From a virus: DNA of 32,833 bases. The translations under genes and the position numbers were made by a program. Positions 1-32,833 of the stretch are shown piece after piece. Positions within the stretch are counted from its first letter, which is position 1, and every line of letters starts with the position of its first letter. The DNA is taken from the IMG/VR virus record IMGVR_UViG_3300031973_001073, positions 1 to 32,833 of that record, one strand, 5' to 3'. The notes under the pieces are model-generated. The model saw only the letters and a program-made list of their open reading frames with translations, was not told where the DNA came from and ran no database searches.

Positions 1-1
1 A

Positions 2-454
2 TATATTTCTCCACTAATTCCTGTGTCTAAAACCAAAACTGACATTCTTAATCTTAGAGAGGCTATTGTTGAGTTGGGTAGACCAAGAGGCGTAGTTAAA
101 TTTCAAATATTAGGAATTGGTAAAGACAGTACTTTTGCAACTTTGGCTACTAAAACCATTACATCGTTTGGTGCGACTACTGGTGTTGGATCAGACTTAG
201 CAGGAGACTTTTTTGCAACATCAACTAACGACAACTCATCGGGCGGTGCGGGATCGTGGGCGGTTTACTTTACCGCCACACCATCGGTATTTACTCAAGC
301 CACTGTCAAGGCGGCTATTAGAAAACGAGCTAAGGTATATGCAATTCAATTCAAAGTTTACTCAACTACAGCAGACACAGACTTTACTATTTTAAGTTTA
401 CAAGCAAAAGGTAGACTTCTACCAAGACGTCTTCCAAGTCAATGGGTCAATTAG
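2..454 (+). CDS. C-terminal part of a phage structural (probably tail) protein, 5'-truncated
   Basis: The frame is open to the left edge of the window, so the GTG at 23 is probably internal and the gene starts outside. About 150 residues are visible. The sequence is rich in Thr, Ser, Ala and Gly, and its last 45 residues alternate polar and hydrophobic positions as in a beta-sandwich, ending in a basic stretch (RLLPRRLPSQWVN). This looks like the end of a virion protein. It lies just before a fibre-like gene and after none in the window. No catalytic motif is visible and the family is not recognised. Confidence 0.6.
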   Translation, partial: YISPLIPVSKTKTDILNLREAIVELGRPRGVVKFQILGIGKDSTFATLATKTITSFGATTGVGSDLAGDFFATSTNDNSSGGAGSWAVYFTATPSVFTQATVKAAIRKRAKVYAIQFKVYSTTADTDFTILSLQAKGRLLPRRLPSQWVN

Positions 455-461
455 AATAATG

Positions 462-467
462 TATAAT
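462..467 (+). promoter_or_regulatory. -10 box of a putative promoter upstream of a leader terminator
   Basis: A perfect TATAAT follows the stop codon of the truncated upstream gene. No good -35 is visible 16-18 nt upstream. Transcription would start near 474 and meet the terminator at 504-532 before the fibre-like gene at 554. Confidence 0.5.
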
Positions 468-503
468 ATATCTATATCCTATACTTACAAGAATACTAAG
501 TCG

Positions 504-532
504 GACACGGTGTTAAGGTCGTGTCTTTTTTT
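504..532 (+). terminator. Intrinsic terminator in the leader of the fibre-like gene
   Basis: Six-base arms GACACG (504-509) and CGTGTC (520-525) enclose a 10-nt loop and are followed by seven T (526-532). The same arm sequences recur in the terminator at 31493-31530. It sits between the -10 box at 462 and the start codon at 554, so it could end upstream transcription or act as an attenuator. Confidence 0.8.
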
Positions 533-553
533 GTATAAAAATAACTAAATAAT

Positions 554-1831
554 ATGGCAGCAGCAAATACGGATCTCCTACGAAAATACTCCCGAAGATG
601 GGTCGGCCAAATTGGTGCTGGTGGTGTTGCAGACGCCTCTGTAACAACCATTCCACTATCTTCAACAACTAACCTAGCTACTGATACCGCTGTTACTGTT
701 GTAATTGACAGAGTTGATTCGTCTGGAACTTCTACTCCATCACTTGAAGAAACTGTTATTGGTGTTGTATCAGGATCTAACCTAGTAACCTGTACAAGAG
801 GTGTTGAGGGTACAGCCCAAGCACACTCTGCCGGTGCAGTCGTTGAAGTATTAGTAACAAGTGATTCTCTAAACGATATGATTGACCACTTGTTGGTCGG
901 ACATACACAACTAGGCGCACACATAGCTTCCCTGCCACTAACTACTCCAAAGATAACAACAGCTATTCACGATGCTAACGGAAATGAAGTTATTAAAACT
1001 CCCGCAACTACTAGCGCAGTCAACGAAATTACAGTTACTAATTCAATTACTGCCTGTGATGTTTTGGTTAGTGCTACAGGTGGGGATAGTAATATTAGTT
1101 TACGCCTACACCCTAAAGGTTCTGGAACATTAAAACTTGGCACAGCTAATCTTCAATGGCCTAATGCTGACGGTTCAGCAAACCACTATCTTAAAACTGA
1201 TGGAGCTGGAGTATTAAGTTTTGCAGCTGCCTCAGGAAGTACAGACGGTTGGACTACCGATTCTGGTTCTACTTGGACATATGCCTCTGCTACCACAATC
1301 AATGTAGCTGATGGGACACTATTCGTTAAAGGGACACGAATTAAATTAACCCAAACCACAGCCAAATATTTTGTCGTTGTAGGTATCTCTGGAAATGTAA
1401 TTACAGTTACAGGCGGTACTGACTACACAGTAGCTAATGCCGCTATTACTACCCAACAATACAGTCATCAAGCCTCGCCTGTGGGATATCCTGGTTCTTT
1501 TGCATACACTCCAACCGTTACCTCAGAGGGTGGCACATTCACTACAACCGTACCCGCAGGTAAATTTAGGGTTATTAGTAATACCTGTTTTCTGTCTCTT
1601 AAAATCGGTGTTACGACTGTCGGTACAGCTACAGGTGGTATGGATATAACCGTGCCAATTACCGCTGACGCAGCTAACTATTACGCTTTCACAGGATTTA
1701 ACAATGGTGTTGGTAAGGCGTTAGCAGGAGAGGTAAACACAACCTCGCTAATTAGAATTAAACAATATGACAACACACAACCAGCCACGACAGGTGGTCA
1801 GGTAGCGGTTCACGGTATGTATAACTTCTAG
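554..1831 (+). CDS. Tail fibre / receptor-binding-type virion protein
   Basis: 425 residues, low in charge and rich in Thr, Ser, Ala and Gly. Residues about 20-100 form a beta-rich N-terminal domain with a CTRGVEGTAQAHSAGAVVE stretch. That stretch is typical of the N-terminal attachment region of siphophage and podophage fibres. The middle (about 190-225) has the HPKGSGTLKLG and HYLKTDGAGVLSF type of repeats found in fibre shafts. The C-terminal ~120 residues look like a compact beta domain, possibly for receptor binding. It precedes the lysis cassette, a common position for fibre genes. The ATG has no clear Shine-Dalgarno site. Fibre assignment is by composition and motif; the receptor is unknown. 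Confidence 0.7.
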   Translation: MAAANTDLLRKYSRRWVGQIGAGGVADASVTTIPLSSTTNLATDTAVTVVIDRVDSSGTSTPSLEETVIGVVSGSNLVTCTRGVEGTAQAHSAGAVVEVLVTSDSLNDMIDHLLVGHTQLGAHIASLPLTTPKITTAIHDANGNEVIKTPATTSAVNEITVTNSITACDVLVSATGGDSNISLRLHPKGSGTLKLGTANLQWPNADGSANHYLKTDGAGVLSFAAASGSTDGWTTDSGSTWTYASATTINVADGTLFVKGTRIKLTQTTAKYFVVVGISGNVITVTGGTDYTVANAAITTQQYSHQASPVGYPGSFAYTPTVTSEGGTFTTTVPAGKFRVISNTCFLSLKIGVTTVGTATGGMDITVPITADAANYYAFTGFNNGVGKALAGEVNTTSLIRIKQYDNTQPATTGGQVAVHGMYNF

Positions 1832-1833
1832 AT

Positions 1834-2130
1834 ATGTCTGATTCAGGCCAAATTAAAACAGTCATTAACAATCAGCAACCGAGTACTAATGGTCAATCTC
1901 AGGAAACTATTAACGCCTTAGTACAACAAAAGCTAATTTCTATTGAATCAAAGATTGATACAATGACAGAAATATTAGATGGTGGTGTTGTGAGAAAAGA
2001 TATATATAAAATTGAAAACGACGAACAAAACCTAAGAATTACTAGGCTTGAAAAAGCATTGTTGGGATTTGTTGGTGTAGTCTTTATGTCCGTAATTGGC
2101 TACATATTAAGAGTAACAGTATTAAAATGA
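1834..2130 (+). CDS. XhlA-like coiled-coil protein with C-terminal membrane anchor
   Basis: 98 residues: a polar N-terminus, a predicted coiled coil at about 27-75 (QKLISIESKIDTMTEIL, then ENDEQNLRITRLEKALL), and one C-terminal membrane segment at about 76-96. This resembles the haemolysin XhlA family, which sits beside holins and helps membrane disruption. It starts two bases after the fibre-like gene stops and its stop overlaps the next start (ATGA). That places it first in the lysis operon. The role is inferred from shape and position. Confidence 0.55.
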   Translation: MSDSGQIKTVINNQQPSTNGQSQETINALVQQKLISIESKIDTMTEILDGGVVRKDIYKIENDEQNLRITRLEKALLGFVGVVFMSVIGYILRVTVLK

Positions 2131-2357
2131 CCTTTTCTAAGGCAGTATTTATTATTTGTGGCGCAATTTTGTTTATTATGTGGATAGGACTAGCAGTAAT
2201 AATGTTTATGTCTGCCAATCACAAACTAAATGATTTAGATTGTGCCGACTTCAAGACCCAAGCTGATGCTCAAGCCGAGTTTAACTCCCACGATACTGAC
2301 ATATATGGATTAGATAATAATAAGAACGGTATAGCCTGCGAATTACTACCACGATGA
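2127..2357 (+). CDS. Membrane-anchored Excalibur-type calcium-binding domain protein
   Basis: 76 residues. Residues 5-29 form a membrane segment or uncleaved signal. Residues about 38-74 match the Excalibur pattern: a DCADF start, then a YGLDNNKNGIACE loop with spaced Asp/Asn residues and two cysteines. Excalibur domains are small extracellular calcium-binding modules often found with cell-wall proteins. It overlaps both neighbours by four bases (ATGA), so it is translationally coupled to the XhlA-like gene and the M23 endolysin. A role in wall targeting or lysis is inferred. Confidence 0.7.
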   Translation: MTFSKAVFIICGAILFIMWIGLAVIMFMSANHKLNDLDCADFKTQADAQAEFNSHDTDIYGLDNNKNGIACELLPR

Positions 2358-3187
2358 TTACACCATTTAAGACAGGTAACCGCATTACTCAGAAATACAA
2401 AAACAATCCAACATATTACGCCCAGTTTGGTCTAAAAGGACACGAGGGTTTGGATCTTGTACCACTTAGCGGAAGTTGGGATATTTTCTGTATAGAGGGC
2501 GGAGAGATAATTAAAGATATTGATGACCCTCGTGGCGGTGGTGCTTATGGTAACAATGTTGTTATTTGGAACAAAGCTAATAAAAGAGCGTGGTATTACT
2601 GCCATATGGCTTCTAACCAAGTATCTAATAAACAGACTATTCGTAGAGGAGACAAAATTGGTGTAATGGGAGCAACTGGTAATACTAAAGGAGCGCACTT
2701 ACATCTCAATCTTTGTGAAACTGACGAAAACGGAGTTAGATTAAACAAGGATAATGGCTATCTTGGTTTCATTGATCCACTACCTGTATTAGAAGAATTG
2801 AATAAAGAGTCTGTTATAATATCTCCACCAGTGAGTAATATTGATTACAAAGCTATCTTTGACAAGACTGGCGACCAACTTCCCGACAGAGCGTTGAAAG
2901 ACGATTCATTCTTCCAGACCGACAAACTATACAAAGACAATGGTATTCCCTATGTAACCTTGACTGCTGATTCAGTCAATCATTTTATGAGCGAATATCG
3001 TAAATTTAGAGATATTGCTAACACACCCACCACAACGCCACCTAACGCTCCACAATCGGGCGATAACTTTGAAGCGGTTACTGAACCACCATTAGAAGTT
3101 AAACCCGATTTACCCACCTATCCTGCCACCGAGTTTGAACCTTTTGAATGGATCTGGAATAAAATATCTAGTCTATGGAAACGATAG
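2354..3187 (+). CDS. M23-family peptidase, probable endolysin
   Basis: 277 residues. The LytM/M23 zinc metallopeptidase signature is complete: H30 and D34 in GHEGLD, H84 in YYCH, and H115/H117 in AHLHL. The Gly-rich loops GGGAYGNNVV and GDKIGVMGATGNT are also typical of the family. Such enzymes cut peptide cross-bridges in peptidoglycan. Residues about 160-240 form a linker with a Pro/Thr-rich segment, and the C-terminus ends in a Trp-rich amphipathic stretch that may contact membrane or wall. There is no obvious signal peptide, so export probably depends on the neighbouring holin. The ATGA overlap with the preceding gene marks the lysis operon. It could also be virion-associated, but the neighbours favour lysis. 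Confidence 0.9.
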   Translation: MITPFKTGNRITQKYKNNPTYYAQFGLKGHEGLDLVPLSGSWDIFCIEGGEIIKDIDDPRGGGAYGNNVVIWNKANKRAWYYCHMASNQVSNKQTIRRGDKIGVMGATGNTKGAHLHLNLCETDENGVRLNKDNGYLGFIDPLPVLEELNKESVIISPPVSNIDYKAIFDKTGDQLPDRALKDDSFFQTDKLYKDNGIPYVTLTADSVNHFMSEYRKFRDIANTPTTTPPNAPQSGDNFEAVTEPPLEVKPDLPTYPATEFEPFEWIWNKISSLWKR

Positions 3188-3390
3188 ATGATCCGTCATT
3201 ACGGAAGCCAGAAGTTCTGGCACTTTTAACAGAAGCTTATGATAAAGCTGAACATTGTACCGCTACAAGATATGGCAAAAAGATTAGCCAAATGCGTGAA
3301 GGGTATATTGCGGGCAATATCTCAACCGCAGTCATTACCGCAACGGCTACACTTATATTTACAACAATTCTTTTTAAGGCAATTAGCTGA
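3175..3390 (+). CDS. Small single-TM protein of the lysis cassette
   Basis: 71 residues with a charged, helical N-terminal half and one hydrophobic segment at about 47-68 close to the C-terminus. It overlaps the end of the M23 gene by 13 bases. Position between endolysin and holin suggests a holin accessory or regulator, but no family is recognised. Confidence 0.6.
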   Translation: METIDDPSLRKPEVLALLTEAYDKAEHCTATRYGKKISQMREGYIAGNISTAVITATATLIFTTILFKAIS

Positions 3391-3437
3391 TATTAAGAAC
3401 TTAAAAAAAAGATATACTAAGGAGGTGGATAAGAAAA

Positions 3438-3707
3438 ATGAATAAGCCAATTTTTGAAGGTCTAAAAGAAGTTAGTCGCTGGGGTCTTTTACTAGCTATT
3501 TCTTGGTTAGTAGTCCAATTGCTCGGTCAAGTCAACTCAATCCCTGAAACTTTGAATATTAAGGTATGGGTATTTAGTTTGCCTATTCCTGTTCGTGAGG
3601 TTTTTGTTTTCACTCTAACTTTTGTTGGTAGATTTGCTGACAAGTGGAGATTTGAGAATACTAAAGCTCAAACTAAAGTAGAAACTAAGGGTATATTGCC
3701 CTTTTAA
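3438..3707 (+). CDS. Holin-like membrane protein
   Basis: 89 residues with two hydrophobic segments (about 14-33 and 45-68) and a basic, polar C-terminal tail. That is the layout of class II-type phage holins. An AAGGAGGTGG Shine-Dalgarno site at 3419-3428, about 12 nt before the ATG, is among the best in the window. The gene closes the lysis cassette and is followed by a structured RNA region and a strong terminator. Assignment rests on topology and neighbours. Confidence 0.65.
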   Translation: MNKPIFEGLKEVSRWGLLLAISWLVVQLLGQVNSIPETLNIKVWVFSLPIPVREVFVFTLTFVGRFADKWRFENTKAQTKVETKGILPF

Positions 3708-3711
3708 CAAT

Positions 3712-3789
3712 TTTGCAGGGTTAGTGGTGCCTTATGGTTTGCGGGACAATTCTTTTGATACGACCTGCCCAAGACCTTAACTTTGCAAA
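3712..3789 (+). ncRNA. Structured RNA element downstream of the holin gene
   Basis: Positions 3712-3724 and 3777-3789 can form an uninterrupted 13-bp helix with four G-U pairs (TTTGCAGGGTTAG with CTTAACTTTGCAAA). After one bulged base, 3726-3728 pairs with 3774-3776. Inside, GCGGG (3741-3745) pairs with CCTGC (3764-3768) to give a terminal stem-loop. The element is non-coding and ends six bases before an intrinsic terminator. It could be a 3'-UTR-derived small RNA, a stability element or a packaging-type RNA. No dedicated promoter is evident and no known family is recognised. Confidence 0.5.
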
Positions 3790-3795
3790 TACACG

Positions 3796-3835
3796 CTCCC
3801 CACTTGATCCTAAACATCTCAAAGTGGGGAGTTTT
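3796..3835 (+). terminator. Strong intrinsic terminator of the lysis operon
   Basis: Ten-base perfect arms CTCCCCACTT (3796-3805) and AAGTGGGGAG (3822-3831) are extended by GA/TC and followed by TTTT. The T tract runs directly into the next -10 box at 3837. Confidence 0.9.
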
Positions 3836-3836
3836 G

Positions 3837-3842
3837 TATAAT
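3837..3842 (+). promoter_or_regulatory. -10 box of a putative promoter for a short RNA
   Basis: TATAAT placed one base after the T tract of the lysis terminator, with no recognisable -35. The expected start is near 3849, giving a transcript of about 65 nt that ends at the terminator at 3886-3915. Confidence 0.55.
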
Positions 3843-3848
3843 AGTAGT

Positions 3849-3915
3849 TGGCGTTTTCATACTTCGCCAAAAATAACTTGCATTTCCTCGCCTTAAACAA
3901 GCGAGGTTTTGTTTT
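3849..3915 (+). ncRNA. Putative ~65-nt two-hairpin small RNA or attenuated leader
   Basis: From the predicted start this RNA has a perfect 6-bp hairpin (TTGGCG 3848-3853 with CGCCAA 3865-3870). A terminator hairpin follows (CCTCGC 3886-3891 with GCGAGG 3901-3906), then TTTTGTTTT. The next gene starts 38 bases later with its own Shine-Dalgarno site. It may be a free small RNA, or the attenuated leader of the gene at 3954. Confidence 0.5.
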
Positions 3916-3953
3916 ATTTGAGATAATTAGTTAGCACCTTAAAGGAGAGGGTC

Positions 3954-4199
3954 GTGGAGTACTTTGAGATTTGGATCTTCCACTCTCGAGGGGTTACGCC
4001 AGTCAAAATGTTGGAAGCTCCGTTTTGGGAGTTGTACAACTTCTTCAGGCGTAATCTAACCGAAAACAAGACCGACATCTGCTGTCAACTAGAAATAGTT
4101 ATGAATGCAGGTACAGACCGAGAGTACACCGCCAAATATGAGGGTGTTTGGCAGATAATCTCTCCAGCTCAACTCACTCTGCAAGCAGGTGTGAATTGA
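3954..4199 (+). CDS. Small hypothetical protein
   Basis: 81 residues starting at GTG, supported by an AAGGAGAGG site at 3942-3950. The sequence is rich in aromatic residues with no membrane segment, and has a mid-protein acidic stretch and two adjacent cysteines. Its stop overlaps a candidate TTG start of the HNH gene. It is not recognised. Position between the lysis cassette and an HNH gene gives no firm clue to function. Confidence 0.6.
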   Translation: MEYFEIWIFHSRGVTPVKMLEAPFWELYNFFRRNLTENKTDICCQLEIVMNAGTDREYTAKYEGVWQIISPAQLTLQAGVN

Positions 4200-4522
4200 C
4201 TTGCTGGTTTTGTTCGCAAATCCTCAACTCATTCACACAACGCATCAACCGACACCACATCAAGCCACTACGCTTCCTCAAACCAAACCCTGAACTCTAC
4301 ACCGAGATACACCACCACACTAATCTCGTTCTAGTCCACGTTGAATGCCACGAGCGTTTCAACAAGGTCTACGACAAAGGGTGGGACTGGAAGCAGTTTC
4401 AACGACAAATGCAACGCATCAACTGGGGCAAAGGGGTGTTCTTTGAAAATACTCATCTATCTGGCCATCTCCGCACTGGTTCTCGTCGTTACTGGAGCAA
4501 TAGCGCTCCTAGTAACAGATAG
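4196..4522 (+). CDS. HNH homing-type endonuclease
   Basis: 108 residues from the TTG at 4196, which overlaps the upstream stop and follows an AGCAGGTG site. An earlier TTG at 4148 is possible. The HNH fold is visible as a CWFC zinc knuckle, the RHHIKPLR motif carrying the catalytic His, and N-LVLVHVECH at the third element. The last ~25 residues look unconstrained. The segment is noticeably richer in C and G than its neighbours, which suggests recent acquisition as a mobile endonuclease. It could alternatively act in packaging, but a second HNH gene beside the terminase fits that role better. Confidence 0.75.
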   Translation: MTCWFCSQILNSFTQRINRHHIKPLRFLKPNPELYTEIHHHTNLVLVHVECHERFNKVYDKGWDWKQFQRQMQRINWGKGVFFENTHLSGHLRTGSRRYWSNSAPSNR

Positions 4523-4538
4523 ACCAATAGAATGCTGA
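4443..4538 (+). CDS. Possible 31-residue single-TM peptide overlapping the HNH gene
   Basis: Reading from the TTG at 4443, 11 nt after an AAAGGGG site, the frame encodes 31 residues. Most form one clean hydrophobic helix (ILIYLAISALVLVVTGAIALL) with a charged C-terminus. It overlaps the unconstrained end of the HNH gene. No family is recognised, and the hydrophobic pattern is the only support. Confidence 0.3.
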   Translation: MKILIYLAISALVLVVTGAIALLVTDRPIEC

Positions 4539-4543
4539 ATATA

Positions 4544-4568
4544 AGCCTCGATTAATTTCGGGGCTTTT
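4544..4568 (+). terminator. Intrinsic terminator after the HNH region
   Basis: An 8-bp helix including one G-U pair joins 4544-4551 to 4558-4565, followed by TTTT. It ends transcription just before the promoter at 4570. Confidence 0.75.
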
Positions 4569-4569
4569 C

Positions 4570-4581
4570 TTGTGGTACAAT
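4570..4581 (+). promoter_or_regulatory. Extended -10 promoter, first copy of a repeated element
   Basis: TTGTGGTACAATAAT (4570-4584) carries a TGn extension before TACAAT (4576-4581). It differs at one base from the copy at 4640-4654. The predicted start is near 4588. Confidence 0.6.
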
Positions 4582-4587
4582 AATATT

Positions 4588-4641
4588 GCTTAATAAACAA
4601 AAAAAATCTACAGAAGACCACCCATAAAAAGGTGGTTTTTT
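4588..4641 (+). ncRNA. Putative ~54-nt terminator-capped small RNA
   Basis: An A-rich single-stranded leader is followed by a terminator hairpin, ACCACC (4617-4622) with GGTGGT (4631-4636), and six T. It is bounded upstream by its own extended -10 promoter and downstream by the next promoter copy. There is no start codon with a usable frame. It may be a small RNA or an attenuated leader. Confidence 0.5.
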
Positions 4642-4651
4642 GTGGTATAAT
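4640..4651 (+). promoter_or_regulatory. Extended -10 promoter, second copy of a repeated element
   Basis: TTGTGGTATAATAAT (4640-4654) has a perfect TATAAT (4646-4651) with a TGn extension and overlaps the T tract of the preceding terminator. The predicted start is near 4658. Confidence 0.65.
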
Positions 4652-4657
4652 AATCTT

Positions 4658-4774
4658 GTTAAATACGCTCCCCTTTGAGTGTAGGCAGGTAAAGTCCTGT
4701 GCTACTAACGAAACACTCAAGGATAAAATTAAGACCTTTGAACCAATACAATTTCTGGCTCAAGGGTCTTTTTT
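4658..4774 (+). ncRNA. Putative ~117-nt structured small RNA with own promoter and terminator
   Basis: TTGAGTGT (4675-4682) pairs perfectly with ACACTCAA (4713-4720), and an inner stem CAGG (4686-4689)/CCTG (4696-4699) sits inside that helix. A 13-position terminator helix (4732-4744 with 4757-4769, one G-U and one mismatch) ends in six T. The unit starts at an extended -10 promoter and stops 20 bases before the methyltransferase ATG, which has its own -10 box. It therefore looks like an independent non-coding transcript and not a 5' UTR. No known family is recognised. Confidence 0.6.
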
Positions 4775-4781
4775 GATGGGG

Positions 4782-4787
4782 TATAAT
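4782..4787 (+). promoter_or_regulatory. -10 box giving a leaderless methyltransferase mRNA
   Basis: GGGGTATAAT ends seven bases before the ATG at 4795, so the predicted transcription start falls at or beside the start codon. No Shine-Dalgarno site fits in between. Confidence 0.6.
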
Positions 4788-4794
4788 TCACTAT

Positions 4795-6096
4795 ATGCAC
4801 GATATTATTCAAGGGAATTGTTTGGAAGTGCTAACACAGCTTGAAGATAATTCCATTGACGCTATTGTTACTGATCCGCCCTATGAACTTGGTTTTATGG
4901 GTAAGTCTTGGGACAATACAGGAATAGCAAACAACCCTTTAATGTGGGCAGAATGTCTAAGAGTATTAAAGCCAGGTGGACACCTTTTAGCATTTAGTGG
5001 AACTAGGACATATCACAGAATGGCAGTAGCGATTGAAGACGCAGGATTTGAAGTGAGAGATATGATTGAATGGATTTACTCTACTGGATTCCCCAAATCT
5101 TTGAATATAGGTAAGGCGGTTGATAAGTTACAAGGGAATGAGAGAGAAATTGTCGGTGAACAAAAACTAATGGGAACTGCTAGAAGAATGAAAGGTGGAA
5201 ACTTTAATGATTTTGGTGGAGAAGATACTGCTGATGTCGTTAGTTTAACCAAAGGCACTTCCGAATGGGAAGGCTGGGGGACTGCTCTAAAACCAGCACA
5301 CGAACCCATCTGTATGGCACGAAAACCTTTAGCAGAAAAAACAGTAGCAGAGAACTGTCTTAAATATGGAACAGGTGGAATAAATATAGATGAGAGTAGG
5401 GTGGGTTATTCTTCCGAGTATGATAAAAAACATCAAGACGATATACAAAAAGGACAATTAAACGCAGATAATGGAAAGTTTTTTGGTGGTAATGGACAAA
5501 GTATTTCAAGTGGTAATCTACAAGGTCGCTTCCCTGCCAACCTAATCCACGACAACAGTGAAGAAGTAAGAGAGTGTTTTCCTGAGAGTAAAAGTGGTGC
5601 AATGAATGGAATATATAAAAATACAATGATGAAAGGAGAACCTGGTGTAAGAGATGGAAAAGAAATATATCTACATCAAGAAGCAAGTTCAGGCAACGCC
5701 TCTCGTTTCTTCAAATCAATAATCTATCAAGCAAAAGCAAGTAAGAGTGAGAGGAATAAGGGGTGTGAAGAACTAGAGGAAAAAGAACGAATTGACTATG
5801 GTGGTTTTCACAGTGAACAAGGTTTAATAAATAATAATAGAAATCCAGAAAACAGAAAACCAACAACTAATAACCACCCAACAGTCAAACCAATAGCCCT
5901 AATGGAATACCTAATCAAAATGGTAACTCCTAAAGGTGGAATAGTATTAGACCCATTTGCAGGTTCAGGTTCTACACTTGTTGCCGCTAAACAAAACGGT
6001 TTTCAATATGTTGGAATAGAATTAGATAAAGATTACTGCATAATTGCCGAATCAAGATTGAAACAAAAAACACTAAAACAGGAAGTGTTATTTTAA
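4795..6096 (+). CDS. Beta-class DNA methyltransferase (N6-adenine or N4-cytosine)
   Basis: 433 residues. Motif IV (TDPPY, 26-30) comes before the target-recognition region and motif I (DPFAGSGST, 386-394). This is the beta-class order of the N4/N6 methyltransferase family. The HPTVKP segment (about 361-366) and VGIELDKDYC complete the SAM-binding part. Residues about 115-345 form a long, charged, Asn/Gly-rich insertion, probably the target-recognition domain. That makes the protein longer than the usual ~280-320 residues. It probably protects phage DNA from host restriction. It has its own -10 box with no leader and no visible partner endonuclease. N6 versus N4 cannot be decided from the motif alone. 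Confidence 0.9.
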   Translation: MHDIIQGNCLEVLTQLEDNSIDAIVTDPPYELGFMGKSWDNTGIANNPLMWAECLRVLKPGGHLLAFSGTRTYHRMAVAIEDAGFEVRDMIEWIYSTGFPKSLNIGKAVDKLQGNEREIVGEQKLMGTARRMKGGNFNDFGGEDTADVVSLTKGTSEWEGWGTALKPAHEPICMARKPLAEKTVAENCLKYGTGGINIDESRVGYSSEYDKKHQDDIQKGQLNADNGKFFGGNGQSISSGNLQGRFPANLIHDNSEEVRECFPESKSGAMNGIYKNTMMKGEPGVRDGKEIYLHQEASSGNASRFFKSIIYQAKASKSERNKGCEELEEKERIDYGGFHSEQGLINNNRNPENRKPTTNNHPTVKPIALMEYLIKMVTPKGGIVLDPFAGSGSTLVAAKQNGFQYVGIELDKDYCIIAESRLKQKTLKQEVLF

Positions 6097-6143
6097 TTTA
6101 AGTCTTTTTGATGACTTGCAACAGTTGGTAAATGGGTTTATTA

Positions 6144-6173
6144 TTGAATAAATACCTCGTAGTAAGCTATAAT
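6144..6173 (+). promoter_or_regulatory. Promoter TTGAAT-18-TATAAT spanned by an inverted repeat
   Basis: A -35 TTGAAT (6144-6149) and a perfect -10 TATAAT (6168-6173) are 18 bases apart. CCTCGTAG (6155-6162) in the spacer is repeated inverted as CTACGAGG (6196-6203) inside the loop of the following terminator. The start should be near 6180. Confidence 0.65.
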
Positions 6174-6184
6174 ACTAGCAAATT

Positions 6185-6217
6185 AAAGCGACTTTCTACG
6201 AGGGGTCGCTTTTTTTT
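6185..6217 (+). terminator. Leader terminator with a loop complementary to upstream sequence
   Basis: Eight-base arms AAAGCGAC (6185-6192) and GTCGCTTT (6205-6212) run into a T tract to 6217. The loop contains CTACGAGG, complementary to 6155-6162. A transcript reading through from upstream could pair these and compete with termination, while a transcript from the local promoter lacks the upstream arm. Confidence 0.7.
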
Positions 6218-6225
6218 ATGATTAA

Positions 6226-6498
6226 AACCTACACCCAAAAACCCAATATTGATTACTTTAATGTAATGGTCGCTTCAACGGCAGTTCAGCACGACCAGCC
6301 CCATAAATCAAGGCTATAAACTTAGGTTGCTGAAGCAAAGATGACATTGCGGATACTTCAACGAGGGCAATGAAAGGGCGGTGTAGGTTAAAAGGTCTTA
6401 ACGCCACTTGCCCCTACTAGACCGAAAGGAGCGTAGGGAGAGATAGACCGAAATGGGGAAACTCATACCGATTAGCTCTTATAGAGAATCTATTTGCG
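6226..6498 (+). ncRNA. Candidate large structured non-coding RNA
   Basis: This 426-base gap between genes (6097-6522) holds many perfect complementary pairs. A 10-bp closing helix joins 6226-6235 to 6380-6389. Inside it lie 6268-6272/6292-6296 and CATTGC 6345-6350/GCAATG 6367-6372. TTCAGCA 6285-6291/TGCTGAA 6328-6334 is an alternative or tertiary pairing. After it, CCCTAC 6412-6417 pairs with GTAGGG 6433-6438 around an inner CC-GAAA-GG tetraloop hairpin. TAGACCGAAA occurs twice (6418-6427, 6444-6453). The only ORF inside is 33 codons. The 3' end is not defined because no terminator is visible. The RNA class is unknown. Confidence 0.5.
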
Positions 6499-6522
6499 TG
6501 TTCTTAACTTGGGCAAATAATT

Positions 6523-6717
6523 ATGGATATTAAAACCTTTAGATTAAAATTAAGAGAGTTGGCTAGAGAAGATCTTGAGAAAGCTAAGGAGTTCTTTGAC
6601 TCAGAGTATCCTAGATTAGTTAGAGAGACTAGAATGACTTTAGAATTAAGAGAATATTTAGAGGTTAAAAAAATCGGGCGGAACTTTTTGGAATATTATG
6701 CAAATCGTAAAGTATAA
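6523..6717 (+). CDS. Small charged helical protein
   Basis: 64 residues, almost entirely predicted alpha-helix, rich in Arg, Glu, Leu and Lys, with no cysteine or membrane segment. It lies between the structured RNA region and the cytosine methyltransferase. No family is recognised. A small DNA- or RNA-binding or regulatory role is possible from charge alone. Confidence 0.55.
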   Translation: MDIKTFRLKLRELAREDLEKAKEFFDSEYPRLVRETRMTLELREYLEVKKIGRNFLEYYANRKV

Positions 6718-6718
6718 T
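6713..6718 (+). promoter_or_regulatory. -10 box close to the cytosine methyltransferase start
   Basis: TATAAT overlaps the stop codon of the preceding gene and ends 12 bases before the ATG at 6731. The predicted mRNA leader is about six bases. Confidence 0.45.
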
Positions 6719-6730
6719 AATTAGAAGTGA

Positions 6731-7827
6731 ATGAAATATTTAGATTTATTTTCGGGTATCGGAGGTTTTGCTCTAGGAATACAACAAGCTTATGAAAGCA
6801 ATAATGAATATGCACCTCTCAGCGAGGAATCCGAACCGCAAGAACGCCAAGAGGGGGGGTCAGGACCATTAGTATCAACAAAACACAGTTACACGATCGA
6901 GACAGGACAACCCCACTATGTGTTGGATATTCCGAAATCGACAAATATGCAATTCAAGTCTACGAAAAACACTTCCCAGACCACCGAAACTTTGGAGACA
7001 TCACAACTATCGCTACTGCCGACATCCCAGACTTCGACCTGCTCGTTGGCGGATTCCCTTGCCAAGCTTTCAGTATTGCTGGAAAACGCAGGGGATTTGA
7101 CGACACTAGAGGAACTCTCTTTTTTGAAATCGCTAGGATTCTCAGAGACAAAAGACCCCGATATTTTCTACTCGAAAATGTCAAAGGTTTACTTAGTCAT
7201 GACAGCGGAAAAACTTTCCAGACAATACTTGGGGTTCTCACCGACATTGGGTATGAGTATCAATGGCAAGTTCTTAACAGCAAAAACTTCGGAGTCCCCC
7301 AGAATAGGGAACGTATCTTCATTGTCGGAAATATTAGAGGAGAACCCAGGCCAGAAGTATTTCCTATCGGAGAAAGCAACGGAAGGAATATTGAGAGCAA
7401 GCAAGATGATTCAACAACAGCGAGAACAGTCTCGGCAAGATTTAGGAAAGGGGTTGGAAACACCGAAAGCCGAATAGTTGATGTGTTGGTAGATGCCGAG
7501 AATGGTAAGAGAATAAACAGCATTAAGGAGTTAGCAGGTATTATTCAACTTAACCAGCCCACCCACTCCAACAACAGAATCTACGGAACAGGTGGAGTAA
7601 GCCCAAGTCTGAATACTGCACAAGGGGGGAATAGACAGCCAAAGATAACTACTGATACTAAAATCCGCCGCCTAACTCCCAAAGAATGTGAACGCTTACA
7701 GGGCTTCCCTGATAACTGGACTGATATTTTGAGCGATACTCAAAGGTACAAAACGCTAGGAAATGCGGTTACAACTAATGTGATAAAGGAAATAATTAAA
7801 AGACTTTATGCAAATACTCACACCTGA
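6731..7827 (+). CDS. C5-cytosine DNA methyltransferase interrupted by a frameshift at a G7 tract
   Basis: The ATG frame encodes motif I (DLFSGIGGFALG) and then runs on in a meaningless frame to a stop at 7477. All other motifs lie in the -1 frame, open to 7827: motif II region (VGYSEIDKYAIQ), motif IV (GGFPCQAFSIAG with the catalytic Cys), motif VI (LLENVKGLL), motif VIII (QNRERIF) and motif X (GNAV). The frames can be joined by a -1 shift on the G7 run at 6853-6859. An extra ~40 residues separate motifs I and II. The cause may be an assembly error, a phase-variable tract, programmed slippage or a dead gene. The motifs downstream are intact, which argues against long-standing decay. The likely role is DNA protection or regulation alongside the other two methyltransferases. 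Confidence 0.8.
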
Positions 7828-8008
7828 ACAACTAGATAGTAAGACAGTAGAGCGGTGGTTCGAGAAAAAAGCCAAACAGGCCATATTAGAGGGCTGGAAA
7901 TGCACTAAATGTCATACTACCTGTACCGCAAAAAACAAACCACTATTCAGAATTAGGGACTATATGTCAGATGATGTACCACTTCCGTTTAATCATACTT
8001 GGTGCTAA
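7808..8008 (+). CDS. Small putative zinc-binding protein
   Basis: 66 residues starting inside the last codons of the methyltransferase gene (20-base overlap). CTKC with a further Cys three residues on, and a C-terminal His-Thr-Trp-Cys, could ligate zinc. No family is recognised. The overlap suggests coupled translation with the methyltransferase. Confidence 0.55.
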   Translation: MQILTPEQLDSKTVERWFEKKAKQAILEGWKCTKCHTTCTAKNKPLFRIRDYMSDDVPLPFNHTWC

Positions 8009-8092
8009 GTTTTGACCACTTGTATATTAATTTTAACTATGGTAAAAATATGTATATCGTATAGCAATATACGCAGACTGAAAAATATATAT

Positions 8093-8144
8093 GTGGCATA
8101 GGCAGTTCCTTTATAAAACTTGCTTTGTTTATACTGCCCGCCAC
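8093..8144 (+). other. Long hairpin in the leader of the TerD-like gene
   Basis: GTGGC (8093-8097) pairs with GCCAC (8140-8144), and GGCAGT (8101-8106) with ACTGCC (8133-8138). ATAAAAC (8113-8119) can pair with GTTTAT (8127-8132) in the loop. There is no T tract, so it is not a terminator. A second hairpin lies upstream, CGTATA (8058-8063) and TATACG (8068-8073) around a GCAA tetraloop. Together they fill the 147-base gap before the gene at 8156. They may be a 5'-UTR control element or a separate small RNA. A weak TTGACC at 8012-8017 is the only -35-like site. Confidence 0.5.
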
Positions 8145-8155
8145 TAATTAAAAAT

Positions 8156-9925
8156 ATGAATACATTAAAACTATTTAACTCGATTAGGGTTGAAGAAAAA
8201 ATCTCAAATAATCCAGCCATTTTAGAAAAAACTGTCTCTTACGGTTTTGTAATTGATGAAAGTGTTGCAAAAATTGCAGAAGACGAATTAATAGAAAAAA
8301 TAAAGAGTTTTTACCTTTCCACAAGTAAAGCAAATCAAGCATTTCACAAATCTTGGCAAACAATAAAGGATACACCTCAAGAGGAATTGTGGTTGCAGGC
8401 AATTATTCATTACTTTACAACTTATGGGTATGAACAACTCGGCATAAATGGCGAAATTTATATTCCAAATGAACGATTAGATATTCCAAACGATATTAGT
8501 TTAATTAAAATTAGTGGCCTAACAGACGATGAAATTATTACTAAAATTTATGATTTATCTGGCGGAATAGCTTTATCAGAAGATACTCTAAATAGCTTGA
8601 TTGAAATAATCGAAGAATATAAATATATTATTGATATTGAAAAAGTAAAAAACAGAGAATTAAAGTCGGCACTTTATGACTTGTATGATATTGTTCCCCA
8701 AGATCCAGCTGAATTTTTGAGGTTTGTTATCTCAAGAGTTACAGGAAAAACTCTTTTAATTAAAAATCAGAGTTTTATAGAAGAAATTAAAACAGCCAAC
8801 TCTCAAATTCAAAGGAGAGAGCTTGATAGGTTGATTAGTAAAGCCCCAGATAATTTGGCAGAAATTTTCTTTAGATACAAACCCTTGTTTTTGGCACTAA
8901 AAAGCATTTCAGCTAATAAAACATTTTTTAACCAACTTAGAAAAAATGCAAATCGTTTACATAAACCACTTAAAGAGGATTATTTAAACAGTGTTACAAG
9001 TCGAATAAAAAACTCTAAAGACTTGTCAGAACTTGAGGATAGACTTAAAGACGCTAGTGTTTTTAGAAAAATTAGACTTGCTAATGCCTTAAAATTCAGA
9101 CTAACAAGCCCAGAAAATATTGTTTACAAAATTAGAAATGGGAGATCTTGGGTTAGTGATTTTATTGCTACTAATCCCAGCCAAACACAAGAAGCATTAA
9201 ATATAGTTCTTGGCTCTATAAAGGTTGATAAAACCGTCTATATTCCAGAGGGGATAGATTATGGGCTACCTGCTTCTGAAAAACAGTTTATAGGCAATTT
9301 ACCCGCAAACACGATGATTAAAGTTTCTGATAATTTAATAGTTGGCGTTCATTGGAATAATGTCGATCACAATAGAATAGATTTGGATTTTTCAGCAGCC
9401 AGTCTCGATGGTAAAATTGGCTGGGATTCAAATTACAGGTCAGAAAATAGTAAAGTTATGTTTTCTGGTGATATGACTGATGCTGAAAATGGCGCTAGCG
9501 AGTTGTTATATTTCGGAGTAGATAACCAAAAAACTTACGCATTATTTTTAAACTACTATAACTTTGATGAGGATATTCCTGTATCAGCTAAGATTTTTGT
9601 CGCTCACGAAAAACCACAAAATTTTAGTAAAGACTATGTGGCTAATAATATTATGATTCAAGCAGATTTTACAGTTAAAGAAAAACAAATGTTTTTGGGA
9701 ATTGTATATGGTAACAGCCTATACTTATCCGCTTCAGCGATTGGAAAATCTATAACTTCAGGTGGCGATTTGGTTCAAAAATCAAGAGATTATCTACTAA
9801 GATCAACAACTTCGGCAATCAAAATCAGTGATGTTTTAAATGTGGTCTACGAAAAAGGAAATTATCCAGACTTATCTCCAGAGAACATAGATAAAAGCTC
9901 AATTATTAAACTTCTGACTGATTAA
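8156..9925 (+). CDS. Large protein with a TerD-like C-terminal region; possible phage moron
   Basis: 589 residues from the ATG at 8156. A TTG at 8120 would add 12 residues but lies inside the leader hairpin. Residues about 1-370 are mostly alpha-helical and charged, without recognised motifs. Residues about 396-530 are beta-rich: WNN-x5-RIDLDFSAASLDG, then SGDMTDAENGASE. The pattern recalls TerD-family stress proteins and the large uncharacterised bacterial proteins that carry a SGD-I-T-x-A-x-NGA-x-E motif. No membrane segment or catalytic triad is seen. The gene stands alone between methyltransferase and repressor genes and is lower in GC than most neighbours, as expected of a moron. A role in stress or defence is a guess from the family resemblance. 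Confidence 0.6.
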   Translation: MNTLKLFNSIRVEEKISNNPAILEKTVSYGFVIDESVAKIAEDELIEKIKSFYLSTSKANQAFHKSWQTIKDTPQEELWLQAIIHYFTTYGYEQLGINGEIYIPNERLDIPNDISLIKISGLTDDEIITKIYDLSGGIALSEDTLNSLIEIIEEYKYIIDIEKVKNRELKSALYDLYDIVPQDPAEFLRFVISRVTGKTLLIKNQSFIEEIKTANSQIQRRELDRLISKAPDNLAEIFFRYKPLFLALKSISANKTFFNQLRKNANRLHKPLKEDYLNSVTSRIKNSKDLSELEDRLKDASVFRKIRLANALKFRLTSPENIVYKIRNGRSWVSDFIATNPSQTQEALNIVLGSIKVDKTVYIPEGIDYGLPASEKQFIGNLPANTMIKVSDNLIVGVHWNNVDHNRIDLDFSAASLDGKIGWDSNYRSENSKVMFSGDMTDAENGASELLYFGVDNQKTYALFLNYYNFDEDIPVSAKIFVAHEKPQNFSKDYVANNIMIQADFTVKEKQMFLGIVYGNSLYLSASAIGKSITSGGDLVQKSRDYLLRSTTSAIKISDVLNVVYEKGNYPDLSPENIDKSSIIKLLTD

Positions 9926-9929
9926 TTAT

Positions 9930-10082
9930 ATGAAAAATAAAAAAATAAAGGTAATTAAGTGGACAGGTAATTTCCCAGAGCCAATTCTAGATAGATTAAA
10001 AGAAATTAAAGACGAAACATACCGATCTGTAAATTCACAGATTATTCAAGCCATTGAGCAGTACTTAAAGAAACAAAGGTAA
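9930..10082 (+). CDS. Arc-like ribbon-helix-helix transcriptional repressor
   Basis: 50 residues. A basic N-terminal arm is followed by a strand (KVIKWTGNFPEPILDRL) and helices with RSVNSQIIQAIEQYLKK. The spacing and key positions match the Arc/MetJ fold: the Pro before helix A, and the R-S-V-N-S turn that Arc itself carries. Such proteins bind DNA as dimers through a beta-ribbon. It begins four bases after the preceding stop, and a palindromic promoter lies directly downstream, which probably contains its operator. It likely times expression of the recombination/methylase operon starting at 10144. Confidence 0.85.
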   Translation: MKNKKIKVIKWTGNFPEPILDRLKEIKDETYRSVNSQIIQAIEQYLKKQR

Positions 10083-10085
10083 GTG

Positions 10086-10114
10086 TTGACATACCATACT
10101 TAATATGGTATTTT
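10086..10114 (+). promoter_or_regulatory. Promoter TTGACA-17-TATTTT overlapped by an 8-bp palindrome (putative operator)
   Basis: TTGACA (10086-10091) and TATTTT (10109-10114) are 17 bases apart. The perfect inverted repeat ATACCATA (10091-10098)/TATGGTAT (10104-10111) fills the spacer and touches both boxes. A bound dimer would exclude polymerase. T residues after the second arm could also make a weak terminator for the Arc-like gene. Confidence 0.65.
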
Positions 10115-10143
10115 TAGCTTAATATAAGTTATTAATTAAACCA

Positions 10144-10410
10144 ATGAGTAAGTTTCAAAGAAAGATTTACAACACAGTTTCAGGTACAACCCTAATGGTT
10201 GACGCAGATGTAGCAGTTTGTGAATACTGCGACAAAGTAGCCACAGCAACTAAACCAATAGCTGACTGTTACGGAGAGTATGCAGATGATGTATTAGTCT
10301 GCGACACTCACAATCCCAACAACCACGATATTACTCAAACAGTTAGAGAAGTATCAGAAGATGAATTAAAAGCTAATTTAGACCTAATGGAGAGAGGATT
10401 CATACTTTAA
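10144..10410 (+). CDS. Hypothetical protein with cysteine motif, first gene of the recombination operon
   Basis: 88 residues. C26 and C29 (CEYC), C42 and a VCDTHN segment may form a small zinc site. The C-terminus is acidic and helical. It follows the palindromic promoter, and its stop shares one base with the next start (TAATG). No family is recognised. Confidence 0.6.
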   Translation: MSKFQRKIYNTVSGTTLMVDADVAVCEYCDKVATATKPIADCYGEYADDVLVCDTHNPNNHDITQTVREVSEDELKANLDLMERGFIL

Positions 10411-10595
10411 TGAAAACACCAACCGTCAGGTTTTCAGAAGAACTAATAACTAAAGCTACTAAACAACTGATGTTAATTATGGCTCAATCTGATGAGGGGG
10501 AAATAACAATTGAAATGCTGTCAACGGCTTACCTTGATGGATATTACGATGGAATGACTAAAGTAAACGAGATGATTGGGGAGAGAACTAAATAA
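10410..10595 (+). CDS. Small hypothetical protein
   Basis: 61 residues, soluble and helical, with a TVRFSEELITKATKQL start resembling a short ribbon-helix segment. Start and stop overlap both neighbours by one base, so it is part of the operon. Function is unknown. Confidence 0.55.
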   Translation: MKTPTVRFSEELITKATKQLMLIMAQSDEGEITIEMLSTAYLDGYYDGMTKVNEMIGERTK

Positions 10596-10885
10596 TGGAA
10601 ATACTAACCGACAAACAAAGATTTTTGCTTACCTCAAGATCTAAACACATAACACGCTTTGGCTCACAAGGAATATTAGACTTACCAGTTGAATACATTG
10701 ATAGTCTATCAAAGTTCAAGGCATCACACTTAATTGCTGAAATATTAAGACTAGAAGCTTTTGACAAAGACTTAGACGAATACCCACAGTTTGCAGACTT
10801 TGAAGCAATTAAACATTTTGTTGCTCAAGCACTTGATGAGGATTTTGATTACAAGAATAGTGACTTTCTAGGAGGGAACAGATAA
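10595..10885 (+). CDS. Small hypothetical protein before the ERF gene
   Basis: 96 residues, acidic, without cysteines or membrane segments. It overlaps both neighbours by one base. Small acidic proteins in this position often accompany phage annealing proteins, but no family is recognised. Confidence 0.6.
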   Translation: MEILTDKQRFLLTSRSKHITRFGSQGILDLPVEYIDSLSKFKASHLIAEILRLEAFDKDLDEYPQFADFEAIKHFVAQALDEDFDYKNSDFLGGNR

Positions 10886-11460
10886 TGTCAGACACAAAAA
10901 CAATCTATCAAAAGATAGCAGAGATTCAAGACGAGGTGGGTAATATCTCCAAAGACGGAGAGAACCCACACTTTAAGAATAAGTACGCAACCTATGAAAA
11001 AGTCTTACAAGTATTGAATCCAATTTTAAGAAAACACAATTTGGTTGTTATTCACAGTTTCCAAGAGTCAAAATTTGAAAATCAAATTGGTGTAGTTACA
11101 GAGATAAGAGATTTTCTTTCAATGTTGTCGATAATAACCACTCTATTTATCCCTATCACAAAAGCAGACCCACAAATGGCAGGATCGGCAATAACATATG
11201 CTAAAAGATACTCAATCCTAGCTATGCTTGGACTTGGCACAGAAGATGATGATGGAGAGGGTGCAGTTAGACCACAAGAAACTAAACCAACTGGAACTAT
11301 TACTAGAGAGCCAGCAGAAAATGCGGTTGATACAGGGCTGATTTCAAAGTGTATGTTGCACAACGCAGAGATGATCCAAAAGGTAAGTGCTAAAACAGGC
11401 AATCCATATTGGAGTCATAGAATGGGAACAGAATTATGTTTTGGAAAGGAAGCAAAATGA
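10885..11460 (+). CDS. erf: ERF-family single-strand DNA annealing protein
   Basis: 191 residues. The ERF signature is clear: an N-terminal helical region with KNKYATYEKVLQVLNPILRKH, then GSAITYAKRYSILAMLGLGTEDDDGE at about 100-125. A Pro/Thr-rich linker follows, and a C-terminal segment with C156, H159, H178 and C185 may bind metal. ERF proteins anneal complementary single strands in phage recombination and genome circularisation. No exonuclease partner is obvious nearby. It is embedded in an overlapping operon downstream of the Arc-controlled promoter. Confidence 0.9.
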   Translation: MSDTKTIYQKIAEIQDEVGNISKDGENPHFKNKYATYEKVLQVLNPILRKHNLVVIHSFQESKFENQIGVVTEIRDFLSMLSIITTLFIPITKADPQMAGSAITYAKRYSILAMLGLGTEDDDGEGAVRPQETKPTGTITREPAENAVDTGLISKCMLHNAEMIQKVSAKTGNPYWSHRMGTELCFGKEAK

Positions 11461-11615
11461 CAATAGTAGTTACGATTGATTTGGAAACAGGATCTAAATT
11501 CCAAAGGGATTTTGCCTATAGTTCTTTGGACACCATTCTTAAATCGTGGGAGCTATACCTAAAGCAGAGCCATAAAAAGAATAAAGTAAAAATTCATATT
11601 TTTCAAGACAAATGA
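11457..11615 (+). CDS. Small hypothetical protein between ERF and a coiled-coil protein
   Basis: 52 residues, ATGA overlap with the ERF gene and a four-base overlap with the next start at 11612. The predicted fold is two strands, a helix (SLDTILKSWELYLKQ) and a final basic strand. It is not recognised. The exact fit between neighbours supports it as a real gene. Confidence 0.6.
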   Translation: MTIVVTIDLETGSKFQRDFAYSSLDTILKSWELYLKQSHKKNKVKIHIFQDK

Positions 11616-12037
11616 ACTCTACCAAAGAAACCCTAGAACTAATCCTTAACAAGTGTAAAGACAAGGAATACATTGTTTCCCTAGATTTAGACGGACTATC
11701 CCGAATGCAGATATCCCTAGCAACTCACAATGCTTTTTTAGGACAGATAGTAGCTGACTTAGAGAAGATCTCCAACGAGAGAGAAGCCAGTTTTGAATTT
11801 CAAAGAGAGAAAATATACGCTACTCACCGCAAAGCCGGAGAGACTATTGCTGACGCTGACAACTACAAGAGGATAGAGGCGGAATCAGCTAGACAACTAG
11901 CCATCAATGCTAACCACGACTGGAAACAAATGGCCAACCTTAGAAAAGATGTTATGAATCTAATTGAAGCAGTTAGGTCAAGACTATCTCTACTTAAAGA
12001 TGAGAGGCGTACATCAAACGAGACTAATAACGCCTAA
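11612..12037 (+). CDS. Coiled-coil protein of the recombination operon
   Basis: 141 residues, almost all helix, with long charged stretches from about 35 to 135 compatible with a coiled coil. Neighbours are ERF and an adenine methyltransferase, with overlaps at both ends. It may help in recombination, but no family is recognised. Confidence 0.6.
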   Translation: MNSTKETLELILNKCKDKEYIVSLDLDGLSRMQISLATHNAFLGQIVADLEKISNEREASFEFQREKIYATHRKAGETIADADNYKRIEAESARQLAINANHDWKQMANLRKDVMNLIEAVRSRLSLLKDERRTSNETNNA

Positions 12038-12594
12038 TGATGAAGAAATATCAAATAATCTATGCAGACCCACCCTGGGAATATAGAAAGTCGGGTGGAA
12101 TTAAATCAGCTAGGGGATTAGCTAAAAAGTTCTATCCGACAATGAAATTAGAAGATATCAAAAACCTAGATGTTCAATCTATATCTGATAAGAATTGTTA
12201 TCTATTTCTTTGGACAACTGCTCCCTGTATTGAAGAAAGCCTTGAAGTGTTGAAAGTGTGGGGATTTCAGTTTTATACAATAGTTTTTACTTGGATTAAA
12301 CAAAATAAGGTGGCAGATAGTTTATTTTGGGGAATGGGTAACGCCACAAGAGCAAACCCCGAATATGTGTTATTAGGTAGAAAAGGAAAATTGGAAAGAT
12401 TAGATAAGGGAGTTCATTCTGTTGTTGTGTCAAAGATAAGCAATCATTCTAGTAAGCCCGAAGAAGTAAGGATTAGGATTGAAAAACTATTTGGAGATTT
12501 GCCGAGGATAGAACTCTTTGCTCGTCAAAAAACAGAAGGCTGGGACTCTTGGGGAAACGAAGTAAAAAGTGATATTGATTTATCAAACACTTGA
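12037..12594 (+). CDS. MT-A70-family adenine-N6 DNA methyltransferase
   Basis: 185 residues. It carries the catalytic DPPW motif at about 11-14, the FLWTT segment, GNATRANPEYVLLGRKG, and the C-terminal HSSKPEE-x20-ELFAR-x6-GWDSWGNE block. All are characteristic of the MT-A70 methyltransferases common in phages. It probably methylates adenine in a short motif to evade restriction. ATG codons at 12037 and 12040 are both usable; the first overlaps the upstream stop. It is the last gene of the operon, and a new promoter starts at its stop codon. Confidence 0.92.
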   Translation: MMKKYQIIYADPPWEYRKSGGIKSARGLAKKFYPTMKLEDIKNLDVQSISDKNCYLFLWTTAPCIEESLEVLKVWGFQFYTIVFTWIKQNKVADSLFWGMGNATRANPEYVLLGRKGKLERLDKGVHSVVVSKISNHSSKPEEVRIRIEKLFGDLPRIELFARQKTEGWDSWGNEVKSDIDLSNT

Positions 12595-12618
12595 CACAAT
12601 ATAAACAATGTGTAATAA
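12591..12618 (+). promoter_or_regulatory. Promoter TTGACA-16-TAATAA with an inverted repeat in the spacer
   Basis: TTGACA (12591-12596) overlaps the MT-A70 stop codon. TAATAA (12613-12618) lies 16 bases on, or TAATAT (12616-12621) 19 bases on. ACACA (12594-12598) and TGTGT (12609-12613) form an inverted repeat. The start codon at 12628 is so close that the mRNA would have almost no leader. Confidence 0.6.
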
Positions 12619-12627
12619 TATTAAGTA

Positions 12628-12786
12628 ATGAAACCTAATAGAAGAAACAAATTTGACCAAGAAACAAAAGCAAGAATAGTAACCGACTACCTTGCCGGAA
12701 TATCAATCAAAGAAATAATGCAAAGATATAACATCGGCTCTAATGCCACTATTTACAGAATATTAAAAGAAAATGCAAAGTCTTAA
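12628..12786 (+). CDS. Small helix-turn-helix DNA-binding protein
   Basis: 52 residues. A basic N-terminus is followed by QETKARIVTDYLAGISIKEIMQRYNIGSNATIYRIL, read as two pieces. This is the Hin/transposase-type helix-turn-helix, with the turn at about 33-36 and the recognition helix at 37-47. The protein is little more than this domain. It lies directly behind a promoter with an inverted repeat, which suggests autoregulation. It overlaps the transglycosylase gene by 14 bases and may control the late small-protein region. Confidence 0.75.
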   Translation: MKPNRRNKFDQETKARIVTDYLAGISIKEIMQRYNIGSNATIYRILKENAKS

Positions 12787-13426
12787 AAACACCAAATCAA
12801 AACCAATAGGCAGACCGCCTAAACTGATTAAGCCTTACAAATACTCTAAGAGGAATACAGTAGTATTTATTATCCTAGTGATTATCTTTTTAGCCTTAGC
12901 TTTCAAGTTAGGAGCTAGTACAGTTGCTAACGAACCTGTACAACAAGAGAGTGCAACCTTAGCTGAACCAACACCAACACGACCACCATTAACAGTATGT
13001 GACGATCACACTCTACAGATAACCGATGGAGAGATAATTAAGGAGTGCTATGTGAATATTACTCCAACACCTACTCCTACGCCCGCTAAACGCTCTCTAC
13101 AACCCTCAGATGAGGAAATAGTGGCATATATCCAATCTAAGGATTGGGACGATTCTACAGCCATTAGAGTGGCTAAGAGTGAGAACTTCTACAACCTTAA
13201 TAATTCGTTCGACTGCAACCGCAGAGGACTAGACAACTCTGACGGAACGCACGACAGGGGAATATTCCAAATAAATACTATTCACAAGCATATATCAGAC
13301 GCAGACGCTTACGACTGTTTTAAAAACATTGACTGGGCGTATGAAATATATAAAGCTAGGGGTAACTGGTCTGCTTGGTCGGCATTTAACAACGGATCTT
13401 ATCTAGCACACGCAGACACGCTATGA
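12773..13426 (+). CDS. Membrane-anchored lytic transglycosylase
   Basis: 217 residues. A basic N-terminus precedes one membrane helix at about 29-46, then a Pro/Thr-rich linker at about 65-105. A C-terminal SLT/lysozyme-like domain spans about 112-217. The domain has the catalytic Glu in AKSEN (E137), the GIFQIN motif (163-168) and the WSAWSAFNNG block (199-208). It would cleave peptidoglycan glycan strands from outside the membrane. It is far from the M23 lysis cassette, so the phage carries two wall hydrolases. This one may be a signal-anchor endolysin or an entry enzyme. Confidence 0.85.
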   Translation: MQSLKNTKSKPIGRPPKLIKPYKYSKRNTVVFIILVIIFLALAFKLGASTVANEPVQQESATLAEPTPTRPPLTVCDDHTLQITDGEIIKECYVNITPTPTPTPAKRSLQPSDEEIVAYIQSKDWDDSTAIRVAKSENFYNLNNSFDCNRRGLDNSDGTHDRGIFQINTIHKHISDADAYDCFKNIDWAYEIYKARGNWSAWSAFNNGSYLAHADTL

Positions 13427-13710
13427 GAACTTACGACAAAGTTAAACTAATCCTTGAAGAAGTACCCCTAACTAGGAATAGTGATAACGAGTTGTTTTGG
13501 GAATATGCTCAACGCAAAGGGTTTGTTTACGATAACGCAATCAGTTGGCCTTGTTTTGCACTAATTAGGTTTGAAACCCTTAGACGATGTAGACAACAAA
13601 TCCAACGCTCACACCCTGAGTTAAGAGGATCTAACTACAAACTAAGACACAAAAAGGCTAGTGAATATCCTGTATTTTTAGAAGAAGATGGACAAGTTAG
13701 AGGACTATGA
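13423..13710 (+). CDS. Conserved phage-type hypothetical protein
   Basis: 95 residues, basic and soluble. The pattern LILEEVPLTRNSDNELFW followed by FETLRRCRQQIQ and a KK-x-SEYPVF end recalls small phage proteins with an SPETI-x-R-x-RRKIQ block, whose function is unknown. It overlaps both neighbours by four bases (ATGA). Confidence 0.65.
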   Translation: MRTYDKVKLILEEVPLTRNSDNELFWEYAQRKGFVYDNAISWPCFALIRFETLRRCRQQIQRSHPELRGSNYKLRHKKASEYPVFLEEDGQVRGL

Positions 13711-13841
13711 TTTATATATTTGCCTCATTAATAATAGCTTTTCAACTCTTATGCCTAGCAGTTATATATATTATGACCCAGTGGGGTAAAGAAACTAAGG
13801 ATCTTGAGGATTACAAGAAATATCAAACGTATGAAAAATAG
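13707..13841 (+). CDS. 44-residue single-TM protein
   Basis: One membrane helix at about 2-23 and a charged cytoplasmic tail rich in Lys, Asp and Tyr. It has an ATGA overlap with the upstream gene and overlaps the next start. Function is unknown. Confidence 0.55.
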   Translation: MIYIFASLIIAFQLLCLAVIYIMTQWGKETKDLEDYKKYQTYEK

Positions 13842-13965
13842 AATCTTAATTCTCTGTCTAATTTTAGTAACAGCACTTTTAGTTCAATTATTACTAGCAA
13901 TATTCTCAAGGCTAGATGATATTTACTCAAACCAAACAAAGATATTGTGTGCTGAATACGAGTAG
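13831..13965 (+). CDS. 44-residue single-TM or secreted peptide
   Basis: A basic start (MKNR), a Leu-rich helix at about 5-25, and a polar tail with one Cys. It looks like a signal anchor. It overlaps the previous gene by 11 bases and is not recognised. Confidence 0.5.
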   Translation: MKNRILILCLILVTALLVQLLLAIFSRLDDIYSNQTKILCAEYE

Positions 13966-13967
13966 AT

Positions 13968-14144
13968 ATGAAAAAGAAGGATAGTATTGGTTTCGTTGAT
14001 TATTTAATAACAATATTTATTTTTGCTTGGATATTAAGCTGGTTTTTTGCAATATGGATTGGGTCGTTTCGTGGGGAGCTGGTATTTACAGGATTGTTTT
14101 GTTTCATTTTAGCTGCATTATTACAGGAAACTAAAAAAACTTAA
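13968..14144 (+). CDS. 58-residue two-TM protein, holin-like topology
   Basis: Hydrophobic segments at about 12-32 and 37-53 are joined by a short Gly/Arg turn, with basic ends. The topology fits a small holin or a superinfection-exclusion protein. It begins two bases after the preceding stop. No family is recognised. Confidence 0.5.
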   Translation: MKKKDSIGFVDYLITIFIFAWILSWFFAIWIGSFRGELVFTGLFCFILAALLQETKKT

Positions 14145-14168
14145 AAAACAGTTAAAACCAAAATCTAA

Positions 14169-14309
14169 ATGAAGAAGATATTAAGTCTAATAGGAGAAAT
14201 AGTTTTTGTATTAGCAATTCTTTCTCTAGCTTACTTGTTTGATCCTTACTATCCGCTTGTGGTGATAGCCACATTTGTTGCAATAAAATTAATTCTTAAT
14301 AAATTATGA
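14169..14309 (+). CDS. 46-residue membrane peptide
   Basis: Two hydrophobic stretches (about 5-23 and 29-45) are separated by DPYYP, with basic ends. Its stop overlaps the next start by four bases (ATGA). Function is unknown. Confidence 0.5.
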   Translation: MKKILSLIGEIVFVLAILSLAYLFDPYYPLVVIATFVAIKLILNKL

Positions 14310-14464
14310 AAAAAGCTAATCACAGGAATCTATTAGCCAAACCTAAGATTAAAGTTAAACAGTTTAAGAAGTGTGCTAATCCTGACTGTAGCGAAATGAT
14401 TAACTTAAAATCTAAATATTGTTGGGATCACAAAGGATACTTAAAGGGGGTGAATATACTATGA
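14306..14464 (+). CDS. 52-residue putative zinc-knuckle protein
   Basis: Very basic N-terminus, then KKCANPDCSEMINLKSKYCWDH, read as two pieces. C23, C28, C39 and H42 would make a zinc site. It is a likely nucleic-acid-binding mini-protein. It overlaps neighbours at both ends (ATGA). Confidence 0.6.
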   Translation: MKKANHRNLLAKPKIKVKQFKKCANPDCSEMINLKSKYCWDHKGYLKGVNIL

Positions 14465-14838
14465 CAAGAAAAACTAAAGAGAATATATTTATTATCTTAG
14501 GAACAGTACTAGCTATATTTATAGGATATTATCTTGCTGATGGTTGGTTTTCTGCTAAATACCAAACACCAACAGCTTACAGAGACACTACACCGGCTAA
14601 GATAGTTAAGCCTAAAGTTGATACACAGGTAAGCATTGATACCATTAAAGAAGAATTTATTGATGGTTGTAGCCCAGATGGTACTGATAGAGAGTTTTGC
14701 GGTTGCGGATTTGATTATATGTTAAGAGTTAAAGGAGTAGCTTGGATTGGAGCAGAGGGAATTAGTTACAATGCAACCGGTCAAATGTCTGACGAATTTG
14801 CAGAAGTAGCACTAGAAGCAGCCAAAGTTTGTCTTTAA
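14461..14838 (+). CDS. Membrane-anchored cysteine-containing protein
   Basis: 125 residues from the ATG at 14461, chosen because a strong AAAGGGGGTG site lies 8 nt upstream. A membrane helix spans about 8-28. The outer domain carries a Cys cluster (DGCSPDGTDREFCGCGF) and a final Cys two residues from the end, which suggests disulphides. The domain resembles small secreted phage or host proteins of unknown role. Superinfection exclusion is one possibility, from the anchored extracytoplasmic layout only. Confidence 0.65.
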   Translation: MTRKTKENIFIILGTVLAIFIGYYLADGWFSAKYQTPTAYRDTTPAKIVKPKVDTQVSIDTIKEEFIDGCSPDGTDREFCGCGFDYMLRVKGVAWIGAEGISYNATGQMSDEFAEVALEAAKVCL

Positions 14839-14839
14839 G

Positions 14840-14950
14840 ATGTTAAAAGTAATAGTCTGCATCTTTTTAGTTGTGGTTGTAACAGTAGTAATATTAGTAA
14901 TACATACAGCTAAGAAGATGTTGGACATTGCAAATAAATATAATGATTAA
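14840..14950 (+). CDS. 36-residue single-TM peptide
   Basis: A Val/Ile-rich helix at about 3-22 with a short polar tail. It starts one base after the previous stop and overlaps the HNH start by eight bases. It is the last of the run of tiny membrane proteins. Function is unknown. Confidence 0.45.
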   Translation: MLKVIVCIFLVVVVTVVILVIHTAKKMLDIANKYND

Positions 14951-15236
14951 AGCAGGTAAAAAAACTATTGCGTGGAGTAATATCCGAGCAGAACTTAAGA
15001 AAGAGTTTGAGGCAAAAGGCATTACTTACTGTGAAGTAGGATATGATGGTTGTACTAGAAACAACTACCTGTCATTTTCTCACGGAGACAAGAGAAGATT
15101 TTTAACAGACGATGAGTTGAGAAACCTTGTTGTAGTAGCCTGTATGCCCTGTCATCAAATACTAGAAGCTAAACCTAGAAGTGAATTAAGGGCAATTACA
15201 AATAGAATTATTAGAAGACGATCAGAGTTAAATTGA
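14943..15236 (+). CDS. HNH-type nuclease beside the terminase genes
   Basis: 97 residues from the ATG at 14943; the TTG at 14928 is less likely. C30 and C37, then LSFSHGDKRR with the probable catalytic H47, then VVACMPCH (C67, C70, H71) outline an HNH fold. HNH proteins next to terminases assist cos or headful cleavage in several phages, and this gene lies just upstream of the packaging genes. That role is inferred from position. Confidence 0.7.
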   Translation: MIKAGKKTIAWSNIRAELKKEFEAKGITYCEVGYDGCTRNNYLSFSHGDKRRFLTDDELRNLVVVACMPCHQILEAKPRSELRAITNRIIRRRSELN

Positions 15237-15247
15237 AGCTAATAAGG

Positions 15248-15253
15248 TATAAT
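15248..15253 (+). promoter_or_regulatory. -10 box upstream of the packaging genes
   Basis: AGGTATAAT lies 18 bases before the ATG at 15271, giving a predicted leader of about 11 bases without a Shine-Dalgarno site. There is no -35 at normal spacing. Confidence 0.45.
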
Positions 15254-15270
15254 TAAACAATAAAATATCT

Positions 15271-15600
15271 ATGGCAAAACCAGTAGCAGGATTTAATGCA
15301 AACCCACAGAATATAAACAAGAAAGGTAGACCTAAAGAGGCTTGGACTATGTCGGGTATCCTTAAAGAAGCCTTAGAAGAACAAGACGAGACAGGAACAC
15401 CATATAAACTAATTATTAACAGAAAACTCAGAAGTCTTGCACTTCAAGGAGATATCGTTGCCATCAAAGAAGTTAACAACCGCATAGACGGACAATCCCA
15501 ACAGAAGACTGATATAACCTCTGGTGGTAAACCAATACCACTCTTAACAAACTTGAATGTATCAAATAACGACAGCAACGAGGAAACTATCGAATCTTAA
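15271..15600 (+). CDS. Probable terminase small subunit
   Basis: 109 residues. The N-terminal NPQNINKKGRPKEAW segment is the basic GRP-type start seen in many small terminase-like proteins. A helical region (about 28-75) and a disordered C-terminus follow. Its 3' end overlaps the large terminase by 44 bases. It should bind packaging DNA and hand it to the large subunit. No canonical helix-turn-helix is certain, so the call leans on position. Confidence 0.7.
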   Translation: MAKPVAGFNANPQNINKKGRPKEAWTMSGILKEALEEQDETGTPYKLIINRKLRSLALQGDIVAIKEVNNRIDGQSQQKTDITSGGKPIPLLTNLNVSNNDSNEETIES

Positions 15601-16723
15601 TAAAAGGATTAAGGGTGTTGCTGGTGGTACATCTGCCGGTAAGACTGTATCTATAGTTCAGATACTTATCCACAAATCTCAAACAGACCAGACACCCAAA
15701 CTAACTTCTATTACATCTGAATCAATGCCACACCTTAAGAGAGGTGCTATGCGTGATTTTTTAGAGATAATGAAGACACATAATTATTTCGATGATAAGA
15801 GGTGGAATAAGTCGGACTTTACATATACATTTGAAACAGGATCTAAAATAGAGTTCTTTTCCTTAGATATGCCACACAAAGTTAGAGGTCCAAGACGAGA
15901 CAGACTATTTATCAATGAAGCAAATAATATTCCACAAGAAACATTTGACCAATTAGAGGTTAGGACTAAAGAGGAGATATGGCTTGACTGGAACCCTGTT
16001 GCAGAGTTTTGGTGGTACACAGAGATAATGGGTAAGCGTGATGTTGATTTTATAATACTTACTTACAAAGATAACGAGGGATTATCACAGGAAATTATAG
16101 ATTCGATTGAATCCCGAAAGGCTAACAAGCTATGGTGGCAAGTATATGGATTAGGAGAGCTTGGAGAGGCAGAGGGTAGGGTATACAAGGATTGGAAGAC
16201 TATTGACGATATACCACACGAGGCAAGGCTTGAAAGGTATGGATTGGACTTTGGGTACTCTAACGATCCAGCGGCTATTGTAGCGGTGTATTACTACAAT
16301 GGTGGTTATATTATTGACGAGATAGCTTACCGTAAAGGATTATCAAACAAACAATTAGCAGACATTATCAACAACCAACCACAAGCCTTAGTGATAGCCG
16401 ATAGTGCAGAGCCTAAGAGTATTGACGAGATAGCAGAATATGGTGTGAGTATTATTGCTTCAACTAAAGGTCAAGGAAGCCTATTGCAAGGTATACAGTT
16501 TGTACAAAATCAGCGCATATCCGTAACCAAGAGAAGTCTTAATGTATTAAAAGAATATCGCAACCATTTGTGGCAGACAGACAAAGAGGGTAAAATTATA
16601 AATGTGCCAGAACCAATCTATGATCATACTCTCGACGCTATTAGGTACGCTATTGTTAGCCTTAGAGCGGTAGACGGAGATGAGGACTTACCAGATGATA
16701 CATACTGGGTAAATCAACTTTAA
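15557..16723 (+). CDS. terL: Terminase large subunit
   Basis: 388 residues. ATPase: Walker A GGTSAGKT (23-30), Walker B RLFINEA (116-122, with E121). Nuclease: Asp residues in GLDFGYSNDP (D231), VIADSAEP (D282) and the YDHTLDAIRY block (D356/D360). All parts of a packaging motor with RNase-H-like nuclease are present, at slightly less than the usual 420-500 residues. It cuts and pumps DNA into the prohead through the portal encoded just downstream. The start lies inside the small-subunit gene, so translation is probably coupled. Confidence 0.95.
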   Translation: MYQITTATRKLSNLNKRIKGVAGGTSAGKTVSIVQILIHKSQTDQTPKLTSITSESMPHLKRGAMRDFLEIMKTHNYFDDKRWNKSDFTYTFETGSKIEFFSLDMPHKVRGPRRDRLFINEANNIPQETFDQLEVRTKEEIWLDWNPVAEFWWYTEIMGKRDVDFIILTYKDNEGLSQEIIDSIESRKANKLWWQVYGLGELGEAEGRVYKDWKTIDDIPHEARLERYGLDFGYSNDPAAIVAVYYYNGGYIIDEIAYRKGLSNKQLADIINNQPQALVIADSAEPKSIDEIAEYGVSIIASTKGQGSLLQGIQFVQNQRISVTKRSLNVLKEYRNHLWQTDKEGKIINVPEPIYDHTLDAIRYAIVSLRAVDGDEDLPDDTYWVNQL

Positions 16724-16953
16724 TGAATACAGAACTGTCCATAACCGAGAAGAATGTTTTACCCCATACGGATATTGAAAGGGATATCCAAGAGAGACAA
16801 AATGGATTATTTACTTTTACCTTAAGAATTAACAACGGGCAAATAGTTGATTATAATATAATGGAATATATCGATGGCAATAAATACCTTAGCCTTAAAT
16901 CAATTACTCTCGAAGAATATACCATTACACGCAATAGTGGCTCACGAGGTTAA
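16723..16953 (+). CDS. Small beta-rich protein after terL
   Basis: 76 residues. GLFTFTLRINNGQIVDYNI forms a short beta unit resembling DUF2292-type proteins (G-x-I-x-hydrophobic strand, then G-R/Q-I-V-D). The start shares one base with the terL stop. Function is unknown. Confidence 0.55.
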   Translation: MNTELSITEKNVLPHTDIERDIQERQNGLFTFTLRINNGQIVDYNIMEYIDGNKYLSLKSITLEEYTITRNSGSRG

Positions 16954-17074
16954 TCAAACACCTTACGGTACTATTACCTTTAATGTTGTACTCCAAAGTG
17001 GCGTAGCAAGGTTAGAAACCTTGAATATCGTTAAAAATAAAAGAAAAAGGTATAATAGTAATAGTAAAGTCTAA
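16874..17074 (+). CDS. Second small beta-rich protein, related in pattern to its neighbour
   Basis: 66 residues from the ATG at 16874, which overlaps the previous gene by 80 bases. A GTG at 16937 would reduce the overlap to 17. YGTITFNVVLQSGVARLETLNIVKNKRKRY fits the DUF2292-like pattern, including a basic end (shown here in outline; key part GTITFNVVLQ). It carries the -10 box of the portal promoter within its last codons. Confidence 0.5.
   Translation: MAINTLALNQLLSKNIPLHAIVAHEVNQTPYGTITFNVVLQSGVARLETLNIVKNKRKRYNSNSKV
17051..17056 (+). promoter_or_regulatory. -10 box upstream of the portal leader terminator
   Basis: AGGTATAAT inside the end of the preceding gene. The predicted start is near 17063, about 60 nt before the end of the terminator at 17098-17124 and 72 nt before the portal ATG. 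Confidence 0.5.
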
Positions 17075-17097
17075 AGTAGCTATTTTTGCACCACTAA

Positions 17098-17124
17098 GAC
17101 GCAGTTAAAACTGTGTCTTTTTTT
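17098..17124 (+). terminator. Intrinsic terminator in the portal leader
   Basis: GACGCAGTT (17098-17106) pairs with AACTGTGTC (17109-17117) through nine positions including one G-U, although the two-base loop means the top pair opens. Seven T follow. It lies 10 bases before the portal start codon. Confidence 0.8.
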
Positions 17125-17134
17125 ATGTCAATTT

Positions 17135-18961
17135 ATGTCAGAAACTAAACAAACCGAAACAACTAAAAACATCATTTTTCAGCGTAAGACCGCAGCTGAG
17201 GCGTATATGTCTACTAAGCGGGAAATGTTTGACAAGGTTGAACAACTATTTCACAACACCCTTAACGATTCAGTATCAGCTAAAGCTAAGTCTCAAGTCT
17301 TTGACCCTAAGTTATCCACACTAACTATTGAGCGAGGGTATAGGGTTATGGCTCAACTCCCTACAGGCAAAATTAAGGCTATATCCAAGAACGACTTAGG
17401 ATCAGGCAAGTTAATGGAGCTAATTATGGATAAGTATGTTGTGCCCAATGCTAAAGCTCAGTTTGATTTCCTTACTAAACTAAGAATGGCGGACATATAT
17501 TCCAATGTGTACGGAAGTTTTTTTGTAATGATTGATTGGGATGTTAAGGCTAATGGATATATTGGTCCGGATATGTGGTTGCTTAATATTAGAGATGTAT
17601 TTCCACAAGTCGGCGCAGTATCTTTAGAAGATAGTGATTATGTAATTGTCAGAACTTGGAAGCCACTATCTTACTTTGAGGGGTTAGCTAAACAAAAAGG
17701 GTTTAAGAATATATCTCAAATAGTTACTAAACTTAAAAACAAAGCTGGTTCAAAGGATACTAGAGACACTAACTCAACCTCTCAAAGAGAAACCACACAA
17801 TATCCAGAAGCTACTAGTGCCAACAAATCAGGGTTTTATGAGGTATTAACTCAATATGAAAAAGATACTTGGACTGACTACTGTGTTGACGCTGATATGG
17901 AGTTTAGAAGTATTAAAAACCCTCACGATAACGGAGAGCTACCTTTGGTATGTAAGTACTCTATTCCATTACTTGATGACTATATGGGTATGGGAGACTT
18001 TGAGCGAGGTGCAAGTATGCAGATGGCTATTAACTCTAATTGGAATCTGTACTTTGATGGTATTAAGACCTCAATGTTCCCACCAATATTAGTAAACAAG
18101 ACCAACATTGCCTCAATGTCTTCAATCAAATGGGGACCAGCAGAGAAATGGTTAGTTAGAAACCAGATAAACAACTCTGTTCAGCCACTACAGCTTAACC
18201 CTAAGGGTATTGAGACCTTTAATAATACCTATCAGGTAGCTAACTCGGCTCTGATGAATATGTTCGGTACTTCTGATACAGCTACAAGCTCGCAAGTCGA
18301 TCCTGGAATGGGTAAGACACCGCAAGCACTTAAAATGCAGGCAAATAGAGAAAACACTCGTGATAATGCTGACAGATTCTATATGGAGATGTTTTTGAAG
18401 CAGGTTATGACCAAAATGGTTAACCTAATCTCCAAGAAACAGTCAAAAGCTATTGTTATCCGAATGTTTGATGAGGAGATTCAGGAACTAGAACGAACTT
18501 ATCCTGAAATTAGAGAGCTGTTTGATGATAAGACTGGAAAATTAAAGATTAACACCTCTAAGACTGGATCTACACTGTTCGACTACGAAATGGTATCAGG
18601 CTCAACCTTTGCTGCTGACAAGAACTCTCAACAGGAGAACCTATCAATGCTTATGAATATGTTTATGAAAGCACAGACCCCACAAGGCAACCTAATGACC
18701 GCACAACTTAGTCAAGAGGGTTTTGAATTTAAGTTTGGTGAGATATTAAAGAGACTAATTGCTAATACTGGTATTCAAGACTGGGACAAGATATTAGTAG
18801 AACGCACCGAAGATGAGCAAGGCGACGAAATACTTAATCAAAGCGAACAGATGTTTATGCAAGCCGCTCAACAAATGATGCAACAGGGTGCAGGACAACC
18901 GGATATGAACGCAATACCACCTCAGCCACAGCAAATGCCACAAGAACAATCAATAATGTAA
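17135..18961 (+). CDS. Portal protein
   Basis: 608 residues, directly after terL and before scaffold and capsid genes. The N-terminal helical region (about 1-60), a mixed alpha/beta core with YSNVYGSFFVMIDWD, a long central helix region around ANRENTRDNADRFYMEMFLKQV, and a Gln/Met/Pro-rich C-terminal tail agree with phage portal proteins of the large podovirus type. It forms the dodecameric DNA channel and anchors the terminase. There is no clear Shine-Dalgarno site. The call rests on size, composition and order more than on a short motif. Confidence 0.85.
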   Translation: MSETKQTETTKNIIFQRKTAAEAYMSTKREMFDKVEQLFHNTLNDSVSAKAKSQVFDPKLSTLTIERGYRVMAQLPTGKIKAISKNDLGSGKLMELIMDKYVVPNAKAQFDFLTKLRMADIYSNVYGSFFVMIDWDVKANGYIGPDMWLLNIRDVFPQVGAVSLEDSDYVIVRTWKPLSYFEGLAKQKGFKNISQIVTKLKNKAGSKDTRDTNSTSQRETTQYPEATSANKSGFYEVLTQYEKDTWTDYCVDADMEFRSIKNPHDNGELPLVCKYSIPLLDDYMGMGDFERGASMQMAINSNWNLYFDGIKTSMFPPILVNKTNIASMSSIKWGPAEKWLVRNQINNSVQPLQLNPKGIETFNNTYQVANSALMNMFGTSDTATSSQVDPGMGKTPQALKMQANRENTRDNADRFYMEMFLKQVMTKMVNLISKKQSKAIVIRMFDEEIQELERTYPEIRELFDDKTGKLKINTSKTGSTLFDYEMVSGSTFAADKNSQQENLSMLMNMFMKAQTPQGNLMTAQLSQEGFEFKFGEILKRLIANTGIQDWDKILVERTEDEQGDEILNQSEQMFMQAAQQMMQQGAGQPDMNAIPPQPQQMPQEQSIM

Positions 18962-19314
18962 TGAAAGACGAATCAGCTATCAAACCAAGTTCTATATTTA
19001 ATAATCTAGCTAGTTTTGAGCGGGAATCACAAGAGTCTGCCGATACTATTAGCGATGAAGAAAAGGCCATTGCAACCCTAGCTAATACAGCAGGTTGGAG
19101 GGCATTAAAAGGTTTTATTCAGTCAGTTAGTACTGATTTAGACAATATTAACGCTACAGCTATTGAAAATGGTGCTAGCTTTGAAGAATTAGGCAGAAAT
19201 GTATTAGTAGTCAATCTAACCAAAGGTGTTATTCAAAGAATATTAAATAAAGTTGATGATTGTAAAGAAGCCTCTGAAAAATCAGATGGAACACTAATAG
19301 ATGAAACAAAATGA
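18961..19314 (+). CDS. Hypothetical protein of the head module
   Basis: 117 residues, acidic and mostly helical, overlapping the portal stop by one base. Its position between portal and scaffold suggests an assembly or head-maturation role. No motif is recognised. Confidence 0.6.
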   Translation: MKDESAIKPSSIFNNLASFERESQESADTISDEEKAIATLANTAGWRALKGFIQSVSTDLDNINATAIENGASFEELGRNVLVVNLTKGVIQRILNKVDDCKEASEKSDGTLIDETK

Positions 19315-19540
19315 GGAAGAAAAAGATGACAGCATTATTGAAGATTTGGACTTTAATAATCCAAGTTTTGTGTATAAGCCAGAGGCTAATCACGGTTGGC
19401 GTCAACAAGGTCCGTATCTTATTTGCAAGGATTGTATCGTGGAACACGGTGCGTGGATCGGAACGGATAAGTTGCTCATTGGGTTTGACGAGCAGGGAAG
19501 TCCGCAATTTAAGACAAGGAAAGAGTTAGGTATGGAATAA
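19301..19540 (+). CDS. Small hypothetical protein with a CxxC motif
   Basis: 79 residues. A very acidic N-terminus is followed by a small domain, HGWRQQGPYLICKDCIVEHG, with a possible metal site (C-x2-C-x3-H). It overlaps the preceding gene by 14 bases. Its 3' end leads into the structured leader of the scaffold gene. Confidence 0.55.
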   Translation: MKQNEEEKDDSIIEDLDFNNPSFVYKPEANHGWRQQGPYLICKDCIVEHGAWIGTDKLLIGFDEQGSPQFKTRKELGME

Positions 19541-19638
19541 ATACCTGAGCCTTAGTTAAGACTCGGATATTTGAGCCATATAGACTCAAAGGTAAGCTCA
19601 CACCAACCTTACTGGTGCGTATCACTGGAGGAGGTGAG
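19539..19638 (+). promoter_or_regulatory. Structured leader and strong ribosome-binding site of the scaffold gene
   Basis: Two similar hairpins follow each other: GAG (19547-19549)/CTC (19562-19564), extended outward with two bulges, and TTTGAG (19570-19575)/CTCAAA (19585-19590). Both have loops beginning CC and ending GA. Downstream, GGTAAG/CTTACT and CACCA/TGGTG are mutually exclusive pairings. GGAGGAGGTGAG (19627-19638) is a very strong Shine-Dalgarno sequence but lies about 23 nt before the first ATG. Its spacing better suits ATT at 19640 or 19643. Confidence 0.5.
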
Positions 19639-19657
19639 AATTATTAACAACGAAGAT

Positions 19658-20398
19658 ATGGCGTTAAATGAAAGTGATGTAAACACTATTGACGAATCGC
19701 CAGCGTTAGAACAAACAACTGAGGAAGTAGCAGAACAAGAAGCAGAGGTTGAATCGACGGAAACAGCCGAAACAGAAAGTGAAGTTACCGAAACAGATGA
19801 CAGTTCCAGAAAAGGAGCTAATCAGCGTATTAGGGAGTTAGCTAACAAAGCTAAACAGGCAGAGCTTGAAAAAGAGGCTTTAGCATCAAGACTAGCGGAG
19901 CTTACAGGTTCAGATGAACCTATTGGGGTTATGCCTCAACAGTATCAACCGCAAGTAGAACCTGGCACAGAGATTAGTCCAGAACAGTACCAAGCAGATA
20001 TTATGCGAGCAGCTGATAGTTTGGTATCAATCAGGATTAAACAACAGGATGCAATCAACAGGATCAATCGAGAAGCTGAACAATCTATTAAGGCTTTTCC
20101 ACAGCTCGACCCTACATCTGAGAACTTTGATAAGGAATTGTCAGACACTATTGCAGAAGCTACGGAGGCTTATGTTAAGCAAAATCCGTACTCAGCATCA
20201 GTTTATAAATTTGTCGAAAAACTGATGAAACCCTACAACAGGGCAGTAGAAAACGGTGTCAGTCAAGTAACCGAGAATGTCGCAAAGCAAGTATCGGAAG
20301 CTGCTCTAAGACCGACACAGGTTAGACAAACAGAGAAATCATTACAGGATATGACTCCTGAGGAGCTAGAACAAAAACTTGGCATAGTTCAGGCATAA
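19658..20398 (+). CDS. Capsid scaffolding protein
   Basis: 246 residues from the ATG at 19658. The frame is open upstream, and initiation at ATT 19640/19643 would add five or six residues. The first ~50 residues are extremely acidic (runs of Glu, Thr and Ala). A coiled coil follows (about 50-90), then a disordered Pro/Gln segment, helices, and a basic-to-mixed C-terminal part ending in an EELEQKLG helix. Acidic, helical, placed immediately before the major capsid gene: this is the usual profile of a scaffold. Confidence 0.8.
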   Translation: MALNESDVNTIDESPALEQTTEEVAEQEAEVESTETAETESEVTETDDSSRKGANQRIRELANKAKQAELEKEALASRLAELTGSDEPIGVMPQQYQPQVEPGTEISPEQYQADIMRAADSLVSIRIKQQDAINRINREAEQSIKAFPQLDPTSENFDKELSDTIAEATEAYVKQNPYSASVYKFVEKLMKPYNRAVENGVSQVTENVAKQVSEAALRPTQVRQTEKSLQDMTPEELEQKLGIVQA

Positions 20399-20457
20399 CC
20401 TATATGACTTTGCAAATAAGCAACCAACTTAGAAAGGATGGTGACAAATAAACAAAT

Positions 20458-21411
20458 ATGGCAGTACAAGGACAAGGAATATCTGGCGCAACAAACGCTA
20501 ACACTTCTGGATCACTAAGTCCCGAAGTCTCAACCTATTACGAAAAAGTCTTCCTAAGCCGTGCAGAATACGAACTGGTTCTTAAAGAAGGATCACAGAG
20601 TAGAACACACCCAGCTAACGAAGGCCGAACAGTCAACTTCACGAGGTATGAACCTCTAACGATTATGACTACTCCTTTAGGAGAGGCTTCAAACCCTGTA
20701 ACCTGTGGAATAACAGCCTGTACCGTATCTATGACATTGTCAGAGTATGGTATTACAGTTCCAACTTCCAGAATGCTCTCAGTAGTTTCTATTGACAGTA
20801 ATATGAAAGAAAAAATTGAATTGGTTGGACAAAATATGGGAGAAACCATCAACAGACTCGTTCGTGCTGAATTAGAAAGCGGAACAGCCTATTACGGTAA
20901 CAACCACACAGTCCACACTTTCGCAGCTGGTGATACTCTTGACGCTTGTGACATCAGATTGATGACACGACAGTTAGAGCTAAACAAAGCTATGAAGTAT
21001 CAGGACGGACTATTCATTGGTAAAACAGACCCTTACTCAAAGTACAACCTTATTGGCGACTCAACTTGGGTCAACGGTAAAACTTACTCTGATGTAAAAG
21101 ATCTATACACCGGTGAAATGGGAGAATTGTACGGAGTACGATGGCTTTTGAACAAAGATGTTTCATCTGGAACGGAAGCCTCTTCACTAGCCGCTTCAAC
21201 TGTAGTTAGGTTTTACACCTATGTACACGGAGCTAACGCTTTTGGAACTTACGACCTCGCACAAGACGCACCTAAACTGTACATCTTGCCGAACATTGTG
21301 GACTCCAACTCACCTGCTGGTCGAATTTCGATGGTATCGTGGGCTGGTAGCTACGCAACAAAGATACTCAACTCAAACTGGGTTCTTTCAGCAAGATTCG
21401 CAGCCGCTTAA
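20458..21411 (+). CDS. Major capsid protein, N4-gp56-like
   Basis: 317 residues. The N-terminal third (LSPEVSTYYEKVFLSRAEY, then EGRTVNFTRYEPL) matches the start of the N4-gp56 family of HK97-fold capsid proteins. Helical spine residues follow (IELVGQNMGETINRLVRAEL), then an A-domain-like region ending in YATKILNSNWVLSARF. It should form the icosahedral shell. The gene is isolated by a 59-base leader without a clear Shine-Dalgarno site and ends at a strong terminator, consistent with very high expression. Confidence 0.88.
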   Translation: MAVQGQGISGATNANTSGSLSPEVSTYYEKVFLSRAEYELVLKEGSQSRTHPANEGRTVNFTRYEPLTIMTTPLGEASNPVTCGITACTVSMTLSEYGITVPTSRMLSVVSIDSNMKEKIELVGQNMGETINRLVRAELESGTAYYGNNHTVHTFAAGDTLDACDIRLMTRQLELNKAMKYQDGLFIGKTDPYSKYNLIGDSTWVNGKTYSDVKDLYTGEMGELYGVRWLLNKDVSSGTEASSLAASTVVRFYTYVHGANAFGTYDLAQDAPKLYILPNIVDSNSPAGRISMVSWAGSYATKILNSNWVLSARFAAA

Positions 21412-21416
21412 TATTA

Positions 21417-21445
21417 GGGTGGGTTTTTCAAGTTCCCACCCTTTT
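21417..21445 (+). terminator. Strong terminator after the capsid gene
   Basis: Perfect seven-base arms GGGTGGG (21417-21423) and CCCACCC (21435-21441) are followed by TTTT, six bases after the capsid stop codon. Confidence 0.9.
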
Positions 21446-21452
21446 AAGCATT

Positions 21453-21458
21453 TAATAT
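21453..21458 (+). promoter_or_regulatory. Putative -10 box for the post-capsid genes
   Basis: TAATAT lies between the capsid terminator and the ATG at 21466. It would start transcription at about 21465, giving a leaderless mRNA. Only the -10 is visible. Confidence 0.35.
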
Positions 21459-21465
21459 AAAAACT

Positions 21466-21759
21466 ATGGCACTAGATAAAGCAAGACAAAAAGACATTAA
21501 AGAACTATCTGACGGTTGGAAGAACGCAACCGATAATGTAATGCGTGGAAATATCAAAAAAGCCTTAGAGAAGATTAAAGAAGAACAAAAGGATTCAAAG
21601 ATTACTAGCTACAGGCAATCACTTGTAGAAGCTAGACTTAAAATGCAAGACGGTAAGGTTAGAGATATATCTGAAAGCCTAATTGACTATGATAAATCTG
21701 GTAGAAGTAGCAGGAGCTATGCTTTTAAGTTTCCAGAAGGGTTTTGGGATAGAAAATGA
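21466..21759 (+). CDS. Hypothetical protein of the head-completion region
   Basis: 97 residues, basic and helical in the first 70, then an aromatic C-terminal segment. It follows the capsid gene and may serve in head completion or connection. The stop overlaps the next start by four bases (ATGA). No family is recognised. Confidence 0.6.
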   Translation: MALDKARQKDIKELSDGWKNATDNVMRGNIKKALEKIKEEQKDSKITSYRQSLVEARLKMQDGKVRDISESLIDYDKSGRSSRSYAFKFPEGFWDRK

Positions 21760-22178
21760 GTACATCAGTAATTAGAACACCAGTCGAACCATCAACGGAG
21801 AGCCTACCAGAGGGCAAAGAATCGTCTTCACACTCTGTAGTTAATGTTGAGCCACCATATTTAGATTATGAAGCTAAAAGTGGCAAACCATATACTGCTG
21901 AATACTTTGAGTTAGGAGATAACTGGAACGACAAAATGGGAGGGTTTTCCACAGAGTTATCCACAATTAACAAATATATTGAGGATAAAATCAAGTCGGG
22001 CGATATTGGTAATAGTATTGAAGCTGTAAGGCGAGAGATTAAGAGTTTAGAAAAAATAAATAACCTCAAAGGAGAAGAAAGGCCAGTCGTTAAAATTGAA
22101 ATATTGTCTGCATATATAGAATTTTTGAATAAGAAGATAAACATAAAAACTAATCTATTACATTATGGCAATAAATAA
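21756..22178 (+). CDS. Hypothetical protein
   Basis: 140 residues. A disordered Ser/Pro/Glu N-terminus (about 1-45) precedes a helical domain with two long charged helices. It overlaps both neighbours. A head or neck function is plausible from position only. Confidence 0.55.
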   Translation: MSTSVIRTPVEPSTESLPEGKESSSHSVVNVEPPYLDYEAKSGKPYTAEYFELGDNWNDKMGGFSTELSTINKYIEDKIKSGDIGNSIEAVRREIKSLEKINNLKGEERPVVKIEILSAYIEFLNKKINIKTNLLHYGNK

Positions 22179-22500
22179 GCCAGTCGCACAAAACAAATAT
22201 ACAGAACAGAATACCGATAATTCATCGTTTGATGAGGACTTTGGTATAAGGCTGGTTGAGCCTGTAGGCTATGACGGTGTTAATCTACAACGACTTAATG
22301 CTTCAAATATGGCTGTTAAGGTTACAGTCAGCGGTACAACCACATATTTAGCCTTAGCCGCACCTGGTACAGCTGAAGCCACCGCTAAGTGGCAGGCTAG
22401 AAAAATAGACACCAGTAGTGGAGTTATAATAACGTGGGCAGACGGTAATTCTGATTTTGATAATGTCGCAAGCGATTTAACAGCATTAACTTATTCATAA
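22165..22500 (+). CDS. Small beta-rich virion protein
   Basis: 111 residues. After a polar N-terminus the sequence alternates Val, Thr, Ala and Gly (AVKVTVSGTTTYLALAAPG) and ends ITWADGNSDFDNVASDLTAL. The style is that of phage decoration or minor tail proteins. No enzymatic motif is visible. Confidence 0.6.
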   Translation: MAINKPVAQNKYTEQNTDNSSFDEDFGIRLVEPVGYDGVNLQRLNASNMAVKVTVSGTTTYLALAAPGTAEATAKWQARKIDTSSGVIITWADGNSDFDNVASDLTALTYS

Positions 22501-22501
22501 T

Positions 22502-22699
22502 ATGGCAATTATTGTAGACAGATATATAGGATCGAATGGAGAGGTTTTGTTGCCTACAACTGTTACGGCAGATAATACAAGCGATTTGCTTTCTCTATCA
22601 GGTGTCTATTACAAAGTACAAACAACAGAGGTGGTATCTATTGAAGCTGGTAATCCAATGGGGCTATTATTAACCCTTACTTATCCAGCAACACCATAA
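22502..22699 (+). CDS. Small beta-rich protein
   Basis: 65 residues, low charge, mostly strands. It starts one base after the previous stop. It resembles its neighbours in composition and is probably a minor virion component. No family is recognised. Confidence 0.5.
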   Translation: MAIIVDRYIGSNGEVLLPTTVTADNTSDLLSLSGVYYKVQTTEVVSIEAGNPMGLLLTLTYPATP

Positions 22700-22719
22700 A
22701 AAAAATACAAGAAAACCTT

Positions 22720-22725
22720 TATAAT
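22720..22725 (+). promoter_or_regulatory. -10 box placing the transcription start on the ATG
   Basis: TATAAT ends six bases before the ATG at 22732, so position +1 coincides with the A of the start codon. This is a clear candidate for a leaderless transcript. No good -35 is seen. Confidence 0.55.
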
Positions 22726-22731
22726 TAACTT

Positions 22732-24636
22732 ATGGCAGACACAGCAATCGCAATAACCGCAGGTACAGGCACAAATATAGATACTCGAACAGAGGGTACT
22801 AATGGCAACCACAGACAAGTTGTTGTCTTGGGCGATCCTGCAACAAATGCAGGAGTAGCACCAGTTGATGCAACGGCAGGATTAAAGGTTGATTTGGGTG
22901 CAGATAATGATATTACAGGTACAGTTACCGCAAACTTAGGAGCAACTGACAATGCAGTACTAGACGCTATTGAAGCAGATACTACAACGCTTGCGGGCGC
23001 AGTAGCAGGTACTGAAATGCAAGTTGATATTGTTACTTCCGCTTTACCATCGGGAGCCGCAACTAGCGCTAAACAGGATACTCAAATAACAGCAGAGCAG
23101 GCGATACAAACCTCAGTTGAACTTATAGACGATGCTATACGAGCAGAAGATGTGGCAAGTGGAGATGGACATAAAGGTGTTGTAATGATGGCTGTTAGAC
23201 AAGATACTCCAGCAAACACCTCAGCAACCGATGGGGATTATGAAATGCCAAAGATGTCAGCAGGTCGTATGTGGGTAGATGCCTCAGGTAAAACACTTAC
23301 GGTTGATGGATCAGGAGTAACTCAACCAGTTTCAAATGCAGGGCTTACAGAGCTTGCAGCCGCAATTAACTCTTCAAAAGTCGATGTGAATATCGTTTCT
23401 TCGGACGTTGCTACGGGTGGTACAAGTGCAGCGGACGATGCTGATTTTACCGCAGGCACAACAACAGGCACTCCAGCTCAAGGAGTATATGAATCAACTC
23501 CGACTTCGGTAACTGATGGAGATTTGGGAACAGTGGGTATTACCTCTGGTCGTAGACTTAAAACCTCAGCAACTATAGACGCAGCACTTCCAGCAGGCAC
23601 AAATGCTATAGGTAAACTTTCTGCAAACAGTGGTGTTGATATAGGAGATGTGGATATCACAAGTATTGCAGCAGGAGATAATAACATTGGGAATGTAGAT
23701 ATAGCTTCAATAGCGGCTGGAGATAATAATATAGGTAATGTTGATGTTGTTACTTTGCCAGATGTAACAAATGCGGGCACTTTTGCTGTGCAAGTAGATG
23801 GTGCGGCACTAACATCCCTACAACTTATTGACGACGCTATTTTTGTAGACGACACCGCAACCCATTCAACAGGCTCAACTAAAGGTATAGGCATAATGGC
23901 TGCTGCTACTCCGACAGACACATCTATTAATGCAAACGATATTGGAATGGTTGGAATGACCACTGATCGCAAACTTCACGTAGCTGTTATGGATGCACTT
24001 CCCGCAGGAACAGCAGCAATCGGTAAGTTAGCAGCTAATTCTGGTGTAGATATTGGGGACGTAGATGTAACTTCATCAGCACTTCCAACAGGAGCTTCAA
24101 CCTTAGCTGAACAACAAACCCAGACTACTGCTTTACAACTCATAGACGATACGGTTTTTGTTGATGATGCAGACTGGACGGCAGATACTTCTAAACACGT
24201 TTTAATCGGTGGGGTAACGCAAGTAGCTACAACCGCTAACACAGATGGAGATGTAACACCACTTACCACAAATGCGTTTAGAGAACTGAGAACCGCTGTT
24301 CCCGAAAGCGACCTAGCAACCGCTACCACATCACACGTTAAAAAATACTACACTAATGCAGGCGCAGTTACGGACGGTATTGTATGGAGTCCTGCTGCTG
24401 GCAAGAGATGGTATGTCACAGATTTAATAATAAACGTATCTGCTGCAGCAACAGTAACATTTGAAGATGACAAGGCGGGGGGAGATGAAGTTGTTATGAA
24501 ATTTGAGCTTGCTGCTAACTCGGGTGTATCGCATAACTTTACGACTCCCTGGTATTCAGGCGAAGACGCAGCAGATTTACTCGTTACTACCAGCGCAGGA
24601 AATGTTTATATAACTTGTGTTGGTTATGAAATCTAA
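22732..24636 (+). CDS. Large repetitive virion protein
   Basis: 634 residues, acidic, very rich in Ala, Thr, Asp and Gly, with almost no Cys. A LIDDAI/V-x-V/E-DD module occurs three times (about residues 129, 364 and 468). Each copy is followed by a domain with a Met/Ala-rich strand and TDGD or NAND turn. Two ALPAGT-x-AIGKL-x-ANSGVDIGDVD blocks occur around 286 and 424, and a 15-residue tandem repeat lies at 309-338. The C-terminal ~100 residues (from KKYYTNAGAV) form a beta-sandwich-like domain typical of capsid- or tail-decorating proteins. A surface fibre or decoration role is inferred. Confidence 0.7.
   Translation: MADTAIAITAGTGTNIDTRTEGTNGNHRQVVVLGDPATNAGVAPVDATAGLKVDLGADNDITGTVTANLGATDNAVLDAIEADTTTLAGAVAGTEMQVDIVTSALPSGAATSAKQDTQITAEQAIQTSVELIDDAIRAEDVASGDGHKGVVMMAVRQDTPANTSATDGDYEMPKMSAGRMWVDASGKTLTVDGSGVTQPVSNAGLTELAAAINSSKVDVNIVSSDVATGGTSAADDADFTAGTTTGTPAQGVYESTPTSVTDGDLGTVGITSGRRLKTSATIDAALPAGTNAIGKLSANSGVDIGDVDITSIAAGDNNIGNVDIASIAAGDNNIGNVDVVTLPDVTNAGTFAVQVDGAALTSLQLIDDAIFVDDTATHSTGSTKGIGIMAAATPTDTSINANDIGMVGMTTDRKLHVAVMDALPAGTAAIGKLAANSGVDIGDVDVTSSALPTGASTLAEQQTQTTALQLIDDTVFVDDADWTADTSKHVLIGGVTQVATTANTDGDVTPLTTNAFRELRTAVPESDLATATTSHVKKYYTNAGAVTDGIVWSPAAGKRWYVTDLIINVSAAATVTFEDDKAGGDEVVMKFELAANSGVSHNFTTPWYSGEDAADLLVTTSAGNVYITCVGYEI
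23656..23745 (+). repeat. Two tandem 45-bp coding repeats
   Basis: 23656-23700 and 23701-23745 encode ITSIAAGDNNIGNVD and IASIAAGDNNIGNVD. The proteins differ at one residue while many third codon positions differ, so the duplication is old and the peptide is under selection. Confidence 0.8.
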
Positions 24637-26201
24637 TGGCACTAGCACTAGGAACAAACGTAGGATTTGTAGCAACCGCACCATCAACTGACCCAGCAGG
24701 TGGGGATACCACCATTGATGGTTCTTCTGTTGTTGTAAAAGATACCTCTCCCTCTACTGCAGTCAAAATTACCCAAATTGGTTGGTATCGTGGAAGTGGA
24801 ACAAACACAGCAAACTTTGAGATAGCTTTGTATTCTGATTCGGCTGGTGTAGCCGACGCTAGACTTTATGTAGATAACACTAATTCAAGTTCTTCTAGTG
24901 GTTGGATAACTGTAACTGTAGACTGGGCAATTTCTCCCTCTACTGCTTACTGGCTTGGTTTGCAAATGGACGCTCACACAGGCTCTAGTACAGTTGATAG
25001 TGCTACAAGTGGTGGTTCAGGTACAGACGTAAGAACTTCACAAACAACTCTCAACGACCCCTACGGTGGTGGTACAGTAGCAGATGCAGACGGAATGTAT
25101 GCAATCTATGCCTTGTATCAGACAGCTCCAACCGTAACCCTTAATAGCCCAGCAGATGCCTCAAGTGACTCCGATACAACCCCGACTTTTGATTTCACAG
25201 GAACAGATGCACAAAGTAATGATATTAGATATAACGTGCAGATTGCAGCGTCTAATTTCACACAAATAACTCGGACTACTTTAACCAATGGAAATGCCAA
25301 TGGAACACTAACCACTGTTGATACAGAATCAGTTTCTCCATCTGCTAATAAGTTACAACTATTATCTTTTTCAGTTCGTAATGGTTCAAATATTACTCCC
25401 ACAATATCTTCTGTTACGGGATGTGGTTTAACGTGGGAATTGGTAGATTCTGTAGCATTTGACACTTCTGCATCCTCTCTTAGAAAATTATTTGTCTATA
25501 AAGCATTAGGAGCTTCACCATCATCAGGTGCAATCACTATAGACCTTGGAGGAACAGATACGGATGTTACGTGGTCATTAGAAGAATTTACAGGAATGGA
25601 TACTACAACTCCAATAATTACAACAAATATCGCAACGAATAAAGATGAAACTCTCTCAGCTAGTTCGTTAACAGTGACGCTTCCGAATGCTTTTGGGAAT
25701 GTAAATAATGCTGTATTCGGAGTGTTTGGAACAGGAAACGATACAGATGGTCATGTAGCTGGATCAGGATTCACAATTGCTGGAAATTCTCCAGGGGCAG
25801 GAGTAAACGGATTAAGTACAACAACAGAGTTTAGAAATGATAACGATACGAGCGTGGATATGACGTTTACTTCAGGTGTTCAGTTCGGTGGAATAGCTAT
25901 AGAAATTAAGGCAGCTACTCAAATTATTTCAGACAAAGTCTCAGGCACAGATTCAGGCTTTGCAAACCCAGATAACGGAGGAGATACCGATCCATTCACA
26001 TCAGGAGAAAATATACAATTTACTGTTCAAGCTGGTGATGCTTTAGCGGTTGGAACATATTACTGGAGAGCTCGAGGTATTGATCCAACAGGAAGTAACA
26101 GTTATGGAGCGTGGAGTAGTGCGAGGAGTTTTGATATAACAGCGGGCGGTGGAACATTAGTAAAAGATATTATTTCAGGTTTTATACCGTTTGCTAGGTA
26201 A
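24636..26201 (+). CDS. Virion surface protein with an Ig/FN3-like domain split by an inserted domain
   Basis: 521 residues. Residues about 1-163 form a beta-rich, lectin-like domain. Residues 164-207 (PTVTLNSPADAS, then RYNVQIAASNF) look like the first half of an FN3/Ig-like domain. The second half (DKVSGTDSGFANPDNG, then GTYYWRARGIDPTGSNSYGAWS) appears only at 430-502. The 208-429 segment between them is itself a compact beta domain with a CGLTWELV stretch. The C-terminus is a short hydrophobic tail. It shares a base with the preceding stop (TAATG). Host or glycan adhesion is likely. Confidence 0.7.
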   Translation: MALALGTNVGFVATAPSTDPAGGDTTIDGSSVVVKDTSPSTAVKITQIGWYRGSGTNTANFEIALYSDSAGVADARLYVDNTNSSSSSGWITVTVDWAISPSTAYWLGLQMDAHTGSSTVDSATSGGSGTDVRTSQTTLNDPYGGGTVADADGMYAIYALYQTAPTVTLNSPADASSDSDTTPTFDFTGTDAQSNDIRYNVQIAASNFTQITRTTLTNGNANGTLTTVDTESVSPSANKLQLLSFSVRNGSNITPTISSVTGCGLTWELVDSVAFDTSASSLRKLFVYKALGASPSSGAITIDLGGTDTDVTWSLEEFTGMDTTTPIITTNIATNKDETLSASSLTVTLPNAFGNVNNAVFGVFGTGNDTDGHVAGSGFTIAGNSPGAGVNGLSTTTEFRNDNDTSVDMTFTSGVQFGGIAIEIKAATQIISDKVSGTDSGFANPDNGGDTDPFTSGENIQFTVQAGDALAVGTYYWRARGIDPTGSNSYGAWSSARSFDITAGGGTLVKDIISGFIPFAR

Positions 26202-26220
26202 AGTTAGTTTGTGAGATAAT
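26191..26220 (+). promoter_or_regulatory. Promoter of the carbohydrate cassette
   Basis: A weak TTGCTA (26191-26196), an 18-base spacer and GATAAT (26215-26220) with a TGn extension. The predicted start is near 26227. AGGA at 26227-26230 and AAGGA just before the ATG are modest ribosome-binding candidates. Confidence 0.45.
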
Positions 26221-26239
26221 AATTATAGGAATTTAAGGA

Positions 26240-27007
26240 ATGAATTTTGCAACAGGACTATCAGGATTTGTAGGATCGCATCTATCTAAGAAATTAGATA
26301 TTATTGGTATTCCACACGACAAAATCCCCACTACACAAATTAAACAACTTGATAACTTTTTCTTTTTGTCTGCTTATGGCAATATGGCTTTTCATACAGA
26401 AGATGAGAAAATAATCAAAGCTAATATTACAGACTTAGTTGATATCATTCTCACTACTTCTAAACTTAATTTTAAGTCTTTTGTTTATATATCCACATCA
26501 TCAGTCAATCTTAAAAATCAAACAATGTATTCCCGTACTAAAAAAGCAGGGGAGGAGATATTGCTGTCATTTATGGAGAAATATCACTTGCCGATAGCAA
26601 TAATTAGGCCATTTAGTATTACCGGAGTTGGAGAACAGAAAGAACATTTAATACCTACACTTATTCGTTCGTGTTACACAGGCGAACAAGTAAACTTTGT
26701 ACAAGAGCCAGTACACGACTTTATTGATGTTGAAGATGTAGTAGACGGAATAATTAACCTTTCACAAAACTCTGCTAGAGGAATATTTGAGCTGGGGTCG
26801 GGTAAGCAATATAGTAACTCTCAAGTATTAGATATTGTTGAAAAAGTAACAGGTAAAAAGGCTAATATTAACTTTGTACCCAAATTGCGTGATTACGATT
26901 CCGAAAACTGGGTATCAACTAATTTTAAGTCTAGGGGTTGGGGATGGATGCCTACTAAGTCTTTAGAGCAAAGTATTACAGAAATGGTGGAGGCATATAA
27001 TGACTGA
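26240..27007 (+). CDS. NAD-dependent epimerase/dehydratase (extended SDR)
   Basis: 255 residues. The Rossmann start GLSGFVGSHL gives GxxGxxG at G6, G9 and G12. STSSVN (about 85-90) and Y97-x3-K101 supply the catalytic Ser/Tyr/Lys. The DFIDVEDVVDGI motif is typical of sugar-nucleotide epimerases and dehydratases. It is shorter than most such enzymes (~310) because the region after the first strand is compressed. It should modify a nucleotide sugar. It heads a cassette of sugar-handling genes and overlaps the transketolase gene by eight bases. Confidence 0.88.
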   Translation: MNFATGLSGFVGSHLSKKLDIIGIPHDKIPTTQIKQLDNFFFLSAYGNMAFHTEDEKIIKANITDLVDIILTTSKLNFKSFVYISTSSVNLKNQTMYSRTKKAGEEILLSFMEKYHLPIAIIRPFSITGVGEQKEHLIPTLIRSCYTGEQVNFVQEPVHDFIDVEDVVDGIINLSQNSARGIFELGSGKQYSNSQVLDIVEKVTGKKANINFVPKLRDYDSENWVSTNFKSRGWGWMPTKSLEQSITEMVEAYND

Positions 27008-27626
27008 TCTAGAGCGCAGAGTAATTGACATATCCCACAAACACAAACTATCCCATTTAGGGTCGGTCCTTACCTCGCTGCCAATTATTCATCAGATTTA
27101 CAAGGTTAAAAAGATAAACGAACCATTTGTTAATAGTTGCGCTCATAACTCACTAGCTCTATATGTAGTTTTAGAGAAGTTTGAGTTTAAAGATGCAGAG
27201 AAGTTGTTAGAGAAACACGGTGTGCATTGTAATCGTGATATAGAAGACGGTATTTGGGCCTCTGGCGGGTCTTTAGGCCACGGCATTGGTATTGCTGTCG
27301 GTATGGCACTTGCAGATCGTTCTAGGAATGTTTATGTACTTCTTAGTGACGGAGAGTGTGCTGAGGGTTCAGTATGGGAGGCACTACGAATCGCCAGCGA
27401 ACAAAGGCTTGAAAATCTTAGAGTAACGGTTAATGCCAACGGTTGGGGAGCTTACGGCCCTATTGATTCAGACTTACTTGATTTACGTTTGCAGTATTTT
27501 TATCCATCACTTTTAGTAAAAACTAATCTTTTAGACTGGCCTGAATGGTTACAAGGACAGCAAGCTCACTATCACACAATGACCGATGAAGAATACAATG
27601 ATTTAATTAAATATGAAAAAAAGTAG
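27000..27626 (+). CDS. Transketolase-like protein, TPP-binding (N-terminal) half
   Basis: 208 residues. It carries the thiamine-diphosphate motif of transketolases: SDGE at 116-119 followed by EGSVWEA, with Asn residues (145, 147) about 28 positions later. The SLGHGIGIAVGMA helix (91-103) and an early HKLSHLGSVLTSL segment also fit. It is a separate ORF from the pyrimidine domain and overlaps it by 14 bases, like archaeal and some sugar-biosynthetic two-subunit transketolases. The last ~35 residues diverge. It probably transfers a two-carbon unit to or from a sugar in the pathway served by the cassette. Confidence 0.85.
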   Translation: MTDLERRVIDISHKHKLSHLGSVLTSLPIIHQIYKVKKINEPFVNSCAHNSLALYVVLEKFEFKDAEKLLEKHGVHCNRDIEDGIWASGGSLGHGIGIAVGMALADRSRNVYVLLSDGECAEGSVWEALRIASEQRLENLRVTVNANGWGAYGPIDSDLLDLRLQYFYPSLLVKTNLLDWPEWLQGQQAHYHTMTDEEYNDLIKYEKK

Positions 27627-28116
27627 TCCGCACCCATCACAACGAGGTACATTTTTCTGGCATCTATACGATGAAGTCGAGAAGAATAAGAATGTGGTTG
27701 TTCTGACAGGCGATTTGGGGTTTGGAATGTTAGACGATATTAAGGCTGACTTCCCTAATCAGTTTGTGAACTGCGGTGCCAGTGAGCAGGCAATGATGGA
27801 TATTGCAGTTGGATTGGCACAATCAGGAAAGATACCATTTGTCTATTCCATAACACCATTCTTAATTAGGAGAGCTTACGAGACAATTAAACTATATATT
27901 GACCACGAGGACTTACCTGTTAAGTTAATTGGCGGTGGCCGAGACGATGACTACAAACACGATGGTTTTAGCCACGATGCAACTAATATTAAAGAGTTAT
28001 TAGATACTTGCCCAAACATTGAACAGTTTTATCCAAAAGATATTGAAGCCACACAAAGTTTGGTTAAATATGCAGTATCTAGCGATAAACCGTTATTTAT
28101 AAGTCTTAAAAGATAA
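27613..28116 (+). CDS. Transketolase-like protein, pyrimidine-binding half
   Basis: 167 residues. VVVLTGDLGFGMLDDI and FVNCGASEQAMMDIAVGLAQSG, with the catalytic Glu at position 58, are the hallmarks of the transketolase pyrimidine domain. GGGRDDDYKHDGFSHDA is the following active-site region. The usual third C-terminal domain is missing, so the protein is about half the length of the standard C-terminal subunit. With the preceding ORF it should form a heterotetramer with an active site at the interface. One cannot tell whether it acts on pentoses or on activated sugars. Confidence 0.85.
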   Translation: MKKSSPHPSQRGTFFWHLYDEVEKNKNVVVLTGDLGFGMLDDIKADFPNQFVNCGASEQAMMDIAVGLAQSGKIPFVYSITPFLIRRAYETIKLYIDHEDLPVKLIGGGRDDDYKHDGFSHDATNIKELLDTCPNIEQFYPKDIEATQSLVKYAVSSDKPLFISLKR

Positions 28117-28117
28117 A

Positions 28118-28798
28118 ATGAAAAAAACAGAGAGTAAGGTAGAGTTAGGCGGGTTGTTCTACCCAACCAAAGATACAAGCGGTAACGATATACCATTTGA
28201 TAGTCTATTTATTCCATATATCTATCGTGAGATATATTTTGAGGGTGTATATGTGGACATATTGAATGGTCAAAAAGATATGGTTATTGTCGATGTTGGA
28301 GCTAATATCGGTATAACTGTTGACCATTTTAGAAAACACGCTAAAAGAGTTATTGCGGTTGAGCCATCAAGCGAACACTTTACAGCTTTGGCTAAAAACA
28401 AAGAGTTTAACAAGTGGGATAATGTCGAACTTTACAATGTTGCATTGTCTGACAAAGACGGAGAGGCTACTCTTTCACATCACGCTGATAATCGCACTTG
28501 TAATTCAATTACCAACAACTACGGCGGGGATACTGAAACAGTTGAGACAATGAGTATGGATACCTTGTTTGAGAAAGCTGGTATTGATGAAGTCGACTTT
28601 ATGAAGTTTGATCCAGAGGGCGCAGAAGAACTAATCCTTTACTCGGAGGGGTTTAGAAAAGTTGCTCCAAAGATTAAATCCATTGAGTGCGAGTTTCATC
28701 ACGCAGATTGGATGAATATTGTTAGATATATGGAGGGACTTGGCTTTAAGGGCCGAAGATACGAGAGTTCAGCAATTATAGTTTTGTTCACTCGATGA
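28118..28798 (+). CDS. FkbM-family SAM-dependent methyltransferase
   Basis: 226 residues. Motif I is VDVGANIG (58-65), followed by VIAVEPSSEHFTALAKN and LYNVALSDKDGEATL. SMDTLFEKAGIDEVDFMKFDPEGAE then supplies the FkbM signature (shown as MKFDPEGAE). FkbM enzymes O-methylate sugars or polyketides. In this cassette it probably methylates a glycan. It begins two bases after the transketolase stop and overlaps the next start (ATGA). Confidence 0.9.
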   Translation: MKKTESKVELGGLFYPTKDTSGNDIPFDSLFIPYIYREIYFEGVYVDILNGQKDMVIVDVGANIGITVDHFRKHAKRVIAVEPSSEHFTALAKNKEFNKWDNVELYNVALSDKDGEATLSHHADNRTCNSITNNYGGDTETVETMSMDTLFEKAGIDEVDFMKFDPEGAEELILYSEGFRKVAPKIKSIECEFHHADWMNIVRYMEGLGFKGRRYESSAIIVLFTR

Positions 28799-29547
28799 AA
28801 AAACCTGTAGTTTTTTTCACATTTGTTTCGGACAACTACTACTATCCGGTTGGGACTTACAAAATGATAACTTCATTCAAGAGATTCCACCCCGATATTG
28901 ATTTAGTGGTTTTTCGTCAAGCTGATGTAGATAAAATATTCAAAGAGAAAGATTTGAACTTCTACAACGCAAAACCGACCCTTGCAAAGCTCTTAACAGA
29001 CAAATATGACTTGGTGGTCAATATTGATGCAGACAGTGTCGTAACGGGGCGATTAGAGGCTATATTAGCCGATGATTATGAGGTGGGTAGTGTACTTAAC
29101 CTTAATGACTACGAAAATACATCAGTTGGAGATGTTAGCGAGAAAATGTATCTCAATGCTGGACTTATCGCTTCAAGAAACCCTAAGTTCTGGGATATAT
29201 GGGAAAAAGCAAACAAACAGGCAATGATTTACAAGTGTAAAGAAAATGACACGATGAATCTTGTTATCTACAACGACCCAGAGGTTAAGGCTATGAAGTT
29301 AAAAGTGTTTGATGGTAATAAAGATTATTACGGCTGTAAGTCGTTAAATAGAGAAGCAGAATTTTATGTCGAAAAAGATGAATTGTTTTGTCGTGGCGAA
29401 AAAGTAAAAATCTATCATCACGCTAAAGGCGGAGCTGCTTTACCAAAACTTCAATTTGAACAAATGGGTTTTACACCGTCAGTAGTTGATTATCTAAACA
29501 AAGTCTCAATGGAGGGACATACCACAGAAGTCTATGCGACCTTATAG
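28795..29547 (+). CDS. GT-A-fold glycosyltransferase (GT8-like)
   Basis: 250 residues. NIDADSVV at about 76-83 contains the metal-binding DxD, after a YDLVV strand, as in GT8 and related GT-A enzymes. LNAGLIASRNPKFWDIW and a late HHAKGG (His for metal or donor) fit the fold. It transfers a sugar from a nucleotide donor. It overlaps both neighbours. Confidence 0.8.
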   Translation: MKKPVVFFTFVSDNYYYPVGTYKMITSFKRFHPDIDLVVFRQADVDKIFKEKDLNFYNAKPTLAKLLTDKYDLVVNIDADSVVTGRLEAILADDYEVGSVLNLNDYENTSVGDVSEKMYLNAGLIASRNPKFWDIWEKANKQAMIYKCKENDTMNLVIYNDPEVKAMKLKVFDGNKDYYGCKSLNREAEFYVEKDELFCRGEKVKIYHHAKGGAALPKLQFEQMGFTPSVVDYLNKVSMEGHTTEVYATL

Positions 29548-30322
29548 TATCTTTACACCGCCATTTGATATCACATCGGGTGGTATTAGAGTTATGTATG
29601 GTTTGTATGGCTGGTTATTAGCTAAAGGTCAAATAGTACATCTTAACGCCCAATACAATAACACTTCTGACTTTGTAGCCATATATCCTGAGATACAAGA
29701 CGGAAACCCAGCTGGAGCTGATACAGTTGTTAGATATATTCTAAATAAACCAGGAAGAATTGAGGCAGTTTGGTCTGACGGTACGGTAAAGACTGGGCCA
29801 ACTGACTTTGGTAAAAATGACAAATTGTACTACTTTTCAAGATTATTTGGGGATACAGACGAAGACCATTACTTGTTTTTGCCTATACTTAATACACACT
29901 TATTCAAAGAACAAGGTAAAAAGAGAAACAAAACGGCCTACTTTGTCGGTAAAGGTATGCACTATTTTAAACCTGAGGATATAAACAAACACCCCGAAGA
30001 TGCCATATTAATTGACAGAAATGTAGCTGATGACCAACAAAAATTAGCAGACATATTAAACGAGTGCGAATTGTTGTATTGTTATGACCCAGTAACAGCG
30101 ATGACGGAGTTAGCTAGATTGTGTGGAGTAAGAGTTGTACAAATACCGTCTATATATACCAAAGAAGAATTTAGCCAGTATGAACCCACACTTAATGGTA
30201 TATCGTGGGGAGAAGATGAGGGTATAAAACTAGATACTGTAGAATTTACTAAACACTATAAAGGAATGGTTGACCAATTTAGTAAAAAATTAGATAAGTT
30301 TATTGAGGATACTCAAAGATGA
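29534..30322 (+). CDS. Putative GT-B-like glycosyltransferase
   Basis: 262 residues. The N-terminus (TPPFDITSGGIRVMYGLYGWLLAKG) is the start typical of GT-B enzymes, with the Gly-rich loop. The C-terminal half has LADILNECELLYCYDPVTAMTELARLCGVRVVQIP, read in pieces: an acidic residue followed by E-x2-RLCG, as in the donor-binding site. It lies between two other glycosyltransferases and overlaps both. It is shorter than most GT-B proteins (~350), so part of the linker domain may be absent. Confidence 0.75.
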   Translation: MRPYSIFTPPFDITSGGIRVMYGLYGWLLAKGQIVHLNAQYNNTSDFVAIYPEIQDGNPAGADTVVRYILNKPGRIEAVWSDGTVKTGPTDFGKNDKLYYFSRLFGDTDEDHYLFLPILNTHLFKEQGKKRNKTAYFVGKGMHYFKPEDINKHPEDAILIDRNVADDQQKLADILNECELLYCYDPVTAMTELARLCGVRVVQIPSIYTKEEFSQYEPTLNGISWGEDEGIKLDTVEFTKHYKGMVDQFSKKLDKFIEDTQR

Positions 30323-31440
30323 AAACAATAAAGATATTTGCTTTCCCATCTCACGGTACAGAGGACAGAACGGCAGGGGTTGATTTTGCTCGTATTATCC
30401 AACCTATGAAGTTTTTAAATGGGTACTCAGACGATGAGGCTAAATTTGAGATAGATATATTTGATATTAATGATGTTAAGTTAACCGAAGAAGAAAGAAA
30501 TGCTAAAGGCTACGACTGGGAAACTGTTGCTAAGAACCACAATATTATTTATCTCAACTACATTGCTAATGCTTGGGAGTTTGCCAAAATGGGAGCTATG
30601 GCTAGGAAGTACAACAGAATAATAGTGCTAGATGTTGACGATGCCCTGTGGAACATATTGCCCGACAATCAGTCAGCTTATGAGGCTTGGAAGCCTGGCT
30701 CTGACAATATTCGAAACTTTACCGCTATTTGTAACGAGGTTGACTATGTAACTGTAACAAATAGGTATCTTAAAAATGTAGTATTAAATAACACCACTAA
30801 GTCAGCAGATAGAGTAATAATATTCCCAAACTATGTTGATTTAGACCTTTATTCTCATAGGTCAGAATTTAAAGATGATGGGAAAATCCAACTAACACAT
30901 TTTGGATCGGGTACGCATTTTATATCCCTAGAAGAAAAAGAGTTTGTATCGGGAATTGATAGAGTAATGAAAGAATATCCGAATGTTACTTTTAAGACGG
31001 TTGGTGCGCACAAATCAGCTTTTAAAATGAAGTGGGGTAAAAGATATGACCACGCTTTTGGTGCAATGGATATTTACGAATGGGTAAGGGATAAATTTCC
31101 AACTTTTATGGACGAAACCGATATTATGGTAGTACCACTAACGGACAATATATATAACCGAGCCAAAAGTAGTATTAAGTTTATTGAGAGTGCTAGTGCT
31201 AAAAAGCCCGGTGTTTGGCAGAATATTAGACAATATCAAGAAGTTATTAAGGATGGAGAAAATGGGTTTTTAGCTAAAACAGCTAAAGAGTGGCACGAAT
31301 CTATTAAGGCTCTAATTGATGACGCATATTTTAGACGCAAGGCTGGAGAAGCAGCGTTTAAGACTATGGAGGATAATTGGCAGATGAAAGACCACACAAT
31401 AGATTATGCAGATTTTTTCAAGTCTATATTGACTAGATAA
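30319..31440 (+). CDS. GT4-like glycosyltransferase (GT-B)
   Basis: 373 residues. The N-terminal domain includes TAGVDFARIIQPMKFL and VLDVDDALWNI, a motif seen in phage and bacterial GT4-like enzymes. The C-terminal domain carries LTHFGSGTH, DIMVVPLTDNIYNRAKSS and IKFIESASAKKP, the donor-site EX7E-like region. DGENGFLAKTAKEW follows. It is the last gene of the cassette, followed by a terminator-containing leader. It would extend or cap a glycan on the host surface or the virion. Confidence 0.85.
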   Translation: MKTIKIFAFPSHGTEDRTAGVDFARIIQPMKFLNGYSDDEAKFEIDIFDINDVKLTEEERNAKGYDWETVAKNHNIIYLNYIANAWEFAKMGAMARKYNRIIVLDVDDALWNILPDNQSAYEAWKPGSDNIRNFTAICNEVDYVTVTNRYLKNVVLNNTTKSADRVIIFPNYVDLDLYSHRSEFKDDGKIQLTHFGSGTHFISLEEKEFVSGIDRVMKEYPNVTFKTVGAHKSAFKMKWGKRYDHAFGAMDIYEWVRDKFPTFMDETDIMVVPLTDNIYNRAKSSIKFIESASAKKPGVWQNIRQYQEVIKDGENGFLAKTAKEWHESIKALIDDAYFRRKAGEAAFKTMEDNWQMKDHTIDYADFFKSILTR

Positions 31441-31460
31441 TTAGTATGGCTTAAAATATA

Positions 31461-31481
31461 GATAGTCTATCGAAGTACAAT
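31461..31481 (+). promoter_or_regulatory. Palindrome plus TACAAT -10 box
   Basis: GATAGTCTATC (31461-31471) is a perfect 11-base palindrome lying just before TACAAT (31476-31481). TTAAAA at 31451 is a poor -35. The predicted start near 31488 is only a few bases before the terminator hairpin. Confidence 0.4.
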
Positions 31482-31492
31482 GTTACTTCCAC

Positions 31493-31530
31493 GACACGGA
31501 GCTAGTAGCTTGCGTGTCTTTTTTTTTTTT
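31493..31530 (+). terminator. Terminator after the carbohydrate cassette / leader of the next gene
   Basis: GACACG (31493-31498) pairs with CGTGTC (31513-31518), with an inner AGC/GCT hairpin, followed by twelve T. The outer arms are identical to those at 504-525. It lies 11 bases before the ATG at 31542. Confidence 0.88.
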
Positions 31531-31541
31531 AATTAAAACTT

Positions 31542-32759
31542 ATGGGATTATTTAACCCACACGCATCTAACAATTCAATATTTGGCGTTCCTGTGCCTGA
31601 CTTTGGGATTACAGAAATGATTGGAGGCAACCAAACAGCTGAAGGTGGAAGTAACTTGTTTGGTCCTAATCCAAGTTTTACTCAAAATAATAACCTAGCG
31701 CCTGGCACACCTGGTAATTACACTATCAGTGGTGGTGGTCAAGTAAGCGGAGTTAATACAACAGCACCAAGAACGACCACCGGTGGAGGTGGCAGTTTTA
31801 CCCCTCAGCCAGTAAATAACAATCCTCAACCGTCAGGCCCATCTCAAGAAGAATTAGCCAGACAACAATATGAAGCCCAGATTAGAGGCCAAATTGACTC
31901 TGGATACAATGACTATTTTGCACAGCTAGATGATATGTTTAACAATGGGCTACCCTCACAAAAAGCAGCACAAGAAAACATTGCTCAAAGCCAGTACAAT
32001 CAAGGCGTAAACACTCTAGGCAACCAAAAGACTGAGGGATTAAACGCTCTTGGTCAGCAAAGAGTAAAAGCAGAAGATCAGCAAGTTAAAACCTTAAGAG
32101 ATATATCTGGCAATATTCGTAATTCTATGCAAGCAGGTAATATCTATCTCGGTACTCGTGGTGCTGGAGACTCATCGGCTGCTAATCAATATGCTTACGC
32201 CCTAACCAAAATGGGTACACAGCAAAGAGGCGATGTAATGAATCAGACAGGTCAGATTATGAATGATATTGGAGCTAGAGAAACTAGCCTAAGAAATATC
32301 TACGACACCGAAACTAGAAACCTAGAGGAAACCAAAAACCAAAAGATTAACGAGATTGCGGTATGGTTTGCTGACGCACAGAATCAATTAAGACAAGCTA
32401 AGGCTAACGGACAACTTAGGAAGTCTCAGGATTTACAAGCACTAACTACTAATTTATTCAATCAGGCTATGCAAGAGCTAAACAATGTCAAACAATATGC
32501 TCAACAGAGACAAGGTATGCTTGAAAGCTGGGCTGCTTCAAACGCTTCAAATATTCAGCAATTAAAGGCTAATATGTCTCAAGTAGGAGCATTCCAAGCA
32601 CCAGGTGTTGAATATACCGCTTTTGATGGTAGACCTAACACAGGCGCACCAAATACAACCACACCATATTATCCAGGCGCTCAAATTGGCGGAGAAGATG
32701 ACACAAAACAAAGTAACAGTATATTTCCGGCAAATGGCTATCCCTGGAACTTTCAGTAA
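31542..32759 (+). CDS. Probable internal/ejection virion protein
   Basis: 405 residues. The first ~95 are disordered and rich in Gly, Asn, Thr and Pro. Residues about 100-345 are Gln/Asn/Ala-rich helices compatible with a long coiled coil, with a Gly-rich break at YLGTRGAGDSSAANQYAYA. The C-terminal ~60 residues are again disordered. This profile suits podovirus internal proteins that are ejected with the DNA, or a substitute for a tape measure. The coiled part is too short for a classical tape measure. No enzyme motif is seen. Confidence 0.6.
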   Translation: MGLFNPHASNNSIFGVPVPDFGITEMIGGNQTAEGGSNLFGPNPSFTQNNNLAPGTPGNYTISGGGQVSGVNTTAPRTTTGGGGSFTPQPVNNNPQPSGPSQEELARQQYEAQIRGQIDSGYNDYFAQLDDMFNNGLPSQKAAQENIAQSQYNQGVNTLGNQKTEGLNALGQQRVKAEDQQVKTLRDISGNIRNSMQAGNIYLGTRGAGDSSAANQYAYALTKMGTQQRGDVMNQTGQIMNDIGARETSLRNIYDTETRNLEETKNQKINEIAVWFADAQNQLRQAKANGQLRKSQDLQALTTNLFNQAMQELNNVKQYAQQRQGMLESWAASNASNIQQLKANMSQVGAFQAPGVEYTAFDGRPNTGAPNTTTPYYPGAQIGGEDDTKQSNSIFPANGYPWNFQ

Positions 32760-32774
32760 TGAAAGGGGTAGCAA

Positions 32775-32833
32775 ATGAATCTCCTAGACATCGGGAATAA
32801 TGTTCGTAACTTCCTAAGAAAAAAAGCGTTAGA
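32775..32833 (+). CDS. Start of a further virion gene, cut by the window end
   Basis: ATG at 32775 with an AAAGGGG site (32762-32768) seven bases upstream. Nineteen codons are visible (MNLLDIGNNVRNFLRKKAL) and the frame is open at the edge. The neighbour suggests an internal or tail protein; nothing more can be said. Confidence 0.55.
   Translation, partial: MNLLDIGNNVRNFLRKKAL

Follow-up and report, generated by a model that had tools for sequence, protein, structure and literature searches.

A putative new pseudoknotted RNA motif with two known members, one in a phage and one in an integrative element

The gap and its setting in the phage genome

The DNA analysed here, referred to as the window, is the whole virus record IMGVR_UViG_3300031973_001073 (32,833 bases). 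An intergenic gap of 426 bases, which an earlier reading of the letters (hereafter the sequence-only reading) had correctly reported, lies between the gene of an N6/N4 methyltransferase and a 64-codon ORF that belongs to no known family (Table 1). Farther along, the window encodes an Erf recombinase, an MT-A70 methyltransferase, a terminase, a major head protein and sugar-modifying enzymes. The genes near the RNA core described below all point in the same direction, so that the sense position of the core ahead of an ORF says little in itself. The closest terminases in the genome collections (58-68%) were scattered over metagenome bins, including Woesebacteria, Elusimicrobia and Geobacteraceae, and the host of the phage is therefore uncertain, with Patescibacteria as a plausible candidate.

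Table 1. Position of the gap, of its neighbouring genes and of the features within it
Feature	Position	Strand	Remarks
N6/N4 methyltransferase	4795-6096		upstream of gap
Gap, 426 bases	6097-6522		holds RNA core 6377-6466
Sigma-70-like promoter TTGAAT-18-TATAAT	6144-6173	+	10/12; runs directly into terminator
Intrinsic terminator	6185-6217	+	11 pairs (6185-6212) and T-run tail; precedes RNA
AACCTACACC	6226-6235	+	complementary to invariant loop 6380-6389, in this phage only
Conserved RNA core, putative H-type pseudoknot with inserted hairpin and 3' hairpin	6377-6466	+	relative at L229:1504-1614
Helix P1	6377-6405 (6377-6380 with 6402-6405)	+	2/4 pairs changed on both sides in L229
Invariant block GUGUAGGUUAAAAG(S)UCUUAA, S = G or C	6381-6401	+	20/21 identical in L229
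Pseudoknot helix	6394-6449 (6394-6398 GGUCU with 6445-6449 AGACC)	+	1/5 pairs compensatory
Inserted hairpin CCCUAC..CC-GAAA-GG..GUAGGG, 27 nt	6412-6438	+	26-nt hairpin at same place in L229
Invariant block AGAGAUAGA(S)CGAA, S = G or C	6439-6452	+	13/14 identical in L229
3' hairpin AUGGG-GAAA-CUCAU	6453-6466	+	GGGUACG..CGUAUCC in L229
64-codon ORF	6523-6717	+	next after RNA; no known family
Dcm-type methyltransferase	6731-7827		after 64-codon ORF

Several side observations concern the neighbouring genes. The Dcm-type cytosine methyltransferase gene is frameshifted near a run of G at approximately 6855, with motif I in one frame and the PCQ motif and the remainder in another, which could reflect either an assembly error or real decay; the PHROG family phrog_16143 matched the wrong-frame translation, which suggests that this family holds misframed proteins. 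At the upstream methyltransferase, the mRNA is probably leaderless, since the start codon at 4795 lies approximately 7 bases 3' of a TATAAT box (4769-4795). The preceding stretch (3790-4795) contains short units in series, in which the T run of an intrinsic terminator passes directly into a promoter (TTTTTTGTGGTATAAT, TTTTCTTGTGGTACAAT, TTTTTTGATGGGGTATAAT, GTTTTGTATAAT), and none of 100 shuffles folded as well as the segment 4480-4800 (z -8.3). These units may be a source of very short RNAs in series, or attenuators. A similar terminator-promoter fusion was seen at L036:540-575, and an unrelated viral contig (L138:3968-4030) carries TAGACCGAAACGGTTTA twice, flanking a promoter, probably as a repressor operator.

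The RNA had been credited with a good promoter. A sigma-70-like box does exist, but it cannot account for the RNA alone, because it leads into the 11-pair terminator, which begins approximately 5 bases past the point where transcription should start and separates both the promoter and the upstream methyltransferase from the core. The 8-bp pairing CCTCGTAG/CTACGAGG (within 6155-6203) competes with this terminator and may represent an antiterminator-like alternative fold, which would be available only to read-through RNA from the upstream methyltransferase gene.

The absence of a credible ORF from the gap, also part of the sequence-only reading, held in part. A frame of 33 codons (6218-6319) displays gene-like codon use, though it has neither a Shine-Dalgarno sequence nor a relative. 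For the entire gap, a coding origin was rejected, as codon use after 6319 did not support it.

The conserved core and its relative

When 380 genomes were searched at the DNA level, all from the phylum to which the Woesebacteria bin belongs (Patescibacteria, going by the organism title of its centre), a single match emerged, with an E of 3.9e-4 for one genome. On its own, this match to a locus designated L229 would be weak, but local realignment recovered two blocks: L229 carries GTGTAGGTTAAAAGCTCTTAA followed 36 bases on by AGAGATAGAGCGAA, and the window carries GTGTAGGTTAAAAGGTCTTAA and AGAGATAGACCGAA with a spacing of 37 bases. Under the assumption of equal base frequencies, approximately 5e-8 occurrences of both blocks at matching spacing would be expected in the sequence searched, and the homology between the window and L229 is therefore not attributable to chance.

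The conserved part spans 90 bases in the window and 111 in L229, and the covariance model R1 scored them at 113.5 and 112.1 bits, respectively, both being its training sequences. Helix P1, which is GGCG/CGCC in the window and extended to six pairs (CGAGGG/CCCUCG) in L229, is predicted to close a loop holding the invariant GUGUAGGUUAAAAG, where optional inner pairs (6388-6391/6398-6401) could also form. Part of this loop, GGUCU, would pair with AGACC approximately 50 bases downstream to yield an H-type pseudoknot, the second pair of which is G6395-C6448 in the window and C-G in L229; the sole differences within the two blocks are thus partners of each other. After the first block, a spacer of ten bases in both copies leads to the hairpin 6412-6438, which would lie in the last loop of the pseudoknot. 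Little of its sequence is common to both copies, and three of its six lower pairs carry double changes. The AGAGAUA linker, which crosses back in the predicted fold, is invariant, and the second hairpin starts immediately after CGAA in both copies. Equally good folding was found in 1.4% and 2.2% of shuffles for the inserted hairpin (window and L229, respectively) and in 0.3% and 2.5% for the 3' hairpin. As a nested single-sequence fold, the core of the window is of ordinary stability, being equalled by 15% of shuffles.

Compensatory changes between the copies were found in P1, the pseudoknot and the inserted hairpin, in a comparison of two sequences only. That the loops and the linker are near-invariant between these two sequences while the helix bases vary in pairs is the pattern produced by selection on an RNA fold. 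From this comparison it is very likely that 6377-6466 exists as a conserved structured RNA, and the gap thus appears to hold a new pseudoknotted RNA motif with two known members and no described family.

Both copies reside in mobile elements. In L229, the core lies within an integrative element of approximately 8.5 kb, flanked by an intact rarA-like gene on one side and by a partial duplicate of that gene's 3' end on the other, and the last gene of this element encodes a large serine recombinase (581 codons). In both copies the core is sense-oriented ahead of a short ORF, by 56 bases from the last hairpin to the start codon (6523) in the window and by 84 bases in L229, where the ORF has 63 codons and is unrelated to that of the window. 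An integrative element, noted at L238:14012-14455 in a Patescibacteria-type genome, is inserted at a rarA-like ATPase gene; it has a diverged copy of the 3' part of the gene at one end and is adjoined by a large serine recombinase.

Seen against this shared structure, the pairings on which the sequence-only reading was built fared unequally. Only the CCCTAC/GTAGGG hairpin (6412-6417/6433-6438, around CC-GAAA-GG) belongs to it. The 10-bp helix AACCTACACC/GGTGTAGGTT (6226-6235/6380-6389), the CATTGC/GCAATG stem and the TTCAGCA/TGCTGAA pair are real complementarities, but they have no counterpart in L229, which at the place of the latter two, upstream of the shared part, has the end of a DUF5659 frame. 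It is possible that AACCTACACC is a switch partner competing for the invariant loop, or that its complementarity arose by chance. Both copies of the repeated decamer TAGACCGAAA are present (6418 and 6444); the first, inside the hairpin, is not conserved, but the second, the relevant one, belongs to the core, its AGACC being the partner of GGTCT (6394-6398) and including the compensatory change. In dinucleotide shuffles, where P varies with the span chosen, a perfect 10-bp complement occurred in 3-9% (P 0.03-0.09) and a 10-base direct repeat in 2-7% (P 0.02-0.07), and the counts of 6-7-bp complements were near expectation (P 0.05-0.4). The whole region folded with a z of -1.46 (15/200 shuffles equally good), and 160-base windows within 6218-6520 ranged from +0.7 to -0.7. 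The listed segments alone are barely beyond chance, and by these statistics no structured RNA could be demonstrated from one sequence alone.

No third member was found in approximately 1,250 genomes of the phylum in all, most of them searched by covariance model; the large-set runs used stricter filters and the genomes are a sample, so that rarity is not proven. With the collections of phages and plasmids included, the known members number two. Weak model matches (L232-L237, L239 and L194; 17-25 bits) were rejected, as they had no second block and were about as many as hundreds of genomes should yield. Searches with blastn against INPHARED and PLSDB gave only chance-level matches, both for the gap and for the L229 core and two 36-base cores. 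A 17-base match in the Bacillus phages Eoghan, Taylor and Blastoid was discarded, the second block being absent where it was read (Eoghan). In IMG/VR, exact matching of 19- and 20-mers taken from around the 3' hairpin found nothing, the decamer-repeat pattern gave six unrelated matches, and the 64- and 601-residue proteins had no relatives. None of the phage relatives identified via the terminase, methyltransferase, Erf and MT-A70 shared the gap, and literature text searches retrieved no paper describing this RNA.

Comparison with known RNA classes

The sequence-only reading did not recognise the RNA as a known class, and this was confirmed, as neither copy matched any Rfam 15 family (cmscan). 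The window at gathering thresholds and the gap at E up to 10 returned nothing except plainly chance or terminator-like matches, and L229 had none at E up to 5. In topology, the core resembles riboswitch-type pseudoknots with an inserted hairpin, such as preQ1-II, sharing with that type the succession of stem, loop, second stem and hairpin in the last loop, a size of approximately 90 bases and near-invariant loops. Unlike these riboswitches, the core has no Shine-Dalgarno sequence or terminator within the pseudoknot and no known ligand, and in neither copy did it match any described riboswitch class in Rfam.

GOLLD and ROOL, brought up for comparison in the sequence-only reading, are likewise non-coding RNAs of phages and mobile elements, but they are several hundred bases long and frequently neighbour tRNAs, whereas the core measures 90 or 111 bases, the window has no tRNA and the nearest one in L238 is more than 4 kb off. 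Their covariance models gave no match at gathering thresholds or E up to 10 in the window, nor at E up to 5 in L229, and there is no evidence of kinship with either class. PMC12286853 describes the two, along with OLE, as large ornate bacterial RNAs.

Possible functions of the core

Over a free-standing RNA or a ribozyme, we tentatively favour a cis-acting leader element. Forming the 5' portion of a transcript of the phage or mobile element, the pseudoknot would fold or refold, perhaps upon binding of a ligand or protein, and would alter transcription or translation of the genes behind it. These would be the 64-codon ORF and the Dcm-type methyltransferase in the window, and the 63-codon ORF and the large serine recombinase in L229. 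In favour of a leader are the residence of both copies in mobile elements, their sense orientation ahead of a short ORF with no terminator predicted in between on that strand, and the riboswitch-like topology. Against a leader speak that the downstream genes of the two copies are unrelated, that the comparison comprises two sequences, and that no promoter was recognised between the terminator (6217) and the core. Neither a ribosome-binding site nor a terminator coincides with the pseudoknot, and no expression platform is visible.

The same difference between the downstream genes would suit a free-standing small RNA of mobile elements, trans-acting or protein-binding and transcribed by a promoter of its own immediately ahead of the core, which we regard as a somewhat unlikely alternative to the leader. 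The invariant single-stranded blocks would suit a binding protein or a target RNA, and hexamers read by eye precede the core in both copies (TATAAC-like, approximately 15 bases before P1, in L229; TATAAA-like in the window). However, the promoter scan recognised no promoter between the end of the terminator (6217) and the core, and no sense-strand terminator was predicted between the core and the following ORF in either the window or L229.

That the core is a ribozyme of mobile elements, either self-cleaving or intron-like, is improbable, though the order of strands (P1 strand, pseudoknot strand, P1', hairpin, linker AGAGAUA, second pseudoknot strand, hairpin) by inspection resembles that of the group I P3-P7 pseudoknot with P8 and J8/7, with pairs supported in two sequences. 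This order and the A-rich linker before the pseudoknot strand recall the P3-P7-P8-P9 half of group I introns and its J8/7. The near-invariant loops, the unrelated gene contexts of the two copies and the L229 DUF5659 frame, which continues into the gap for approximately 30 codons beyond its domain, would also fit catalysis. Unlike group I introns, however, the core has only 13 bases (GUGUAGGUUAAAA in both copies) at the place of P4-P6, and neither a conserved flanking exon nor an exon pair was identified. Rfam models of group I (Intron_gpI), group II, HDV-like and other ribozymes gave no match at E up to 10 in the window or 5 in L229. Since P4-P6 could not be accommodated and Rfam gave no match, membership in group I is not claimed. 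HDV-like ribozymes likewise have a pseudoknot and a hairpin before the last strand, but theirs is a nested double pseudoknot whose P2 and P1' strands are separated by a P3 hairpin, where the core has three bases.

The large ornate RNA of 273 bases (6226-6498) originally drawn is very unlikely as such: a conserved structured RNA does lie in that interval, but it comprises approximately 90 bases. The domain 6226-6389 folded somewhat better than its shuffles (z -2.09, 7/200), with ends that had been picked around the 10-bp helix, and against it stand the missing counterparts of the upstream stems in L229 and the coding-like codon use of 6218-6319. Least probable are two further explanations. A site acting at the level of DNA (repressor operator, attachment site or replication origin), with inverted repeats that mimic RNA helices, would agree with the position of L229 approximately 470 bases before the recombinase gene and with the nearly palindromic GTTAAAAGSTCTTAAC, but the paired changes fall in helices formed only by single strands, including the pseudoknot, the loops are fixed, and no recombinase was found among the ORFs tested in the window phage. 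Leftover or decayed coding sequence without a functional RNA, which the low folding z-scores and the frameshifted Dcm neighbour might suggest, is contradicted by L229 with its two-block match and compensatory helices.

The boldest interpretation, a new pseudoknotted RNA class, catalytic or ligand-sensing, of phages and integrative elements of poorly cultivated Patescibacteria, with no described relatives and possibly with a reduced group-I-like core devoid of P4-P6, must be considered a long shot. As a conserved RNA of 90 bases that Rfam lacks and that two unrelated mobile elements share, the core is a defined target for probing, and the consensus GTGTAGGTTAAAAGSTCTTAA N{25,70} AGAGATAGASCGAA, consisting of the two blocks and their spacing, suffices to gather the family from metagenomes. 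If the RNA is a switch or a ribozyme, it would reveal control of integration or modification genes in the mobile elements of Patescibacteria-like hosts, which are difficult to culture and whose RNA has received little study.
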